From NCBI RefSeq assembly GCF_002001175.1, contig NZ_MUNT01000001.1:1240001-1304000 (forward strand): a stretch of DNA of 64,000 nt, read 5' to 3'. The translations under genes were made by a program, and so were the position numbers. Of the stretch, positions 1-64,000 are shown piece after piece (within the stretch, counting starts at the first letter, position 1; each line of letters starts with the position of its first letter). The stretch comes from Rhodanobacter sp. C03 (GTDB lineage Bacteria > Pseudomonadota > Gammaproteobacteria > Xanthomonadales > Rhodanobacteraceae). The notes beneath the pieces are model-generated. The model did not search any database. It worked only from the letters and a program-made list of their open reading frames with translations, and had not been told where the DNA came from.

Positions 1-414
1 CGCCCAAGACAGGATCACCGGCCCACGCCCCCATGCCTCACCGGCCATCACGGTGTGGGTCTCGTGAACGACGCCCGCTGCATCGATTTTTGGGCGACGT
101 GGAACGAACGCGTCCGGATACACGATGACGCTGTGCCAACCGTCGTACCAATCAAGGCCCAGTTTCAGGATGGGCAGGCACGCATGCGCCGCGAGCAGGA
201 CGCGATCGGCGTCGTCGAGTTGCAACCCTTGGGTCGGCTCAAGCGACTTGCTCTCCAGGAACAGCGTTGCCAGCACGCGCAGCGTGGCCTGGTCGGAAGC
301 GCCGAGCCGACGTGCCGCGGCACAACGCTGCAGCGCGTCTCGCCAGAGTGGTTCGGCGATCGGATGCCGGGCGACGGTGCGCCGTATGCGCCAGTTTCTG
401 ATTTTGTCGAACAT
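1..414 (-). CDS. mtfA: MtfA-type zinc peptidase (M90), N-terminal part, cut by window edge
   Basis: Reading leftwards from an ATG at 414, an uninterrupted frame of 138 codons runs off the left end. It contains the order of motifs expected of MtfA/M90 peptidases: an N-terminal FDKIRNWR segment, ATLFLESKSLEPTQGLQLDD (about residues 44-63), a LLAAHACLPILKLGLDWYDG block, HSVIVYPDAFVP, and GEAWGRGPVILSW at the edge. E. coli MtfA (about 265 aa) is a cytosolic zinc peptidase that interacts with the glucose repressor Mlc. The catalytic HExxH would lie just beyond the edge and cannot be checked. No convincing ribosome binding site precedes the ATG; an in-frame GTG two codons upstream is an alternative. 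Family call is from remembered motif similarity. Confidence 0.8.
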   Translation of the reverse strand, partial: MFDKIRNWRIRRTVARHPIAEPLWRDALQRCAAARRLGASDQATLRVLATLFLESKSLEPTQGLQLDDADRVLLAAHACLPILKLGLDWYDGWHSVIVYPDAFVPRRPKIDAAGVVHETHTVMAGEAWGRGPVILSWA

Positions 415-574
415 CGGCACGAGTTGGAGGACGTTGTAGCGAAAGCAAGGGCTCCGGTGAGACTCTCTCGAAGCGCGTCGATTGATGGCCTGGTCGCAGC
501 CATCCGTTCGGCCATGGAAAGTGCGAGAAACAGTGCGTCTTCACGAGTCGCCATGCGAAGGCACTTGACTATCG

Positions 575-592
575 ATTAACCAAGTGGTTAAT
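575..592. promoter_or_regulatory. Palindromic operator upstream of the ArsR gene
   Basis: A perfect inverted repeat, ATTAACCA-AG-TGGTTAAT, ends 7 bp before the start codon of the ArsR gene at 600. Its position and symmetry fit autorepression by that winged-helix regulator. AACCAA/TTGGTT palindromes are typical of ArsR regulators that control AHSA1-type genes. Binding is inferred, not shown. Confidence 0.7.
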
Positions 593-599
593 TGAAGGC

Positions 600-983
600 A
601 TGGCAAATACCGACGATCCACTGTCCATCACCTTCGCTGCGCTGGCCGATCCCACGCGCCGTGCCATCCTGGCCCGCCTGACCAGGGGCGAGGCCACGGT
701 GGGGGAATTGGGCGAACCGTTCGACATGTCCGCACCAGCGATCTCCAAACACTTGCGGGTGCTGGAAGGCGCGGGGTTGATCGCGCGGGAAGTGGATGCC
801 CGCTGGCGTATTTGCCGTCTCCGGGCGAAGCCCATGCACGATGCGCACGATTGGCTGGAGGCGTATCGCCGCCATTGGGAAGGCAACCTGGATCGACTGG
901 TCGAATTTGTTGAGCGAACCCATCGCGCCGAGGCAAGGAAAACCGCCAGAGGCGCACCGCGTGCACCGAGGAAAAAGCCATGA
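600..983 (+). CDS. ArsR/SmtB-family transcriptional regulator
   Basis: 127 aa cytosolic DNA-binding protein. A winged helix spans about residues 8-85, with the family signature FAALADPTRRAILARL followed by the recognition helix region SAPAISKHLRVLEGAGLI. No CxC metal-binding pair is visible, so it belongs to the non-metal ArsR class usually paired with AHSA1/SRPBCC genes. Its stop codon overlaps the next ATG by 4 bp, so the two are translationally coupled. The palindrome at 575-592 directly upstream suggests autoregulation. The ligand or inducer is unknown. Confidence 0.9.
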   Translation: MANTDDPLSITFAALADPTRRAILARLTRGEATVGELGEPFDMSAPAISKHLRVLEGAGLIAREVDARWRICRLRAKPMHDAHDWLEAYRRHWEGNLDRLVEFVERTHRAEARKTARGAPRAPRKKP

Positions 984-2116
984 CCACCCAAGCCGCAACC
1001 TTCGAATTGGAAATGACCCGCTTCATCCGCGCACCGCGCGAGAAGGTCTTCGAAGCCTTCACCGATGAGGCCGCCATGTCGGCCTGGCATTGCCCGCGTG
1101 GCCTCCACGTTGGCGAAGTCAGTGCCGACGTGCGTGTCGGCGGGCGCTATCGCATCACCATGGTGACGAGGGACGGCACCGTGCACGGCACGAGCGGCAT
1201 CTACCAAGTGATCGAGCGCCCTTCATTTCTCGCCTACACCTGGACATGGGATGGCGAAGGCGATGTGGCGGCACGTACGTCGCTCATTGAAGTCACGCTG
1301 ACCGAGAAAGACGGCGGCACGCACCTCCATATGCGCCATACGGGCTTCCCCGATGCCGCGGTGCGCGACGATCACTACCAGGGTTGGACCTCGGTCTTCA
1401 ACCGACTGGTGGACTACCTCGATCCCGAGGGCACGGCAGGCAATGTGGTGGTGGTGGGCAGCCCGATCAGCCCCTATACGCGCGCCGTGTGCATCGCGCT
1501 GGCGGAGAAGGGCGTGGCGTACACGCTGAAGCCGCTGGCGCCGCATGTGCCTGACGTTGACGCCATCCATCCGTTCGGTCGCATACCCGCGATGTATGAC
1601 GGCCCGCTGCAGTTCTACGAAACGCGGGCGATCCTGCGCTACATCGACGAAGCTTTCGATGGACTGAGCCTGATGCCCACGAGCGGCGTCACGTCCCGTG
1701 CCCGTGCCGAACAGTGGTACAGCGCGATGGATGACTACGGCTACGATGCCATCGTCAAACGCTACGTATTGCAGTACATGTTCCCGTCGGGCGAGGGTGG
1801 GCAGCCGAACCGCGCGATCATCGACGCCGCCTTGCCTGATATCGAGCGCGTGTTGGCTACGCTCGACGCGGGCTACGGCAAGCGCGACTTCCTGGTGGGC
1901 AACGCGCCGTGCATCGCCGATTACCTCGCCGCACCCTTGCTGTACTCGTTGTCGAAGATGCCGGAAGGCCCGGCGCTGCTCGCCAGGTATCCCAACGTGC
2001 AACGTGCGCAGGCGGTGATGCAGGCGCGGCCCAGCTTCATCTCCGCCGAGCCGGATCTTGCAGGCAAGGGTGAAGCGTCCAACGTGACGCCGCTGCGCAA
2101 GGCGAATGCGGCATAG
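980..2116 (+). CDS. AHSA1/SRPBCC domain fused to glutathione S-transferase
   Basis: 378 aa. Residues about 8-148 form an AHSA1-type START-like domain (TRFIRAPREKVFEAFTDE at the N-terminus, GWTSVFNRLVDYL closing helix). Residues about 155-232 form a thioredoxin-like GST N-domain (SPISPYTRAV active-site loop, cis-proline in GRIPAM, glutathione-contact ETRAI), followed by an all-helical GST C-domain. In most genomes the ArsR-coupled AHSA1 protein stands alone. No stop codon or frame slip separates the halves here. A likely role is binding a hydrophobic electrophile and conjugating or reducing it with glutathione; the substrate is unknown. Translationally coupled to the upstream ArsR gene. Confidence 0.85.
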   Translation: MTTQAATFELEMTRFIRAPREKVFEAFTDEAAMSAWHCPRGLHVGEVSADVRVGGRYRITMVTRDGTVHGTSGIYQVIERPSFLAYTWTWDGEGDVAARTSLIEVTLTEKDGGTHLHMRHTGFPDAAVRDDHYQGWTSVFNRLVDYLDPEGTAGNVVVVGSPISPYTRAVCIALAEKGVAYTLKPLAPHVPDVDAIHPFGRIPAMYDGPLQFYETRAILRYIDEAFDGLSLMPTSGVTSRARAEQWYSAMDDYGYDAIVKRYVLQYMFPSGEGGQPNRAIIDAALPDIERVLATLDAGYGKRDFLVGNAPCIADYLAAPLLYSLSKMPEGPALLARYPNVQRAQAVMQARPSFISAEPDLAGKGEASNVTPLRKANAA

Positions 2117-2124
2117 CGAAGCAG

Positions 2125-2162
2125 GCGGGCGAGCAACGCCGGTCGTGGCGTTGCTCGCCCGC
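2125..2162. terminator. Convergent hairpin terminator
   Basis: A perfect 16-bp stem (2125-2140 with 2147-2162) around a 6-nt loop lies between the stop of the AHSA1-GST gene and the convergent end of the CocE-type hydrolase gene. There is no long T-run, but position and stability fit a bidirectional terminator. Confidence 0.75.
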
Positions 2163-2170
2163 TAACCGGG

Positions 2171-4117
2171 TCAGTCGTTGGCAGTTGAGCCCGCCACCAC
2201 CGGCAACAGCACGGCACTGCGTCCATCCGGCCCGTGCTCGATCGTCACCGTCGCCTTTTGGTAGTCCGACGGTTTGGCGAACAGGATGTTGGGCACGTAC
2301 GTCTGCGGGTTGCGGTCGTAGAGCGGGAACAGACTGGACTGGATCTGCACCATGATCCGGTGGCCGGGCTTGAACTCGTAGTTCACCGTGGGCAGGCGGA
2401 ATTTGTATTCCTGCACCTGGTTCGCCGGAATCGGTGAAGGGTCGGCGAAGCTCTTGCGATAGCGCCCGCGGAAGATGTCGAGCGAGACCGGCAGCTCGTA
2501 GCCGCCCATGGCGGGATCGGTGGGATCGGTGCCGGGGTAGACATCGATCAGCTTGACCACGAAGTCGCCGTCGGTGCCGGTGGTGCTGGCGAAGAGGTCG
2601 GCGATCGGTGCGCCTTCGAGCCGCACGGTCTTGCTCAGCACCGGCGTGGTGTAGGTCAGCACGTCGGGTCGGTCCACCACGAAGCGCTGATCGTGGACCA
2701 GCCAGGTGCGCCAGCGATCCTCGTTCTGGGTCGGGATTGGGCGTGGCAGATAGGGCACGGGCTTGGCTGGATCGGCGACGTAGCTGTCGCCGCCGCCGTT
2801 CGGCGGCTCGAAGCCCAGACCCATATCGGCCTGCAGGTAGAGCGGGGTGAGCTGCTGATCGCTTGCCACCTTCCAGTCGGCGAAGCCGTCCCAGTGCTGC
2901 TCGACCGGGTTGTAGATCATCGCCTCGGGCAGCGGCTTGGGCAGCGGCGTGCCGCGCAGGTAGTGGTTGAACCAGGGGATCATCACGTTCTGGCGGAATT
3001 GCGCAGTGGTGTTGCCGGGCCACTTGAGCGGTCCCATGTTCCAGCCGTCACGGTTGATCTGGCTGTGCCACCAGGGGCCCATCACGAGGTGGTTGTTGGC
3101 GCCGTGGCCGGCTTGCTTGAGCGCTTCCCAGGCATGCACGGCGCCGTAGATGTCCTCCTGATCCCACAGGCCTTGCAGCCACATCGTGGGGACGTCGGAG
3201 GGATGCGCGACGAGCAGCTTGTCGAGCGCCTGGAGCTGCCAGAAGGCATCGTAGGCGGGGTGTGCCGAGAAGCGGCTCCACCAGGGCAGCTGCCTGAAGC
3301 CGCTGGCCTCGGCATAGGCGCCGGCCGAGCCGGCGTCGAGGAAGTTGGTGTAGTCGTCGTAGTTCGCGCGCGGGATGCCCTCGCCTTCGCCCTTCTTGCT
3401 CGTCTGGCCGCTGAAGTAGTCGAGGTTCACCTGGCGCAGGGCGCCGTAGTGGTACCAGTCGTCACCCATCCAGCCATCGATCATCGGGCTTTCCGGCGCG
3501 GCGGCCTTCAGCGCAGGGTGCGGGTGGAGCAGTGCCATGGCAACCGTCCAGCCATCGTAGGACGAGCCGATCATGCCGACGTTGCCGTTCGATTCCTTGA
3601 TGTTCTTCACCAGCCAGTCGATGGTGTCCCAGGCGTCGGTGGTGTCGTCGGTGGTGGTCGGGTTGAGCGGCCCCATCGGCGGGCGCGTCATGATGTACTC
3701 GCCTTCCGAGCCGTATTTGCCGCGGACGTCCTGCCAGACCAGGATGGCGCTGCCGTCGGCCCAGTCCTTGTCGCCCGACCACACCGCGTCAGCCATGTGC
3801 GGGCTTTTGTTCGGCATGAAACCGCTGGCGTTGTAAGGCGTGCGCTCGAGCAGCATCGGCAGGCTGTGCGCATCCTTCGGGATCAGCAGCACGGTGTGCA
3901 GCTTCACGCCGTCGCGCATCGGGATCATGACTTCGCGCTTGACGTAGTCGAAGTTGCCCTGCGGCTGCTTCCAGTCGGCCGGAATGTCCGACGCGGTCTG
4001 GATCATGTCGGGCGTGACCTTCGAGGTATCGGAGCCCGCTGCGGGTGCTACAGGCGAGGCGACTGAAAGGAGGCAGGCGAGCGAAACGAGCGCCGAGGCC
4101 AGGGCGGCTTTTTTCAT
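2171..4117 (-). CDS. Secreted CocE/NonD-family hydrolase, alpha-amino acid ester hydrolase-like
   Basis: 648 aa with an N-terminal signal peptide (KKAALASALVSLACLLSVA, cleavage near residues 20-27). It has the alpha/beta-hydrolase of the X-Pro dipeptidyl-peptidase/CocE superfamily, then a cap and a C-terminal jelly-roll domain. The nucleophile is Ser186 in GSSYDG. The acid is probably Asp319 in WDQED and the base His351 in GPWWH. The Asp/Glu/Asp set in WDQED matches the carboxylate cluster that binds the substrate ammonium group in alpha-amino acid ester hydrolases of Xanthomonas and Acetobacter, which act on beta-lactam side chains and amino acid esters. Periplasmic or extracellular location is likely. 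Glutaryl acylase or another esterase remains possible. Monocistronic. Confidence 0.85.
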   Translation of the reverse strand: MKKAALASALVSLACLLSVASPVAPAAGSDTSKVTPDMIQTASDIPADWKQPQGNFDYVKREVMIPMRDGVKLHTVLLIPKDAHSLPMLLERTPYNASGFMPNKSPHMADAVWSGDKDWADGSAILVWQDVRGKYGSEGEYIMTRPPMGPLNPTTTDDTTDAWDTIDWLVKNIKESNGNVGMIGSSYDGWTVAMALLHPHPALKAAAPESPMIDGWMGDDWYHYGALRQVNLDYFSGQTSKKGEGEGIPRANYDDYTNFLDAGSAGAYAEASGFRQLPWWSRFSAHPAYDAFWQLQALDKLLVAHPSDVPTMWLQGLWDQEDIYGAVHAWEALKQAGHGANNHLVMGPWWHSQINRDGWNMGPLKWPGNTTAQFRQNVMIPWFNHYLRGTPLPKPLPEAMIYNPVEQHWDGFADWKVASDQQLTPLYLQADMGLGFEPPNGGGDSYVADPAKPVPYLPRPIPTQNEDRWRTWLVHDQRFVVDRPDVLTYTTPVLSKTVRLEGAPIADLFASTTGTDGDFVVKLIDVYPGTDPTDPAMGGYELPVSLDIFRGRYRKSFADPSPIPANQVQEYKFRLPTVNYEFKPGHRIMVQIQSSLFPLYDRNPQTYVPNILFAKPSDYQKATVTIEHGPDGRSAVLLPVVAGSTAND

Positions 4118-4352
4118 GTGCAGAGGGTCCTCTTGGGGGAGTCAGCAATCCTTGATGGCTGCCGTTTGCCACTATGGGAATGTTCGCAGGGATTTTGCAA
4201 CCGTGCACAAAGAGGGATTGAATGGAACAAGTGCGCTCGCCGAGCGAACCGCTGCGCTCAAGCGCAGCAAATCAGGGGGCGAAATTCCGCTGCGAGGCGG
4301 CATGTATCCATTGGCGAGTATGAGGCGACGACGTACGTGATGGTTGCCGTCA

Positions 4353-4781
4353 CTAGCGCTGGATGATCAGACCATCCTCAAGTGACCGAACTGCCATGCA
4401 GCTCATCTCGCCTTGCGCGTTCCCGCTCGCTGCACGGGTTCTCTCCAGATGCCTTGCGCCCCACACCTTGACCGCTTCGAGCATGGGAAGAACTGAATTT
4501 CCATACTCGCTCAACGAATAGACCACGGGCGCCGGAATGGCTCCCGTGCTTCGCCTGGTGATGATGCCATCTGCCACCAGCTCGCTTAATTGCTGCGTCA
4601 GAACTTTTTCGGAAATGCCATCCGAAACGTCATTCAGCTTTCTGCGCAACGCAGCAAAGTGCCGCGGCGTTTCGGCAAGCCAGTAGATGATCGTCATCTT
4701 CCACTTGCCGCCAATCGCCGCCCATGTCGCCGTCAAGGGGCAGTTGTGGACGAGATTTCGTCGAGCCAAGTAATTCATCAT
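4353..4781 (-). CDS. HxlR-family transcriptional regulator
   Basis: 142 aa. The family signature is clear: conserved Cys14 in NCPLTATWAAIGGKWKM, then a winged helix with HFAALRRKLNDVSDGISEKVLTQQLSELVADGIITR (about residues 40-77). HxlR proteins often sense electrophiles or oxidants through this cysteine. It is divergent from the secreted gene pair at 4886-5895, with 104 bp between the starts, so it may control that pair. A second in-frame ATG directly follows the first. Confidence 0.9.
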   Translation of the reverse strand: MMNYLARRNLVHNCPLTATWAAIGGKWKMTIIYWLAETPRHFAALRRKLNDVSDGISEKVLTQQLSELVADGIITRRSTGAIPAPVVYSLSEYGNSVLPMLEAVKVWGARHLERTRAASGNAQGEMSCMAVRSLEDGLIIQR

Positions 4782-4885
4782 TACCTCAAGGTACGTTCTG
4801 GTGCGGGCAGCACAGCTTCTTTACGCTTGGCCTTGTCAATTCGCAAGTCGGCACGCCAGTGCGATCGAACGAGTTCGGAGGCAAC

Positions 4886-5449
4886 ATGCGTTTTGTACCT
4901 GTGCTTGCAGTTTGGGTGGTGAGCATTTTGCTATGGCCGAACGGCGGAATGTCTCAGGGCCTTGCTCAAAAGCCGGCCATCGACGGAAGCCACGATTTCG
5001 ATTTCGAAATCGGTACCTGGAAAACCCACATCCATCGGCTACTCAACCCTCTGGCCGGTTCTCATCAGTGGGTGGATTACAACGGCACCTCGGTGGTGCG
5101 AAAGATCTGGGGCGGCAAGGCCAATCTGGTCGAACTGGAAGTCGATGGTCCAGCGGGACACATCGAGGGTGTCAGTGTTCGCCTCTACGACCCTCAGTCT
5201 CATCAGTGGAGCTTGAACTACGCCACGAGTCGCGGCGGCGCATTCAGCGTTCCGACCGTAGGCGAGTTCAAGCATGGGCGTGGCGAGTTTTACGACGAGG
5301 AAGCGATCAACGGGCGCATGGTGCTGGTCCGTGACGTATTTCTTGACATCACCCCCACCTCCGATCGCTTCGAGCAATCCTGTTCGGCGGATGGCGGGAA
5401 AACCTGGGAGCTGAACTGGGTTGCCACGGACGTCCGGCTTGATCCATGA
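4886..5449 (+). CDS. Secreted DUF1579-like protein
   Basis: 187 aa starting at the ATG with a CGGAGG ribosome binding site 4 bp upstream; longer in-frame starts would run into the HxlR gene. A signal peptide (FVPVLAVWVVSILLWPNGG) precedes a compact beta domain. The domain opens with HDFDFEIGTWKTHIHRL and closes with EQSCSADGGKTWELNW, the same signature as both halves of the Tat protein at 21248. Such DUF1579-like domains have a calycin-like barrel fold with unknown ligands. It is probably cotranscribed with the next gene, 23 bp downstream. Confidence 0.75.
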   Translation: MRFVPVLAVWVVSILLWPNGGMSQGLAQKPAIDGSHDFDFEIGTWKTHIHRLLNPLAGSHQWVDYNGTSVVRKIWGGKANLVELEVDGPAGHIEGVSVRLYDPQSHQWSLNYATSRGGAFSVPTVGEFKHGRGEFYDEEAINGRMVLVRDVFLDITPTSDRFEQSCSADGGKTWELNWVATDVRLDP

Positions 5450-5472
5450 CGCTCGCCAAGGCCCCGCAAATC

Positions 5473-5895
5473 ATGAAAAGAATCCTGGCTTCTGTCCTGC
5501 TTGCTGTCTCGTTATCGACCTTTGCGGGTACGTTGCCACCCGCTTTGGTGCAAACGATCAAAGCCTACGAGCAGGCGCAAACACACAACGACGTTGGCAC
5601 CTTGAGCGCGCTCGTATCGGACGACTTCATCCTGGTGAACTCGAACGCGTCGGTCGAAGACAAGCGGCAGTTCCTCGCCGATTTCAACCTTCCGGGATTC
5701 AAGATCGACCCTTATGCGATCGAGGAAAGAATTGATCGTGCGTGGAGCGGTGGTGCAATCACCGGTGGACTTCTAAACCTCAGATGGACGCAGGACGGCA
5801 GGCATCAGTCGCGGAAGCTGCGCATCGTGTACGTATGGGAAGAGAGAGGCGGTCGGTGGCAAGCCGTCTATGCGCAAGTCACGCGTGTTCCATAA
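5473..5895 (+). CDS. Secreted DUF4440/SnoaL-like (NTF2-fold) protein
   Basis: 140 aa from the internal ATG, which places a good signal peptide (KRILASVLLAVSLSTFAG) at the N-terminus. An upstream ATG at 5446 overlaps the preceding stop and cannot be excluded. The mature part follows the DUF4440 pattern: a helix with VQTIKAYEQAQTHNDVGTLSALVSDDFILVNS, then strands ending in RIVYVWEERGGRWQAVYAQVTRV. NTF2-fold proteins of this class bind small molecules or act as isomerase-like enzymes; no catalytic residues can be assigned. Confidence 0.7.
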   Translation: MKRILASVLLAVSLSTFAGTLPPALVQTIKAYEQAQTHNDVGTLSALVSDDFILVNSNASVEDKRQFLADFNLPGFKIDPYAIEERIDRAWSGGAITGGLLNLRWTQDGRHQSRKLRIVYVWEERGGRWQAVYAQVTRVP

Positions 5896-6048
5896 CGGCG
5901 TGCGAAACCGGGACGCCTCGGTATGTCCTCGCTTACCCGGCAGACTTGAGTACGTCGCCCCGTTTTGACTGGCACACCCTGACACCCTTCCGTTTTTTTG
6001 ACACCATCCATGCCTCTCACAGCTTTCGACTGTCCAAAGAGGCGGGTC

Positions 6049-7410
6049 ATGATTTCCGGAAGAGCACTTGAAAGCTGGTACGCCAGCCATCCGCTGATTC
6101 GCGAGCTGGTCGCGCTGCGGGAAACCAGCTGGTTCAATCCCGCGGTGGCTCCGGTCGCGGAGTCGATGGCTGATGTGGGATTGACGGCGGCAGACGTCGC
6201 CGATGCCAGTGCGCGATTGACGCGTTTTGCTGCCTACCTCCGGCGCGTGTTTCCGGAGACGGAAGCCAGCGGTGGCATCATCGAGTCGGACGTTTGCCCT
6301 TTGCCCAAGCTGCATGCGTTGCTGGGCGAGCGCTACGGTCGGACCTTGGGCGGATCGCTGTGGCTCAAGCGGGACAGCCATCTGCCGATTTCCGGCTCGA
6401 TCAAGGCACGCGGCGGCATCTATGAAGTGCTCAAGCACGCCGAGGATCTGGCGTTGGCGAGAAAGTTGGTGAGGCTTGACGACGATTACGCGGTGCTGGA
6501 CAGCGACAAGGCCCGGGCCTTCTTCGGCCAATACAAGATAGCGGTCGGCTCCACCGGTAACTTGGGCTTGTCCATCGGCATCATGGGTGCGGCGCTGGGC
6601 TTTCAGGTGACGGTGCACATGTCCGCGGATGCGCGGCAATGGAAGAAAGACATGTTGCGCTCGCGCGGCGTGACGGTCATCGAGTATGTATTCGATTACA
6701 GCGTGGCCATTGCCGAAGGCCGCAAGCAGGCCGAGCTCGATCCCGCCTGCCATTTCGTCGACGATGAAAACTCGATCAACCTGTTTCTGGGCTACGCGGT
6801 CGCGGCCGAGCGACTGCAGAAGCAATTGGCGGAAGCCGGTATAGCCGTGGATGCGCAACATCCACTCTTCGTCTATTTACCCTGCGGCATCGGTGGCGCA
6901 CCTGGTGGCGTGGCCTTCGGCCTGAAGCTGGCCTACGGCGATGCGGTTCACTGCATTTTCGCCGAGCCCACGCACTCGCCGTGCATGTTGCTGGGCGTCT
7001 ATACCGGCCTGCACGACGCGGTAAGCGTGCAGGACTTCGGCATCGACAACATGACGGCGGCCGATGGACTGGCGGTTGGGCGCGCTTCGGGTTTTGTCGG
7101 GAAAGCCATGCAGCGTCTGGTGGATGGCTACTACACAGTCAGCGATGAGGAGATGTACAGCTTGTTGGCGCTGATGGAGCGCAGCGAGGGTGTGCGCCTG
7201 GAACCGTCTGCGCTCGCCGGCGTGCCGGGCATCGCCCGAGTTCATGGTGAACAGGGCTATCTGATTCGTGTTGGCCTGGACAGCCACGCCATGGCGCAAG
7301 CCACCCATCTGGTCTGGGCCACCGGTGGCAACATGGTGCCGCCAGATGAGATGCAAACCTATCTGGACAAGGGCCGCCGGTTACTGGCGAAGGATTCAAC
7401 CGCAGTGTGA
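6049..7410 (+). CDS. dsdA: D-serine dehydratase (D-serine ammonia-lyase)
   Basis: 453 aa, close to the E. coli DsdA length. The PLP enzyme converts D-serine to pyruvate and ammonia in the cytosol. The PLP lysine is Lys119 in [14 protein letters not shown] and the phosphate-binding loop is [12 protein letters not shown]. Long blocks are nearly identical to E. coli DsdA ([43 protein letters not shown]). The start is set at the ATG preceded by AAAGAGG with 6-nt spacing; the protein then begins at the same place as E. coli DsdA, while an ATG at 5998 would add 17 unmatched residues. No dsdC or dsdX is adjacent, but a CycA-type importer lies at 52160. Confidence 0.95.
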
Positions 7411-7490
7411 GATGCGTTGATTCCCGGGGTAGGGTTTCCGCAAAGAGCTGATCGGGCCAGCGCAGAGACAATTGTTTCGGGCGCAAATGA

Positions 7491-7514
7491 CGAAGGCGGC
7501 CGAGGCCGCCTTCG
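7491..7514. terminator. Convergent hairpin terminator after dsdA
   Basis: A perfect 10-bp GC-rich stem (CGAAGGCGGC / GCCGCCTTCG) with a 4-nt loop lies between the end of dsdA and the convergent membrane-protein gene. It has no strong T-tract. Placement supports a shared terminator. Confidence 0.7.
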
Positions 7515-7536
7515 TATGGGAGTGAATGACGCCAGA

Positions 7537-8439
7537 TCAGGCGGCGAGCGCCGGCGCCATGCCGGTCACGCTGTCGTCGCCACACACATCACGCCACAGG
7601 TGATACATCACCCCGAACATTACCGTGAACATCACCAGGAACAGGGCGATATAAAACGGGACGATCACCACGAGCACGAGCCAGGAGCTGATGAGCTTGG
7701 CCAGCAGGGCGAGCAGCATGATCACGATCACAAGGACGATGGTCACGGCAATCCAGGCAAGAATGGAGGTCAGCGCGAATACGAGTAGCGGCAATACGTT
7801 CTTCAGCGCGCCGATCATGCCGTCGCCGATGGCACCGAACACGTTGCGGCGGCGCAGCGCGACCTGGCCAAGGCTGATCGCATAGAAACCCATCATGAAA
7901 AGGCCGAGCACCATGAACAGTGCGATGGTGAGCCCGAAGCCGTCGGGCAACGCCGTTGGCGGCGGTTGATGGTTGGCCTGTGCAGTGAACGCTTGCATGT
8001 ACCAGCTGGCGACGCCACCTCCCGTCGCCGCGATGACGATACCGAACATGGCGACATAGACCACAATGATCGCCAGTCCGTAGCCGATCAGGCGCAATGC
8101 TTCGCCTTCGCGATAGGGCTTGAAGATGTCGAGTGCGCGTGCCGGCAGCCCACGCTCGGCTGCATCGACCACTTGCAGATAGCCCGCGTAGAGCGGCACG
8201 GTCAGCAGACTGAGCAGCATGGAGACCGCCATGATCCAACCGAAGGCGGCCGGGCTCAACGGCGTGCCTGCGTTGATCGCGTGGAATTGCAGCGGCATCG
8301 TGATCAGCGACGGCAACAGGCACACCACCGCCAGGAAGGCTGCCCCTCCGAGCAGTGGCTTTGGATGGCGGAAGCCTACGCTGAAGCCCTTCGTCAGCCA
8401 GCCAAAGCCGGCCGACGGTCCCCTGGATCGTGTCGTCAT
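7537..8439 (-). CDS. Multi-pass inner-membrane protein, BPSS1780/YciC-like
   Basis: 300 aa from the ATG that begins TTRSRGPSAGFGWLTKGF; a longer in-frame start exists but adds an unlikely Arg-rich tail. About six hydrophobic segments are visible, including AAFLAVVCLLPSLITM, LIGYGLAIIVVYVAMFGIVI and a long pair near the C-terminus. The N-terminal amphipathic WLTKGFSVGFRHPKPLL segment is typical of the BPSS1780-type membrane family, whose function is not known. No enzymatic motif is visible. It stands alone between dsdA and a divergent secreted protein. Confidence 0.75.
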   Translation of the reverse strand: MTTRSRGPSAGFGWLTKGFSVGFRHPKPLLGGAAFLAVVCLLPSLITMPLQFHAINAGTPLSPAAFGWIMAVSMLLSLLTVPLYAGYLQVVDAAERGLPARALDIFKPYREGEALRLIGYGLAIIVVYVAMFGIVIAATGGGVASWYMQAFTAQANHQPPPTALPDGFGLTIALFMVLGLFMMGFYAISLGQVALRRRNVFGAIGDGMIGALKNVLPLLVFALTSILAWIAVTIVLVIVIMLLALLAKLISSWLVLVVIVPFYIALFLVMFTVMFGVMYHLWRDVCGDDSVTGMAPALAA

Positions 8440-8674
8440 GGTGTTGCTTCCCTGATGATCGGCGCCCCCGCGCCGTGCAGGCCGAGCATAGCGGGTAGCG
8501 GCCAATGCGTGGAGAGCTGACCGGCTCAGCGCCCCTTGCAGGAGGCTTGGTCTGGAGAGGGGCTTGACCCACTTGTAATGATGCGCGGTTCCGATCGAGT
8601 GTCGATTTCGCTCTATCTTGTTCGTCGTGGAAGAGGTTCTCTCACTGGCGCCTTATCCGATCGGGAGAAATGAG

Positions 8675-9385
8675 ATGAAGCAAGATGCCGGCCGCTTGAA
8701 GATTGGCGTGGTGCTAAGCCTGCTTTTGGCCATAGCCGTTGCTGATAGTTCGGCAGCTAAAAATCCGCAACCTGCCTATCCGAGCATGGCGCCGCTATCC
8801 CAATACCTGATGGCGGATCGCGATGCGGAAATCGCATTGGCGCGAAGCGCGGCGCCCAAGGCCATTTCCGCGGAAGCCACGATCCTCGTGCTCGGGCCGC
8901 ATGGCTATGTCACCGCGGTCGAAGGCAAGAACGGCTTTGTATGCATGGTCGATCGGTCCTGGTCTGCACAGTTCGATTTTCCGGAATTCTGGAATCCCAA
9001 GTTGCGTGGACCCACCTGCTTCAACCCGCAGGCGGCACGATCCATCCTGCCGATAACCTACAAGAGGACCGAGCTGGCTCTCGCCGGACAATCCAGGAGT
9101 CAAATCATGGAAGGCATCAAGGCTGCACTCGCCAGCAAGCAGTTGCCACCGCTGGAACCTGGCGCGATGTGCTACATGATGTCGAAGCAGGGCTACCTGA
9201 ATGATGGCGTGGGGCACTGGATGCCTCACCTGATGTTCTATGTGCCACTTGAAGCGGACTGGGGTGCCGACTTGTCAGGCTCTCCGATCATGCTGAACCC
9301 GCAGTTTCAGGTTCCCGAGAAAATAAGAGTGTTCATGGTTTCGGCCGGCAAGTGGTCTGACGGAACGCCCGCGCCGGCGATGTAG
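8675..9385 (+). CDS. Secreted protein of unknown function
   Basis: 236 aa from an ATG preceded by a GGGAGA ribosome binding site. Residues 1-26 look like a signal peptide (LKIGVVLSLLLAIAVADSSA). The mature protein has four cysteines, which could form disulfides, and recognisable but unassigned blocks such as ATILVLGPHGYVTAVEGKNG, FWNPKLRGPTCFNP and HWMPHLMFYVP. I do not recognise a named domain. It is divergent from the membrane-protein gene and convergent with the zinc-ribbon gene. Confidence 0.7.
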   Translation: MKQDAGRLKIGVVLSLLLAIAVADSSAAKNPQPAYPSMAPLSQYLMADRDAEIALARSAAPKAISAEATILVLGPHGYVTAVEGKNGFVCMVDRSWSAQFDFPEFWNPKLRGPTCFNPQAARSILPITYKRTELALAGQSRSQIMEGIKAALASKQLPPLEPGAMCYMMSKQGYLNDGVGHWMPHLMFYVPLEADWGADLSGSPIMLNPQFQVPEKIRVFMVSAGKWSDGTPAPAM

Positions 9386-9431
9386 CGGCAGCGGCGCCGC
9401 CCCGCGTTAGCGGCTGAGAGTGCATGTGGCA

Positions 9432-9797
9432 TCAATGCCATGTGTTGCGCTTGCCGCCCGCGCTGGCGGGGTTCATCTCGACGCTCAGGGTAAAGGTACG
9501 TTGTTCGTCCGGCTGCATGGCGCCGACGCCCACCAGCTTGCGCGCGATCTCCTCGCCGCGTTCGTTGCGGATGGTCAGCACCATCGAGTATTCCCACGCA
9601 CCGCTGTCGGCGGGATTGCGAAAGCTGCCTTCCACGCGCAGCGGCACGGACGCTGGCGCTTTGGTAGCGCTGGTGGTCTCACTGAAGCGCAGCTTGTGGC
9701 GACAGGCGGGACACACTTCCGCACTTTCCAGGATGGTCTCCCGGCAGTGCGGACAGGTGCGCGTCGCCCCCGCCGCGCCCGAGTTTGCGCTGGTCAC
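9432..9797 (-). CDS. Zinc-ribbon protein coupled to bactofilin
   Basis: 121 aa starting at a GTG that overlaps the bactofilin stop codon (GTGA). Residues about 13-35 form a zinc ribbon with two Cys-X2-Cys pairs (CPHC...CPAC). A C-terminal beta domain, about residues 50-115, runs through VPLRVEGSFRNPADSGAWEYSMVL and ERTFTLSVEM-like strands. The frame stays open far upstream through the bactofilin gene, but the sequence there is bactofilin in another frame. Translational coupling suggests it works with the bactofilin scaffold; no enzymatic residues are seen. Confidence 0.75.
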   Translation of the reverse strand: MTSANSGAAGATRTCPHCRETILESAEVCPACRHKLRFSETTSATKAPASVPLRVEGSFRNPADSGAWEYSMVLTIRNERGEEIARKLVGVGAMQPDEQRTFTLSVEMNPASAGGKRNTWH

Positions 9798-10324
9798 GAA
9801 GCTGTGCCGTTGTGTCCCTGGGTCTTGTGCGCGCTGCTGCCGTCCTTCGCGTCGTCCCAGCCGAACTCGGCCTGGCCGCGCATGCGCGAACCTGCCGCCA
9901 CGCTGAGCGAGCCTGCCTTCAGGTCGCCGGTCAGCGCGCCGCTCTGCTGCAATTCCACGTGCGCCGCGGATTCGATGTTGCCGATCAGTTCGCCCGCGAT
10001 GATGACCTTCTCGGCGCGCACGCTGCCGGTCACCTTGGCGCCTTGCTCGATGGTGAGGTCGCCGCGCACGTTGATGTCGCCCTTGAAGCTGCCGGCGATG
10101 CGCACATGGCCCGCACCTTCGATCTTGCCCTCGATGGTGATATCGGGCGCGATCAGCGATTCGGTCTTGGGCTTGCCCTGCGCAGGCGTGGGCGTGGGGC
10201 GGAATGCGGGCTGCACTGGCGTTTGCGCTTCGGGTTTCGTGTCCGGGATGCCGAGGCGCGCCAGGTCCATGGCTTCGGGCGTTTCGGCAGCGGAGGTCTT
10301 GACGGGTTCTTTCCACAAGGCCAT
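9794..10324 (-). CDS. Bactofilin-family cytoskeletal protein
   Basis: 176 aa. After a Pro-rich, disordered N-terminus (residues 1-55), a right-handed beta-helix of bactofilin type (DUF583) spans about 56-160. Its short repeating rungs include ITIEGKIEGAGHVRIAGSFK, GDINVRGDLTIEQGAKVTG and LIGNIESAAHVELQQSG. Bactofilins polymerise without nucleotide and organise cell shape, stalks or peptidoglycan enzymes. No transmembrane segment is visible. It is the first gene of a two-gene operon with the zinc-ribbon protein. No M23 peptidase neighbour, a common bactofilin partner, is present. Confidence 0.92.
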   Translation of the reverse strand: MALWKEPVKTSAAETPEAMDLARLGIPDTKPEAQTPVQPAFRPTPTPAQGKPKTESLIAPDITIEGKIEGAGHVRIAGSFKGDINVRGDLTIEQGAKVTGSVRAEKVIIAGELIGNIESAAHVELQQSGALTGDLKAGSLSVAAGSRMRGQAEFGWDDAKDGSSAHKTQGHNGTAS

Positions 10325-10372
10325 GGCGGGACTCCAGTTCTGTCAGACGGAGGGTCAGCCTACCCCCCAAAC

Positions 10373-10410
10373 GGCATGCAAAAACGGGGTCAGGGTCACT
10401 TACCTGCGCA
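10373..10410. repeat. Short dispersed motif (GCATGCAAAAACGG...)
   Basis: A 14-base string, GGCATGCAAAAACGG at 10373-10387, recurs at 13896-13910 just after the first TIR gene. In both places it is followed by a GGTGTC/GGGGTC-type stretch. It lies between the divergent bactofilin and AraC genes. It may be a remnant of a dispersed intergenic repeat; no transposase is visible. Confidence 0.45.
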
Positions 10411-10497
10411 AAAGCAGGGTTAGGTTCAGGTTCGCTTCCTAATTGGCTGTTTGTTATGGACTTGAGCACTCAGGCGCCAAGTGGGACGATCACTCAG

Positions 10498-10958
10498 ATG
10501 ACGAGCAAACCACCCGCTGCACAGCACCTGCGCGACCTCGCGCGGTTGCGTCGCGTGCGTGACCGGATCGATCGGGAATACGCGCAGCCGCTGGACGTCG
10601 AGGCACTCGCCTGCGGCGTGCACATGTCGGCCGGGCATCTCAGCCGCCAGTTCAAGCTCGCCTTCGGTGAGTCGCCCTACAGCTATCTGATGACCCGGCG
10701 CATCGAGCGCGCGATGGCGCTGCTGCGTCGTGGCGACCTCAGCGTCACCGATGTCTGCTTCGCGGTCGGCTGCGCATCGCTGGGCACCTTCAGCACGCGC
10801 TTCACCGAGCTGGCTGGAGTACCGCCCAGCGTGTATCGGCGTGACGCGGCGGCCGCGACCGCGGGCATGCCATCCTGCGTGGCGAGACAAGTGACGCGAC
10901 CGGTCAGGACGCAACCGATCAGGAATGGAGAAGCGCAGAACACCGAGCCGGATCTAGC

Positions 10959-10962
<4 letters not shown>
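10498..10962 (+). CDS. AraC-family (HTH_18) transcriptional regulator
   Basis: 154 aa from the ATG beginning TSKPPAAQHLRDL; an ATG at 10456 would add 14 residues. The protein is essentially a lone AraC DNA-binding domain: first helix-turn-helix LDVEALACGVHMSAGHLSRQFKLAFGESP and second VTDVCFAVGCASLGTFSTRFTELAGVPPSVYRR. The usual N-terminal sensor domain is absent, which is normal for this small subfamily. Its stop overlaps the VOC gene by 4 bp. Likely a regulator of the operon it heads. Confidence 0.85.
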
Positions 10963-11401
<439 letters not shown>

Positions 11402-11405
<4 letters not shown>

Positions 11406-11833
11406 AGAACGAGAAGAGCGGCGCGAAAGAAGCAAGCTCAGGCGACGCTCCCTCCAAGCTGATTGATGCGCGGATCAAGGAACTCGGCGATTGGCGTGGC
11501 GAGACGCTCGCCCACGTTCGCGCGATCATCAAACTAGCCGTTCCCGACGTGGTCGAGGAGTGGAAGTGGCGAGGGGTTCCGGTGTGGTACCACGGTGGAA
11601 TGATCTGCACCGGCGAGAGCTACAAGAACGCCGTGAAGATGACCTTCGCCAAGGGCGCCTCATTGGAGGATCCGTCAGGCCTCTTCAACTCCAGTCTCGA
11701 CGGCAACACCCGGCGCGCCATCGATTTCCACAAAGGCGACAAGATCGATGAAAAGGCGTTGAAGGCGTTGATTCGCGCCGCAGCGGCATTGAATGCGTCT
11801 GCCGGCAAGAAAGTTGCCAGGGGCAAGTCTTGA
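11402..11833 (+). CDS. DUF1801 domain protein
   Basis: 143 aa cytosolic protein. It carries the DUF1801 (YdhG-like) pattern: a helix with [36 protein letters not shown], the strand-loop [25 protein letters not shown], and a C-terminal helix [13 protein letters not shown]. The function of this fold is unknown. Third gene of the AraC/VOC/DUF1801 operon, with a 4-bp overlap to the VOC gene. The C-terminal tail is Lys/Arg-rich. Confidence 0.85.
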
Positions 11834-11936
11834 TTTAGTCGGTCAGACTGCCATCGCATTCGCCAAATTGTTCCTGACTTCGCGATCGCATGGGCCTGCT
11901 ACGATGATCGGGGGACCATGGGACGCGGGTATCGGC

Positions 11937-13892
11937 GTGGCGGATATCTTTCTTAGCTACAAGCGAGAGGATCGCGCCCGGGCCGGCTTGATCGTCGCTG
12001 CGCTGCGCAAGAGCGGCCGGACGGTATGGTGGGACGAAGGCCTGACTCCGCGCCAGGCATGGGATGCGACGATCGAGCAGGAGATCGCGGCGGCGGCGAG
12101 CGTCATCGTCCTGTGGTCGACGCGCTCGGTCGCGTCCGACTGGGTTCGCAGCGAGGCGCATTACGCACAGGACCGTTCCAAGCTCGTGCCGGTCCTGATC
12201 GAACCGTGCACCGTCCCGCTGGCCTTCATGTTGAAACAGTCCATCGACCTGTCGCGCTGGCGCGAGTCGCCGAACGATCCGGCGTGGTGCAAGCTGATCG
12301 AATGGCTGGACACGCAGGGACCTGCGACCGAGCCGCTGCTGCGCGACCGACGCGCTCGCCTGCCGGGCTGGCTGAGTCGAAGGACGCTGATCGTCGCCGC
12401 ATTCGCCATCGTCGCGTTGCTGGCCGCGTTTTTCGTCTACTGGCCGAAGGTCGATCATGGCGGAGCGCCGAGCATCCGTGTCGCTGCGTTCGATACGCTG
12501 CCCGGTGATCAGGCGTCGGCGTCCTTCTCGCAGGGCTTTGCCGCCGATCTCGCGCAAATCGTCACGTCCGGCGGCTCCACGCTGCGGGTGCTCGACGGGA
12601 CAGCCGCAGGAGCTCCCGCCGCCAACGCCACCGATTTCACGTTGAACGGCAGCGTCCGTAGCGAGGCGGGCAGCCTGCGCGCGACGCTGACGCTGAACTC
12701 GGCGGCGGATGGCGCGATCATCTGGTCGACCAACCTGACGCGGCCGATCGCCGAGGCCGACGCCATGCATCACGAGGCCGAGGTACGCATGGGCGCGGTG
12801 TTCGTTTGCGCGCTCGACGAGACTGCGCGCGACCGCTCGATCGTCAGCGTCGAGGCACTCAAGGTCTATCTGCAGGCTTGCGAAGCGCTGCCGAGCGGCG
12901 ACGACCTGCAAACCCGCAAGCTGCTGCGTGACGTCACCCGACTGGCCCCCGATTTCGCGCAGGGCTGGGGCACGCTGGCCGAAATGAACGGCTTCATCGT
13001 CGGGGAAAGTGATGACGACGAGCCTGCTGCACGCAAGGAAGCGCTGGATGCCGCGGCACGCGCGCTCGCGATCGATCCACGCAACTCGGCCGCCTGGGTG
13101 GGACGCGGCATGATCAAGACGCAGATCAGCGAATGGTCGGCGGCGCAGGCTGACCTCACGCAAGCACTGACGCTCAACCCGGACGATCCGATCGGAAACT
13201 ACTTCTACGCATCCAACCTCATCAGCGTCGGCCGCACTCGCGAAGCGCTCGATTATGCGATGCGCGGAGCCAATTCGGGACCGCAATTCTGGCCCAAGAC
13301 GATGAAGGTCATCGAGACGTTGGCGGACCTCGATCACGTCGACGAGGCGCAGGCGATGCTGGCCACGGCGCTGAAGACCTGGCCCGATAACAATGCATTC
13401 AAGGGTTTTGCGATGATCCTGGCGGTGCGCTACGCCGACCCGGCAAAGGCCGCCGCGACGCTTGACGATCCCGTACTCACGGCGGGCCAAAATCAGGCGC
13501 GCCTGCACTTGGACCGATTGGAGGCGAATGCCAGGGCGCATCCGTCGCCAGCCACGGTCGAGGCGGCGGCTGGTGCGATCAAGGCGCTTTATGTCGGCCC
13601 GGAAGGTGCTTTCAACGCGGCGACCAACTTCATGGCGATCGGTCGCGTCGACGATGCCTATGCCAGTCTCGGCGAGATGCGAACGCCTCTGCGCAACGCG
13701 CCTTACGCCCGAAATCCGTGGCCGTTCTTTGTACCCTACGCTGCGAAGTTCCGCGCCGATCCACGCTTCATGCCGCTGGCCGCGAAGCTGGGCCTCGTCG
13801 CGATCTGGAAGGCGACGAAGTGGCCGGATTTCTGCACGGCGAGAGACGCACCTTACGACTGCCGTGCCGTGGCGGAGAAGCTGGCGCGTTAG
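11937..13892 (+). CDS. TIR-domain protein with transmembrane segment and periplasmic TPR region
   Basis: 651 aa from a GTG start, chosen because the protein then aligns with its paralogue at 17800 (VADIFLSYKRED versus MADVFVSYSRRD); an ATG at 11904 would add 11 residues. The TIR domain covers about 1-125, with Glu73 in DWVRSEAHYA at the position of the catalytic glutamate of TIR NADases. One transmembrane helix follows at about 150-169 (TLIVAAFAIVALLAAFFVYW). A TolB/FlgO-like alpha-beta domain spans about 178-310, then TPR repeats (about 330-600). Topology predicts TIR in the cytosol and TPRs in the periplasm. Role is unknown; signal-gated NAD cleavage is a hypothesis. Confidence 0.85.
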   Translation: MADIFLSYKREDRARAGLIVAALRKSGRTVWWDEGLTPRQAWDATIEQEIAAAASVIVLWSTRSVASDWVRSEAHYAQDRSKLVPVLIEPCTVPLAFMLKQSIDLSRWRESPNDPAWCKLIEWLDTQGPATEPLLRDRRARLPGWLSRRTLIVAAFAIVALLAAFFVYWPKVDHGGAPSIRVAAFDTLPGDQASASFSQGFAADLAQIVTSGGSTLRVLDGTAAGAPAANATDFTLNGSVRSEAGSLRATLTLNSAADGAIIWSTNLTRPIAEADAMHHEAEVRMGAVFVCALDETARDRSIVSVEALKVYLQACEALPSGDDLQTRKLLRDVTRLAPDFAQGWGTLAEMNGFIVGESDDDEPAARKEALDAAARALAIDPRNSAAWVGRGMIKTQISEWSAAQADLTQALTLNPDDPIGNYFYASNLISVGRTREALDYAMRGANSGPQFWPKTMKVIETLADLDHVDEAQAMLATALKTWPDNNAFKGFAMILAVRYADPAKAAATLDDPVLTAGQNQARLHLDRLEANARAHPSPATVEAAAGAIKALYVGPEGAFNAATNFMAIGRVDDAYASLGEMRTPLRNAPYARNPWPFFVPYAAKFRADPRFMPLAAKLGLVAIWKATKWPDFCTARDAPYDCRAVAEKLAR

Positions 13893-13953
13893 CCGGGCAT
13901 GCAAAAACGGTGTCGCCATTTCGCTGTCGAGGTCAGCGGCAGCTCTTTGCTGG

Positions 13954-15279
13954 CTAGTTCTCCGGGACCTCTTTTGTGGGCTGCTCTCGGGCATGCGCTC
14001 TGGCCAGTCCCGGTTGCGTCTCCGGCATGGTCAGCAACACGGGCATCACAGCCAGGGCGACGACGGCGATCATGGCGCCGGGCAGGGCGATCCATCCGGT
14101 CATCCGGACGAACAGCTCGGCGAGAAAAGGTGTCAGGCCGCCGAAGATGGCGGTGGCGACGGTCACGCCCAGGGCCAACCCACTGAGTCGGCCTTCGCCG
14201 GGAAACTGCTCGGCGGTCGCCGGGGCGCCTACCGCACTCACGCCGCCGGCGAGGCAGGCCAGCACGATCGCGCTGGCGGCAATGTGCAGTTCGCCGCCGC
14301 CTGCCATCAGGCCGAACATCGACAGCGGCAGCAGCATGCCGGCGATGCCCAGCCAGATCAGCACCGGTCTGCGTCCGACCCGGTCGGAGAGCGCACCGGC
14401 CAGCGGTGTGACCAGGATCACTGCCACCGCGGCAACGGTCGACAGCCACAGCGAGCGGCCTTCGGCGAGGATGCCCGACGAGCTCAGGAAAGCTGGCACA
14501 TAGGTGATGCCGACGTAATACGTGATCGAGCCAAGCGCCGAGATGGCGAAGGTACGCAACAGTGCTGGCCGGTGATGGATGAGCGTGTAGCGGAGCGGGG
14601 ACGTGGGCACGCTCCGCTGCTTCACTTGTCGCAGGAAATCCGGCGATTCCTCCATGGTGGATCGGGCGAACCAGACGCAGCCGGCCAGCGCCGCGCCCAC
14701 GAAGAACGGAATGCGCCAGCCCCATGCGTCGAGACGGGTGGTGCTCATCGCGCCGACCGTCAGTGCGGCGATCGTCACGGCGAACAGCGCGCCGACCTCG
14801 CTGGCAGCGGAGGCCAGCGAGGTAATCAAGCCACGCCGGTCCTCGCGTGCGCCTTCCAGCAGGTAGGCGACTACGCCCGTATATTCGCCGCCGACAGAGA
14901 ACGCCATGAAACAGCGCAGCAGCAATAGCAGGGCGCCCGCCGCCGGCCCGATCGCGGCATAGTCAGGCAGCAACGCCGTTGCGAGCATCGCCAGCGTCAT
15001 CAGCATCATCGACAGCACCAGCGTGCGCTGCCGCCCGACACGGTCGCCGATATGTCCGAACACCATCGCGCCCAGTGGCCGCATGCCATAGGAAATGGCG
15101 AACCCGGCGAGTGTGGCCAGCAGCGAGTTGGCGCCGCCACCAAAGAACACCCGCGACAGCACCGTGGCGAAATACAGGTAGAGCGTGAAGTCGTACCACT
15201 CCACCACCGTCGACAGCGCTGCGACCACCATGGAGGCACGCGAGATTTCGGGGGTACTGCGCTTTTCGGTCGAGGTCAT
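13954..15279 (-). CDS. MFS transporter, metabolite:H+ symporter type (ProP/ShiA/KgtP-like)
   Basis: 441 aa with 12 predicted membrane helices. Family features are the N-terminal VVEWYDFTLYLYFATVLSRVFF segment, the loop 2-3 motif GHIGDRVGRQR, SVGGEYTGVVAYLLE in helix 5, and a second SDRVGRRPVL loop in the C-half. This subfamily imports osmolytes, dicarboxylates or aromatic acids with protons; the substrate here is not predictable. The start is at TSTEKRSTPE. A longer reading frame would run through the short repeat at 15302-15326. It lies between two genes on the opposite strand. Confidence 0.88.
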   Translation of the reverse strand: MTSTEKRSTPEISRASMVVAALSTVVEWYDFTLYLYFATVLSRVFFGGGANSLLATLAGFAISYGMRPLGAMVFGHIGDRVGRQRTLVLSMMLMTLAMLATALLPDYAAIGPAAGALLLLLRCFMAFSVGGEYTGVVAYLLEGAREDRRGLITSLASAASEVGALFAVTIAALTVGAMSTTRLDAWGWRIPFFVGAALAGCVWFARSTMEESPDFLRQVKQRSVPTSPLRYTLIHHRPALLRTFAISALGSITYYVGITYVPAFLSSSGILAEGRSLWLSTVAAVAVILVTPLAGALSDRVGRRPVLIWLGIAGMLLPLSMFGLMAGGGELHIAASAIVLACLAGGVSAVGAPATAEQFPGEGRLSGLALGVTVATAIFGGLTPFLAELFVRMTGWIALPGAMIAVVALAVMPVLLTMPETQPGLARAHAREQPTKEVPEN

Positions 15280-15301
15280 GCCGTCGGATTGCCGGAAGCG
15301 A

Positions 15302-15326
15302 GAAGGTGTCAGGGACAATACCTGAC
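15302..15326. repeat. Short interspersed repeat, copy A
   Basis: GAAGGTGTCAGGGACAATAC followed by CTGAC: a GTCAGG (15308-15313), 7-nt spacer, CCTGAC (15321-15326) inverted repeat, 22 bp upstream of the MFS start. First of four related copies between 15.3 and 20.1 kb. Confidence 0.65.
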
Positions 15327-15352
15327 GCAGCCGTGCCGATGGCGCTGCAGGA

Positions 15353-15820
15353 TCAGCGCAGCGGTTCGGTCGCCAGATCACCTTTGCATGGAATCGGCCC
15401 GCCATCCTTGCCGACAGCTTGCGTGAAGCTTGAGCCGCTGCGGTTGATCACGATGCCGTCGGCGCACTGCTGGTTCTGGTCCAGCCGGTAACTCGCCTGT
15501 ACGCGAAGGTCTTCCTGGTGCTGCTTGTCCAGGCGCATGGCCTGTTCGGCCTGGTATTGCCGCGCCTGCTCGTTCACCTGCTGGTACGTGTTGGACAAGT
15601 CCTCACGCTGCTGCTTCAGATTGGCCGCCAGCTGTGCATGGTATTGCTCGGCGTGCGCCTTGGCCTGTTGTGCATCCAGCGCGGCGGCGCGAGCGGAATC
15701 GCGCATGAGCTCATCGGCGTGGCGCGCCGCAAGGTATTGGGAAAGCCCATTCCAGGCAAACACGGCGACGATCAAACCCGCCACGCCGGCTCCGATTTTC
15801 CACGACAACGGCATGGCCAT
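15353..15820 (-). CDS. Membrane-anchored coiled-coil protein of unknown function
   Basis: 155 aa. One N-terminal transmembrane helix (about residues 7-25, WKIGAGVAGLIVAVFAWNGL) is followed by a long Gln/Ala-rich coiled coil (about 30-115) and a short C-terminal tail with two cysteines (CADGIVINRSG, IPCKGD). This resembles membrane-anchored periplasmic coiled-coil proteins, but no family is recognised. A start 13 codons upstream (15859) is possible. It lies head to tail with the MFS gene, whose start is 73 bp downstream of its stop, with repeat copy A between them. Confidence 0.6.
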   Translation of the reverse strand: MAMPLSWKIGAGVAGLIVAVFAWNGLSQYLAARHADELMRDSARAAALDAQQAKAHAEQYHAQLAANLKQQREDLSNTYQQVNEQARQYQAEQAMRLDKQHQEDLRVQASYRLDQNQQCADGIVINRSGSSFTQAVGKDGGPIPCKGDLATEPLR

Positions 15821-16125
15821 GACACCCAACCCCTGCAAGACTTGTGGAGAATTCCGCACCCTCCGTACCCCGACGAAACCTCGGCGGGAGCCGGCTGACA
15901 GAGTCTAGCAGGGCGTTGAAAAGCACTCGGCCAAGGTGAGCCACGATGGCTGACCGTGATGGAAAAGGTGTCGGGGACAAATCCCGGTGCTGCCGGCCGG
16001 CCACCGGGTCGTTCAAATTGTCGCTGACACGATTATTGCCAAGCTGGTCAAGGTGGATGTGTCTGGGTTGTGAGGCGTGGACCGCAAGCGTAGTAAGGTC
16101 GGCGCTTTCCCGGAGGAGGTTCCCC
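15821..16125. other. Intergenic region with repeat copy B
   Basis: This 305-bp divergent region separates the coiled-coil gene from the M28 peptidase gene. Repeat copy B occupies 15963-15988. I see no further gene: an in-frame extension of the peptidase upstream from 16126 has no secretion signal and crosses the repeat. Confidence 0.6.
15963..15988. repeat. Short interspersed repeat, copy B
   Basis: AAAAGGTGTCGGGGACAAAT followed by CCCGGT: GTCGGG (15970-15975), 7-nt spacer, CCCGGT. The arms differ from copy A but change together (CGGG with CCCG), so the pairing is kept. Confidence 0.65.
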
Positions 16126-17520
16126 ATGATCGGTTGCCAGCGGCTGCTCACGCTCGTATTGCTCGGTGTTGTCTTTGCCTGCCAGGCCCAGACAACGGCC
16201 GAACCGCGCGAACAGCTGCAACTGCATGCGCTGGCGGCGGCGCCGAGCGAGGCCGAGCTGCATGCGACGATCGGCCGCCTGGTGGGTTTCGGCACACGCC
16301 ACACCTTGTCCGATACCCGGTCAGACAAGCGTGGCATTGGCGCCGCGCGGCGCTGGGTGAAAGCCCGCTTCGAGCAGATTTCACATGATTGCGGCGGCTG
16401 CATCGAGGTGGTTACGCCGGCACAAACGTTCACCGGCAAGCGCGTACCGCAGCCCACCGACGTGATGGACGTGGTCGCGATCAAGCGCGGCAGCACCGAT
16501 CCGCAACGGGTGATCGTGATGACCGGCCATCTGGATTCGCGCGTCACCGATGTCATGAATGCCACCAGCGATGCGCCCGGAGCGAATGACGACGCTTCCG
16601 GTGTGGCTGCGCTGATCGAGGCGGCACGCCTGCTGTCGAAGCAGGACAACCAGGCCACCCTGGTGTTCGCCGCGGTATCCGGCGAAGAACAGGGGCTGTA
16701 CGGCGGCAAGGTGCTGGCCGACTACGCGGTCGCGAAGGGTTGGGCCGTCGAGGCCGATCTCAACAACGACATCGTCGGTAACAGCCGGGGTCAGAACGGC
16801 GTGCGGGACAATACTGTCGTACGCGTGTTCTCCGAAGGCACCAAGAGCAACGAAACGCCCGCGCAGGCCAACTACCGTCGCTACCATGGTGGCGAGGTGG
16901 ATTCGCCCTCGCGCAATCTCGCACGCCTGATGTCGCAGCTGGCGGGGCAGTACCTGCCGGATTTCCATGTGCACATGGTCTATCGCACCGATCGCTACAG
17001 CCGGGGCGGGGATCAGGTGCCGTTCCTCGAAGCGGGCTTCCCGGCAGTACGCGTAAGCGAAGGCCACGAGGATTACACGCGCCAGCATCAGGATCTGCGT
17101 GTCGGCAATACCGACCACGATCGCGGCGTTCATTACGGCGACACGATCGACGGCATTGACTTCCGCTATTTGGCGCATGTCACGGCACTCAACACGATCA
17201 CGATGGCGGCTTTGAGCCGGGCGCCCGCACCGCCCACGGGTGTCGACATCGCCGGCTCTCTGGCTACCGACACCACGGTGACATGGCACAAGGTGCCTGC
17301 GGCGGCCGGCTACCGCGTGCACTGGCGCGATACCACTGCGCCGCAATGGCAGTTCGCGCGAGCTGTCGGCGACGTCGACCATGCTGTCATCAAGGACGTG
17401 GTGATCGACGACTGGTATTTCGGCGTGTCGTCCGTCTCTGCCGACGGCTACGAAAGCCCGGTGGTGTTTCCCGGCTATGCGGGCAGTTTCGAGCGCTCGC
17501 CGGCTGCAGTGACGCACTGA
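16126..17520 (+). CDS. Secreted M28-family zinc aminopeptidase with C-terminal Ig/FN3-like domain
   Basis: 464 aa, start fixed by a GGAGGAGGT ribosome binding site 5 bp upstream. Residues 1-22 are a signal peptide. The M28 catalytic domain shows candidate ligands of the dinuclear zinc site: His135 in TGHLDSR, Asp155 in GANDDASG, Glu187/188 in SGEEQG, Asp215 in LNNDIVGN and His314 in SEGHEDY. Residues about 385-455 form a fibronectin-III-like domain (GVDIAGSLATDTTVTWHKVP). It probably trims peptides in the periplasm or outside the cell. Repeat copies B and C flank it. Monocistronic. Confidence 0.9.
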   Translation: MIGCQRLLTLVLLGVVFACQAQTTAEPREQLQLHALAAAPSEAELHATIGRLVGFGTRHTLSDTRSDKRGIGAARRWVKARFEQISHDCGGCIEVVTPAQTFTGKRVPQPTDVMDVVAIKRGSTDPQRVIVMTGHLDSRVTDVMNATSDAPGANDDASGVAALIEAARLLSKQDNQATLVFAAVSGEEQGLYGGKVLADYAVAKGWAVEADLNNDIVGNSRGQNGVRDNTVVRVFSEGTKSNETPAQANYRRYHGGEVDSPSRNLARLMSQLAGQYLPDFHVHMVYRTDRYSRGGDQVPFLEAGFPAVRVSEGHEDYTRQHQDLRVGNTDHDRGVHYGDTIDGIDFRYLAHVTALNTITMAALSRAPAPPTGVDIAGSLATDTTVTWHKVPAAAGYRVHWRDTTAPQWQFARAVGDVDHAVIKDVVIDDWYFGVSSVSADGYESPVVFPGYAGSFERSPAAVTH

Positions 17521-17524
17521 AAAC

Positions 17525-17551
17525 AAAAGGTGTCAGGGGCAATTCCTGGTT
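17525..17551. repeat. Short interspersed repeat, copy C
   Basis: CAAAAGGTGTCAGGGGCAAT followed by TCCTGG, starting 5 bp after the M28 stop. GTCAGG (17533-17538), 7-nt spacer, CCTGG. A further inverted match (TGTCCCCTGG at 17565-17574) could extend it into a hairpin terminator for the peptidase gene. Confidence 0.65.
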
Positions 17552-17799
17552 GTTCCTTCGGAATGTCCCCTGGACTGCCTGCTGAAACCCGCTCGCAATC
17601 GCCAGAACGCGCTTCGAATCGCCGATGGAAGCGGTGAAGACGCATGGCCTAGGGCAGATCGGCCACGCGTTGTATGGCGTGGGTGGGAAATGCCGGCGCA
17701 ATATGTAACGCCGCTCCTGCCGCTGTCATGCGCATGGCGGCGGGGTGATTGCGGGCCGAACGGATTGCGGCGACCGGCACGATCGAAGGTGGCACAGGC

Positions 17800-19425
17800 A
17801 TGGCCGATGTCTTCGTTTCCTACTCCCGCCGCGACAAGGCTCGCGTCGCACCGCTCGTGGCGGCGATCGAGGCGCGGGGGTGGTCGGTCTGGTGGGATCC
17901 GGAAATCCTTCCCGGCCAGGAGTTCGACCGCCAGATCGATGCCGAACTGAAGATCGCTGCCGCTGTCCTGGTCGTCTGGACCGCGCATTCGGTAGATTCG
18001 CGCTGGGTTCGCGGCGAGGCGCGTGACGCCGCCGATCGCGACATCCTCGTTCCCGTGCGATTCGATAACGCGATTCTGCCGATCGATGTGCGCGCATTCC
18101 ATACCATCGAACTCGACGATGCGGCGGTGTCCGCTGGCGGCCCGCAACTCAATGAACTGCTGCAGGCACTCGAAGGCCAGATCGCCCGGCATGCCGGGCG
18201 CCCACCTGAGTCGGTGAAGTCCGTTCCGCTACCGTCTGTTCCAGGCGTCGCATCCACACGCGTGGCCATCTGCGTGCTGCCGTTCGGGAACCTGAGCGCC
18301 GATCCCGGGCAGCAATACCTGAGTGACGGCATCACCGAGGACATCATTACCGAGCTGTCGCGTTGGCGTTTCCTTGCGGTGCGTTCGCGCTCGGCGTCGT
18401 TTCGCTACCGCGGCGACGCTGTCGATGTGAAACTCGTGGCCCGCGAATTGAATGTGCGTTTCATCGTCGAGGGCGGCATCCGGCGCATGGGCGAACGCAT
18501 CCGCATCACCGCACAATTGATCGACACCGAAACTGGCGACCACATCTGGGCCGAGAAATTCGACCGTGAGTCGGCCGACATCTTCAACGTGCAGGATGAG
18601 GTCGTGCGAACGATCGTCAGCACGCTCGTCGGTCGCGTGCAGGTGTCGCATGCCGAACGGGCGCGCAAGAATCCGGCGAATCTCGCGGCCTACGAATACG
18701 TGCTGAAGGGCAATGCATTGTCCTGGGACGATCCGGGTGGTGCGGAGGAAGCGAAGAAGCTGTTCGAGAAAGCTATCGAGCTCGATTCCGGCTATGGCAT
18801 GGCCCACGCGTTACTGGCCTCCATCCGCTCCGGGCAGTGGCGCGACGGTCCAGACGACTCGGACGCGCTTCTCGCGGAAGCGTATGTGCTGGCACGGCGG
18901 GCGGTCGAACTGGACGAAAACGACAGCACCTGCTTTTCCATCATGGCGCAGGTCTGCCTGCTGCGGCGCTCGTTCGACATGGCACTGCAACACATGCAGC
19001 GGGCAATCGAGATCAATCCGAACAACCAATGGAACAACGCCGATATGGGCATCATCCTGATCTATCTCGGTCAGCCCGAAGAAGCATTGGCGTGGTTCAA
19101 GCGGGCCAAGGAGATTGATCCGTACTTCGATCAGCCATGGTATTGGCGCTCGATCGGCCAGGCACTCATGAGCCTGCATCGGGACGAGGAAGCACTGGCG
19201 ATGTTCGAACACCTGTCCGCCAGCCACTACCGGTCCGCCGCGTTTTCTGCCTGCTGCCATGCCCGGCTCGGGAACATGGACCAGGCCCGCACCAGCGCGT
19301 CCACCTGCGTGGCGATGAAACCCGATTTCTCCATGCGACATTTCATGAGCAAGGAGCCGTACAAAAAAACGGCCGATGCCGAGCACCTGGCCGAAAGCCT
19401 GCTGCTGGCCGGCTTGCCGACTTGA
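17800..19425 (+). CDS. Soluble TIR/TolB-like/TPR protein
   Basis: 541 aa, start at the ATG after GAAGGTGG. The TIR domain (about 1-125) carries Glu73 in RWVRGEARDAADRD, the position of the catalytic Glu in TIR NADases. A TolB/FlgO-like domain (about 148-290) is recognisable by VAICVLPFGNLSADPGQQYLSDG, FIVEGGIRRMGERIRITAQL and GDHIWAEKFDRE. This domain usually links adenylate cyclase or winged-helix outputs to TPRs. TPR repeats follow (about 305-500). No transmembrane helix or signal peptide is visible. A DUF924 gene follows 20 bp later, so the two are probably cotranscribed. Confidence 0.9.
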   Translation: MADVFVSYSRRDKARVAPLVAAIEARGWSVWWDPEILPGQEFDRQIDAELKIAAAVLVVWTAHSVDSRWVRGEARDAADRDILVPVRFDNAILPIDVRAFHTIELDDAAVSAGGPQLNELLQALEGQIARHAGRPPESVKSVPLPSVPGVASTRVAICVLPFGNLSADPGQQYLSDGITEDIITELSRWRFLAVRSRSASFRYRGDAVDVKLVARELNVRFIVEGGIRRMGERIRITAQLIDTETGDHIWAEKFDRESADIFNVQDEVVRTIVSTLVGRVQVSHAERARKNPANLAAYEYVLKGNALSWDDPGGAEEAKKLFEKAIELDSGYGMAHALLASIRSGQWRDGPDDSDALLAEAYVLARRAVELDENDSTCFSIMAQVCLLRRSFDMALQHMQRAIEINPNNQWNNADMGIILIYLGQPEEALAWFKRAKEIDPYFDQPWYWRSIGQALMSLHRDEEALAMFEHLSASHYRSAAFSACCHARLGNMDQARTSASTCVAMKPDFSMRHFMSKEPYKKTADAEHLAESLLLAGLPT

Positions 19426-19445
19426 ACCCGCGACCTGGAGGAATG

Positions 19446-20021
19446 ATGTCAGCTAGCACGCATGAATCCGAAGCCATCGAGCCAGCGTGGGTCGGCGATG
19501 TTCTGCGCTTCTGGTTTGAGGAGCTCTCGCATGCCGACTGGTTCAAGAAGAATGACGCGCTTGATGCGCGCATCCGCGATCATTTTTTCGACTTGCACGC
19601 ACACCTGCTTGCGGAAGAGGAACGTGGACTGGCGGCGCCACGCACCATGCTCGCCGCGGTGATCGTACTCGACCAGTTTTCGCGCAATATCTTCCGCGAT
19701 GATGCGCGTGCCTACGCTGCCGATCCGCTCGCGCGCCGGATCGCCCGCTCCGCCATCGACCAAGGTTACGACGCCACGATGGCAGTCCAGGAAAAGCGCT
19801 TCCTCTATCTCCCGTTCGAGCACAGCGAGGATGTTCACGACCAGCAGCTGTCAGTCAATCTGACTGAACCGCTCGGCGATCCGGAAATGACCGAGTACGC
19901 GATTGCGCATCAGGTCATCATCGATCGCTTTGGCCGCTTTCCGCACCGCAACGCCACCCTGGGTCGACGCTCGACGCCGGAGGAGATCGCGTTCCTGAAG
20001 TCGCCGATGAGTTCGTTCTGA
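19446..20021 (+). CDS. DUF924 family protein
   Basis: 191 aa cytosolic, helical protein. Of two adjacent ATGs (19443 and 19446) the second has a normal 4-nt spacing from GGAGG. It shows the DUF924 pattern: VLRFWFEELSHADWFKKNDALDARIRDHF near the N-terminus, VIVLDQFSRNIFRDDARAYAADPLA, then FLYLPFEHSEDVHDQQLSV and FGRFPHRNATLGRRSTPEE. The fold is TPR-like and the function unknown. Only 20 bp separate it from the soluble TIR gene, so it may act in the same unit. Confidence 0.88.
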   Translation: MSASTHESEAIEPAWVGDVLRFWFEELSHADWFKKNDALDARIRDHFFDLHAHLLAEEERGLAAPRTMLAAVIVLDQFSRNIFRDDARAYAADPLARRIARSAIDQGYDATMAVQEKRFLYLPFEHSEDVHDQQLSVNLTEPLGDPEMTEYAIAHQVIIDRFGRFPHRNATLGRRSTPEEIAFLKSPMSSF

Positions 20022-20084
20022 ATGGTTCCGCGGAGCGTAGTCACGATGGGTCAGGATCGGCTTTGACTTTTTTGTCGTGGAAAA

Positions 20085-20112
20085 GAAAAGGTGCCGGGGA
20101 GAATTCCTGATA
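20085..20112. repeat. Short interspersed repeat, copy D
   Basis: GAAAAGGTGCCGGGGAGAAT followed by TCCTGATA: GCCGGG (20093-20098), 7-nt spacer, CCTGAT. It is the most diverged copy and lies 64 bp after the DUF924 stop, closing the 15.3-20.1 kb cluster. Confidence 0.6.
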
Positions 20113-20208
20113 CAGAACCCATGGGGCGGAGGAAGTCGAATCCGGTACGAGGGCAGTTGTCGCGCAGAGCTATCCGAAAAATCTTGACCAGCCCGGCGCT
20201 ACCTGTTG

Positions 20209-21147
20209 TCACGGTTCGACGATGACCGCCCTGCGGATGTAGTGGTGGGCGGCATCGCGATCGCGCGACGCTTCGTCGCAAAGCCATTCGCGAAACATGG
20301 CGATCTTGCCGCTGTGCTGTCGGGCGATCGGGAAGGTAAACCAGAAGGCGCGGCCATCGCTGGCGACGGCATCATGCGCTGGCACCAGTCGACCGGCTTC
20401 GATCTCGTTGCGGAACAGGATTGGCGAGCCGATCGCGATGCCGTGGCCGGCCACCGCCGCAGCGATGTCCAGGTATTCGGCGGACAGATGAGTGCCGAAC
20501 CGGCCGTGCAGGACGACGTCGTCGAAACCCCGTGTGCGGTACCACAGCGTCCACCAGTCGGACCGGCCTAGTAGCGGAACGTCCAGTGGACGGCGCGGGT
20601 CGGCGATGCTTGCGGCGGCGTCCTTCAGCGCCGGTGCGCACAGCGGCATGAAGATGCTGGGAAGCAGTTCGGTCGTGCGCAGACCCGGCCAGCGGCCATG
20701 GCCGTTGCGGATGGCTGCGTCGAAATGACCGGCGCTGAGGTCTTGAGCGTCTGGCGACAGGTCGAGGTCGAGTGCGATTTCCGGATGTTTCGCGCGGAAG
20801 CGGCCGAGCTTCGGTGTCAGCCAGCTGGTGCCAAGAGTTGGCAGGGTCGTCAGCGACAGTCGCGCCTCGTCCACGTTGGCGGCGCGGATGAAACTGGCGC
20901 GCAAGGCGGCGAAGGCGTTGATGGCTTCATGCGCGACCAGCTGACCGGGCTCGGTCAGTTCCACCCGCTGCGGGTAACGTGCAAACAACCTTACGCCGAT
21001 CTGCTCCTCAAGACGGCGCACGTGGTAGCTGACGGATGCTGCTGTGGTGTCGAGTTCCTGTGCCGCCCGCGCGAAACTGCCCAGGCGGGCCGCGGCTTCG
21101 AACGCACGGATGGCCAAAAGGGACGGGAAGCGGTGCGGATCGACCAT
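20209..21147 (-). CDS. LysR-family transcriptional regulator (GcvA-like)
   Basis: 312 aa. The N-terminal winged helix (about 6-65) reads FPSLLAIRAFEAAARLGSFARAAQELDTTAASVSYHVRRLEEQIGVRLF, in several conserved blocks. The periplasmic-binding-like effector domain (about 90-300) includes LTTLPTLGTSWLTPKLGRF and GHGIAIGSPILFRNEIEAGRLV, typical of the GcvA subgroup. It is divergent from the Tat-exported DUF1579-like gene (100 bp between starts), its most likely target. The inducer is unknown. Confidence 0.92.
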   Translation of the reverse strand: MVDPHRFPSLLAIRAFEAAARLGSFARAAQELDTTAASVSYHVRRLEEQIGVRLFARYPQRVELTEPGQLVAHEAINAFAALRASFIRAANVDEARLSLTTLPTLGTSWLTPKLGRFRAKHPEIALDLDLSPDAQDLSAGHFDAAIRNGHGRWPGLRTTELLPSIFMPLCAPALKDAAASIADPRRPLDVPLLGRSDWWTLWYRTRGFDDVVLHGRFGTHLSAEYLDIAAAVAGHGIAIGSPILFRNEIEAGRLVPAHDAVASDGRAFWFTFPIARQHSGKIAMFREWLCDEASRDRDAAHHYIRRAVIVEP

Positions 21148-21247
21148 AAGTCTGCCTTATGCTGCAGGTCCGCTTTCGCGTGGTCAACCGTGCGCCGTAT
21201 TCGCCATGATCAGGATCCTGTTCCTCGCCTCCGCAAGGATCCGTCTC

Positions 21248-22363
21248 ATGCCTTCCCATCCTGCCATCCCGTTTTCGCGTCGTACGTTCCTCAGGACCCT
21301 GGCGCTGGCCGGCGGGGCCGCGGTACTTGGCCTGCCGGAGTGGGTCGGGGCGCGGCCTGGTTCGCCCGTGGTGGCAAGCGGCAGGCTCATGGAACACGAC
21401 GATCACATGCGCGACTGGGCGTGGCTGGTCGGCAACTGGGACGTGTGGCACCGTCGGTTGAAGGAACGCCTGGCCGGCGACACACATTGGCAGACGTTTA
21501 CCGGCCGCAGCGCGTTGTGGCTGACCATGGGTGGTCTGGGAACGATCGACGACAACGTGATCGAGCTGCCCGGCGATCCCTACCGTGGACTCACCTTGCG
21601 CGCGTTCGACCCCGACAGCGGCAAGTGGTCGATCTGGTGGCTCGACGGGCGCAACCCGGCGCACATCGATCCACCCGTGCTGGGCGGCTTCCACGGCGAT
21701 ACCGGCCTCTTCGTCGGGCATGACACGCTCAAGGGCCGTCCGATCACGATGCGCTTCCGCTGGAACGACATCCACAGCTCACGGCCATGGTGGGAGCAGG
21801 CGTTCTCCGCCGACGACGGTGCCAGCTGGGAGGTCAACTGGCGCAACTACTTCACGCGTACCTCGCCTGTGCCGACGCCGCTGCCCAGATTGGCGGGTGC
21901 GCCGCACGACTTCGATTTCCTGGTGGGGTCGTGGAACGTACGGCACCGCCGCCTTCGCCACCGTTTGGTCGGCAATCGCGACTGGGACAGCTTCGGCGGC
22001 ACGCTGGTCAACTGGCCGGTGCTTGGCGGGTATGGCAACGCAGGCGACAACGTCATGGCCTTGCCCTCCGGCACGATACGCGGCATTGGCCTGCGCGCCT
22101 TCGACCGGGCGAGCGGGCAGTGGCTGAGCTGGTGGCTCGATGGCGGGACGCCCTCGGTCATCGAGCCACCCGTGCGCGGTCGCCGCACGGGCGACGTCGG
22201 CACCTTCATCGGCGACGACCAGTTGGATGGCCGTCCGATCAAGACGCGCGTGGTCTGGTCGCGCATCACCCCGCACTCGGCGCGCTGGGAACAGTCCTGC
22301 TCGGCGAACGGTGGTGCGACCTGGGAGCTGAACTGGGTCAGCGACTTTGCGCGAACGACCTGA
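21248..22363 (+). CDS. Tat-exported protein with two tandem DUF1579-like domains
   Basis: 371 aa. A twin-arginine signal, FSRRTFLRTLALAGGAAVLG (about 9-28), is clear. Two homologous domains follow (about 45-205 and 212-371). Each opens with an aspartate-rich WLVGNWDVWHRRLKERL / FLVGSWNVRHRRLRHRL block, contains SIWWLDGRNPAHIDPPVLGG / LSWWLDGGTPSVIEPPVRG, and ends with a WEQ-x-S-A-x-x-GA-x-WE-x-NW motif. The same closing motif occurs in the single-domain protein at 4886. Tat export implies folding, perhaps with a cofactor, before secretion; no cofactor site is obvious. Confidence 0.85.
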   Translation: MPSHPAIPFSRRTFLRTLALAGGAAVLGLPEWVGARPGSPVVASGRLMEHDDHMRDWAWLVGNWDVWHRRLKERLAGDTHWQTFTGRSALWLTMGGLGTIDDNVIELPGDPYRGLTLRAFDPDSGKWSIWWLDGRNPAHIDPPVLGGFHGDTGLFVGHDTLKGRPITMRFRWNDIHSSRPWWEQAFSADDGASWEVNWRNYFTRTSPVPTPLPRLAGAPHDFDFLVGSWNVRHRRLRHRLVGNRDWDSFGGTLVNWPVLGGYGNAGDNVMALPSGTIRGIGLRAFDRASGQWLSWWLDGGTPSVIEPPVRGRRTGDVGTFIGDDQLDGRPIKTRVVWSRITPHSARWEQSCSANGGATWELNWVSDFARTT

Positions 22364-22572
22364 GAGCTTTTCCTTCTCCAATGCGAGCATACCGAAGGCG
22401 ATTTTCGCAACGTCGTGTCAGAGCATCGGCACCATGCAGGGAACAAAAGGATCGGTCGTTTTTGCCCGCGTCGACCTCCGATAAGATCGGTGCTGTCCAA
22501 ATCACCGAACCTCGCGCGTCATGGGAATGGCGGCGCACACTGCCTGCCGATTACTCAATGCGGAGAATCCCG

Positions 22573-22920
22573 ATGCAATATCTGTTGATGCTGTATTCAA
22601 ACGAGAACGGATGGTCGCAGATGACGCCGGCCGAACAGGAGCAGGGTGTCGCGGCCTATGGGGCGTATACGCAGGCGCTGAAGACGGCGGGTGTACTGGT
22701 TGGCTCGAACCGCCTGCAAAGCAGCACGACTGCAACCACCGTGCATGTGGTGGACGGCAAATCGCAGGTGCTCGATGGCCCCTACATCGACTCCAAGGAG
22801 CAGTTGGCCGGCTACTACCTGATCGACGTACCTGACCTGGATGCGGCGCTTGCCTGGACGGCACGTTGCCCCGGGGCGAGCCATGGCACGATCGAAGTGC
22901 GGCCGGTGTGGAGCATGTAG
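22573..22920 (+). CDS. YciI/YCII-related (DGPF-type) protein
   Basis: 115 aa. A ferredoxin-like YCII domain runs from QYLLMLYSNENGW to GTIEVRPVW, with the LDGPYIDSKEQLAGYYLIDV motif that defines the DGPF subgroup. The ATG used has GGAG upstream; another ATG at 22558 is possible. The 3' end overlaps the following ECF sigma gene by about 13 bp. DGPF proteins are the standard genomic partners of ECF42-type sigma factors, which supports a functional pair. Enzymatic activity is unknown. Confidence 0.9.
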   Translation: MQYLLMLYSNENGWSQMTPAEQEQGVAAYGAYTQALKTAGVLVGSNRLQSSTTATTVHVVDGKSQVLDGPYIDSKEQLAGYYLIDVPDLDAALAWTARCPGASHGTIEVRPVWSM

Positions 22921-24173
22921 GGTTGGGTCGCGCGGCGCTGGCGCGCAGTATCGCGGACGCCGTCGCGCGCCGCAGCTACGGCAAGCTGATCGCCTTTCTG
23001 GCCGCCGCCATGCGTGACGTGGCGGCGGCCGAGGATGCGTTGTCGGAAGCGTTTGCCGCGGCGTTGGCGGACTGGCCGCTCAACGGTTGTCCGGCGAATC
23101 CGGAGGCATGGTTGCTGACCGTGGCCCGGCGCAAGGGGATCGATGGCATCCGGCGCCGTCACAGTGGCGAAGCAGCGGCCGTGCAGTTGCAGATCCTGGC
23201 GGAGGTCGGCGAGACCACATCGGCGGTGATGGATGACGCGGCCATTCCGGATCGGCGCCTGGCGCTGCTGTTCGCCTGCGCGCATCCAGCCATCGATGCG
23301 GGCATCCGCGCGCCGTTGATGTTGCAGGCCGTACTCGGGCTGGATGCGAAGACCATCGCCTCGGCGTTTCTCGCTTCACCTGACGCCATGGGCAAACGCC
23401 TGGGGCGGGCGAAACAGAAGATCCGCGAGGCCGGCATCCCGTTTGCCATCCCCACACGCGACGAGCTGGCCGGACGGCTGGACGGTGTGCTGGATGCGAT
23501 CTACGCCGCCTTTGCGGAGGGTTGGAGCGATCCCGGCGGCACCGATGTGATCCGGCGTGATCTCACCGCCGAAGCGTTGTTCCTCGCTGGTCTGGTGGCC
23601 GGGCTGCTGCCGCAGGAACCAGAGGCGCTGGGCCTGCTGGCCTGCATGCTACATGCGGAGGCACGGCGCCGCGCGCGCCGCAATACGGACGGCGACTACG
23701 TACCGCTGGCCGAGCAGGATGTCGCGCGGTGGGATGCCGCGATGATCGCCGAGGCCGAAGCGCTGCTGTTGCGTGCAAGCGCGCTGGGTCACATCGGTCG
23801 TTATCAGCTCGAAGCGGCGCTGCAGTCCGCGCATGTCGAGCGTCGCTGCAGCGGGCGCACTGACTGGACGCCCGAGGTACAGATTTACGACGCACTACTC
23901 GCTCTTTCCGGTTCGCCGGTGGTCGCCCTCAATCGCGCGCTGGCCATCGCGGAACTGCAAGGTCCGCGCGCCGCACTCGAGATCGTGGATGCACTCGCTG
24001 CCGACGGCCGGCTCGTCGACTACCAACCCTACTGGGCAGCACGCGCGACGCTGTTGACCAGAACCCATGCCTACCCCGAAGCTCGCGCTGCCTTCGACAT
24101 CGCGATCGGCCTCGCCGGCGACCCCGCCGTCCGGCGCTTCCTGCAGGGACGGCAGGCTGAATTACCGCGCTGA
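22908..24173 (+). CDS. ECF42-type RNA polymerase sigma factor with C-terminal TPR-like extension
   Basis: 421 aa from a GTG inside the end of the YciI gene; an ATG at 22866 is the alternative. Sigma-70 region 2 is seen in FLAAAMRDVAAAEDALSEAFAAALADWP and PEAWLLTVARRKGIDGIRRR. Region 4 is FLASPDAMGKRLGRAKQKIREAGI. A long C-terminal part (about 190-421, DUF6596 plus TPR-like helices such as VVALNRALAIAELQGPRAALEIVDAL) replaces an anti-sigma factor, as in the ECF42 group. No anti-sigma gene is adjacent. Likely it transcribes its own YciI operon. Confidence 0.88.
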   Translation: MEHVGLGRAALARSIADAVARRSYGKLIAFLAAAMRDVAAAEDALSEAFAAALADWPLNGCPANPEAWLLTVARRKGIDGIRRRHSGEAAAVQLQILAEVGETTSAVMDDAAIPDRRLALLFACAHPAIDAGIRAPLMLQAVLGLDAKTIASAFLASPDAMGKRLGRAKQKIREAGIPFAIPTRDELAGRLDGVLDAIYAAFAEGWSDPGGTDVIRRDLTAEALFLAGLVAGLLPQEPEALGLLACMLHAEARRRARRNTDGDYVPLAEQDVARWDAAMIAEAEALLLRASALGHIGRYQLEAALQSAHVERRCSGRTDWTPEVQIYDALLALSGSPVVALNRALAIAELQGPRAALEIVDALAADGRLVDYQPYWAARATLLTRTHAYPEARAAFDIAIGLAGDPAVRRFLQGRQAELPR

Positions 24174-24267
24174 GTCGGTCCCTGTGCACTGGATTGGAAA
24201 AGGGCTCTGCCCCGCCTTGATCGGGAGTAGGCTACGCGGCACTTGCCTGGATAAGGAGGAAACCGCG

Positions 24268-24726
24268 ATGAACAAGCTGATGATTTCCGTTGTGGCTGTG
24301 CTCGCGATGCCGATTGGGACGGCCTATGCCATCGATCACCCACCAACGAAGGAAGGACTCTGGCTGGTCCGGATCCAGACCATTGGTAATCCAGGCGGCA
24401 AGAAGTCCGAGAACACGATGAAGGTTTGCCGCGACCATGCTTCCGACAAGGCGGGAGAGGCAGTGATGAGAAATATGAAGGGTTGCACCATCAGCAACGA
24501 AAGCCTCAGTGGCAATGTGTATTCCCTCGCAATGCATTGTGCCATCGCAGGTACGGTGATTGACTCGAAGGCAGCGACCACGTTCCAGAGTGACGCGGCA
24601 GTGCACTCCGAATCCCATGTCAGCTACACCCCCGCCATGAATGGCGAAACGGATCAAACGATGATCAGTGACCAGACATACCTGGGCAGCTGCCCGGCCG
24701 GGATGAAGCCGGGCATCGTGCATTAG
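24268..24726 (+). CDS. Secreted DUF3617 family protein
   Basis: 152 aa, start set by an AAGGAGGA ribosome binding site 6 bp upstream. Signal peptide NKLMISVVAVLAMPIGTAYA, then the DUF3617 pattern: PPTKEGLWLVRIQTIG near the N-terminus, paired cysteines in MKVCRDHAS and MKGCTISNES, MHCAIAGTVID, and a C-terminal strand ending TYLGSCPAGMKPG. Four or more cysteines suggest disulfides in the periplasm. Function is unknown. Downstream of the sigma gene by 94 bp, apparently a separate unit. Confidence 0.85.
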   Translation: MNKLMISVVAVLAMPIGTAYAIDHPPTKEGLWLVRIQTIGNPGGKKSENTMKVCRDHASDKAGEAVMRNMKGCTISNESLSGNVYSLAMHCAIAGTVIDSKAATTFQSDAAVHSESHVSYTPAMNGETDQTMISDQTYLGSCPAGMKPGIVH

Positions 24727-24974
24727 CCACGAAGGCAGCGCCGGATGTAAGGGGTCGAAGCAGGGGCTGGAGTGCGATTTCCTAGATCGAAGGGTTGCAG
24801 GAGTGCCGATTTTGGCGGGGCCGTCATGACCTTGCCCCAGTAGCCCGCGAAAACGGTCAGGCCGTCACCCTCACCGGGATATGCGATAGTCCACGCATCG
24901 GTCTTCGGGACCGACGGCCGATAGGCGCGCTGCTGGATGGCAGGCCGGGTCGCAGGGGAGCGATTGGATTGCAC
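24727..24974. other. Intergenic region before the propeller-GGDEF gene
   Basis: 248 bp. The GGDEF frame stays open upstream but contains no secretion signal and no plausible ribosome binding site. I see no other gene, hairpin or clear promoter here. Confidence 0.4.
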
Positions 24975-27902
24975 ATGAATCGTTGGATCAGGGGATGGGG
25001 GTCACTTGTCCTGGTGGTGTGCAGCTTGCTGGCGGTGTCGCCGGCCCGCGCGCTTGATCCCGATCGCGCGATCGGGCAGCTGACCCATGTCTGGTACGAG
25101 AACCAGCTGCCGCAGGGCACGGTGTTGTCGATCGCACAGGGCAACGGCGGTTCGATCTGGCTGGCGACGTACGGTGGCCTGGTGCACTACAGCGGCGCGG
25201 AATTCGACACCATCGACCCGCGTGTGGCACCGGCGCTGAAGAGCACGGCGATCACCGCAGTCTATGTCGATCGTGACGGCACGTTGTGGGTCGGCACGCT
25301 GAATAACGGGCTGTACCGCCGCCGTGGGCGCGAGCTGGAGCCGGTGGCGCTGCCGGCAAACATCAAGAGCGTGTTAGGCATCGTGCAGGATCGTGGCGGC
25401 GCGCTGTGGCTGACCACCAATGCCGGTGTCGCGCGGATGGGCGCGAAAGGGATCGGTCTGCTGGGTGAGGAAAGCGGGTTTCCGCCGCGCGGGTTCTATC
25501 ACGCGATCGTGGCCGATGCGGCAGGCGGCATATGGATCGCCGCCGATGATTTCGGTGTCGTGCACTGGCTCGATGGTCACGTCGAGACATTCGACACCCG
25601 GCGCGGCCTGCCGACCAACGCCGTCCACAGCCTCGCGATCGATCATGCCGGCACGGTCTGGGTGGGCACGCAGGCCGGCCCCGTGCGCTACCGCGATGGG
25701 CGCTTCGAGCGCGATCCGCGCGTGGCCGCGCTCGATGGGAAGCGCATCTATACCCTGTACGGTGATCGCGACGGCAGCATGTGGTTCGCGCCGCTCGGCG
25801 GCGTGGGTATCTGCCGCCTGACGGCCGCGCGCCTCGAATGCGACAACACGCTGGCCGGCTTGGTCGGCGAGACCGTGCGCTCGATGTTCGAGGATAGCGA
25901 AGGCAACCTCTGGATGGGAACCACTTCCAGCGGCATCCATCGCTTCAGCGATTCGAAGCTCATCACTGTCACCGGGAAAATGGATTCCAATGCGGTACGC
26001 GCCGTCTATCAGGATCCCGCGGGAACGCTCTGGATCGGCACCGACGGCTCGGGGCTGTCGCGATACGAGAACCAGGTGCTGGTGCCGGCGGCGGCGATCA
26101 ACGCCAAGTTGTCGAGTCAGCTGCTGCGTGCGATCGAGTCCGACGCGGCTGGCAACCTGTGGGTGGGATCGACCGATGGGGTGAGCCGGATCGCGCCCGA
26201 TGGCACGGTACGCAACTTCGGCGTCGGCGATGGCCTGCCCGGTACGATCGTGTTCGCGTTCGCGCCGAGTCGCGATGGCGGCATGTGGGTGGCGAGCCTG
26301 CAGGGTGTGGCGAAGATCACGCTGGACAAGATCGGCGGTGACAAGGTCAGCGTGCTTCAGGGCACGCGCGGCGACGACACGCGCGCCCTGTACGAGGATC
26401 CGGCCGGGCGTCTGTGGATCGGCGAGCGCAGCGGTTTGCGCTGCCTGCACGATGGGGTGGTCGACCGCTGCGGCACCGATGGCTTGCCGGGCATCAGCGT
26501 GTTCGCGTTTCATCCCGAACCCGATGGTGACCTCTGGCTAGGTACCAGCCTCGGCCTCATGCGCATTCGCAGGCAGAAAGTGCAGACCTTCACCGAGCGG
26601 GCGGGCTTCTACGGCGACGCGGTGTTCGCCATGCTCGACGACGATGCGGGCCACTTCTGGGTGAGCTCGAATCGCGGCATTGCACGGCTCGCGCGGACCG
26701 ACCTCGACGCGCTCGACCGCGGTACGCTGAAGCAGATAGAGCCGCACTGGTACGGCAAGAATGACGGCATGCTGTCGCAGCAGGCCAACGGCGCCTCGCA
26801 GACGCCGGCGTGGCGCACGCGCGACGGGCGCATGTGGTTCGGCACGGCCAACGGCGTGGTCATCGTTGATCCGAAGCACGAGCGTGTGAACCGGCAGAGT
26901 CCGCCAGTCGCGATCGAGCGCGTGCTGGTGGACGGCAAGGACGTGGTTCCGGACCACATCGGCCGGATCGGTCCCGACGTGGAGCGTATCGAACTGCACT
27001 ATGCCGCGATGAGTTACGTGGCGCCTGCCGCGGTGCAGTACCGCTATCGCATCGAGGGCTTCGACCGTGGTTGGATCGACGCAGGCAACAGCCGCGTTGC
27101 CTACTACACCAACCTTCCGCCCGGCGACTACGTGTTCCGGGCAATCGCCAGCAACAACGACGGCGTGTGGAACACCGACGGCGCCAGCGTGGCTTTCACG
27201 ATCGTGCCGCGCTGGTATGCCACCTGGTGGTTCCGCATCCTCGTTGCACTGATCGTCATCGGCTTGCTCGCCGCGATCTACCGGCTGCGCGTGTGGCGCC
27301 TGCGCGAGCGTGAGCGCGAGCTGACGCGCGAGGTCGCGCAGCGTACCGAGGCGCTGCGCAACGCGAACGCCGAGTTGAAACGCATTGCCGCACTTGACGG
27401 CCTCACCCGCATTGCAAATCGCGGCGCGTTCGACCAGCGGCTGCGCGAGGCCCTGGACGAACATGCGGTGAGCGGTGCGCCACTGGCGGTCCTGATGTGC
27501 GACGTCGATGCATTCAAGGACTACAACGATACGTATGGCCATCTCGCCGGCGATGTCGCACTGACTGCCATCGCCGGCGCGCTGACCAAGGTGCTGCGCC
27601 CGGATGTGGATCTTGTCGCGCGCTACGGTGGCGAGGAGTTCGCGGTGCTGCTCGGTGGGTGCGACGCCAGCGAAGCTGCTGTGATCGCGCACCGCATGCT
27701 CGAGGCCGTGCGCGCGCTGGCGATCGAGCATCGCTCCTCGAACGCAGCGCCACACGTGACGATCAGCGTCGGCATCGCTGCCGTCGTGTCTGCCGCCGCG
27801 GCATCGCCGGAACAGCTGCTGCGCTGCGCGGACGAGGCGCTGTATCGCGCCAAGGCCGCGGGGCGCGACCGTATGGTCTGTGGCCTTGAACATGCCGGGT
27901 GA
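24975..27902 (+). CDS. Two-component-regulator-propeller/Y_Y_Y diguanylate cyclase
   Basis: 975 aa. Signal/anchor at residues 1-26, then a large periplasmic beta-propeller built of Reg_prop repeats with the GxLWVGT signature (LWVGTLNNGL, IWIAADDFG, LWMGTTSSG, LWIGTDGSGL and others; about 40-620). The Y_Y_Y domain lies at about 670-750 (YRYRIEGFDRGWIDAGNSRV), then one transmembrane helix (FRILVALIVIGLLAAIY), a short coiled coil and a GGDEF domain (LDGLTRIANRGAFD, active site GGEEF). It should sense an extracellular signal and make c-di-GMP. Proline, not arginine, stands where the RxxD inhibitory site would start, so product inhibition may be lost. Confidence 0.93.
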   Translation: MNRWIRGWGSLVLVVCSLLAVSPARALDPDRAIGQLTHVWYENQLPQGTVLSIAQGNGGSIWLATYGGLVHYSGAEFDTIDPRVAPALKSTAITAVYVDRDGTLWVGTLNNGLYRRRGRELEPVALPANIKSVLGIVQDRGGALWLTTNAGVARMGAKGIGLLGEESGFPPRGFYHAIVADAAGGIWIAADDFGVVHWLDGHVETFDTRRGLPTNAVHSLAIDHAGTVWVGTQAGPVRYRDGRFERDPRVAALDGKRIYTLYGDRDGSMWFAPLGGVGICRLTAARLECDNTLAGLVGETVRSMFEDSEGNLWMGTTSSGIHRFSDSKLITVTGKMDSNAVRAVYQDPAGTLWIGTDGSGLSRYENQVLVPAAAINAKLSSQLLRAIESDAAGNLWVGSTDGVSRIAPDGTVRNFGVGDGLPGTIVFAFAPSRDGGMWVASLQGVAKITLDKIGGDKVSVLQGTRGDDTRALYEDPAGRLWIGERSGLRCLHDGVVDRCGTDGLPGISVFAFHPEPDGDLWLGTSLGLMRIRRQKVQTFTERAGFYGDAVFAMLDDDAGHFWVSSNRGIARLARTDLDALDRGTLKQIEPHWYGKNDGMLSQQANGASQTPAWRTRDGRMWFGTANGVVIVDPKHERVNRQSPPVAIERVLVDGKDVVPDHIGRIGPDVERIELHYAAMSYVAPAAVQYRYRIEGFDRGWIDAGNSRVAYYTNLPPGDYVFRAIASNNDGVWNTDGASVAFTIVPRWYATWWFRILVALIVIGLLAAIYRLRVWRLRERERELTREVAQRTEALRNANAELKRIAALDGLTRIANRGAFDQRLREALDEHAVSGAPLAVLMCDVDAFKDYNDTYGHLAGDVALTAIAGALTKVLRPDVDLVARYGGEEFAVLLGGCDASEAAVIAHRMLEAVRALAIEHRSSNAAPHVTISVGIAAVVSAAAASPEQLLRCADEALYRAKAAGRDRMVCGLEHAG

Positions 27903-27948
27903 TGGTTCTGACCAAGAAGGGATGCTTCAGACTCTGATCCCGGGTTGA

Positions 27949-28335
27949 TCAAGCTCCGGAAGGCTTAGGGCCGCCGTTGTGTGGCGTCAGGCGCAGGCCA
28001 CTGCTTCGGCAGACATCGATGCGCGGAAAGATCTGCGTGCGTCCACCGTGGAAGGTGACGCGGAGGTCGCGCAGGCATCCGCCGGCGGGGACATCGAAGG
28101 TCATCGAAGTCAGGCCGCCCTGCAGCGGCTCACCCAGGGCGATATCCTGGAAAGCATCGTGGTCGGCGGGCGTGATGGCGAGCGCCATGACACTGTCGAA
28201 CGTGGCGTTCACCAGATCGAAGTGCCGCGCGGGTCTGGGTACTGCGTTGGCGCTGGCTGCCGATGGAACGACGAGCAGGTTGCCAAGCGCGACGGCAAAC
28301 ATGGTGCTTAGGATGGTGGCGCGGGTCGTATTCAT
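27949..28335 (-). CDS. Small secreted protein of unknown function
   Basis: 128 aa with a signal peptide (ATILSTMFAVALGNLLVVPSAASA). The mature domain of about 95 residues reads as short beta strands, FDLVNATFDSVMALAI, GGLTSMTFDVPAGGCLRDLRV and IDVCRSSGLRLTP, with two cysteines that could pair. I do not recognise a named family. It is divergent from the LytS gene by about 210 bp and convergent with the GGDEF gene. Confidence 0.6.
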   Translation of the reverse strand: MNTTRATILSTMFAVALGNLLVVPSAASANAVPRPARHFDLVNATFDSVMALAITPADHDAFQDIALGEPLQGGLTSMTFDVPAGGCLRDLRVTFHGGRTQIFPRIDVCRSSGLRLTPHNGGPKPSGA

Positions 28336-28543
28336 GGAGATGCTCCGGCTGAGGTGAGGTGCCGCCGGTGGCTCGTGCGCACACGGTCGGCACCGTGATA
28401 TGGCCGGATCGAGCTGTGCTGCGAAAGTGGTTCGGGACGAATCGTCGTAACGCGGTGATGAATCGTAGTGGTGTCGCGGCGTTGCTTTTCAGCGCCGTGC
28501 GCAGCACCTAGGATGGCCACTCCAACCCACGGAACACCCCACG

Positions 28544-29656
28544 ATGATGGTTCGCCTCGGCAACACGCAGATCGGTCTGCTCCGCTATCTTGGTCTGTGG
28601 GGGGCGGTGGTTGCGGTGTTTGCGCTGCAGGGTTTCATGCACGACGCAATGAACGGCAAGACATGGTCGGCCTTCGATTACCTGCGCTGGTCGATCATTG
28701 AGTGGTACACGTGGGCAGCACTGGCGCCGTTGGTGTTCCGGCTGGCAGCGAAGTATCCGATCCAGTCGCCGGTGCGTCTGCGCGGGCTGGGCATGCAATT
28801 GCCGGCGAGCGTTGGCGTGACGCTACTGGCCATGTTCATCGGCGCGTTCGTATCGACGGCGTTCGAACCCGGTTCATTCGACGAGCAGGTCAGGCAGTTT
28901 CTCGGCCAGCATTTCGCCACCGGCTTGCTGGCCTACTGGTCGCTGTTTGCGATTCAGCAAGCCATGCAGTTCCATGCCGAAAAGACGCGCCGCGAGATCG
29001 AGGCGAGCCAGCTGGCGACGGAGCTCGCACAGTCGCGCCTGCGTGCGCTGAAGTCGCAGTTGCAGCCGCATTTCCTGTTCAACACGCTGCACGCGATTGC
29101 GACCTTGCTGGATGAGGACACGTTGTCGGCCGAAGACATGCTGCTGCGCCTGAGCGACCTGCTGCGTGCCTTCCTCGAGGACTACGACGGCCAGGAAGTC
29201 AGTTTGCGGCGGGAGCTGGTGCTGCTGGACCTCTACCTCGGCATCCAGCGCATCCGCTTCAAGGATCGCCTCACCACACAGATCTATGTCGCCCCGGACA
29301 CGCTGGATTGCGCTGTGCCCAGCCTGATTCTGCAGCCGATCGTGGAGAACGCCATTACCCATGGGATCAGCAAGCGGATCGGTGTGGACTGCATCGAGAT
29401 CGAAAGCCGGCGCGAGGGCGATACCCTGTGCATCGATGTGCGCAACCGCAACAGCACGCTGGAGGCCGGGCCTGCATCCGCATCGGGGCATGGTATCGGC
29501 CTGTCGAATACCGAACTGCGCCTGCGCGAACTGTATGGTGATGTTGCGCAGGTGAGCCTGGGGATGATCTGGCCCGAGGGCGTGATCTGCCGGCTGCGCC
29601 TGCCGTTTCGCGAGATCGAGGAAACGGACGATGCGCCCGAGGTCGAGTCCGCATGA
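28544..29656 (+). CDS. LytS/YehU-type sensor histidine kinase
   Basis: 370 aa. Four hydrophobic segments (about 10-30, 48-66, 88-106, 124-140) form a membrane sensor domain. The His_kinase (PF06580-type) domain follows, with phosphoacceptor His176 in LKSQLQPHFLFNTLH, and a HATPase domain with the N-box QPIVENAITHG and a glycine-rich ASGHGIGLSNTELRL loop. The stop overlaps the response-regulator start by 4 bp (ATGA), so the pair is coupled. The signal is not predictable. Confidence 0.93.
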   Translation: MMVRLGNTQIGLLRYLGLWGAVVAVFALQGFMHDAMNGKTWSAFDYLRWSIIEWYTWAALAPLVFRLAAKYPIQSPVRLRGLGMQLPASVGVTLLAMFIGAFVSTAFEPGSFDEQVRQFLGQHFATGLLAYWSLFAIQQAMQFHAEKTRREIEASQLATELAQSRLRALKSQLQPHFLFNTLHAIATLLDEDTLSAEDMLLRLSDLLRAFLEDYDGQEVSLRRELVLLDLYLGIQRIRFKDRLTTQIYVAPDTLDCAVPSLILQPIVENAITHGISKRIGVDCIEIESRREGDTLCIDVRNRNSTLEAGPASASGHGIGLSNTELRLRELYGDVAQVSLGMIWPEGVICRLRLPFREIEETDDAPEVESA

Positions 29657-30441
29657 GCATCGCCACCCTGGTCGTGGACGACGAACCGATCGCGCGCCGT
29701 GCCATCGTGCGCCTGCTGCGCGATGATCCCGACATCGAGCTGCTGGCCGAGTGCGGTGATGGCGTGTCGGCGGTCGAGGCGATACGCAGCCAGTCGCCGG
29801 ACCTGGTCTTTCTCGACATCCAGATGCCTGCGATGAGCGGCATGGACGTGGTGGCGACCATTGGCGCAGAGCGCATGCCCGCGACGGTGTTTGTCACCGC
29901 CTTCGAGCAATACGCGGTGCGGGCGTTCGAGGCGAACGCGGTGGACTACCTGGTGAAGCCGTTCAGCCGCGAGCGTTTCGCGAACACGCTGCGGCGCGTG
30001 AAGGCACGGCTGTCTACCGGCGAGGGTATGGGCGGGGCCGCCTCTGTGCAGATCCTGCAGGCGCTTGATGCCTTGCGCCAGCGCGACGACTACATCGAGC
30101 GCCTTCCCGTGCGCATCGACGAGCACATCAGTTTCATCGACGTCGATCAGATCGTGTGGATAAAGGCCAGCGGCAACACCGTGCAGATCCACCTGGCCGA
30201 CGGCGTCCACGAAATGCGCGAGACCATGAGCGCGCTTGCCGCGCGACTCGATCCACGGCATTTCGCGCGGGTCCACCGTTCGGCCATCATCAACGTACGC
30301 CGGATCCAGGCCATCCATCCGTGGTTCAACGGCTACCACGTCGTCACGATGGATACCGGCCAGAAGCTGCGCATGAGCCGCTACCAGCACGAAACCTTTT
30401 TGCGCCTGGCCTCAGCCAGCGGCGGGAAGCGGGTGGAATAG
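29653..30441 (+). CDS. LytTR-family response regulator
   Basis: 262 aa. Receiver domain about 1-120 with acidic pair DDEP, phosphoacceptor Asp55 in DLVFLDIQMPAMSGMD, and Lys in LVKPFSRERF. A LytTR DNA-binding domain covers about 155-258 (DVDQIVWIKASGNTVQIHLAD, FARVHRSAIINVRRIQAIHPW). It partners the LytS kinase translated just before. Targets of LytTR pairs are often nearby; the adjacent M61 peptidase gene, 94 bp downstream, is a candidate. Confidence 0.94.
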   Translation: MSIATLVVDDEPIARRAIVRLLRDDPDIELLAECGDGVSAVEAIRSQSPDLVFLDIQMPAMSGMDVVATIGAERMPATVFVTAFEQYAVRAFEANAVDYLVKPFSRERFANTLRRVKARLSTGEGMGGAASVQILQALDALRQRDDYIERLPVRIDEHISFIDVDQIVWIKASGNTVQIHLADGVHEMRETMSALAARLDPRHFARVHRSAIINVRRIQAIHPWFNGYHVVTMDTGQKLRMSRYQHETFLRLASASGGKRVE

Positions 30442-30535
30442 GGCGGCGGTCGCAGTAGAAATACTTCGGGCTACATAGTTTTCGCAGCGATGTTAAGTTG
30501 TGCGAATTCCTTGGGCCTGCCTGTCGGAGTTCATT

Positions 30536-32494
30536 ATGTACGTTGCCTCTCTCTCTCGGTCGCCGTCTGACGTGCGCCACACACTTGTACGTCTTGCCGT
30601 AGCCATATCGATGGCCATCACGACAAGCGCCGTAAGCGCGCAGGGGCCGCGAACCGACCAGGTACCTGTGCCACAAGACACGCCCTATGCTGGCACGATC
30701 GCGCTTCATGTCGATGCCAGCGACACGTTGCAGGGCATCTTCCGCGTCCATGAAACGATTCCGGTGCAGGCGGGCGCGTTGACCTTGCTGTACCCGCAGT
30801 GGATTCCCGGCGACCACTCGCCAACCGGCCCGATTGCCATGCTCGCCGGCCTCAAGCTCAGTGCCAATGGCAAGCCGCTGATGTGGAAGCGCGACAAGTA
30901 CAACGTGTACGCGTTCCATCTCGACGTACCCGCGGGCGTCTCCACTGTCGATGCGACATTTCAGTACATGTCCGGTCGCACCGACAACGAGGGGTTCGAG
31001 ATCACCGACCGCATGATGGACATGGAGTGGAGCAAGGTGTCGCTGTATCCGGCCGGGTATTTTTCGCGCGGTATCACCTTCGCACCCAGCGTGACGCTGG
31101 CGCATGGCTGGCAGCTCGGCACCGCGCTGGAGACGGCCTCGCAGTCGGGTGATACCACCACCTTCAAGCCGGTGACGTTCAACAACCTGGTCGATTCGCC
31201 GATCTACGCAGGTCAATACTTCAAGCGGGTTGATCTCAACCCGGGTGGCGACGCGCCGGTGCATCTGGACATCGTCGCCGACGCGCCGAAGTACCTGGAG
31301 ATGACACCCGATCAGTTGAACGTGCATCGCGCGCTGGTGACGCAGGCGGTGAAGCTGTTCGGCTCGCATCACTACGACCATTACGACTTCCTGTTCTCGC
31401 TGTCGGATGTATTGGGCGGCAACGGTACGGAGCACCACCAGTCCAGCGAGGACGGCCTGGGCGCCGACTACTTCACCGCCTGGAGCGACAACTCGCCGGG
31501 TCGCGACCTGCTGGCGCACGAGTACACCCATTCGTGGAATGGCAAGTTCCGCCGTCCGGCTGATCTGTGGACGCCCAACTTCAACGTGCCGATGGGTGAT
31601 TCGCTGCTGTGGGTGTACGAGGGCCAGACGCAGTACTGGGGTTACATACTGACCGCGCGCGCCGGCATGTGGACGCCACAGGAGTTCCGCGACGCCTTGG
31701 CCATGGAGGCAGCCAATTACAGCCGCAACCGCGAAGGTTTCCAGTGGCGCACGCTGGAAGACACCACCAACGACGCGACCGCAGCCCGCCGTTCGAGCCT
31801 GCCGTACCGCAGTTGGCAGATGAGCGAGGATTACTACAGCGGCGGGCAGATGATGTGGTTGGAGGTGGATGCCAAGCTGCGCGCGTTGACGGACGACCAC
31901 AAGTCGCTGGACGATTTCGCAAGCGCGTTCTTCGGCGTCGACAACGGCAGCTACGTCACGAAGACCTACACTTTTGATGACGTCGTGGCGGCACTGAATG
32001 GCGTAGCCAAGTACGACTGGGCGAGTTTCCTGCGCGCGCGTGTCGATGCACTCAATCCGCCGCTGGAGAACGGCATCGCCGCGACCGGCTGGAAGCTGGT
32101 CTACACCGATCAGGAAAGCGGGTACGAGAAGCAGTACAACAGCCGGCCGGAACCGTCCCGCCATCTGTACAACTTCGCCTGGTCGATCGGCCTGACGATG
32201 ACCGACAAGGGCGAGGTCAACGACGTGCGCTGGGACGGTCCGGCGTTCAAGGCCGGCGTCAGCACCGGCGCCACCCTGATCGCGGTGAACGGGCAGAACT
32301 ATTCGAGCGATGTGCTGAAGGGCGCGATCGCGTCAGCCAAGGACAGCAAGGCGCCGATCCAGCTGCTGCTGAAGTACCAGGGTGGCTACCGCACGGTGCC
32401 CGTGGATTACCACGGTGGCCTGCAGTACCCGCATCTGGTCCGCATCGAGGGTACGCCGGATTACCTGAGCCAGATCATCGCGCCGCGCAAGTAG
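30536..32494 (+). CDS. Secreted M61-family glycyl aminopeptidase with PDZ domain
   Basis: 652 aa, start at the ATG with CGGAG 7 bp upstream. Signal peptide about 18-36 (VRLAVAISMAITTSAVSAQG). An N-terminal beta domain is followed by the gluzincin core with HEYTH at 328-332 and the third zinc ligand Glu362 in LLWVYEGQTQYWG. A C-terminal PDZ-like domain lies at about 535-630 (FNFAWSIGLTMTDKGEVNDV, GVSTGATLIAVNG). M61 peptidases release N-terminal Gly/Ala from peptides. Likely periplasmic. A strong terminator follows at 32523. Confidence 0.93.
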   Translation: MYVASLSRSPSDVRHTLVRLAVAISMAITTSAVSAQGPRTDQVPVPQDTPYAGTIALHVDASDTLQGIFRVHETIPVQAGALTLLYPQWIPGDHSPTGPIAMLAGLKLSANGKPLMWKRDKYNVYAFHLDVPAGVSTVDATFQYMSGRTDNEGFEITDRMMDMEWSKVSLYPAGYFSRGITFAPSVTLAHGWQLGTALETASQSGDTTTFKPVTFNNLVDSPIYAGQYFKRVDLNPGGDAPVHLDIVADAPKYLEMTPDQLNVHRALVTQAVKLFGSHHYDHYDFLFSLSDVLGGNGTEHHQSSEDGLGADYFTAWSDNSPGRDLLAHEYTHSWNGKFRRPADLWTPNFNVPMGDSLLWVYEGQTQYWGYILTARAGMWTPQEFRDALAMEAANYSRNREGFQWRTLEDTTNDATAARRSSLPYRSWQMSEDYYSGGQMMWLEVDAKLRALTDDHKSLDDFASAFFGVDNGSYVTKTYTFDDVVAALNGVAKYDWASFLRARVDALNPPLENGIAATGWKLVYTDQESGYEKQYNSRPEPSRHLYNFAWSIGLTMTDKGEVNDVRWDGPAFKAGVSTGATLIAVNGQNYSSDVLKGAIASAKDSKAPIQLLLKYQGGYRTVPVDYHGGLQYPHLVRIEGTPDYLSQIIAPRK

Positions 32495-32522
32495 GGCGAA
32501 GTCGGTAGCGCCATCGCGACAG

Positions 32523-32563
32523 CGGCGCAGAGGTCACTTCTCGAAGAAGTGGTCTCTGCGCCG
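32523..32563. terminator. Terminator of the M61 peptidase gene
   Basis: A 19-bp stem with two mismatches and a 3-nt CGA loop, from CGGCGCAGAG at 32523 to CTCTGCGCCG ending at 32563, 28 bp after the stop codon. Followed by TCTTAGG rather than a full T-run. Confidence 0.8.
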
Positions 32564-32568
32564 TCTTA

Positions 32569-32692
32569 GGAATGGTCTGAATGAGCCTTTGCCCGTCTTT
32601 CCAGCGAAAGCTGGATCCAGCGTCTTCAGTACCTTGCAACGGCACTGGATCCCAGCTTTCGCTGGGATGGCGAGTTACTCAGACCATCCCTA
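32569..32692. repeat. Palindromic intergenic element (REP/MITE-like)
   Basis: Nested inverted repeats make up a 124-bp unit. The outer arms are GGAATGGTCTGA and TCAGACCATCC. The inner arms are CCAGCGAAAGCTGGATCCAG and CTGGATCCCAGCTTTCGCTGG. The inner part matches the well-known CCAGCGAAAGCTGGAATCCAG class of proteobacterial intergenic repeats. No coding potential. It separates the M61 terminator from the peroxiredoxin gene end. Confidence 0.75.
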
Positions 32693-32702
32693 GGGTCTGC
32701 GA

Positions 32703-33266
32703 TTATTTCGCGGTGCTGTCCGGTTGCTCAAGCGCCTTCACCGCATTCAGCGTCTCTTCGACATGCTTGGTGGGGCTGAGGCTGGAATAGACATAGGTGA
32801 TCTTCCCCGACGGGGCGATCACGTACGAGGTGCGGTCCGACCAGCCCGGCTTCATCAGCAGCAACGCATCGTATTGCCTGGCGATCTTCGCGCCCTCGTC
32901 GGCCGCGACTGGGAACTTGCCGCTGCAGTGGTCGGCTTCCTTCGAGAACGCTGCAAGCTGGTCGAGATTGCCGGCAGTGACACCGATCACGGTGGCATGC
33001 GCCGCCGTGAATTGGGGAATGGCTTCCGAGAACAGATGTGCCTCGACGTTGCAGCCCGAGGTATGCGGGGCAGGGAAGAAATAGACCACTACCGGTCCCT
33101 TCTTCAATGCGTCGGCGAGCTTGAACGTGAAGGGCTGGCCGGCGAGATAGGCCGGTGCAGTGAAATCGGGCGCCTGGGCGCCTTCCTTCAGTGCGGCAAA
33201 CGCCGGCGACGCAAGTGTGGCGGTACCGACGAGGGTGAGGGCTGCAAATTTCAACAATGACTTCAT
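32703..33266 (-). CDS. Periplasmic peroxiredoxin (AhpC/TSA, BCP-like)
   Basis: 187 aa with a signal peptide (KSLLKFAALTLVGTATLASPAFA). The thioredoxin-fold peroxiredoxin domain shows the peroxidatic Cys72 in FFPAPHTSGCNVEAH, where His occupies the position before the T-x-x-C motif, and Cys114 in EADHCSGKFPV as a possible resolving residue. YVIAPSGKITYVYSSLSPTKHVEETL closes the fold. It should reduce peroxides in the periplasm. The electron donor is unknown. Monocistronic. Confidence 0.9.
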   Translation of the reverse strand: MKSLLKFAALTLVGTATLASPAFAALKEGAQAPDFTAPAYLAGQPFTFKLADALKKGPVVVYFFPAPHTSGCNVEAHLFSEAIPQFTAAHATVIGVTAGNLDQLAAFSKEADHCSGKFPVAADEGAKIARQYDALLLMKPGWSDRTSYVIAPSGKITYVYSSLSPTKHVEETLNAVKALEQPDSTAK

Positions 33267-33387
33267 TGGGTGTGACTCCTGGGGACGACGAATGGGCCAG
33301 CCTGTTTATACGCCAGAAGTGCGTGGACGGATGCCCACCTGGACGAAGTCATTGGAGGCTTCGAGGTGTTGATGGGACCGCGAGCAT

Positions 33388-33627
33388 CTAGCCAGCGTCG
33401 GAGTTCGCTGCAACGTTGCCTTCAGCTCCGCCGGGTTGCCAGTGGAACACTTCGTCGACCCGTTTGCCGAACAGATGGGCGATGCGGAAGGCGACGTCCA
33501 GCGACGGCGAATAGCGCCCCTGTTCGATCGCGGCGATGGTCTGACGCGTAAGGCCTACGCGCTTGCCCAGTTCGGCCTGCGTCATGTCCTGCGCGAGGAA
33601 GCGCAGCAGGCGGACCTCGTTGCTCAT
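33388..33627 (-). CDS. XRE/YozG-type helix-turn-helix regulator
   Basis: 79 aa from the ATG beginning SNEVRLLRF; an ATG 5 codons upstream would overlap the previous gene. A lone HTH_3 domain: LAQDMTQAELGKRVGLTRQTIAAIEQGRYSPSLDVAFRIAHLFG, then DEVFHWQP. Small regulators of this kind commonly sit in an operon with a membrane protein, as here (4-bp gap to the gene upstream). Likely an autorepressor acting on the TGTCA repeats at 34091-34128. Confidence 0.9.
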   Translation of the reverse strand: MSNEVRLLRFLAQDMTQAELGKRVGLTRQTIAAIEQGRYSPSLDVAFRIAHLFGKRVDEVFHWQPGGAEGNVAANSDAG

Positions 33628-33631
33628 CGAT

Positions 33632-34057
33632 TCAGTGGGCAAGGCGCGGCCGCCGGTAACCGATCAGGATCAGGGCGTAGCGCACCGTCTCGGCCAACAC
33701 GATTCCGAGCAGAGCAGTGTTGACAAGCTTCCAGCCACTGTTGTTGAACGGCATGACGACGCCGACAACGATCATGCCCGTGATCAGGACGAAATAGGCC
33801 ATGCGGGTCGCGCGCCCGTCGATCGCGCGGTCGCGCTCGTCTTCAAGGAAGGGCTCGCCAGCTTCACGCCGCTTGATCATCAGCAGGCCGCTGACGTAAG
33901 CCACGGCATGGATGCTGGCCACCACGGCGAGGCAGCCGATGCGTTCCAGCATGGTCGGCAGCAGGTTCGGAAACCCGATCTGGATCGCGAAATAGACGCA
34001 ATAGACGGGGCACATGCTCCACAAGGCGAGCCAGGCACGCTTCTCAAGTGACGACAT
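33632..34057 (-). CDS. Four-helix membrane protein paired with an XRE regulator
   Basis: 141 aa with four predicted transmembrane helices (about 8-28, 38-60, 83-103, 110-130) and a charged cytosolic loop, KRREAGEPFLEDERDRAIDG. The loop motif DERDRAID resembles the DUF2178-type membrane proteins that are co-encoded with YozG-like regulators. Role unknown. It is first in a two-gene operon and has the palindromic TGTCA sites just upstream of its start. Confidence 0.75.
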   Translation of the reverse strand: MSSLEKRAWLALWSMCPVYCVYFAIQIGFPNLLPTMLERIGCLAVVASIHAVAYVSGLLMIKRREAGEPFLEDERDRAIDGRATRMAYFVLITGMIVVGVVMPFNNSGWKLVNTALLGIVLAETVRYALILIGYRRPRLAH

Positions 34058-34090
34058 GATTTGGCCTTTGGGTTAACTATGTTGAACGTA

Positions 34091-34128
34091 ATGTCAAACA
34101 AAGCTGACATAATGTCAAGAAAATTGAC
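34091..34128. promoter_or_regulatory. Tandem TGTCA operators
   Basis: Two inverted repeats in a row: ATGTCAAACAAAGCTGACAT (34091-34110) and TGTCAAGAAAATTGAC (34113-34128). They share half-site TGTCA and are 33 bp or more upstream of the membrane-protein start, in a locally AT-rich segment. They are likely binding sites of the XRE protein encoded in the same operon. Confidence 0.65.
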
Positions 34129-34169
34129 CAGCCAGGACGGGTTGAGACGTCTCCGTTCGCGAGACCCAT

Positions 34170-35012
34170 TCAGCGCCGTGTCGCCAGTACGCCGTCCAGC
34201 GCGAGCTGCGCCTTGAATCCCGCTTTCTCCAGCCGTTTTTCCACCTCGCGCGGCACGTCGCGCCCGCTGGTGAGTTTGTTCGGGCTGCCGGTGTAGTGGA
34301 ACAGGCGTCCACCGCGGCGCAGCACGCGTGCAAGCTGGTCGTAGAAAGTCTGCGAGTACAGCTCGCCGGCGATACCGAAGCGCGGTGGGTCGTGCAGCAG
34401 CGCGTCCACTGACGCATCAGCGATCTGCGCAATCGTTTGCGACACGTCAGCATGGGTGAGTTGCAGGCGTCCGCCGCTGGCGGCCGCGTCGGGATCCGGC
34501 GACCACGGGTTGAGCGTGCGCAGCCACAGCACATCGGCGTTCTTCTCAAACGAGTGGATGCTTGCTACGCCAGCCTCCAGACAGCAGGCAGCGAAGTAGC
34601 CGAGGCCGCCGCAGGTATCGAGCACCACCTTGCCGCGCGGTTCGATCAGGGCCACCTTGCGTCGCGCGTCCTCGAAGGGCGACTCCTTCGAGGTGGGTAG
34701 CATCTTGATGCCGTCGATCTCGAACGTGGGCGCGCCCCACTCGGTGGGCACCAGCTTGATCAGTGAGCCGGCATAGCGCGACACCGGCGCGAACTCATCA
34801 CGATCCCAGACATAGATCGTACGGTCCTTCAGCCTGGGCGGATACGGATAGCGCTGGCCTCGCCACTGCCAGGCGTCAGCCTGCATCACCGCGCTGCCGT
34901 TCGAGCGCCCCAAGTCCAGCGAGCCAGTCCATTCGCCTGCACTGGCATCGCGCGCGGCCAGCAGTGCCTCGGCGATCGGACGCGTGAGCAGGGGGCCGGA
35001 ATAATGCGACAC
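34170..35012 (-). CDS. Class I SAM-dependent methyltransferase, COG2521-like
   Basis: 280 aa from a GTG start with AGGAG 9 bp upstream; the reading frame continues upstream without a better start. After an N-terminal domain of about 130 residues, the Rossmann methyltransferase core begins with VVLDTCGGLGYFAACCLEAG (SAM-binding motif I), followed by SIHSFEKNADVL, DALLHDPPRFG (motif IV, DPPR) and LRRGGRLFHYTGSP. The layout resembles COG2521, best known from archaea. DPP[RY] is common in nucleic-acid and tRNA methyltransferases; the substrate is unknown. Confidence 0.75.
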   Translation of the reverse strand: MSHYSGPLLTRPIAEALLAARDASAGEWTGSLDLGRSNGSAVMQADAWQWRGQRYPYPPRLKDRTIYVWDRDEFAPVSRYAGSLIKLVPTEWGAPTFEIDGIKMLPTSKESPFEDARRKVALIEPRGKVVLDTCGGLGYFAACCLEAGVASIHSFEKNADVLWLRTLNPWSPDPDAAASGGRLQLTHADVSQTIAQIADASVDALLHDPPRFGIAGELYSQTFYDQLARVLRRGGRLFHYTGSPNKLTSGRDVPREVEKRLEKAGFKAQLALDGVLATRR

Positions 35013-35314
35013 GACGGGCAATCTCCTGGGACAGTGGCAGTTGGCCGCAACGCGACCAGGGGGCGGCATCGTAACCCACTGCGTAGCTGGAGTCGTTGCA
35101 CTGGCACGTTTCGAACGTGAGATCGAAGCCGTCATCGGCCGTTGTACGAGCATAGGCGCGGCTAATCAGCCCAGCCGGGAAAAGGGCACCGCTGGAAGTA
35201 ACTCTGGTCCGCGTTGACAGCACTGACCGGCATTGGAACAAACGCCGAGGGGCGCATACGCCCCTCGGCCACCACTCTTACTAGCTAGATTTCAGCGTAC
35301 CGCGACTGGTGTGC
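35013..35314. other. Intergenic region with a terminator
   Basis: 302 bp between the methyltransferase start and the end of the secreted-protein gene. It holds the hairpin at 35244-35269 and presumably the methyltransferase promoter. No further gene is evident. Confidence 0.5.
35244..35269 (-). terminator. Terminator of the secreted-protein gene at 35315
   Basis: A perfect 11-bp stem (GCCGAGGGGCG / CGCCCCTCGGC) with a 4-nt loop lies 45 bp past the stop of the minus-strand gene. On that strand it is followed by a T-rich GTTTGTT, as in intrinsic terminators. Confidence 0.8.
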
Positions 35315-36415
35315 TTAGTTCGATTCGGTAAACTTTATCGACGGCGATGATCCACCGGTGGCGGTGCAGCTGCCCAGGTTCAAGTTGTTGCTCTCACCGG
35401 TCGAGCCGGCGTTAGCTGCGCACGTCGGCTTGGCAGTACTCCCATCGCTTACTGCCAGATTCACGGTGATCGACGAGCCGGAGTTGAACACTGCTTCCGA
35501 TCCGCCAGCGTTGCCGACGACATTGAACTCGGTCTGGTCCCATGCGCTGGCGAGATCCAGCACGCTGTCCTTTGCGCTGAGCGTGTAGGCTGTGGTGCCG
35601 TTGGTGAACACCACCGTGTCGTTGCCGCTGGTCGTGGCAGTGCCGGAAATCTTGAGGTTGGCCAGCTGGGTGGCCGGTACATCCGGAGCCGTTACGGCGG
35701 AACTGTTCTTGTAGCAATCACCGGCGCCGTCGCTGCCAAATCCGCTGGGGCAGCTGCTGCCGCCGTAACCGAGCAGCCAATACTGGATGAAAACGGCTGC
35801 CTTGCCTTTGGTGCTGTAATCCGGCGAATAAATGAATTGCTGCCAGACCGTGCAGCCCGAATGACTTTTGCATGCGCTGGTAGTCTTGTTGTAATTCGAA
35901 TTCACCTGGAGCGTGTATTCGTTCGGTCCCAGAATGCCGCCGCCGCCGAAGGCCGCAACGCCTACGCCCTTTTCAGAGGTTACGCCGGTGACCGATGGAA
36001 AGGTCCCTGTGGCACTTTTGATCAACCCCGAAACTTCAATGGCATAGTCGGCACCATTGCCGGTGGTCTGCGTACCACCAGTGCCTGCGCTCTCTGCAAA
36101 CCTCGTCAAGGCATCAGGACGCCGCGGCAATGGGTGGGAAAATGGCTGTACCTGGGTGCAAGCCACCTGTTTCCAGAGAATGCTGGGGAACGTGGCCTGA
36201 AAGCAGCCTTCCGAAGGTGCCGCCATACGGACCATGTCCTCGTGCCAGCTTTGAATGGCCTGGGCCTGCACCATCGAAGGGGCTTGTGCTTGATCAACGC
36301 CGTTTTCGACGGCAGGTGCAGCAAAGGCCGATGGAAGCCACGCAGCACTAACGAGACTTGCAATAATCGCGATCTTGAGCAGCTGACGTGTGCCAGAAAT
36401 CTTCTTGGATTGCAT
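35315..36415 (-). CDS. Large secreted protein of unknown function, Ser/Thr/Gly/Asn-rich
   Basis: 366 aa, start at the ATG leading into a signal peptide (LLKIAIIASLVSAAWLPSAFA). The N-terminal part has QSWHEDMVRMAAPSEGCFQATFPS. The rest is rich in Gly, Ser, Thr and Asn, with several cysteines and short beta-like stretches (YTLQVNSNYNKTTSACKSHSGCTVWQQF, in two parts; VFIQYWLLGYGGSSCPSG). This is the composition of exported or surface proteins. I do not recognise the family. Codon use seems less GC-rich than in neighbouring genes, and the upstream gap is AT-richer, which could indicate later acquisition. Confidence 0.75.
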   Translation of the reverse strand: MQSKKISGTRQLLKIAIIASLVSAAWLPSAFAAPAVENGVDQAQAPSMVQAQAIQSWHEDMVRMAAPSEGCFQATFPSILWKQVACTQVQPFSHPLPRRPDALTRFAESAGTGGTQTTGNGADYAIEVSGLIKSATGTFPSVTGVTSEKGVGVAAFGGGGILGPNEYTLQVNSNYNKTTSACKSHSGCTVWQQFIYSPDYSTKGKAAVFIQYWLLGYGGSSCPSGFGSDGAGDCYKNSSAVTAPDVPATQLANLKISGTATTSGNDTVVFTNGTTAYTLSAKDSVLDLASAWDQTEFNVVGNAGGSEAVFNSGSSITVNLAVSDGSTAKPTCAANAGSTGESNNLNLGSCTATGGSSPSIKFTESN

Positions 36416-36825
36416 AGATATTCCCCATTGGAAGCAAAGTGTAGTGGTCGTCGGACTTGGATTATCCAAATCCAAAGGTATTCCCAAAACAAAATACAAC
36501 CCGGAGTCCCCGTCTCCGTATCACCATGCAATGGCGACCGCCGTACGCTAACCACTATCGTGGCTATTTGGTAGCTGCAAGTTATTGCGATTTTTTTAAT
36601 GAAAGCGGCATTACCAAGGCGGCAGCAAAAAGCGGGTTCATCCAGAATGGAATCGTGATCGGAGTCCACTTTATCGAGATGAATCTGGACGATGATAATG
36701 AGTTGGTCAAGTCCTCTTCTCAGCATCTATCGTGCAAGCTGGAACAGATACCCCTTTTTCGTTGAACGGCACGGGCCTATGCTGTGGCGACGGCGGCGCA
36801 TGCCGCGTTACTCCGGAGTTGTGCC
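36416..36825. other. AT-richer 410-bp gap without a supported gene
   Basis: Visibly poorer in GC than the rest of the window. One 102-codon frame at 36457-36765 (+) has no ribosome binding site and no recognisable domain, so it is not called. The region should hold the promoters of the divergent genes at 36415 and 36826. Confidence 0.5.
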
Positions 36826-37233
36826 ATGGCGAAGAAATTCATTCGGTGGTTGCCGATATGCTTGCTGGCGGTCGCGCTGCCCATCCTCGCGCAGGCGGCG
36901 GATTCTGACAGTACGGTATCGAAGCAGGTCGGTACGGCCAGCGCCCATGCCGGCATGGCGCTCGGCGCGGCGGATCTGAAGACGGTGCATGCGCATCTGC
37001 ACCATGTCATCAACTGTCTGGTCGGGCCATCCGGCAAGGAGTTCGATGCCCAGGAAGCGGACCCGTGCAAGGGCCAGGGCCAGGGTGCCATCGTCGATGC
37101 CAAGGGCGATGCTGCCAGTGAGTCCAGACTGCACGCCGCTTTGACCGAGGCCGAGCATGGCTTGAAGAGCACGACGCTGGACGGTGCACACGCGGATGCG
37201 CAGCAGGTCCTGACTACGCTGCAGGCGAAATAG
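36826..37233 (+). CDS. Small secreted His-rich protein of unknown function
   Basis: 135 aa, start at the ATG preceded by CGGAG. Signal peptide AKKFIRWLPICLLAVALPILAQAA. The mature part has a helix with VHAHLHHVINCLVGPSGKEF and a second cysteine in DPCKGQGQG, then two Ala-rich helices. Clustered histidines near a cysteine could bind metal or heme, but no CxxCH is present. Family not recognised. Followed 95 bp later by the histidine phosphatase gene. Confidence 0.65.
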   Translation: MAKKFIRWLPICLLAVALPILAQAADSDSTVSKQVGTASAHAGMALGAADLKTVHAHLHHVINCLVGPSGKEFDAQEADPCKGQGQGAIVDAKGDAASESRLHAALTEAEHGLKSTTLDGAHADAQQVLTTLQAK

Positions 37234-37328
37234 CGGCCAGCCTCTCCAGAGCAGGGTCGAATCAGCGTTAGCGCATTGCGGCTTTCTGAATGGCACTGCG
37301 CGTTTTGCAGTTGCGCGATACTGCGGCC

Positions 37329-38030
37329 ATGAACAGATTCCTGCTAAGCCTGTGTTGCCTACTGCTGACCGCCGCAGCACATGGCGCGGATAGACAGGCA
37401 CCCGCGGCGCGAACCATCGTGCTGGTGCGGCACGGCTATTACGTGCCGGATCCGGCCATAGGCGACCAGCCGGGGCCGCATCTGGCGCCGATCGGCGTGG
37501 CACAGGCGCAGTTGGTGGGCGCACGCCTGGCTGGCCTGCCGACGCGTTTCGATGCGATGTATGTAAGCCCGGTGCAACGCGCGCGCGACACAGCGGCGAT
37601 CATCGCTGGCGATTTCCCGGGGCGTCATTTCGAGGTGGTCGACGATCTTGCCGAATGCACGCCGCCCACCCGGCGGGCCGAGATCATGGCTCATGAAAAG
37701 CCGAAAGACCTGGCGGCGTGCAGCGCCCAGCTCGACCGCGTATTCGCACGCTACTTCAAACCTGCCACAGGCCATGAGCGCACCGACCTGTTCGTATGCC
37801 ACGGCGACGTGATCCGCTACCTGATCATGCGCGCGCTTGGCGTGGACACCAAGGCGTGGCTGGAAATGTCGGTGGGCAATGCCAGCATCACTGAGATCCG
37901 CATCGAAACCAACGGCAGCTTCAAGGTCATCAGCGTTGGCGATGTCGGGCATCTGCCACCGAGCATGCTCACGGGAGCTACCGGCGACAGAGAACGCAGC
38001 CTGGCGATCCCGCCGTTGCCTGTTCAGTGA
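37329..38030 (+). CDS. Secreted histidine-phosphatase-superfamily protein
   Basis: 233 aa with a signal peptide (NRFLLSLCCLLLTAAAHGA). The phosphoglycerate-mutase-like core shows the RHG motif in TIVLVRHGYYVPD, PVQRARDTAAIIA, and the second catalytic histidine in DLFVCHGDVIRYLIMRAL. The arginine-histidine pairs needed for phosphohistidine catalysis are intact. Export argues for a periplasmic phosphatase rather than a glycolytic mutase. The start ATG lacks a strong ribosome binding site. Confidence 0.88.
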   Translation: MNRFLLSLCCLLLTAAAHGADRQAPAARTIVLVRHGYYVPDPAIGDQPGPHLAPIGVAQAQLVGARLAGLPTRFDAMYVSPVQRARDTAAIIAGDFPGRHFEVVDDLAECTPPTRRAEIMAHEKPKDLAACSAQLDRVFARYFKPATGHERTDLFVCHGDVIRYLIMRALGVDTKAWLEMSVGNASITEIRIETNGSFKVISVGDVGHLPPSMLTGATGDRERSLAIPPLPVQ

Positions 38031-38682
38031 TCTCCTGTCGCGAGAGCTGGCATCACCATCTCGAGCGGCGAGCTATGTCTGTGCCTCACCGGTTACGAGC
38101 AAAGCCATGCTGGATGACATGGACGACAGCCTGCTCGGCGCCCACCACGAACCGTGCAGTCTTGACGCGGATATCCCGGACCAACGTGTCTCACGAATTG
38201 CCGCGGCCTCTCGGCTTGATGTAGCGCAGCTGCCCCAATATAAGTTCACGCTGTTCTCGCCGCTTGAGGTCCTGCGCAGCAAGCAACTGCTGTCGCCTGG
38301 TCATGCGCACAGCAGTCTGATCCGACGGTTCCTTCGCCGGTCGATGAACGATGTGGGCGATGAAGCCGGGCCATGTGCTGACATGCCATAACGATTGGGA
38401 GCGGGATACGTCTCGAGTATTCACGGCGAAGACCTCAATCACAGATCAAGAACTGCCAGAGGGACGAACTATTGCCAAGTGGGCGGTCAGGCTGCACCTT
38501 CGACCGTTAGTCGCGCGTGATATCCAGGATATGGATTCCGAAACGTAACGGGGCAGAGCTCCTTTCCAACCTTGTCAGTCAAACTGCGGGGTCAAAGTGA
38601 GCTGGCCCGGTATGGCCTTTTGACCCCTTAGCGCTGCGACTCGTCGTAGACTCGGCCAAAAATGCCCGGGCCAGCTACAGCC
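38031..38682. other. 650-bp gap without a recognised gene
   Basis: Several short frames occur on both strands (for example 38191-38442 on the minus strand, 83 codons), none with a ribosome binding site, signal peptide or known domain. Near its right end are two crossing inverted repeats, listed separately. The gap may contain decayed coding sequence. Confidence 0.45.
38588..38676. repeat. Two crossing inverted repeats upstream of the GAF-GGDEF gene
   Basis: GGGGTCAAA (38588-38596) pairs with TTTGACCCC (38619-38627). AGCTGGCCCGG (38600-38610) pairs with CCGGGCCAGCT (38666-38676). The two stems interleave, so in RNA they could form a pseudoknot or exclude each other. The second arm ends 7 bp before the start codon at 38683. 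Confidence 0.5.
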
Positions 38683-39786
38683 ATGACGCATCCCACTCCA
38701 GGTGACGAGCACGCGCATCAGCGGCGCTCGCCGTGGAGCGAGAGTGGTGCGTCCGACCGCCGCGCGATGCTCACTGAGATCCTGGCGCAGGTGTCGATGG
38801 AGGCGTTGCAGGGCGATACGCTGGAAGCCATGCTGCAGCGGATTGTCGATTGCGTGGCGCGGCGACTTCCGGTGGCCATTGCCAGCATCATCCTGCTCAA
38901 TGACGAGGGTACGCATTTCGTGCAGGAGGTCTGGTCGGGCATCGAGCTTGACCTGCCTGGTGAGTTGCCATGGCCGGTGACGATCGGTGCCTCAGGCCGT
39001 TGCGTGCGCAGCGGCGAGGCCCAACTGATCGCCGACGTGGAAGCGGATGCGGATTACGTGCCCGGCAACTGTCGGGTGAAATCCGAGTATCTGGTGCCGA
39101 TCCGGCATCGTGCGCACCTGCACGGTGTGCTCAACCTCGAAAGCACCTCCGCGGATTTCTTCACGCCGGAAGTCTGCGCGATGTTCGATGCCGTTGCGCT
39201 GCAGATCGCCGGCGCCGTCCACCTCGCGCGCGTGGTGCGCGAGCTGGAGCTGGCCAACCGCAAGCTGGAGCAGCTGTCGATGAGCGACGGCCTTACCGGC
39301 ATCGCCAACCGTCGCAGCTTCGACCAGCGTCTGGCGCAGGAATGGGAGCGGCATGCTCAGGACGGAGAGTTTCTGGCCTTGTTGCTGGTCGATGTCGATT
39401 GCTTCAAGGCGCTCAACGACGCCTGCGGCCATGTGTTCGGCGATGAGTGCCTGCGTGTGCTGGCGCGTCTGTGCGCCGAGATTGTCCAGGGCACGCAGGC
39501 GCACGTCTCGCGCTACGGCGGCGAGGAATTCGTGCTCCTGTTGCCGGGGCATGACTTGAGCGAAGCGCAGCGTCTTGGGGTGGATTTGTGCCGCCGCATC
39601 GAGGCGCTGGCTATCGGGCATCCCGCTTCGATCGTGGCCAACCACGTCACCGTCAGCATCGGCGTCAGCGCCGCACGCCCGGATCCCAGGCAGCCGCCGG
39701 AATCCCTGATCGCCGTCGCCGACCACGCGCTCTACGCGGCCAAGGCCAAGGGCCGCAATGGTGTCGTCGGGATGCCTTGCACGTAA
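38683..39786 (+). CDS. GAF-GGDEF diguanylate cyclase
   Basis: 367 aa from the ATG beginning THPTPGDEHAH; an ATG at 38662 is possible. A GAF sensor domain covers about 35-190 (IVDCVARRLPVAIASIILLND, VTIGASGRCVRSGE, SEYLVPIRHRAHLHGVLNLE). A GGDEF domain covers about 205-365, with SDGLTGIANRRSFDQRL, the active-site GGEEF and VTVSIGVSAA. No RxxD inhibitory site precedes GGEEF. Soluble, with no membrane segment, so it should sense a cytosolic ligand and make c-di-GMP. Monocistronic. Confidence 0.93.
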   Translation: MTHPTPGDEHAHQRRSPWSESGASDRRAMLTEILAQVSMEALQGDTLEAMLQRIVDCVARRLPVAIASIILLNDEGTHFVQEVWSGIELDLPGELPWPVTIGASGRCVRSGEAQLIADVEADADYVPGNCRVKSEYLVPIRHRAHLHGVLNLESTSADFFTPEVCAMFDAVALQIAGAVHLARVVRELELANRKLEQLSMSDGLTGIANRRSFDQRLAQEWERHAQDGEFLALLLVDVDCFKALNDACGHVFGDECLRVLARLCAEIVQGTQAHVSRYGGEEFVLLLPGHDLSEAQRLGVDLCRRIEALAIGHPASIVANHVTVSIGVSAARPDPRQPPESLIAVADHALYAAKAKGRNGVVGMPCT

Positions 39787-39942
39787 CCGTGAGCCGCTCT
39801 GGTGCGTAATGCAAAAGTGTGCAGGTTGGGGTTCGCCTGGCTGACCCCAATCTATGCACTATTCCAATCTATCGGCGACGTTGTCGGTCTGGATCATGTT
39901 ATCGGTTCAACCCCGGGACCTTTGTCTGAAGCAGGAGAGCCC

Positions 39943-40392
39943 ATGAACACGTACAGCAAGAACCCCGCTGCCATCGCGAAGCTCACGCCGGAGCAGTATC
40001 GCGTCACCCAGCAAAGTGCCACCGAGCGTCCCGGCACCGGCGAATACCTGGACAACAAGGCGCCGGGCATCTACGTCGACATCGTTTCGGGCGAGCCGCT
40101 GTTTGCCTCGTCCGACAAATTCGAATCGGGCTGCGGCTGGCCCAGCTTCACCCGGCCGATCGAGCCGGCCAACGTCAACGAATTGCGCGACGGCACGCAC
40201 GGCATGATCCGCACCGAAGTGCGCTCGGCGCACGGCGACAGCCATCTCGGCCACGTGTTTCCCGATGGCCCGCGGGATCGTGGCGGCCTGCGCTACTGCA
40301 TCAACTCGGCCTCGCTGCGCTTCGTCCATCGCGACGATATGCAGGCTGAGGGTTACGAGGATTATCTGAATCAGGTGGAGGATGTGCAATGA
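39943..40392 (+). CDS. msrB: Peptide-methionine (R)-S-oxide reductase, zinc-free form
   Basis: 149 aa, start supported by AGGAGA. Signature blocks are [28 protein letters not shown] and the catalytic Cys119 in [12 protein letters not shown]. Cys64 in SGCGWPS is the likely resolving residue. The two CxxC pairs that bind structural zinc in many MsrB proteins are replaced here (YVDIVSGEP and SAHGDSH), so this is the zinc-free subclass. It reduces methionine-R-sulfoxide. Coupled to msrA by a 4-bp overlap. Confidence 0.95.
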
Positions 40393-40898
40393 CCAGCGAA
40401 CGTGCCGTGCTGGCGGGTGGCTGCTTCTGGGGCGTGCAGGATCTGCTGCGTCGCTATCCCGGCGTGATCGCCACCCGCGTGGGTTACACCGGCGGCGATG
40501 TGCCGAACGCGACCTATCGCCATCACGGCAGCCATGCGGAGGGGATCGAGGTGATCTTCGACCCGTCGGTGCTGAGCTATCGCATGCTGCTGGAATTCTT
40601 CTTCCAGATCCATGATCCGTCCACGCCGAACCGGCAGGGCAATGATCGTGGCAGTGCCTACCGCTCGGCGATCTTCTACACCTCCGCGGAGCAGAAGCAG
40701 GTGGCCGAAGACACCATCGCCGACGTGGATGCCTCCGGCCTGTGGCCGGGCAAGGTGGTAACGGAACTGGCACCCGCGGGCGACTTCTGGGAAGCCGAGC
40801 CCGAGCATCAGGATTACCTCGAGCACTACCCTAACGGCTATACCTGCCATTTCGTCCGACCCGGCTGGAAACTGCCTCGTCGCGAAGCGGCAGGCTGA
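40389..40898 (+). CDS. msrA: Peptide-methionine (S)-S-oxide reductase
   Basis: 169 aa. Catalytic Cys12 in the invariant GCFWG motif, followed by [29 protein letters not shown] and the [19 protein letters not shown] and YRSAIFY blocks (each conserved). A C-terminal GYTCHF cysteine may resolve the sulfenic acid. It reduces methionine-S-sulfoxide in the cytosol. Its ATG overlaps the msrB stop, so both stereoisomer-specific reductases are made together. A terminator follows at 40947. Confidence 0.96.
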
Positions 40899-40946
40899 CA
40901 ACAGTCGATATCGGGCAACTATTGCCGCGATATCGGCTCCGGTTTC

Positions 40947-40974
40947 GGGCGCATTCCATGGTTGGAATGCGCCC
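40947..40974. terminator. Convergent hairpin terminator after msrA
   Basis: Perfect 12-bp stem (GGGCGCATTCCA / TGGAATGCGCCC) with a TGGT loop, followed by TTT, between the ends of msrA and the convergent SDR gene. Confidence 0.8.
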
Positions 40975-40982
40975 TTTGCCGA

Positions 40983-41729
40983 TTAACGCACGCCGCCGCC
41001 GGCAAGCAGCTGTTCGCCCGTGAGCCAATACGAGTCATCGGAAGCCAAAAACACCGCAATCGCGGCGATGTCGTTCGGCTGACCGAGCCGACCCAGCGGG
41101 GTTTGCGCGACGGTGCCCGTTTCGAAATCCGAACCGATGAAGCCGGCGGCATGGGTGCCTTCGGTTTCGACCATGCCCGGGTTCAGTGCGTTGACGCGGA
41201 TCTTGCGGGGACCCAGCTCACGTGACAGCACGCCGGTGATGGCATCCACCGCGCCCTTGGTGCCGGTGTACACCGCACTGCCTGGCGGGGTGATGCGGGT
41301 GACGACGGAGCCGATGTTGATGATGCTGGAGCCCTCGCCAAGGTGCTTGCTGGCAGCCTGGGTCGTCAACAGCAGGCCGAGCACGTTGACGTTGAAGTGC
41401 CGGTGGAAGTCTTCTTCGGTGATGCTCTCGAGCGGGGAGAATCCGTACACGCCGGAGTTGTTGACGAGGATATCCAGCCGGCCGAAATGCTCGATCGCTG
41501 CGTCGACGATGGCTTGAGCATCGGCTGCCTTGGAGACGTCGCCGCGTACGGCAACCGCGTTGCCGCCGGCTGCACCGATCTCGGTGACGACGGTATCGGC
41601 GCCGGTCTTGCTGGAGGCGTAATTGACGACCACGGACGCGCCAGCGGCGGCCAGTGATTTGGCAATGGCCGCGCCAATGCCTTTGGATGCGCCGGTGACA
41701 ATGGCGACTTTACCTGCGAGCTTGCTCAT
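40983..41729 (-). CDS. SDR-family oxidoreductase (FabG-like)
   Basis: 248 aa Rossmann-fold enzyme. Cofactor loop VTGASKGIG (about 11-19), NNSG at about 90-93, catalytic Ser141, Tyr154 and Lys158 (INIGS..., VYTGTKG), and PGMVETEGTH. Classical short-chain dehydrogenase of the 3-oxoacyl-ACP-reductase type; the real substrate is unknown. It is divergent from an ArsR regulator with a palindromic operator between them, so it is probably induced by the ligand of that regulator. Confidence 0.92.
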   Translation of the reverse strand: MSKLAGKVAIVTGASKGIGAAIAKSLAAAGASVVVNYASSKTGADTVVTEIGAAGGNAVAVRGDVSKAADAQAIVDAAIEHFGRLDILVNNSGVYGFSPLESITEEDFHRHFNVNVLGLLLTTQAASKHLGEGSSIINIGSVVTRITPPGSAVYTGTKGAVDAITGVLSRELGPRKIRVNALNPGMVETEGTHAAGFIGSDFETGTVAQTPLGRLGQPNDIAAIAVFLASDDSYWLTGEQLLAGGGVR

Positions 41730-41769
41730 GACATTTCCTGTGGTGCGTGGGTGGAGTTCTATACTTCTA

Positions 41770-41798
41770 TAGTTCGTAACTTATGAACTAAAGAACTA
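41770..41798. promoter_or_regulatory. Operator between SDR and ArsR genes
   Basis: Inverted repeat TAGTTC-N9-GAACTA (41770-41775 with 41785-41790), followed by another GAACTA half-site at 41793-41798. The site lies 41 bp from the SDR start and 28 bp from the chosen ArsR start, well placed to control both. Confidence 0.7.
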
Positions 41799-41826
41799 GA
41801 TGTCAAGAGCTGCTACCATCAAAACC

Positions 41827-42210
41827 ATGAGGCCGCTGATTCACCCACCGATCGAAGACATCACCGTGGAAGGCATCCTGCATGCCCTGTCCGACCCGGT
41901 GCGTGTGGCGATCTATGCGGAACTGGCCGGCGCGACGTGCACCAGCATCTGCTCGAACTTCCTGCAGGTCAGCGACCGCAGCATCCCCAAGTCAACGCTT
42001 TCACAGCACTTCCGTGCGCTTCGCGAAGCAGGGCTGGTGCATAGCGAGCGGCGCGGTGTGGAAATGCACAACACCAGCCGTTGCATGGAGATCGAGCAGC
42101 GCTTCCCCGGCCTGCTTCCCGCGATCCTCAGCGCGCATAACGTCCAGTCCGCGGACCGCGCTCGCGCCATCAAGCGCAAGCAGGCTGCCGCCAGGAAGCT
42201 GGGTAGCTGA
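41827..42210 (+). CDS. ArsR-family transcriptional regulator
   Basis: 127 aa from the ATG beginning RPLIHPPIEDITVEG; an ATG at 41800 would add nine residues and abut the operator. The winged-helix domain is clear: GILHALSDPVRVAIYAELAG, then SIPKSTLSQHFRALREAGLVHSERRGVEMHNTSRC. Cysteines near CTSICSNF could sense metal or redox state, but no canonical site is evident. Divergent from the SDR gene with a shared palindromic operator. Confidence 0.85.
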   Translation: MRPLIHPPIEDITVEGILHALSDPVRVAIYAELAGATCTSICSNFLQVSDRSIPKSTLSQHFRALREAGLVHSERRGVEMHNTSRCMEIEQRFPGLLPAILSAHNVQSADRARAIKRKQAAARKLGS

Positions 42211-42258
42211 GAGTGGCGGCGGAAGACCGGCTCGCGTTTTCAGCAATGGCAGCCTGGC

Positions 42259-43857
42259 TCAGGTGCCGCTCTTAGGTGCAGCGAACATCAGGATGGTGAT
42301 TTCGTTGCCTTCGGGGATTTCCAGGGCCGGGGTGCCCAAGGCGGCAATGCGGGTCTTGAAGGCGTCCAGCTCCTCGCGCTGACCCATCGCCGAGCGGCCG
42401 TTCACCGCCCAGACGCGGCCGCCTTGTTTCCAGCGTGCCAACGCCACGTCGAGTCGCGGCGTCACCAGGGCGGTGTTGCCGATCGGTGCTGCATCCCTGG
42501 GTTGCAGCACGGCGAGCATGGTGGGTGCGTTCGGGTCGCCGGTGAATACCGTGTCGCCGGGGCGAACATTGGCGGCCAGCGTGGCGGCGGCCTTGTCCCA
42601 GCGCGGCTTGGTTTCGGTCCGGTAGACCGGTGCAAGATTGACTGCGCACAGCAGCAACAGTGCGGTAATCGCGGCGGGCACGATCCGACGGGGCAGTGCA
42701 GCGGCGCCGATTCCGGCCAGCACGAAGAACGGTACGGCGCTCCACAGGATATAGCGCGGCAGCACCATGGATTTGACCAGCGAGATGGCCAACAGCAACA
42801 GCGGCAACACCGCGAAGCCCAGCAGCAGGACGCGTCCTTCCAGCCGTCCGCGCATGCGAAGCAGCCCGATGCCGCCCAGCACCGCCACCAGCAATCCGAG
42901 CAACGGTACGGCCGTAGGCAACACGCTGAAACGCACCACGGCGGCCATACGCATCAGATAGGCACTCTTGGCGACGACCCGGAGATTTTTCCAGCTCAAC
43001 GGCGGGATCCAGTCGAATTTCTGCAACATCTGGCCATCGCTGGCCGCCAGAATCGCGCCGTAAAAGGGCACGCAGCACACCAGGATGATGGCTACGCTCA
43101 GCAGCCAGTTGCGCCGGAAGCTGGTCCGCTGCTGCTGCGATTGTTCCTGACGCAGGCTGCACCAGATCAGCAGCAGCGACACGTTGGCGGCGATCAACCA
43201 GGGCGCTGCATCGCCGAGCACATCCAGCGCGCCGATCGTGCCGATCACATAAGCCGCCCAGCCGCGGCGATCGAAGCCGGGATGGCGAATATCCAGCGCA
43301 GCCCGCCCGGGGTTTTGTGCGAGCCGCACCAGGCCCCACAGCGCGACGGTGATCAGCAAGGTGACGAGCGTATACGAGCGCGCTTCCTGGCCGTATTGCA
43401 CCTGCAGCGGCGACAGCGCCATCAACAGTCCGGCGACGATCGCGGCGCTGCGTCCGCCGATGCGCCGTGCGATGACGAACACCATACCGGCCGACATCGC
43501 ACCGAACAGCGCCGACGGTATCCGCAGCCACGCGTCGGCCGAGTCGAACTGCGAAAACAGTTGCAGCATCAGGAAATAACTCGGCATGTGCCGGTTGCTG
43601 AAGCTGTCGGCGATCAGGCCGTCGAGGCCGAGATGAATGCGCTGGTAGGTCAGCGCCTCGTCGAGCCAGAACGGCTGGCTTTCGATGTGGAGCAATCGCG
43701 CCGTCAAGCCGATGAGCAAGACGATCAGCATCCACGCGATGTCGCCACGCAGCCATTTTTCGATGGTGCCGGTTTGCTGGTTGTCGATGGCGATGGGTGC
43801 ACTCAAGGGGAAGCAACCATGCTGCTTGCAAGGGCGATACAAGTGGCCGGGACACAT
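42259..43857 (-). CDS. GT39/ArnT-type membrane glycosyltransferase
   Basis: 532 aa; the N-terminus is uncertain because the first clearly hydrophobic segment begins near residue 40. Ten or more transmembrane helices. The first periplasmic loop carries the family's acidic signature in ESQPFWLDEALTYQRI. LQVQYGQEARSYTLVTLL is another conserved block. Enzymes of this class use polyprenyl-phosphate sugars to modify lipid A, proteins or glycans on the periplasmic side. The acceptor is unknown. No arn operon is adjacent. Confidence 0.8.
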   Translation of the reverse strand: MCPGHLYRPCKQHGCFPLSAPIAIDNQQTGTIEKWLRGDIAWMLIVLLIGLTARLLHIESQPFWLDEALTYQRIHLGLDGLIADSFSNRHMPSYFLMLQLFSQFDSADAWLRIPSALFGAMSAGMVFVIARRIGGRSAAIVAGLLMALSPLQVQYGQEARSYTLVTLLITVALWGLVRLAQNPGRAALDIRHPGFDRRGWAAYVIGTIGALDVLGDAAPWLIAANVSLLLIWCSLRQEQSQQQRTSFRRNWLLSVAIILVCCVPFYGAILAASDGQMLQKFDWIPPLSWKNLRVVAKSAYLMRMAAVVRFSVLPTAVPLLGLLVAVLGGIGLLRMRGRLEGRVLLLGFAVLPLLLLAISLVKSMVLPRYILWSAVPFFVLAGIGAAALPRRIVPAAITALLLLCAVNLAPVYRTETKPRWDKAAATLAANVRPGDTVFTGDPNAPTMLAVLQPRDAAPIGNTALVTPRLDVALARWKQGGRVWAVNGRSAMGQREELDAFKTRIAALGTPALEIPEGNEITILMFAAPKSGT

Positions 43858-44007
43858 CGCTAAACCGTCGTGGAATATTTCATGGACATGACAGTCCAGC
43901 GATCTGTCTCGGGGGGACAGACCAACCTAACGCGTCTGGGATGAATCGGTTGTCAGCCTGAAGTTACACGTTGGGTCGCATTCAGTCCGCTGACCTGGAT
44001 ACAGGCA

Positions 44008-44718
44008 TCAGGTCGGGTAATCGAGCTTCGGGTACCAGTCGCTGCCGCGCCCTTCGGGTGTCACGTCGAGGATGGTCCACAGCGGCATCAGGTCGGGTGC
44101 GCCGCGGGCATCCTGGCCGGGGTCGGCACTTTCGGAACCCATCTCGCCGCTCCAGTAGTGACGGATGCTGCCGTCGCGGCGGGTGAATACGGTGAATGCC
44201 GCATCGTCGCCACCGTTCTTGTCGATGCCGTGGTAATCGCGGCTGAAGTTGCCGTTGATATCGGAATACAGCTTGAGATCGCGCCAGCCGCGTTCACTCG
44301 CGAAGGCGACCAGACGTTCGATCGGCGAGCGTGCAACGACCGCCAGCGCGACGCGCTGCCCGATGTCGCGTGCCTCGCCATTCCATGCACTCAGCAGCGA
44401 CGTGCACATCGGACAGGGGCGCTCTCGCTGCGGACCGAACATGTAGCTGTAGACGACCAAGGTTTGCTTGTCGCCGAACAGGCCGGCCAGATCGAGCGGC
44501 CCGTCTTTGCCTTCGAAGCGGTAGTCGCCGGTCACCTCACCGCCGGGTGGCAGCGCGCGGCGCTGCTCGGCCACGCGTTCGATGTGCCGGCGCAGTTCGA
44601 TCTCCTCGACCAGCAACGCATGGCGCGCACGGCGATAGTCGGCACTTTCGTTCGGGAACGTCATGCTGCTTCGCTTCGCCATTTCGGCGGCGGGGACGAG
44701 AGTGGGGCTGTCGGGCAT
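44008..44718 (-). CDS. DUF899 thioredoxin-like protein
   Basis: 236 aa, start at the ATG with AGGAGA 7 bp upstream. It shows the DUF899 layout: a long N-terminal helix (DYRRARHALLVEEIELRRHIERV), DYRFEGKDGPLDLAGLFGDKQTLVVYSYMFG, then RPCPMCTSLLSAWNG with a CxxC pair in the thioredoxin-like position, and YHGIDKNGGDDAAFTVFTR. Members are predicted dithiol-disulfide oxidoreductases of unknown substrate. The GST gene begins and ends just upstream (25-bp gap), probably the same operon. Confidence 0.85.
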   Translation of the reverse strand: MPDSPTLVPAAEMAKRSSMTFPNESADYRRARHALLVEEIELRRHIERVAEQRRALPPGGEVTGDYRFEGKDGPLDLAGLFGDKQTLVVYSYMFGPQRERPCPMCTSLLSAWNGEARDIGQRVALAVVARSPIERLVAFASERGWRDLKLYSDINGNFSRDYHGIDKNGGDDAAFTVFTRRDGSIRHYWSGEMGSESADPGQDARGAPDLMPLWTILDVTPEGRGSDWYPKLDYPT

Positions 44719-44743
44719 GGTCAATCTCCTGGGGAGCGAAAGG

Positions 44744-45403
44744 TCAGTCGCGGTCGGGCGCGCCGAGCGGGAACAGCGGGCGATACGGGCGTGCCTCGTC
44801 GACGGCGCGCGCGAACGACGGGCGCGCAAGCAACCGTTTCCGGTAGGCAATCACGTTGGAGAACGAGGTATCGATGCGATGCGTCCAGTCGGCATAGAAC
44901 AGGAATGGCGCGGCGCCGCAGTCAGCGAGGCTGAAGCTGCCACCGGCCGCCCATTCGCGGTCGGCCATGACCTTGTCGAGCCAGCCGTAGGCGGTATCGA
45001 GCATCGCGCGTGCGTCGGCGACGCCACGCGCGTCGTGCTCTGCTTCCGGGCGCAGGCTATCGGCGACGATCTTCTGCTGAGGTGTCGAGATGTAGTTGTC
45101 GAAGAAGCGGTCCATGCTGCGGACCTCAAGCGCGGCGCGGGCATCCGTAGGCAGCAGCGACACCGGCCCCGGATGAAGCAGGCCGAGGTATTCGATGATG
45201 ATGCTTGCCTCGGTGATCGTGCGGCCGGCATCCACCAGCACGGGAAAGCGCTTCAACGGCCATAGCGCCGCGAATTCCTGCAGTGCTTCAGGGTTCTCGT
45301 TCGACAGCAGTCGCCATTCGAACGGAGTGCCGTTTTCGTACAGGGCAACCAGGGCCTTCTGGCAGTAGGAGGAAAAGGGGTGGGCATAGAGCTTCAAGGT
45401 CAT
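44744..45403 (-). CDS. Glutathione S-transferase
   Basis: 219 aa. N-terminal thioredoxin-like domain (1-78) with LYAHPFSSYCQKALVALYENG, cis-Pro54 in KRFPVLVDAG and the ITEASIIIEYL glutathione-binding segment. The C-terminal helical domain includes MLDTAYGWLDKVMADREWAAGGSFSLADCGAAPFL (in two blocks), the usual GST N-capping region. A catalytic Ser or Cys near residues 11-14 is likely. Cytosolic detoxification role. Upstream gene of a pair with DUF899. Confidence 0.92.
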   Translation of the reverse strand: MTLKLYAHPFSSYCQKALVALYENGTPFEWRLLSNENPEALQEFAALWPLKRFPVLVDAGRTITEASIIIEYLGLLHPGPVSLLPTDARAALEVRSMDRFFDNYISTPQQKIVADSLRPEAEHDARGVADARAMLDTAYGWLDKVMADREWAAGGSFSLADCGAAPFLFYADWTHRIDTSFSNVIAYRKRLLARPSFARAVDEARPYRPLFPLGAPDRD

Positions 45404-45564
45404 CGTGGGTCACCACTGGATCAAGAAAGGGCTGTTTTACCTGACGACGAACGGGATCGAGGGAAATCGACACGCAATCAGCGGATCCGGGCCACCACTG
45501 CTGACACGATGTTGTCAGCAGCCCCGGGGCACGCTATGCACACCTCCCGTCGCCGAGCCTGCCG

Positions 45565-46284
45565 ATGTCTTCATCGAGCCTCACCCTGTACGCCACCCGG
45601 GCCGGCTTCGGTCTGCCCGATACCAGCCCGTTCGTGATCAAGACCGAGGTGCAGCTGAAGATGGCTGGTCTGGCCTATGACAGGACATCCGCCATTCCGC
45701 CGCAGGCACCAAATGGCAAGTTGCCTTTCATCAATGACCACGACGAGGTGATGAGCGATTCCACCTTCATCCGTGCGCATATCGAGCGCAAGTACGGGGT
45801 GGATCTGGATGAGGGTCTGGACGCACGCCAGCGGGCGGAGTCCTGGGCGATCGAGCGTTTGCTCGAGGATCATCTCTACTTCGCCATGGTCTGGTTCCGC
45901 TGGATCGATCCGGAGAACTTTGCCAAGGGCCCGGCGCATTTCGCCGATAGCGCACCCGAAGCAGACCGCGCGCAGTTGCGTCATGACATGCAGGCACGCA
46001 AGGCGGTCGAGCTGCATGCGCAGGGGCTGGGTCGGCATTCGCCCGCGCGTATCGCCGAACTGGGCAAACACTCGATCGACGCGCTATCGCAGTTGCTGGG
46101 CGACAAGCCCTACCTTATGGGCGGATCGTCCGGTGGCGTGGATGCGACCGCCTTCGGCGTGCTCGCCTGCGTCATCACGCCGTTCTTCGATACGCCGTTG
46201 CGTCGTGCGGCGGAGGCTCATCCGAACCTGGTCGATTACGTCGCCCGCATGATGCAACGCTATTACCCTGAACACGTATGGTGA
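45565..46284 (+). CDS. GST-like protein of the Faxc/metaxin type
   Basis: 239 aa. The N-domain (LYATRAGFGLPDTSPFVIKTEVQLKMAGL, IPPQAPNGKLPFINDHDEVMSDSTFIRAHIE) is a GST-like thioredoxin fold with Pro-rich loops, and the C-domain carries YLMGGSSGGVDATAFGVLACVITPFF. The C-terminal DATAFG-type motif and LPFI block resemble the failed-axon-connections/metaxin group found also in bacteria. Glutathione activity is uncertain. Divergent from the canonical GST gene at 45403. Confidence 0.8.
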   Translation: MSSSSLTLYATRAGFGLPDTSPFVIKTEVQLKMAGLAYDRTSAIPPQAPNGKLPFINDHDEVMSDSTFIRAHIERKYGVDLDEGLDARQRAESWAIERLLEDHLYFAMVWFRWIDPENFAKGPAHFADSAPEADRAQLRHDMQARKAVELHAQGLGRHSPARIAELGKHSIDALSQLLGDKPYLMGGSSGGVDATAFGVLACVITPFFDTPLRRAAEAHPNLVDYVARMMQRYYPEHVW

Positions 46285-46356
46285 ACCATGGGGCCAACGC
46301 CTGCGACTTTTCGCACGACTTGGTCTTACCCTGCGCAAACTATTGCTGGCAGGCGA

Positions 46357-47469
46357 ATGAAAGGGCAAATGAACACACTCAACCTGTGCCGGAGCTGCTT
46401 TCTGTTTTGTATTCTGGTGGCTGTGTCGCTGCCCGGTCCTGGTCACGCACAGGAAAGTGCGGCCGCGTCATGGACCGATCATTCGGGCATGGAAGTCGAT
46501 GGAGCCAACGTTCATCCTGAGCTTGCGGATGAGGCGGCCGGCACGGTAGGTATTGCCGATGCTTCGCAGCTTGCTCCCGCACCGTATTCGATACGTCAGA
46601 GCCGGGACGATGCATGGTGGACCGGCCCCATGCTGGCCAACTCGGCCGAAACATTGCCGCCCGGCCACTTCCTGGTCGAGCCTTATGTTTACGATGTGCA
46701 TTCCAGTCACGTGGACGGCTTTGGATCGCGCGCTTACATGCTTTACGGGCTCGCACAAAACCTGACGGTCGGTTTCATCCCCATCGTGGGTTACAACAGG
46801 ATTGCCGATGGCCGGAATAGTTCGGGTGTCGGGCTGGGCGATATCGGCGTGCAAGCCCAGTACCGGCTGACGGAATTCCATGAGGGCAGCTGGATGCCGA
46901 CGATGGCCATCCAGGTGCAGGAGACCTTGCCGACCGGCAGGTACGACCAGTTGGGGCAGCGGCCGAGCAATGGGTTCGGCGGCGGAGCCTATGCGACCAC
47001 CTTGGCGATCAACTCCCAGACCTATTTCTGGTTGCCCAACGGCCGCATTGTGCGCATGCGCTTCAACGTGTCGAAGACGTTTTCCAACAAGGCGGACGTG
47101 CAGGGCGTGAGTGTCTACGGCACCGGGAATGGTTTCCGCGGCAGCGCCAGGCCCGGCAATGCCGTCTTCGTGGATGCAGCATGGGAATACAGCCTGACAA
47201 GACGCTGGGTGCTCGCGCTCGATGCCACATACAGCCACGACAGCAACACCCGCGTGAACGGGTATGACGTGGTGGATGCAGGCAGTACGCTGCCATTGCC
47301 TGGAGTCCGGTTGAACTCGGGTTCCAGCGTGGCGTTCGGCGTTGCGCCCGCCATCGAATACAACTGGACTCCCAGTCTTGGCGTCCTGCTTGGCACTCGC
47401 GTGATTCTCGGCAACCACAGCACGGTCCCCACGATCACACCGGCGCTGGCACTCAACTATGTCCATTGA
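46357..47469 (+). CDS. Outer-membrane beta-barrel protein (Phenol_MetA_deg-like transporter)
   Basis: 370 aa; ATGs at 46357 and 46369 both give a signal peptide (CRSCFLFCILVAVSLPGPGHA). The mature part alternates beta strands typical of porin-like barrels: LPPGHFLVEPYVYD, LYGLAQNLTVGFIPIVGYN, GVGLGDIGVQAQYRLTEF, MAIQVQETLPTGRYD, and a C-terminal strand ending in an aromatic-His pair (ALNYVH). This is the pattern of the MetA-pathway phenol-degradation barrel family. Substrate unknown. The next gene is 65 bp downstream. Confidence 0.8.
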   Translation: MKGQMNTLNLCRSCFLFCILVAVSLPGPGHAQESAAASWTDHSGMEVDGANVHPELADEAAGTVGIADASQLAPAPYSIRQSRDDAWWTGPMLANSAETLPPGHFLVEPYVYDVHSSHVDGFGSRAYMLYGLAQNLTVGFIPIVGYNRIADGRNSSGVGLGDIGVQAQYRLTEFHEGSWMPTMAIQVQETLPTGRYDQLGQRPSNGFGGGAYATTLAINSQTYFWLPNGRIVRMRFNVSKTFSNKADVQGVSVYGTGNGFRGSARPGNAVFVDAAWEYSLTRRWVLALDATYSHDSNTRVNGYDVVDAGSTLPLPGVRLNSGSSVAFGVAPAIEYNWTPSLGVLLGTRVILGNHSTVPTITPALALNYVH

Positions 47470-47534
47470 GGTTTAATCTAGCGAGCCGGGAAAGACTGCT
47501 TCGATCACAAGTCGTACTTCAGGAGGTCATCATT

Positions 47535-48302
47535 ATGAAGCTCCACCGTTTTTTGATTGCCGCTGCTGCTCTGGTTGCATGGACCGGTGTGCCGGCGAAA
47601 TCGGCTTCGGACGTGCCGGCATACATTGCCAGTGCGGTGGCCGATGCCGGCCGGCCAGCGGATGACAAGACCCAGGATGCGAACCGCAAGCCCGAAGAGG
47701 TGCTGGCCTTCGCTGGGGTCAAACCGGGCGACAAGGTCGTTGATCTCATGCCGGGGTCCGGCTACTACACGCGCATCTTCAGCAAGATCGCTGGTGTCCA
47801 GGGCAAGGTCTACGCACTGCAGCCAGCGGAAATGAAAAAGATTGCGCCGAAGAGGCTGCAAAGCCTGATGACGTTTGCAGGCACCCCGGCTTATCCGAAC
47901 GTGGTGGTTCTGGTTCAGCCTATCGCCGCGATCAAGCTTCCCGAGCGCGTCGATATGGTATGGACGTCCCAGAACTATCACGACCTGCATGATCCCTTCA
48001 TGGGTTCGCTGGACATGGCGCACTTCAATAAATCCGTTTTCGATGCCTTGAAGCCTGGCGGCATTTTCCTGGTGCTCGACCATGCCGCCGCCGATGGCAG
48101 CGGCATCTCCAGGACGAACGACCTGCACCGAATCGATCCCGCGTCGGTAAAGGCCGAAGTCACTGCTGCCGGCTTCGAGTTCGTCGGCGAGAGCAAGGTT
48201 CTGCGCAATCCCGGGGACGATCACTCGCTTGCGATCTTTGACAAGTCGATCAAAGGCAAAACCGACAAATTCATCTACAAGTTCCGCAAGCCGTTGAACT
48301 AG
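47535..48302 (+). CDS. Signal-peptide-bearing class I methyltransferase-fold protein
   Basis: 255 aa; AGGAGG 8 bp before the ATG fixes the start, leaving a clear signal peptide (KLHRFLIAAAALVAWTGVPA). The rest is a class I methyltransferase fold: GVKPGDKVVDLMPGSGYYTRIFSKIAG (SAM motif I), VYALQPAEM, DMVWTSQNYHDLHDP, LKPGGIFLVLDHAAADGSG. S-adenosylmethionine is not expected in the periplasm, so either the protein is retained inside, uses another ligand, or has changed role. A perfect palindromic terminator follows. Confidence 0.85.
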   Translation: MKLHRFLIAAAALVAWTGVPAKSASDVPAYIASAVADAGRPADDKTQDANRKPEEVLAFAGVKPGDKVVDLMPGSGYYTRIFSKIAGVQGKVYALQPAEMKKIAPKRLQSLMTFAGTPAYPNVVVLVQPIAAIKLPERVDMVWTSQNYHDLHDPFMGSLDMAHFNKSVFDALKPGGIFLVLDHAAADGSGISRTNDLHRIDPASVKAEVTAAGFEFVGESKVLRNPGDDHSLAIFDKSIKGKTDKFIYKFRKPLN

Positions 48303-48330
48303 GCCACGAACAGGGTGCGCGGTGGTTGAG

Positions 48331-48364
48331 CGAAGTGCCTGGTGCCATGGCACCAGGCACTTCG
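48331..48364. terminator. Perfect palindrome, convergent terminator
   Basis: 34 bp with 17-bp arms and no spacer (CGAAGTGCCTGGTGCCA and its complement), between the methyltransferase-like gene and the convergent FUSC gene. Best read as a bidirectional terminator. Confidence 0.75.
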
Positions 48365-48387
48365 CGGGATGAAGCAAGCAGAGAACT

Positions 48388-49836
48388 CTATTCGGGTTCT
48401 CGAACCGTGCTCTCCGGATGGTTTTCCAGCGAACGGCACAAGTTTCGCAACGCCTGCTGCAACTCTGTGGGCTCATGCATTGCCTTGCGCGCTGCGCCGA
48501 CAGCACGGCGTACGAGGCCCGGCGTCTCGCCTTTTTCGATCAGTGCGACTGCGGGATCCCGGCATGCCGCCAGCGCATCCACCCAGTCAGCCTGCTGCAT
48601 GGTCCGGAAGTGCCGGGTGACCAGACGGCTGGCCCGGAATGCCGGGGCGACCTGTTCCACGGACGCGATGGCTGCAACGAAATCATCGGGCCGGCGCGTT
48701 GGCGTGGCCGGATCCAGCGCATCGGCGAGGATCGCCAGCGTGTCGGCGATCCGCCGCCGCAACACGGCGGTCGATCGCACGGGCAGCACGAACCACGCGG
48801 AGGCGACACCGATGATCGCTCCGATCACGATTTCCTCCAGGCGGGGCCACAGGATGAGTGGTGCCGACGAACCCGAGAAGCCCTGCAGCAGGGCCAGCGC
48901 GAGGGTGACGAACAGCGCCCACCACGCGTAACCCAGCGGGCGCAGCCACACTCCGAGAAAAATCGCGGTGAGAATCAACAGGACGGTGGTGGTGTCGTGC
49001 GAGCCGAGGTGCAGGGTGAACGTCAAGGCGAGCAGGGTGCCGGCTGCCGCGCCCAGTACGCGCAACACGCTCTTGTACGCGACATCCAGCCGGCCACGGT
49101 TGCCACTGATGACGATGAACGTGGTGAGCACGATCCACGCCCAGCGTTCGGCGAAAAAGACGTAGCCCACCACGAAGGACATCGCCAGCGCGACAGCCAT
49201 CTGGATGGCCATCCGGGTGCTGGCGATGGGACGCAGCGAACCCTCGCGTGACGGCGCCGGTTCAGGCGCCGGATGTTCCTGCATGCGCGCTGGCGGCAGA
49301 AAATGCACGCGACGGGCCAGCGCATGCAGCACGCTCACCCACAGCAGCGCCAGCAACGCAATGAGGATCGGCACCAGCGACGCCGGGATCGCGCTGGTGG
49401 GGTCCGCCCGGATATGCGGTGTAGTGAGCAGCACCACGAACGGCAGCGCGATCAACGAGCTGGCTCGCCGCGTCATCGGGCCGAACCGGCGCAACCAGAT
49501 CGAAAGGAACATGCCGGCAACGAAGACCAGCGCGCCAATCCATGGTGCGCGATGCAACAGCATGCCGACGCCGACCGCGACCAAACCGACCACTGGCAGG
49601 GCGATGGCCGCCTCGATGCGGCCACGCAGATCACGATCGAGATGGCTGCGCGAAAGCGACAGGCTCAACACCACCGCCAGCACGACCGGCCCTGGCCCCG
49701 GCGCGATTGCCAGTGCGCACAGAAGTGTGGCTATGGCTGCCAGCATAGTCACGCAGGCCTCCCGCAGCGACTGCAGCACGATGGCAATTTTCGCTGCGCT
49801 GCCGAATGGCTGGTTTGTCGTCGAAGCAGAGATCAT
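48388..49836 (-). CDS. FUSC-family membrane transporter (aromatic acid exporter-like)
   Basis: 482 aa from the ATG beginning ISASTTNQPFGSAAK; a longer start would overlap the next gene. Two hydrophobic halves of five to six helices each are linked by a cytosolic stretch (about 195-235), as in FUSC/YccS/AaeB-type proteins. The second half begins TRMAIQMAVALAMSFVVGYVFF and contains WAWIVLTTFIVISGNRG, the FUSC signature. A C-terminal cytosolic helical region follows. Probable efflux of organic acids. 67 bp from the serine hydrolase gene upstream, so possibly one transcript. Confidence 0.85.
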   Translation of the reverse strand: MISASTTNQPFGSAAKIAIVLQSLREACVTMLAAIATLLCALAIAPGPGPVVLAVVLSLSLSRSHLDRDLRGRIEAAIALPVVGLVAVGVGMLLHRAPWIGALVFVAGMFLSIWLRRFGPMTRRASSLIALPFVVLLTTPHIRADPTSAIPASLVPILIALLALLWVSVLHALARRVHFLPPARMQEHPAPEPAPSREGSLRPIASTRMAIQMAVALAMSFVVGYVFFAERWAWIVLTTFIVISGNRGRLDVAYKSVLRVLGAAAGTLLALTFTLHLGSHDTTTVLLILTAIFLGVWLRPLGYAWWALFVTLALALLQGFSGSSAPLILWPRLEEIVIGAIIGVASAWFVLPVRSTAVLRRRIADTLAILADALDPATPTRRPDDFVAAIASVEQVAPAFRASRLVTRHFRTMQQADWVDALAACRDPAVALIEKGETPGLVRRAVGAARKAMHEPTELQQALRNLCRSLENHPESTVREPE

Positions 49837-49903
49837 TCGTGTCACTGGAGAATCGGTAATGGAATGGGTCGTGGGACGCAGGACTGGCGAGGAAGGTGGC
49901 GTG

Positions 49904-51292
49904 CTAGTGCACCGCCGCTGACACATCGTTGATCAGTCGCACCAGACCACGCATGTCGAAGTTCGGCGGATCGAGGGTGGAACCCAGCCGCACGATCACC
50001 AGCCGTCTGGACGGCACAATGACGATGCGTTGCCCGTTCATTCCCGAGGCGAAGTACGCATCGCCGGGCATGCCGGCGATGATGTGGCTGCCGTCCGCTT
50101 CGGTGCCGGTATTGGTCCAGAAGCCAGAGCCGTAGATGCTGTCGAGCGTCTGCTTGCTGACATAGGCGCTCCAGCCTGCAGGCAGGATGCGGCGGCCGTC
50201 GAGCATGCCGTCGTCGAGATAGAGCTGGCCGAAGCGCGCCCAATCGCGGGCGGAGGCATAAATGCGGGTGGAGCCGACCAGGGTTTGCGCGCCGTCGAAT
50301 TCCATCAGCACATGCTGCATGCCAAGTGGATCGAACAGCTCGCGGTGCGCGAAACGGATCAGGCCGGGCGCGCCGCCGCCGATGGTGTCGCGCAGGACGC
50401 CACCAAGGATCAGGGTGTTGCCGCTGGTGTATTCCCACTGCGTTCCAGGCGGTATGCGCAGCGCGGCATTGGCGGCGTACGCGGCCATGTCCTTTTTCAG
50501 GAGCAACATAGTGGACACCGGATCGAAGCCGCTGTCGTCCTCGGTGAGGTCGAGTCCTGAGGTCATCCGCGACAACTGGTCTAGCGTGATGTGCCCACGC
50601 GGATCGCCAGCTGCTTTCCACGCCTGCACCGGTGCCGGTGCTTGCATGTCCAGCTTGCCCTGGCGGACCAGGATGCCGAGCAGCGTGTTCACCACCGACT
50701 TGCTCATCGAGTAACCGAGTTGCGGCGTGTTCGGATCGAAGCCGGTGGCGTAGCGTTCGGCGATGAGCTTGCCGTCGTGCAGCACAACGATCGCGTGCAC
50801 GTTGCGGCGCGGGCCGTTGGCCGGTTCCGCAAAAGCATGTGCCAGCGCGTCGACGATGGCCGGGTCGGTGTTGACGACCGGCGCCGCGGAGGTTGCCGCG
50901 AGTGATGCCACTTCACGTGCTGCCTGCAGGGTTGCCGCATCCGGGGTCATCGTGGGCAACGCGCATCCGTAGCCGGGGTAGTAGGTCGCCACGCTGGTGA
51001 AGCGGCCACGCCATTGCGCGGTGACGGTTCGCTGCGCGGTATCGACGGCATAGCGCAGGTGCGGCAGCAGGATGTGCATGCCCTGCATCGGCGCGATGTT
51101 CTCGGCAAACACCCGATCCGCTGCCAGGCCGGAAACGAACACATCCGCGCACAGCGTCTGCGCGACATTGGCGGTGGCGACCTGCAGCGCCCGGTCCGGC
51201 CGTTTCCACGCGACAAGCGTGGCCAGCACCATAGCCAGTGCGAACACGATGCCGAGCATCGTCCCGAGAAATTTTTTCAAGCGGTTTGGCAC
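49904..51292 (-). CDS. Serine hydrolase (class C beta-lactamase/penicillin-binding fold)
   Basis: 462 aa from a GTG with AAGGA 5 bp upstream; ATGs at 51325 and 51316 lack such a site. An N-terminal anchor (FLGTMLGIVFALAMVLATLVAW) places the enzyme in the periplasm. The catalytic Ser195 and Lys198 are in YSMSKSVVNTLLG; the tyrosine is probably Tyr288 in WEYTSGNTL. HAIVVLHDGKLIAERYATGF precedes the active site. This family includes esterases, 6-aminohexanoate-dimer hydrolase-like enzymes and D-peptidases. No evidence for true beta-lactamase activity. Confidence 0.88.
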   Translation of the reverse strand: MPNRLKKFLGTMLGIVFALAMVLATLVAWKRPDRALQVATANVAQTLCADVFVSGLAADRVFAENIAPMQGMHILLPHLRYAVDTAQRTVTAQWRGRFTSVATYYPGYGCALPTMTPDAATLQAAREVASLAATSAAPVVNTDPAIVDALAHAFAEPANGPRRNVHAIVVLHDGKLIAERYATGFDPNTPQLGYSMSKSVVNTLLGILVRQGKLDMQAPAPVQAWKAAGDPRGHITLDQLSRMTSGLDLTEDDSGFDPVSTMLLLKKDMAAYAANAALRIPPGTQWEYTSGNTLILGGVLRDTIGGGAPGLIRFAHRELFDPLGMQHVLMEFDGAQTLVGSTRIYASARDWARFGQLYLDDGMLDGRRILPAGWSAYVSKQTLDSIYGSGFWTNTGTEADGSHIIAGMPGDAYFASGMNGQRIVIVPSRRLVIVRLGSTLDPPNFDMRGLVRLINDVSAAVH

Positions 51293-51456
51293 AAGATTCC
51301 TTTTGCAATGTTCCATGGTGGGCATGGATGACGGGCGCAGTGGGCGCCTCGCATGCCGGTGTCACGCTACCCGATACATCGCGACTCGGGGAGTGACAGA
51401 TGTCAGTCACCGCATGTCATTGTCTTTGGCTGTTTATCTCGAGCCGACAGACGACT

Positions 51457-51948
51457 TCACGTTTCTGAAGCCGGGATATTCTGAGGGGTTGTTGGTGGTT
51501 GAATCTGCGCGTTCTGGTAAGCCTGAAACTCGCTTATGGCGCGATGGTCCGCCGCCACATAGAACAGGTAGGCGATCAGGCCGGCTAGCAGATCTATCTT
51601 GATCGTGATGTCTGTCGTATCGATGACGCGATAGTCGAATTTCAACCCGAGGCTGAAGGCGTAGTGCATATCGCCCAGCCTCACGGACGCAATCTGCAAT
51701 GCCCAGTAGACAATCCCGAAATAAAGAATGCGAGATGTCGGTTTGCGCAAGTGCCAGACAAGCAGTCCTGCGCATCCAAGCGCCACGCCCATGAGGAGAG
51801 ACCCTTCGATCGCACCGAAGATGCCACCGTAAATGTCCAGTCGGGCCACGATCATCGTGTACAGGCCAAGGAGGACGCTCAATATCGTCCAGATCAGCAA
51901 TGCATTCTCCAGCGCGGTACGTCGCGGGGGGCTGAACTTCTCGAACAT
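51457..51948 (-). CDS. Small multi-pass membrane protein of unknown function
   Basis: 163 aa from the ATG beginning FEKFSPPRRTALENA. Four to five hydrophobic helices: LLIWTILSVLLGLYTMIVA, FGAIEGSLLMGVALGCAGLLVW, ILYFGIVYWALQIASV and LLAGLIAYLFYVAA. A short Pro/Gln-rich cytosolic tail ends the protein. No named family recognised. It lies between the serine hydrolase and the amino acid permease, on the minus strand. Confidence 0.65.
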   Translation of the reverse strand: MFEKFSPPRRTALENALLIWTILSVLLGLYTMIVARLDIYGGIFGAIEGSLLMGVALGCAGLLVWHLRKPTSRILYFGIVYWALQIASVRLGDMHYAFSLGLKFDYRVIDTTDITIKIDLLAGLIAYLFYVAADHRAISEFQAYQNAQIQPPTTPQNIPASET

Positions 51949-52159
51949 GGTGATCCCCGATTGCCTGAGACGCGCCACGCGACGATTTGCATGGCTATGC
52001 AGGTGCCAAGCGATTGCACCGCATCCCCCGGCAGTGCGCAAGCACCAGCTTTCCGGCCGGCGGGACGAGTGCGTGGCTTTTACGATCCGTAATACGCCAT
52101 TGGCGGTATGCCCGCGTTTCTTCTATGTTGGCGCATCCCACACGCCAAAGGCGCGCACC

Positions 52160-53554
52160 ATGACGGCATCGCTGGAGCATCCCGAGCACCTCAGGCGCAG
52201 CCTGTCCAACCGGCACCTGCAACTGATCGCCATCGGTGGCGCGATCGGCACCGGCCTGTTCATGGGGTCGGGCAAGACGATCAGTCTGGCCGGGCCGTCG
52301 ATCGTGCTGGTCTATCTGATCATCGGCGTGATGCTGTTCTTCGTGATGCGCGCGATGGGCGAGTTGCTGCTGTCGAACCTGCAGTACAAGTCGTTCATCG
52401 ACTTCTCCACCGACCTGCTCGGGCCATGGGCCGGCTTTTTCTGCGGCTGGACTTACTGGTTCTGCTGGATCATCACTGCGATCGCCGACGTGATCGCGAT
52501 CGCCTCCTACGCACAGTACTGGTTTCCGGGACTGGCGCCGTGGATTCCGGCGGTGCTGTGCGTGCTGTTGCTGCTGAGCCTGAACCTGGCCACGGTGAAG
52601 CTGTTCGGCGAGATGGAATTCTGGTTCGCGCTGATCAAGATCATCGCGATCTGCGCGTTGATCGTGACCGGCTTCGGCCTGGTCGCGTGGGGTTTCCGCT
52701 CGCCGTCGGGGCACGCGGCGTCGGTGGCCAACCTGTGGAATGACGGCGGCGTATTCCCGAAGGGGCTGGGCGGCTTCTTCGCCGGTTTCCAGATCGCAGT
52801 GTTCGCCTTCGTCGGCATCGAACTGGTCGGCACCACCGCGGCCGAGACGGCCGATCCGAGGCGCAACCTGCCCAAGGCGATCAACTCGATCCCGGTGCGC
52901 ATCATCATCTTCTACGTGCTGGCCCTGCTCGCGATCATGGTGGTGACACCGTGGCGCATGGTCGAGCCCGGCAAGAGCCCGTTCGTGGAACTGTTCGTAC
53001 TGGCTGGTATTCCGGCCGCCGCCAGCCTGATCAACTTAGTGGTGCTGACCTCGGCGACGTCGTCGGCGAACAGCGGCATCTTCTCCACCAGTCGCATGCT
53101 GTTTGGTCTGGCCGAGGAGAATCATGCGCCGAAGGCGTTTGCCCGACTGTCGCGCGCGGCGGTGCCGTCACGCGGCCTGCTGTTCTCCTGCTTCTGCCTG
53201 CTGCTGGGGGCGGCCCTGATCTACCTGATCCCGGACCTGGTCACTGCGTTCACCCTGGTCACCACGCTGTCCGCGATACTTTTCATGTTCGTCTGGTCGC
53301 TGATCCTGTTCGCCTATATCGCGTACCGGCGCAAGCGCCCGCAGCTGCATGAAGCGTCGGACTACAAGATGCCTGGCGGCGTGTTCATGTGCTGGGTCTG
53401 CCTGGTGTTCTTCGTCTTCGTGCTGGTCCTGCTCAGCCTGCAGTCCGATACCCGCCAGGCCCTGCTCGTGAGTCCGCTGTGGTTCGTGCTGCTGGCGGCG
53501 GGTTATGCCTGGAGGGGGCGCCGGACCTCGCGCCCGGGCGGCCCGGTGGATTGA
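52160..53554 (+). CDS. cycA: CycA-type D-serine/D-alanine/glycine:H+ symporter
   Basis: 464 aa with 12 predicted helices, APC superfamily. Long blocks are nearly identical to E. coli CycA: LIAIGGAIGTGLFMGSGKTI, LLGPWAGFFCGWTYWFCW, LNLATVKLFGEMEFWFA, FVGIELVGTTAAET, SANSGIFSTSRMLFGLA and CWVCLVFFVFVLVLLSL. The start is the ATG giving TASLEHPEHLRRSLSNRHLQL. Imports D-serine, D-alanine and glycine across the inner membrane. With DsdA (6049) it would give a complete D-serine uptake and deamination route. Confidence 0.93.
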   Translation: MTASLEHPEHLRRSLSNRHLQLIAIGGAIGTGLFMGSGKTISLAGPSIVLVYLIIGVMLFFVMRAMGELLLSNLQYKSFIDFSTDLLGPWAGFFCGWTYWFCWIITAIADVIAIASYAQYWFPGLAPWIPAVLCVLLLLSLNLATVKLFGEMEFWFALIKIIAICALIVTGFGLVAWGFRSPSGHAASVANLWNDGGVFPKGLGGFFAGFQIAVFAFVGIELVGTTAAETADPRRNLPKAINSIPVRIIIFYVLALLAIMVVTPWRMVEPGKSPFVELFVLAGIPAAASLINLVVLTSATSSANSGIFSTSRMLFGLAEENHAPKAFARLSRAAVPSRGLLFSCFCLLLGAALIYLIPDLVTAFTLVTTLSAILFMFVWSLILFAYIAYRRKRPQLHEASDYKMPGGVFMCWVCLVFFVFVLVLLSLQSDTRQALLVSPLWFVLLAAGYAWRGRRTSRPGGPVD

Positions 53555-53697
53555 TTCCGCTGGCTCGGTGAGGGTAGGTCGCGCGTCTGCCCGACGCGGT
53601 CGGGCAGACTGAAGTTCACCAGCACGCTGCGGGAATGACCGGCCTGCGTGCAGAACGGCTGGACGTGCCGACGGGCCATGCAGATCTGTCGCGGCGA

Positions 53698-53739
53698 TCC
53701 AAACAGAAGGCCCGCCAACCGGCGGGCCTTCTGTTTGGA
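53698..53739. terminator. Long perfect hairpin after cycA
   Basis: 19-bp perfect stem (53698-53716 with 53721-53739) and a 4-nt AACC loop between the convergent cycA and Spy-like genes. Each strand has AAACAGAAGG / CCTTCTGTTT flanks, giving U-rich 3' stem sides in both directions. Strong bidirectional terminator candidate. Confidence 0.88.
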
Positions 53740-53779
53740 CGGTTGATCTCCATGCCTGGCTCTCAACCGGGGGCTTGGT

Positions 53780-54319
53780 CTAGTTGGAAGCCGGTGCAGC
53801 GGAAGAACCCGCGGCCGCCGGGGCAGCGGCCTTGTGCTTGTGCATGGCCTTGTGTTCTTTCGGCCCGTTATTGCGGTACATCGCGTCAGCAGTCTGCTTC
53901 TGGTCGGTCGACAACACGGCGTACAAATCACTCATCGCGGAAGACAGCTTCTGCATGTTTTCCGCATGCAGCTGGGTGAGTGCGGCATAGGACTTCATGG
54001 CTTCGTCGGCGTTCATCGTCGGAAGCTTCTGCGCGCGGTCGCGGAAGGCGTCGGCGGCCTTCTTGGCGTTGTCGCGCATCGTCTGGGCGAAGGCGTCCCA
54101 CTGTTTCGACTGCGCGTCGGTGATCTTCAACTGGGTGTGCAGATCGCTGATGCGTTGTTCCACGGCATCCGCGCGCTTTTGTGCGTGATGCATGGTGTGT
54201 GTCGCATTCGAAGCTGGCGCAGCGGGAGCCGTTGCTGCCTGCTGCGCCCAGGCTGGGCTGCTGAGGACGGCAAACGACAGCAAGGCGGGTACGGCAAGGT
54301 TGCGAATGGCGTTCTTCAT
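53780..54319 (-). CDS. Spy/CpxP-like periplasmic chaperone (LTXXQ motif)
   Basis: 179 aa. Signal peptide KNAIRNLAVPALLSFAVLSSPAWA, then an Ala/Pro-rich linker, a helical core with two LTXXQ-like motifs (LKITDAQSKQWDAF and LSTDQKQTADAMY) separated by about 70 residues, and a Lys/His/Ala-rich tail. Spy proteins protect periplasmic proteins under envelope stress; CpxP also tunes the Cpx kinase. No cpxRA genes are in the window. Confidence 0.85.
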   Translation of the reverse strand: MKNAIRNLAVPALLSFAVLSSPAWAQQAATAPAAPASNATHTMHHAQKRADAVEQRISDLHTQLKITDAQSKQWDAFAQTMRDNAKKAADAFRDRAQKLPTMNADEAMKSYAALTQLHAENMQKLSSAMSDLYAVLSTDQKQTADAMYRNNGPKEHKAMHKHKAAAPAAAGSSAAPASN

Positions 54320-54382
54320 GGTTGGATGCTCCGATTCACTAAGGTCGGATCGACGACGGCCCGGCTGGGCGCGTCGCGGCAT

Positions 54383-54754
54383 TTAATCTTGATACGGTGC
54401 ATTCGGATCGGGTGGCGGCGGAGGTGGGTTGTTGTTGTCGTAGTAAACCACTCCAGGCGGCGGTGGCGGTGGCGCCGTCGTGTAGACCACGGCGGGTGGC
54501 GGTTGCTGTGCCGAATTCGCAATCACCGTGCCGGCGATCACGCCCAGCAAGGCACCGGCGATAAGCGCGCCGCCGTTGTTGCCACCACGGCGATAATCAT
54601 GGCCGCGGTAGTACTGGGGAGCCGGCCGTCCGTGATATCCGCCGCGTTGGTAGTACTGCTGCGCCTGGGTGGGCAGCGCGGATGCCGTCATGGCCACGGC
54701 AAACAAGGCTATGGCGATCTGACGGTATACATGGGTACGAGAAGTGTGAGTCAT
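54383..54754 (-). CDS. Glycine-zipper membrane/envelope protein
   Basis: 123 aa, start at the ATG after GAGGAGG. Signal peptide QIAIALFAVAMTASALPTQAQ, a Tyr/Arg/Gly-rich stretch (QYYQRGGYHGRPAPQYY), then a glycine-zipper helix NNGGALIAGALLGVIAGTVIA (about 65-86) and a Pro-rich tail. Glycine-zipper lipoprotein-like domains insert in membranes or oligomerise. Function unknown. Ends 63 bp before the Spy-like gene's start, so an envelope-stress operon is possible. Confidence 0.8.
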   Translation of the reverse strand: MTHTSRTHVYRQIAIALFAVAMTASALPTQAQQYYQRGGYHGRPAPQYYRGHDYRRGGNNGGALIAGALLGVIAGTVIANSAQQPPPAVVYTTAPPPPPPGVVYYDNNNPPPPPPDPNAPYQD

Positions 54755-55096
54755 GAAAGTATCCTCCTCACGATGTCGCGGTTGTCGCATGCATCGGCCA
54801 GCATCGGATGCCTGCGAGGGCATGAATCGGTGCGGCGACCGTGGGTAATGACAACAACGTCTGGCATGTCATTACGATCGCCGACGGCCGAGTCTATGAC
54901 AAATCATGTGCAGGGTTACGCATGCAGCCTGGGGAAGTGGGGATCGGTTCATGCCGCCCCGGCCATGGACCGGCAGCGATCGTGATCCTGGGCATCCGAT
55001 CCTTGATATTGCCGGCGCGACCAACTGGAAAACCCAATTGGATTCATGAGGTTGGCTTGACGATATCAGGGTGGATCGGCATGGGCGCGAGTGCGG
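54755..55096. other. 342-bp intergenic region
   Basis: Lies between the glycine-zipper gene start and the end of the FMN reductase gene. It presumably holds the promoter of the former and the transcript end of the latter. A plus-strand frame from 54841 continues antisense into the reductase gene and has no homology I recognise; I see no gene here. Confidence 0.5.
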
Positions 55097-55648
55097 CTAG
55101 CTTGCGATATAGGCCGCGAAACCGTGCAGGAAATTGCCGAGTTGCTGGCGGATCGCTTCGTCCTGCAGCTCGCCGTGCTCGTCGAACACCTTGGACGCGC
55201 GCGATACCAGCAGGCGGCCGCCGGACCAATGCCGCGTGCCCAGCGTCTTCAGTATCGGCAGCCAGCCGTTCTGGGCGAGGATGGTGCCGAAGCCGCCAGG
55301 TGAAGCGCCGATCAGCGCGACCGGACGGTTGCCGAAGATGCGCGGGATGTCGGAGGCCGGGCGCGACAGCCAGTCGATCGCGTTCTTGAACACGCCGGGT
55401 ACGCCGTTGTTGTATTCCGGCGTGACCAGCAGCAGGCCATCGCTGCCGGCGATGCGCTCCTTCAGCGTGGTGACCGCGGCGGGCAGTCCTTCGCGCTGCT
55501 CCAGATCGCCGTCGTAGAGCGGGATGCCGTGCAGCGTGGCGACATCCAGCGTGACACCGCTGTCGACCAGGGTCGTTGCTGCATGCAGCAAGGCGGTGTT
55601 GTAGGACCCGGCACGCAGGCTGCCGGAGATGCCCAGGATGCGGGTCAT
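55097..55648 (-). CDS. NADPH-dependent FMN reductase (ChrR/YieF-like)
   Basis: 183 aa flavodoxin-like fold. [19 protein letters not shown] binds the FMN phosphate; [26 protein letters not shown] is the family signature; [15 protein letters not shown] follows. Such enzymes reduce quinones, chromate or flavins with NAD(P)H in the cytosol. The start overlaps the OsmC stop by 4 bp, so the two are translationally coupled. Role in oxidant or electrophile defence is inferred. Confidence 0.93.
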
Positions 55649-56073
55649 GTGCGGTTTCCTGTGCTGTCCGCTGCCAGTTGCGTGGCGATGCGCACCTCGC
55701 CACTCAGCACCTTGTGGATCGGGCACATGTTCGCGATCTGCAGCAGGCGTTCACGCTGTTCGTCGGTCAACAGCCCTTGCAGGGTGATCGCACGCGCGAT
55801 GTCGTTGCCGGCAGCAGGTGGCCCATCCGGATTGAAGCGCAGCTCGACGCCAACAGCGGTCAACGGCCATTGCTTGCGCGCCGCGTACATCTGCAAGGTG
55901 ATGGCGGTGCAGGCACCGAGCGCCGACAGCAGCAAGCCGTGTGGCGACGGGCCAGCGTCGGCACCGCCCACCTCGGATGGCTCGTCCGCCAGCCAGGCAT
56001 GTCCGAGTCCGTCGGTCAGTGTCACCGTGTAGGGCACCGGGCCCGTGATGGCGCGGACGGTGGGGGTGGTCAT
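55645..56073 (-). CDS. OsmC-family peroxiredoxin-like protein
   Basis: 142 aa. The OsmC fold is recognised by [31 protein letters not shown] and the two conserved catalytic cysteines, Cys55 in LGACTA and Cys117 in NMCPIHKVL. Members reduce organic hydroperoxides. First gene of an operon with FMN reductase, which might supply electrons or remove a related quinone stress. Divergent from the multicopper oxidase gene by 211 bp. Confidence 0.93.
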
Positions 56074-56284
56074 GAATGTGTGCTCCGTGGCATGTCCGCA
56101 GCATCATCACCCGATCGCGTTTCATCCACCAGACCGGTCCGCATTGCGCGATGGGTTGCCACATGTCTGTCATGGGGATTGCCTAGGGTGGCTGGATGAC
56201 ATGTACATATTGTTGCTGTGCTCGCCCTGTTGCGCGCGGCCGCGTCCGTGACACAGTGGACCAAGCCGGCCAGGATGGTCGGTC

Positions 56285-57934
56285 GTGACGCTTTCGCGCC
56301 GTCGCTTCCTGTGTGGAGCCGGCAGCCTGATCGGCGGGTTTGCCGTTGCCGATGCGTTGCGCCTGGCATCGGCAGGCACGATGCCGATGGCAATGCCTGC
56401 CCGAATGTCGGCACCAACGCTGGCAGCACCGAAGGTTCCACTGCTCAATCCGACTTCACTGACGCGCTTTGTCGATCCCCTGCCGGTGCCGCCGATCGCG
56501 CGTGCAAGCGGGACACGTGCGCATCCGGCCTATCCAGGCCGTACGTTGCCGTATTACCGGATGGAGATGCGTGCCTTCAGCGCGCGCCTGCACCGCGACC
56601 TGCCACCCACGCCGCTGTGGGGTTACGACGGCCAGTCGCCGGGTCCGACCTTCGAGACGACGCGTGGCGAGCCGTTGCTGATCGAATGGGTGAATGCCTT
56701 GCCGACCGAGCACTTCCTGCCGATCGACCACAACATCCACGGTGCCGAAAAATCCAAGCCTGCGGTGCGCGCCGTGACGCACGTGCACGGTGCGCGCGTG
56801 CCGGCGGGCAGCGATGGCTGGCCGGAGGACTGGTATGTGCCGGGCCGCTCGGCGCAGTTTCACTATCCGGGCGTGCAGGATGCGGCGACGCTGTGGTACC
56901 ACGATCATGCGATGGGCATTACCCGGCTCAACATTTATGCCGGACTGTTTGGCGCGTTCAATGTCCGCGACGCGGACGAGCAGGCGCTCGGCCTGCCATC
57001 GGGGGATCACGACCTGCCGCTGATCCTGTGCGACCGGCTGATCGCGCGCGATGGCCAGCTTTACTACCCCGTTTCCGATGACCCATCGGCGCCGTGGGTG
57101 TCGGAATGCCACGGCAATGCGGTGCTGTGCAACGGCAAGCTCTTTCCCTATTTCGAGGTCGAGCCGCGACGTTACCGCTTGCGCCTGATCAATGCGGCGA
57201 ACACCAGTTTTTTCGATCTCTCGTTGTCGCATGGGCATTCGTTCCAACAGGTCGGCAGCGATCAGGGGCTGTTGCCTGCCCCGCTGGAGCGACCGCGGAT
57301 CGAGCTGTATCCGGCCGAGCGCGCCGACGTGGTGGTGGATTTCACCGGCTTGGCGGGGCAGGCGGTGCAGCTGCATCACCAGAGCGAGGCGATCCTGGAG
57401 TTTCGTGTGCGCGACCGTGGGCGGCGCGATACGTCCGTGCTGCCAGCCACGTTGCGCCCGGTCGCGTGTATCGATCCGGCGACAGCCGTGCATGATCGTC
57501 TGTTGACGATAGGCGAGCAGGACGATGCTGGCGGCAATCCGATGATGATGTTGCTCGGCGGCAAGATGTGGTCGGACCCGGTCACGGAGAAGCCGAGGCA
57601 GGGCACGACCGAAACCTGGAGCTTCGTCAACATCACCGGCGATGCGCATCCGATCCACCTTCATCTGGTGCGCTTCCAGGTGATCGATCGGCGTCCGTTC
57701 GATCTGTTCGCCTGGAACGCGCATCGTGCCGTCAAATACACCGGCCCGGCACAACCACCGCCACCGCACGAAGCGGGCTGGAAGGACACCGTGCGTGCCG
57801 ATCCCGGCATGGTCACGCGTATCGCGATGCGCTTCGAGGGCGAGCCCGGTCGTTATGTGTGGCATTGCCACTACCTCGAGCACGAGGACAACGAAATGAT
57901 GCGGCCCTACCAATTGCTGCCGGCGCAGGCCTGA
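56285..57934 (+). CDS. Tat-exported multicopper oxidase (CotA/bilirubin oxidase-like)
   Basis: 549 aa from a GTG start. A twin-arginine signal (SRRRFLCGAGSLIGGFAVA) leads three cupredoxin domains. Copper ligands: HVHG (166-169), WYHDHAMG (205-208), HPIHLHL, and the C-terminal set with Cys528, His533 and Met538 in WHCHYLEHEDNEMM. Met as axial T1 ligand and the HCHxLEHED pattern match CotA-type laccases rather than CueO, and no Met-rich insert is seen. It could oxidise phenols, bilirubin or metal ions in the periplasm. Divergent from the OsmC operon and followed by a secreted phosphoesterase. Confidence 0.93.
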   Translation: MTLSRRRFLCGAGSLIGGFAVADALRLASAGTMPMAMPARMSAPTLAAPKVPLLNPTSLTRFVDPLPVPPIARASGTRAHPAYPGRTLPYYRMEMRAFSARLHRDLPPTPLWGYDGQSPGPTFETTRGEPLLIEWVNALPTEHFLPIDHNIHGAEKSKPAVRAVTHVHGARVPAGSDGWPEDWYVPGRSAQFHYPGVQDAATLWYHDHAMGITRLNIYAGLFGAFNVRDADEQALGLPSGDHDLPLILCDRLIARDGQLYYPVSDDPSAPWVSECHGNAVLCNGKLFPYFEVEPRRYRLRLINAANTSFFDLSLSHGHSFQQVGSDQGLLPAPLERPRIELYPAERADVVVDFTGLAGQAVQLHHQSEAILEFRVRDRGRRDTSVLPATLRPVACIDPATAVHDRLLTIGEQDDAGGNPMMMLLGGKMWSDPVTEKPRQGTTETWSFVNITGDAHPIHLHLVRFQVIDRRPFDLFAWNAHRAVKYTGPAQPPPPHEAGWKDTVRADPGMVTRIAMRFEGEPGRYVWHCHYLEHEDNEMMRPYQLLPAQA

Positions 57935-58147
57935 TCGTCACGCACGCGCTGTGCGCTGACGCACATGCTGGTGTGTTGTAGCCGCACTGTCATGCAGGAC
58001 GCGTGCGTTGTCGCGCGAGTGCCAACGCAATGTCATCTGCGCGGACCAGACTGCCGACGGCCGGCAGGCGCGCTTCGCGCGCAGGCCAGTAATCAGGGGG
58101 ATTACTCGATGGCAGCCTTTACCCAAGTGTCTGCAGGAGATCCAGTC

Positions 58148-60190
58148 ATGCGCACAGTGTTCGGCCATACGCGGCTCAAATCGTTGGTCGTTGGCGTCTT
58201 CGCTGCCGGACTTGCCGGCATCGTGAGCGCACAGAGCACCACTCCACCCGACAAGGACGCCAGCTTCCGCCAGAACGTGCCGGCTACCAGCGCGCGCAAT
58301 CGCCAAGGTTTGCCCGGCGGCATCGTCACGCTGCATAACCCCGGTCATGTGGGTGACCGCAGCAATGACACGCTTACCCCGATCAAGCACGTCATCCTGC
58401 TGATCGGCGAAAACCGCACCTTCGATCACGTCTACGCCACCTATACGCCGCCCCGCGGACAGAGCATCCGCAATCTGCTGTCCGAAGGCATCGTCAACGC
58501 GGATGGCACGCCGGGACCGAACGTGACTGCCGCACGCCAGTGGCAGGCATCGAATACCGGCGCGTTTGCGGTTGCACCCACCCACACAGCGCCGTATGCG
58601 CTGCTGCCGGCGATGAACACCGGCGGTGCTCCGACGCAGGCGTATCTTGCTTCGGCGGCACAGGCGGAAGCCATCGAGCCCGGACTGCCGACGGAAGACT
58701 ACGTCGAACTCGCCGAAGGCGGCACCGGTCTGCCCAACGACGTCATCGACACGCGCTTCCCCACGCAGTTGCCGAACGCGCCGGTCGATATGCATGCGTC
58801 GATCAGCTACAACGATTACGCCAACAGCCCGGTGCACCGTTTCTTCCAGATGTGGCAGCAGCTCGACTGCAGCGCGCAGGCTGCAACGGCACACAATCCC
58901 AGCGGTTGCCGCAATGACCTGTTCCCATGGGTCGAGACCACCATTGGTGCCGGCAACAACGGTGCCGCGCAACCGGCAGGTTTCACCGTGCAATCCACCG
59001 GCGAGGGATCGACCTCGATGCAGTTCCTCAACATCGCCAAGGGTGACGCGCCGTACTTCGCCGAGCTGGCGCAGAACTACACGCTGAGCGACAACTTCCA
59101 CCAGTCGGTGATGGGCGGCACCGGCGCCAACCACATCATGCTCGGCTTCGGCAGTCCGATTTATTACGCCGATGCGCAGGGCCATCCGGTAATGCCGCCG
59201 GCCAACCAGATCGAGAACCCCAACGCCCAGGCAGGCACCAACAACTGGTACGTGCAGGACGGCTACGGTGGCGGCTCCTACGTCAACTGCGCTGACGACA
59301 CGCAGCCGGGCGTGGCTGAAGTGAGGGGTTATCTGCGCTCGTTGCCTTATCGCAGCTTCCGCGGCACCGACTGCAAGCCGGGCGCCTATTACCTGGTGAA
59401 CAACTACAACCCGGGTTACCTCGGTGACGGCACGCCTGCGCCGCTGGGCAGCCAGCAGTTCACCATCCCGCCGACGAAACAGGACAACCTCGCCCTGCTG
59501 CTGAACCGCCACAGTGTCAGCTGGAAGTACTACGGTGAGGGCTGGGGCGACGGCAAGGAAAACGGTGAGGCTGGCACGTTCTGCAACATCTGCGACCCGT
59601 TCCTGTATTCCACCCAGGTGATGACCAATCCGGCGCTGCGTGCGAACAACCAGGACATCAACGACCTCTATAGCGACATCCAGAACGACACCTTGCCGGC
59701 GGTATCGATCGCCAAGCCGGATGGACTGCTGGATGGCCATCCGTCCTCGTCCAAGCTGGAACTCTTCGAAGGCTACGTGAAGAAGATCGTCGAGATGGCC
59801 AAGGCCAACCCGAAGGTGTGGAACGACACCGTGATCATGGTGACCTTCGATGAAGGCGGTGGTTACTACGACTCCGGTTATGTGCAGCCGATCGACTTCT
59901 TCGGCGACGGCACGCGCATTCCGCTGCTGGTGATCTCGCGTTATTCCGAAGGCGGCCATGTCGTGCACACGTACTACGACCATGTCTCCTTCGACAAATT
60001 CGTCGAGGCCAACTGGGGTCTGAACGAAGCGATCTCGTCACGTAGCCGCGACAATCTGCCCAATCCGATCGCGCTGCCCAGCGATCCGTATGTGCCGGTG
60101 AATTCGCCGGCGATCGGCAACCTGATGAACATGTTCGATTTCGGGCGATCAGGCGTCTCGGATCACGCGGTCGCGGCTACCAGAGACTGA
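58148..60190 (+). CDS. Secreted phosphoesterase/acid phosphatase (phospholipase C family)
   Basis: 680 aa from the ATG after AGGAGA; an ATG at 58109 with AGGGGGA is also possible. Signal peptide LKSLVVGVFAAGLAGIVSA. The alkaline-phosphatase-like phosphoesterase domain opens with IKHVILLIGENRTFDHVYATY, whose ENRTFDH holds a metal and nucleophile site, and includes GTGANHIMLGFG, DVNDLYSDIQNDTLPAVS-like and VIMVTFDEGGGYYDSGYVQP. This family covers AcpA acid phosphatases and non-toxic phospholipases C. Exported in a folded or unfolded state; substrate unknown. Strong terminator at 60205. Confidence 0.9.
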   Translation: MRTVFGHTRLKSLVVGVFAAGLAGIVSAQSTTPPDKDASFRQNVPATSARNRQGLPGGIVTLHNPGHVGDRSNDTLTPIKHVILLIGENRTFDHVYATYTPPRGQSIRNLLSEGIVNADGTPGPNVTAARQWQASNTGAFAVAPTHTAPYALLPAMNTGGAPTQAYLASAAQAEAIEPGLPTEDYVELAEGGTGLPNDVIDTRFPTQLPNAPVDMHASISYNDYANSPVHRFFQMWQQLDCSAQAATAHNPSGCRNDLFPWVETTIGAGNNGAAQPAGFTVQSTGEGSTSMQFLNIAKGDAPYFAELAQNYTLSDNFHQSVMGGTGANHIMLGFGSPIYYADAQGHPVMPPANQIENPNAQAGTNNWYVQDGYGGGSYVNCADDTQPGVAEVRGYLRSLPYRSFRGTDCKPGAYYLVNNYNPGYLGDGTPAPLGSQQFTIPPTKQDNLALLLNRHSVSWKYYGEGWGDGKENGEAGTFCNICDPFLYSTQVMTNPALRANNQDINDLYSDIQNDTLPAVSIAKPDGLLDGHPSSSKLELFEGYVKKIVEMAKANPKVWNDTVIMVTFDEGGGYYDSGYVQPIDFFGDGTRIPLLVISRYSEGGHVVHTYYDHVSFDKFVEANWGLNEAISSRSRDNLPNPIALPSDPYVPVNSPAIGNLMNMFDFGRSGVSDHAVAATRD

Positions 60191-60204
60191 TTGCCGCGCA
60201 AATC

Positions 60205-60234
60205 ATGCCCTGCCTGCAGCAGCAGGCAGGGCAT
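60205..60234. terminator. Terminator of the phosphoesterase gene
   Basis: Perfect 13-bp stem (ATGCCCTGCCTGC / GCAGGCAGGGCAT) with a 4-nt AGCA loop, 15 bp after the stop. The next gene starts 43 bp later on the same strand, so it may attenuate rather than end transcription. Confidence 0.75.
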
Positions 60235-60277
60235 TCGCGTATCCGGAACTCACGAACCATCTTGGGAGAGAACGCCA

Positions 60278-60760
60278 GTGAACGACAACCTGATCAAGCC
60301 GGAGAGGCGCCTGCGTCGCAGTTCGGTCATGCGCCATGGTTTCAGCGTGGCCCTGTTCGTCGCGGTGGGGTTTGGCAGTCCGCTCGCGCATGCGGATTCC
60401 GCCGATTTCCGAGCCATGCCGGGGCTATGGAAGATCACTACGCGCAAGCTCAGCCATGGCCATCCCGGCAAGCCATCGATCGAATGGCATTGCATCGACG
60501 AAGGGGCCGATCCATGGACTTCGTTCGCGAGCTTTGCCGTCCCCACTGTCCCGTCATGCCAGCGCAATGACCAGCACCGCAGCAGCACGGCGTTGGCGTG
60601 GGCGGTGAGCTGTTCCGGTCATCCGCCGGTGAATGGTCGTGGCCGCGTGGACTTCGATTCTGCGGAGCACTACATCGCCAGCATCGAACTGCAGAAGCGT
60701 GGCGAGGTCGTCCGCGTCGAAGGCCAGCGCTATGCAGCCTGCACCGGCCCCAGCGATTGA
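60278..60760 (+). CDS. Secreted DUF3617-like protein
   Basis: 160 aa from a GTG with GGGAGAG 7 bp upstream; an internal ATG at 60329 would remove 17 residues. After a long basic N-terminus comes a signal (GFSVALFVAVGFGSPLAHA). The mature domain resembles DUF3617: FRAMPGLWKITTRKLS, IEWHCIDEGADPW, CQRNDQHRS, AVSCSGHPPVNGRGRVDF and a final RYAACTGPSD. Cysteines pair as in the DUF3617 protein at 24268. Function unknown. Confidence 0.75.
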   Translation: MNDNLIKPERRLRRSSVMRHGFSVALFVAVGFGSPLAHADSADFRAMPGLWKITTRKLSHGHPGKPSIEWHCIDEGADPWTSFASFAVPTVPSCQRNDQHRSSTALAWAVSCSGHPPVNGRGRVDFDSAEHYIASIELQKRGEVVRVEGQRYAACTGPSD

Positions 60761-61136
60761 ATTCCTTGCGGCAAAGCGATTCCGCATCGGGCGCGTCCGA
60801 CGAATTTGACGAAAACCGGCATGCCGGCCCTGACGGCGAGCAGGCATAGTCACATTCAGCGAACCAGCCGGCTCAGCAAGAGCTGGCCCTCCTCTGGGGA
60901 GGCTTGCAGCGATGCTTTGCATAGGCCATAGGCTCTAATGATGCGCTGGAGTGTGCAGGCTATAGTCGTGCCGTGCCGGTTCGGATAGGCATGTTCAGAT
61001 GGCATGCAAGTCGGCCTGCTGGGCAGCTGCAGGGATGCACCTCGGCGCGTGCGAGCCCCGGCGGCATTGGTCCGACGTGGCGGACCGCAAATCAGCAGAA
61101 CGCTCAATGGTTCGTCCCCGACGGGATACTCCGCAC
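60761..61136. other. 376-bp gap without a recognised gene
   Basis: Frames upstream of 61137 on the plus strand are open but rich in Arg, Cys and Ala without homology, so the gene start is placed at 61137. No hairpin, tRNA or repeat is visible. A promoter for the downstream gene is expected here. Confidence 0.45.
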
Positions 61137-61511
61137 ATGGCCGATCAAAAATCTTTCCCGAAGGCGCCGGGTAACGTTGTCGACTGGAGCGACCCGTTGC
61201 TGGTGTCGCTGTTGAACAAGACCGATGACTGGCATCTCGACAATCGCGGGGCTATCCCGCCGCGACATATCCATATCGAGTTTGGTTGGGGAGCCGCGAC
61301 CTCGAAGCCTGCGATGCTGGCTTGGGAGAACGATGATGCGATGGTCATCGAGACTTTTTTTCCGATCCAGCAAGGCGAGCGCGTGCGGGTGGAGAAGCCT
61401 TGCGAGACTGGCGTCGAGAGCCAGTGGTGTCAGGTCACCGAGAGTCGGGCAGGGCACCGCACCGACGACAAGGCCAACGGTATCCACGTGCATTTCCTGC
61501 ACAAGGGCTGA
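61137..61511 (+). CDS. Small cytosolic protein of unknown function
   Basis: 124 aa from the ATG beginning ADQKSFPKAPGN. Blocks include VDWSDPLLVSLLNKTDDWHLDN, IPPRHIHIEFGWGAATSKPAM and GERVRVEKPCETGVESQWCQVTESRAG, then a His-rich end, GIHVHFLHKG. No signal peptide or membrane segment. The alternation of beta strands suggests a small barrel, and a PilZ-like fold is conceivable, but the PilZ RxxxR motif is not clear. Not recognised. Confidence 0.6.
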   Translation: MADQKSFPKAPGNVVDWSDPLLVSLLNKTDDWHLDNRGAIPPRHIHIEFGWGAATSKPAMLAWENDDAMVIETFFPIQQGERVRVEKPCETGVESQWCQVTESRAGHRTDDKANGIHVHFLHKG

Positions 61512-61660
61512 TTACGCCACCGCGCATTGCTGGGCCTTTTCGTCACCGCCCGCAGACAACTGAATCCAATCGAGGTGATCGATAGCCCCGGGTCACGCAT
61601 GTACACGAGCAGTCGCTTGTTTTTTCCGCCATTGCGCGGATCACGCCATTTCGGCCACGC

Positions 61661-62683
61661 TCATGGAGTGGATGGAGGGCGTACGCGCTGCGGTGGCGGT
61701 GGCTGCCAGTCTGTCGGCGGATCGAGTGGCTTGCCGGCGTCGGCGAGCATCGCGTCGATGCTGTCGACCTCGCGCTCATGCGCCAGCATGCTGGCGACCT
61801 CTTTCGTCGGCGGCAGCGCCGGAGTTCCGGTGATTGTGGCCAGCTGATTCATCTGCCACTGCAAGCGGCGGCGCTGCGCCAGGGCCTCGGCCCGGTCGTC
61901 GGCATCGCGGGCGTTCCACTCATGCAGCTGCAGGCCGACCATGTTCGCAATCACGGTGTCGCCATGCTCCATCGAGGTCGCGGTATCACGACACGTCTTG
62001 CGCCGGCCATCGCTGGGCGCCGTGCCAGGCTCGCAGACTCGCACCAGATCCTGCAGCGCCGGCATGGCCAGCGCTGCGACCATGCTCATCGCCTGCATCT
62101 GCCGTTGCGACTCGGGTGTGTTGGCCTGATCCGCCGGATCGCCTGGCGGGGTGGGGACACGATTCAATCCGGCGATGAAGCGTCGTCCGAGAGACGCAAA
62201 ATAGACATTGAAATGGGTGGAGCGCGCCATGTTCGCGAGGGCTTCGTCGATGCGTGCCTGATCCGCGTGAGTGGAGGCGTCATGCAACGCGGCCATCCAC
62301 ACATCGCCATTGTGCGGATCGATGCCGCGCACGCGGGTCTCCCGACTCAGCACCTCGCAACCGGGCTGTGTACTGCACTGGATCACATCAAGCAGCCCGA
62401 TATCCGCGGCCTGGGGTGCGACGACGGTAGCGCGGTCCAGCAGGCCCAGCGATTTTTCCGCACCATTCGAAAGATCCTGCGCAAGCCCGGCAGCGGTGAC
62501 CAGAGCATCGGCATCCGGCTGCGCCGCGAGTGTTTCAACGGCGCCGATCCGCCACGTGGTTGAGGATGCAGCGGAGTCTGGCGCAGAGCCAGTCTGGCTT
62601 GCTGTGGTGCCGGCGATGGCGAGCGAGCTTGCCAGCAGACCGGCAACAAGAGTTGTTCCGGAGATTATCCATGGGTAACGCAT
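61661..62683 (-). CDS. Secreted helical protein of unknown function
   Basis: 340 aa from the ATG starting RYPWIISG, giving a signal peptide (TTLVAGLLASSLAIAG). The mature part is mostly helical with a periplasmic composition: WRIGAVETLAAQPDADALVTAAGLAQDLS, DVWMAALHDASTHADQARIDEALANMA, AAALAMPALQDLVRVCEPG. Four cysteines are visible (CSTQPGC, VCEPG, KTCRDTA). Pro-rich C-terminal tail. The frame is open further upstream but has no credible start. Family not recognised. Confidence 0.7.
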   Translation of the reverse strand: MRYPWIISGTTLVAGLLASSLAIAGTTASQTGSAPDSAASSTTWRIGAVETLAAQPDADALVTAAGLAQDLSNGAEKSLGLLDRATVVAPQAADIGLLDVIQCSTQPGCEVLSRETRVRGIDPHNGDVWMAALHDASTHADQARIDEALANMARSTHFNVYFASLGRRFIAGLNRVPTPPGDPADQANTPESQRQMQAMSMVAALAMPALQDLVRVCEPGTAPSDGRRKTCRDTATSMEHGDTVIANMVGLQLHEWNARDADDRAEALAQRRRLQWQMNQLATITGTPALPPTKEVASMLAHEREVDSIDAMLADAGKPLDPPTDWQPPPPQRVRPPSTP

Positions 62684-62891
62684 CGCGCGATCCTCACATT
62701 CTTCGGGAAATCCAGTGTAGCCACCAAAGACTGGTCGAAGTGCGGCACGCACCGCTGCTGCCCCAGGGGCGCCCTGCTTGGCGCCTGATCCGGTACGGCG
62801 CGCCCACGCCTGTAGCGGCGCTAGACTGTGGCAGGCTGGCCCGGTATGGCGACGTGGCAAATATTGTCGCCGCACACAGGCCGCCGTCAGC

Positions 62892-63572
62892 GTGTTTGCC
62901 GCGGAGGCCCAGCTCATTCCAATCCCATCGATCCAACGTGAACCAACAGACGGCATCAGCTTCTTCTTTGCCGTGCTGCCGGACGAGCAGGCTCGTTCGG
63001 GGCTCGCTGGCGTCAGCGAGCGTTTCCGCAAATCAGCGCGGATGATCGGCACACCGGTGGGTGCCCACAGCTACCATCTGACGCTTTGTCCCATGGGTCG
63101 ACCGGAGCGGATGTTGCCATCGCTGGAAGCCGCCTTGCTGGCTGCCGCCGGTACGGTACGGGCCAGTACATTCGACGTCACGCTGGATTCGGCCATGCGC
63201 TTCAGCGCCAAGGACGGCCGCTTCCCGTTTGTACTGTGCACGGACAGTGTCAGCGGCGCGTCGGTATTGAAGCTGCGCTGGGCCATCGCCGATGCGCAGC
63301 GCCGCATTGGGCTGTCGGTGAGTGGCGTCTCCAGCTACCTGCCGCATGTCGCGTTGCTGCATGGTCATGCGATCGACGCGATGCAGGAATCCATCACACC
63401 GATCTGCTGGACGGTGCGTGAGTTTGTGCTGATCCGCAGCTTCTTCGGCCAGGGCCACCAGGAGGTGGTCGCGCGCTGGCCGCTGGAGCCGTCGGTCGCT
63501 GCCCGGCGCCTTGGCGTGCTCGACCTTGCCGACCTGCCGGATCTGGGCGAACTACCTGCCGAAGACGAATGA
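62892..63572 (+). CDS. 2H phosphoesterase / 2'-5' RNA ligase-like protein
   Basis: 226 aa from a GTG; the upstream frame lacks homology. The two 2H motifs are His62-Leu-Thr-Leu in GAHSYHLTLCP and His152-Val-Ala-Leu in SYLPHVALLHG. The second has Ala in place of the usual Thr/Ser, so activity may be weakened or specialised. The fold opens with ISFFFAVLPDEQARS, typical of ThpR/LigT. Known members hydrolyse cyclic 2',3'-phosphates or ligate tRNA halves. It overlaps the end of the EAL gene on the other strand. Confidence 0.82.
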   Translation: MFAAEAQLIPIPSIQREPTDGISFFFAVLPDEQARSGLAGVSERFRKSARMIGTPVGAHSYHLTLCPMGRPERMLPSLEAALLAAAGTVRASTFDVTLDSAMRFSAKDGRFPFVLCTDSVSGASVLKLRWAIADAQRRIGLSVSGVSSYLPHVALLHGHAIDAMQESITPICWTVREFVLIRSFFGQGHQEVVARWPLEPSVAARRLGVLDLADLPDLGELPAEDE

Positions 63573-64000
63573 TCTGTCGGCGTGCTGCGCGAGCCAGCTG
63601 CGGAATGCTGGTGCTGGCAGCGGATGACTTACCAGGTAGCCTTGGATGGCGTCGCAACCCAGTGCGGCAAGTGCATCCCGTTGCTCCTCGGTTTCGACGC
63701 CTTCGGCGACCACGAACAGCTTGAGGTGGTGCGCGATGGCGATCATGGCCTCGATGAACCGGTCGGGCGAACCGGCGTGCAGTACCTCGATGAACGTGCG
63801 ATCGATCTTGAGTTCGCGCACTGGAAGTTTTTTCAGGCTTTCCAGCGAGGTATAGCCGGAGCCGAAATCGTCCAGTGAGAACTGGAACCCGGCGGCATCC
63901 AGTTCGCGAATCTTGCTGGCCGCATCGTCCAGGTCGTGCAGGAAGGCGTTCTCGGTGATCTCCAGAGTGATGCGGCGCGGATCGACCCGCGTCGATGCCA
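63552..64000 (-). CDS. EAL-domain c-di-GMP phosphodiesterase, C-terminal part cut by window edge
   Basis: 149 codons visible; the N-terminal part lies beyond the right edge. EAL motifs are intact: ITENAFLHDLDDAASKIREL (metal-binding Glu), LDDFGSGYTSLESLKKLPV with two acidic residues, LKIDRTFIEV, and VAEGVETEEQRDALAALGCDAIQGYLVSHPLP (catalytic and metal-contacting segment). The conserved residues argue for active c-di-GMP hydrolysis, unlike degenerate EAL domains. Any upstream GGDEF or sensor domain is not visible. Its 3' end overlaps the convergent 2H phosphoesterase gene by 21 bp. Confidence 0.92.
   Translation of the reverse strand, partial: ASTRVDPRRITLEITENAFLHDLDDAASKIRELDAAGFQFSLDDFGSGYTSLESLKKLPVRELKIDRTFIEVLHAGSPDRFIEAMIAIAHHLKLFVVAEGVETEEQRDALAALGCDAIQGYLVSHPLPAPAFRSWLAQHADRSFVFGR

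What the first reader, a model, noticed from the sequence alone, without database searches (positions are those of the whole stretch)
11937..19425. Two TIR-TPR proteins with different topologies close together
The genes at 11937 and 17800 share an aligned TIR domain with a glutamate in the same place (residue 73) and both end in TPRs, but one has a transmembrane helix and the other a TolB/FlgO-like domain and no membrane segment. TolB-like/TPR modules normally sit behind an adenylate cyclase or winged helix. Here a TIR replaces that output, which would fit a signalling enzyme making an NAD-derived messenger. A role in immunity is possible, but no classic defence gene is beside them.
Basis: partly seen in the sequence, partly recalled or inferred. 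Interest (0 to 1): 0.65.

Follow-up and report, generated by a model that had tools for sequence, protein, structure and literature searches.

The report
TIR proteins with swappable TolB-TPR sensors
Two neighbouring Rhodanobacter genes carry a TIR domain of the NAD-cutting type on the kind of sensor that elsewhere drives gene switches, and relatives of one of them stand in arrays beside a predicted nucleotide-sensing membrane protein, which suggests a possible cell alarm system that works like Thoeris.

Summary
Both genes are real. P0001 (11937-13892, GTG start) and P0002 (17800-19425) each have an N-terminal TIR with W69 and E73 and end in TPRs. One detail is wrong: P0001 also has a degenerate TolB-like domain behind its membrane helix. 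P0001 looks like a single moved gene, so the pairing is probably accidental. P0002 is followed 17 bp on by a DUF924 gene, as in 5 of 7 relatives. Output swapping is visible: one genome puts a winged helix on P0002's own sensor (60% identical, same clade). Main new result: P0002-like genes elsewhere form tandem arrays of up to seven and, in 13 of 73 loci, lie next to a protein with a YpsA-like SLOG domain and two SLATT-type membrane parts. That protein is in 8 of 8 order-level genomes with TIR-TolB-TPR (100 of 398 overall) and 11 of 11 family-level ones (50 of 147); four genomes are in both sets. The window's genome has it on another contig. Best reading: interchangeable TIR sensors make an NAD-derived signal that opens a SLOG-SLATT membrane effector, as in Thoeris. 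NAD cleavage and defence are untested. A new variant of a known kind.

The parts
11937..13892 (+). P0001: TIR(4-110)-TM(about 150-170)-degenerate TolB-like-TPR protein, 651 aa, GTG start
11879..11936 (+). block just upstream of P0001 kept in both other copies (own-genome paralogue and Rhodanobacter sp. B05); probably its own promoter region (inference)
   Evidence: blastn left border 11879 in both comparisons; alignment
12384..12446 (+). membrane helix of P0001 (residues about 150-170); arginine-rich on the TIR side, so the TIR is inside and TolB-TPR outside (inference from the positive-inside rule)
17800..19425 (+). P0002: TIR(4-107)-TolB-like(about 155-290)-TPR(about 291-541) protein, 541 aa, no membrane segment
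19443..20021 (+). DUF924 gene, 17 bp after the stop of P0002 (start read from the sequence printed); the same pair is found in 5 of 7 P0002-clade loci
13954..15405 (-). MFS transporter; neighbour only, not found beside P0002 relatives
15946..17520 (+). M28-family peptidase; neighbour only, not found beside P0002 relatives

Best explanation
P0001 and P0002 are one-protein sensors with a TIR output. The C-terminal TolB-TPR module, the kind that works in CadC/ToxR-type regulators, detects a cue: outside the inner membrane in P0001 (CadC-like topology), in the cytoplasm in P0002. The cue makes the TIRs assemble and cut NAD+, using the W69xxxE73 site, into a small, probably cyclic, ADP-ribose messenger. 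A SLOG-SLATT protein encoded on another contig (C18:137905-139614) binds the messenger with its YpsA-like SLOG domain and opens or disrupts the membrane. Several TIR sensors, including the TIR-TM-TPR pair beside the SLOG-SLATT gene, would feed one effector, as several ThsB can feed one ThsA. Shown by tools: architecture, conserved active-site positions, output swap, arrays, linkage and co-occurrence of SLOG-SLATT in relatives, SLOG fold match. Inferred: cue, NAD cleavage, messenger, membrane effect, protective role, and that P0001 and P0002 use the unlinked effector.
For: AbTIR residues S140, D167, V193, W204 and E208 align with S7, D33, V58, W69 and E73, and R215 with R80 by ungapped extension. 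Among 114 distinct TIR ORFs of at least 300 residues picked by an N-terminal motif, W69xxxE73 is present in 113, D33 in 114 and R80 in 106. The TIR profile finds SARM1/tir-1, PdTIR and AbTIR structures. A TolB-TPR module 60% identical to P0002's carries a winged helix in G365 and falls inside P0002's clade (support 100/99). P0002's TIR is 69-76% identical to four array-clade TIRs whose TPR parts are only 19-23% identical, while against two of its own clade 70 and 81% TIR goes with 59 and 67% TPR. SLOG-SLATT lies beside the TIR genes in 13 of 73 loci; in L130, L131, L133, L141, L154 and L175 it follows on the same strand after 8-191 bp. Co-occurrence: 11 of 11 against 50 of 147 in the family, 8 of 8 against 100 of 398 in the order, 36 of 48 against 5 of 303 in the class. 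The effector's N-terminus matches YpsA (Z 16.6, rmsd 2.8, 161 of 178 residues); DUF4231/SLATT models match its C-terminal part, which has two pairs of hydrophobic segments.
Against: P0002's own clade has no SLOG-SLATT within the stretches held (up to 10 kb a side, several contigs short) in any of 9 loci, and 2 of those 9 genomes lack it. Some clade genomes also hold array-clade genes (the window's own, L019; L117 and L135 share one genome), so their SLOG-SLATT may serve those. In all, 12 of 48 genomes with the gene have no match, and 6 of the 36 matches are weak. Relatedness is not removed from the p-values; by genus it is 5 of 5 against 40 of 98 in the order (p 0.0097) and 4 of 4 against 15 of 26 in the family (p 0.09). 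SLOG-SLATT is commoner than TIR-TolB-TPR, and its usual neighbour is another TIR protein (12 of 17 loci). AbTIR R151 aligns with A17, so that position is not kept. SLATT matches are below the NCBIfam cut-offs. No product, binding or defence result exists.
Confidence: 0.5

Rival explanations
1. P0002 acts with DUF924, not with SLOG-SLATT: a two-gene stress or signalling module in which the TIR modifies a nucleotide pool and DUF924 is its partner or regulator, without a membrane effector.
For: DUF924 lies directly downstream in 5 of 7 P0002-clade loci from Lysobacteraceae, Steroidobacteraceae and unplaced Gammaproteobacteria, 17 bp away in the window. Two of those genomes (G445, G447) carry a second, separate DUF924, and the window genome's other copy is broken, which fits transfer as a pair.
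Against: DUF924 is a common gene here (14 of 16 genomes), so the pair may reflect one ancestral insertion. L111 and L114 lack it within 10 kb, though both genomes have one elsewhere. 7 of 9 clade genomes also hold SLOG-SLATT.
Confidence: 0.2
2. The TIR is a scaffold that passes the signal by TIR-TIR contacts, without catalysis.
For: TIRs can act as assembly domains (general knowledge); AbTIR R151 is not conserved.
Against: D33 in 114 of 114 and W69/E73 in 113 of 114 ORFs; catalytic positions are usually lost in scaffold TIRs (general knowledge, not tested).
Confidence: 0.12
3. TIR and SLOG-SLATT only share a lineage and a habit of being acquired; there is no functional link.
For: Both are patchy. 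Several Rhodanobacteraceae arrays appear to lie in one chromosomal region (seen by eye), so linkage there could be one event.
Against: Two SLOG-SLATT subfamilies (27-30% and 45% or more identical to the query) flank arrays in different lineages. In Pseudoxanthomonas daejeonensis a TIR-TolB-TPR gene stands directly before SLOG-SLATT where other loci have TIR-TM-TPR. Genomes with the genes unlinked also keep both.
Confidence: 0.12

Closest known systems
Thoeris (ThsB TIR + ThsA)
   Same: One or more TIR sensors plus one effector with a nucleotide-binding domain; type I uses a SLOG domain, type II a membrane part with a macro domain (PMC11204291 and PMC12948488, passages).
   Different: Here the candidate effector joins SLOG to two SLATT-type membrane parts, and no SIR2 or macro domain was matched in it; the TIR proteins carry TolB-TPR sensors and can stand in arrays of up to seven; no defence assay exists.
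CadC/ToxR-type one-component regulators (winged helix-TM-sensor)
   Same: The TolB-TPR part of P0002 matches the CadC periplasmic domain by fold (3ly8, Foldseek E 1.4e-7; part of this may be general helical repeat likeness), and an array relative matches the CadC model by sequence over residues 169-404 (34.9 bits against a cut-off of 400).
   Different: A TIR in place of the DNA-binding domain, and P0002 has no membrane helix. P0002 itself did not reach the CadC model at E 0.01.
SLOG/SLATT conflict systems predicted by Burroughs, Aravind and colleagues
   Same: SLATT is predicted to be an ADPr-derivative-regulated membrane effector, found with TIR genes (PMC9503650, passages; the 2015 founding paper is recalled, not read).
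   Different: No TIR-TolB-TPR array or TolB-TPR sensor was mentioned in the passages read.
AbTIR, PdTIR and SARM1 TIR domains
   Same: Sequence profile match and the WxxxE site.
   Different: Different sensor part; product unknown.

Membership tests
NAD-processing TIR enzymes | TIR domain over the curated cut-off | tested here: met
   PF13676 79.7 and 74.4 bits against a cut-off of 28
NAD-processing TIR enzymes | Catalytic glutamate in the WxxxE motif | tested here: met
   W69xxxE73 in both; 113 of 114 TIR ORFs of the set
NAD-processing TIR enzymes | Other AbTIR positions whose mutation inhibits (S140, R151, D167, V193, R215, Y238) | tested here: inconclusive
   S7, D33, V58 and, by ungapped extension, R80 kept; R151 aligns with A17; Y238 not alignable
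NAD-processing TIR enzymes | NAD+ cleavage | not testable with these tools
   needs an enzyme assay
Thoeris | TIR protein matching a ThsB/ThcB model above cut-off | tested here: not met
   best ThcB4 35.8 bits (P0002) against 220; PADLOC ThsB E 1.7e-4 and 3.2e-4 for P0002; Pfam ThsB_TIR 19.6 bits for P0001 against 21.2
Thoeris | ThsA effector (SIR2-SLOG or TM-macro) beside it | tested here: not met
   none among the ten window proteins scanned with Pfam and seven with PADLOC; the rest of the genome was not searched for SIR2 or macro; the candidate effector is SLOG-SLATT on another contig
Thoeris | Phage defence through a TIR-made messenger | not testable with these tools
   needs phage and metabolite assays
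CadC/ToxR-type regulators | N-terminal winged helix | tested here: not met
   TIR in its place in both proteins
CadC/ToxR-type regulators | TolB-like plus TPR-like sensor module | tested here: met
   60% identical module with a winged helix in G365; CadC fold match
SLOG superfamily (partner protein) | SLOG Rossmann-like fold | tested here: met
   YpsA Z 16.6, rmsd 2.8, 161 of 178 residues aligned; DprA, LOG and EcThsA lower; model pLDDT 78-96 per ten-residue block over residues 21-160
SLATT (partner protein) | SLATT/DUF4231 model above cut-off | tested here: inconclusive
   DUF4231 31.4 and 25.4 bits against 24.7 met; Pfam SLATT_1 26.1 and 17.0 against 26.3, SLATT_3 and the NCBIfam SLATT models not met

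The most novel reading that the evidence does not exclude
A plug-in immune receptor repertoire: diverging tandem arrays of up to seven TIR receptors with swappable TolB-TPR sensors, some cytoplasmic and some looking outside the cell like CadC, all feed one SLOG-SLATT membrane killer through a shared NAD-derived messenger. Array TIR ends are kept alike while the sensor ends diverge (in 9 of 9 arrays measured TIR identity 85-91%, TPR 46-68%). This would be a bacterial parallel of expanded receptor families with a common output.
Probability: 0.25. Interest if true: 0.85.

Novelty: new variant of a known kind. Interest (0 to 1): 0.6.

Why it matters
If right, the TolB-TPR module is a general sensor that bacteria join to DNA-binding or to NAD-signalling outputs, and TIR signalling gains a candidate further kind of effector beside SIR2-SLOG and TM-macro. 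The natural winged-helix/TIR swap gives a way to find the cue: read it out as transcription first, then as NAD signalling. P0001's topology suggests a TIR pathway that may listen to the outside of the cell.

Tried and rejected
Pairing of P0001 and P0002 as one locus: dropped, because P0001 behaves as a single moved gene (90% DNA identity over 11879-13884 with a copy elsewhere in the genome, and a different position in Rhodanobacter sp. B05) and the distance is not very unlikely by chance (0.045). M28 and MFS as partners: no match in any of 73 loci at E 1e-10. Foreign base composition: GC of P0001 0.659 and of P0002 0.624 against 0.632 for the window, so no sign. PADLOC on seven window proteins and on seven proteins from related loci: only TIR-, TPR- or coil-level matches. 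Positive selection on array sensors: not claimed; TPR dN is higher, but dS is higher too and alignment error there is likely. Domain recombination between the two TIR clades: suggested by the identities, but a steep rate gradient is not excluded. An early note of mine spoke of arrays of eight; the recount gives seven.

Literature: ten searches. No listing showed a title or abstract on TIR-TolB-TPR arrays with SLOG-SLATT. The library lacks most subscription papers, and the 20 papers listed were mostly about cannabinoids. The Foldseek search with the SLOG-SLATT model gave no match at E 0.001 or better (best 6.7e-3, DprA); the SLOG assignment rests. Its membrane part gave only middling matches to ABC transporters, which I do not read as relatives. 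NCBIfam at E 10 gave only SLATT models for three SLOG-SLATT proteins, no Thoeris model.
Full report
What is there. The window lies in a 3.86 Mb genome of the same genus as an assembly that is Rhodanobacter sp. B05 (G093; its 645,680-base contig equals NZ_MUNU01000019.1 in length). P0001 and P0002 are intact at the stated coordinates. Pfam finds TIR_2 and TPRs in both. P0001 has one membrane helix, P0002 none. The AlphaFold model of P0002 (mean pLDDT 79.5, pTM 0.52) has a TIR that matches solved TIR domains (4w8g, Z 16.3, rmsd 2.7, 123 residues), a mixed alpha/beta domain, and a TPR superhelix.

The TIR site. The TIR profile finds AbTIR, PdTIR and SARM1/tir-1. Read against the AbTIR mutants in PMC11374754 (passages), S7, D33, V58, W69 and E73 match inhibiting positions and R80 does by ungapped extension; R151 is not kept (A17) and Y238 could not be aligned. 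That paper says the tryptophan is strongly conserved in TIRs that make cyclic ADP-ribose, citing Manik et al. (not read here). WxxxE is in 113 of 114 TIR ORFs of the set; the exception is a distant TIR at L120:17047.

Swappable parts. In this genome the TolB-TPR module also stands behind an N-terminal region with two hydrophobic segments (2 genes) and behind a winged helix followed by one or two hydrophobic segments (2 genes; Trans_reg_C 63.8 and 65.5 bits). In genome G365 a module 60% identical to P0002's residues 148-540 carries a winged helix (Trans_reg_C 69.4 bits) and, like P0002, has no membrane segment. A tree of 42 TolB-TPR modules puts it inside P0002's clade (support 100/99). P0002's TIR is 69-76% identical to four array-clade TIRs while the TPR parts are 19-23% identical; against two members of its own clade the figures are 70 and 81% and 59 and 67%. 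The fold search lists the CadC periplasmic domain among the better matches.

Neighbours. P0002's clade (62-70% identity; 9 loci, two of them cut off by contig ends) consists of single TIR genes. DUF924 follows directly in L112, L113, L115, L116 and L117 but not in L111 or L114. The nearest solved DUF924 relative is 2i6h. DUF924 is common in these genomes (14 of 16), and the window's genome has a second, broken copy.

The partner. The other clade forms tandem arrays of up to seven genes (L125, L141). In 13 of 73 named loci, many of them short contigs, a protein of about 590 residues lies beside them. Its model (pLDDT 78.2, pTM 0.78) starts with a SLOG fold closest to YpsA (Z 16.6), followed by two helical parts, each with a pair of hydrophobic segments (the more distant L130 shows three segments), that match DUF4231/SLATT models weakly to just above cut-off. 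The YpsA-like SLOG clade includes cADPR sensors, and SLATT is predicted to be an ADPr-derivative-regulated membrane effector (PMC9503650, passages). Its usual neighbours are a ThsB-like TIR-TM-TPR gene (12 of 17 loci) and a small protein (10 of 17). The window's genome has this cassette on contig C18, with two TIR-TM-TPR genes.

Co-occurrence. Family: 11 of 11 genomes with TIR-TolB-TPR have SLOG-SLATT, 50 of 147 overall (p 3.2e-6). Order: 8 of 8, or 9 of 9 with the winged-helix one, against 100 of 398 (p 1.3e-5 and 3.0e-6). Four of these genomes are in both sets. By genus 5 of 5 against 40 of 98, p 0.0097; in the family by genus 4 of 4 against 15 of 26, p 0.09. Beyond that: 36 of 48 genomes of the named loci at E 1e-6 (30 of 48 at 1e-25, counted from the table) against 5 of 303 in a class sample; three of those five (G000, G147, and G529, which shows the same place as G458) themselves hold TIR-TolB-TPR. 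Seven of nine P0002-clade genomes have it; some also hold array-clade genes. These tests do not correct for relatedness, and the 48 genomes come largely from lineages where SLOG-SLATT is frequent, so the class comparison overstates the effect.

P0001. Its nearest copies are an 87% identical paralogue beside a homoserine dehydrogenase gene and an orthologue in Rhodanobacter sp. B05 at another place in the same region. Full-length relatives were found in 2 of 147 family genomes; 12 more had only partial or far weaker matches. Similarity starts at 11879 in both comparisons, as if the gene moved with its own upstream region. How it moved is unknown.

Judgement. A TIR output on a CadC-type sensor is well supported. 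An NAD-derived messenger to SLOG-SLATT is the best-supported mechanism for the array clade and plausible, but unlinked, for P0001 and P0002. It works like Thoeris; it is not a Thoeris member by the models and neighbours tested. Immunity is a reasonable guess from patchiness, arrays and the membrane partner, and is unproven.

Noticed in passing
L021:1903-9244 (G000:C18, 137902-145243): Cassette of two TIR-TM-TPR genes, two small proteins without a Pfam match over cut-off and a SLOG-SLATT gene in the window's own genome; such a small protein recurs in 10 of 17 SLOG-SLATT loci and its role is unknown.
   Followed up: partly
L018:5518-7527: Second copy of P0001, 90% identical in DNA including 58 bp upstream, beside a homoserine dehydrogenase gene: a recent single-gene duplication; I saw no mobile element but did not search for one.
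   Followed up: partly
G000:C11:410158-410510: Broken second DUF924 gene (two fragments, one internal stop), while the intact copy is the one beside P0002.
   Followed up: no
L206:6049-7809: Winged helix fused to a TolB-TPR module 60% identical to P0002's, without a membrane segment: a natural output swap.
   Followed up: yes
L125, L141, L123, L158, L135, L122, L132, L134, L155: In 9 of 9 arrays the TIR end is more alike than the TPR end in amino acids, and TIR dS is lower than TPR dS, as gene conversion of the TIR end would give; alignment error and saturation are not excluded.
   Followed up: partly
L113:14969-17590: Another ORF with a TIR-like N-terminus of a different kind (873 aa, seen by eye) about 3 kb from the P0002 relative in this metagenome assembly.
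   Followed up: no
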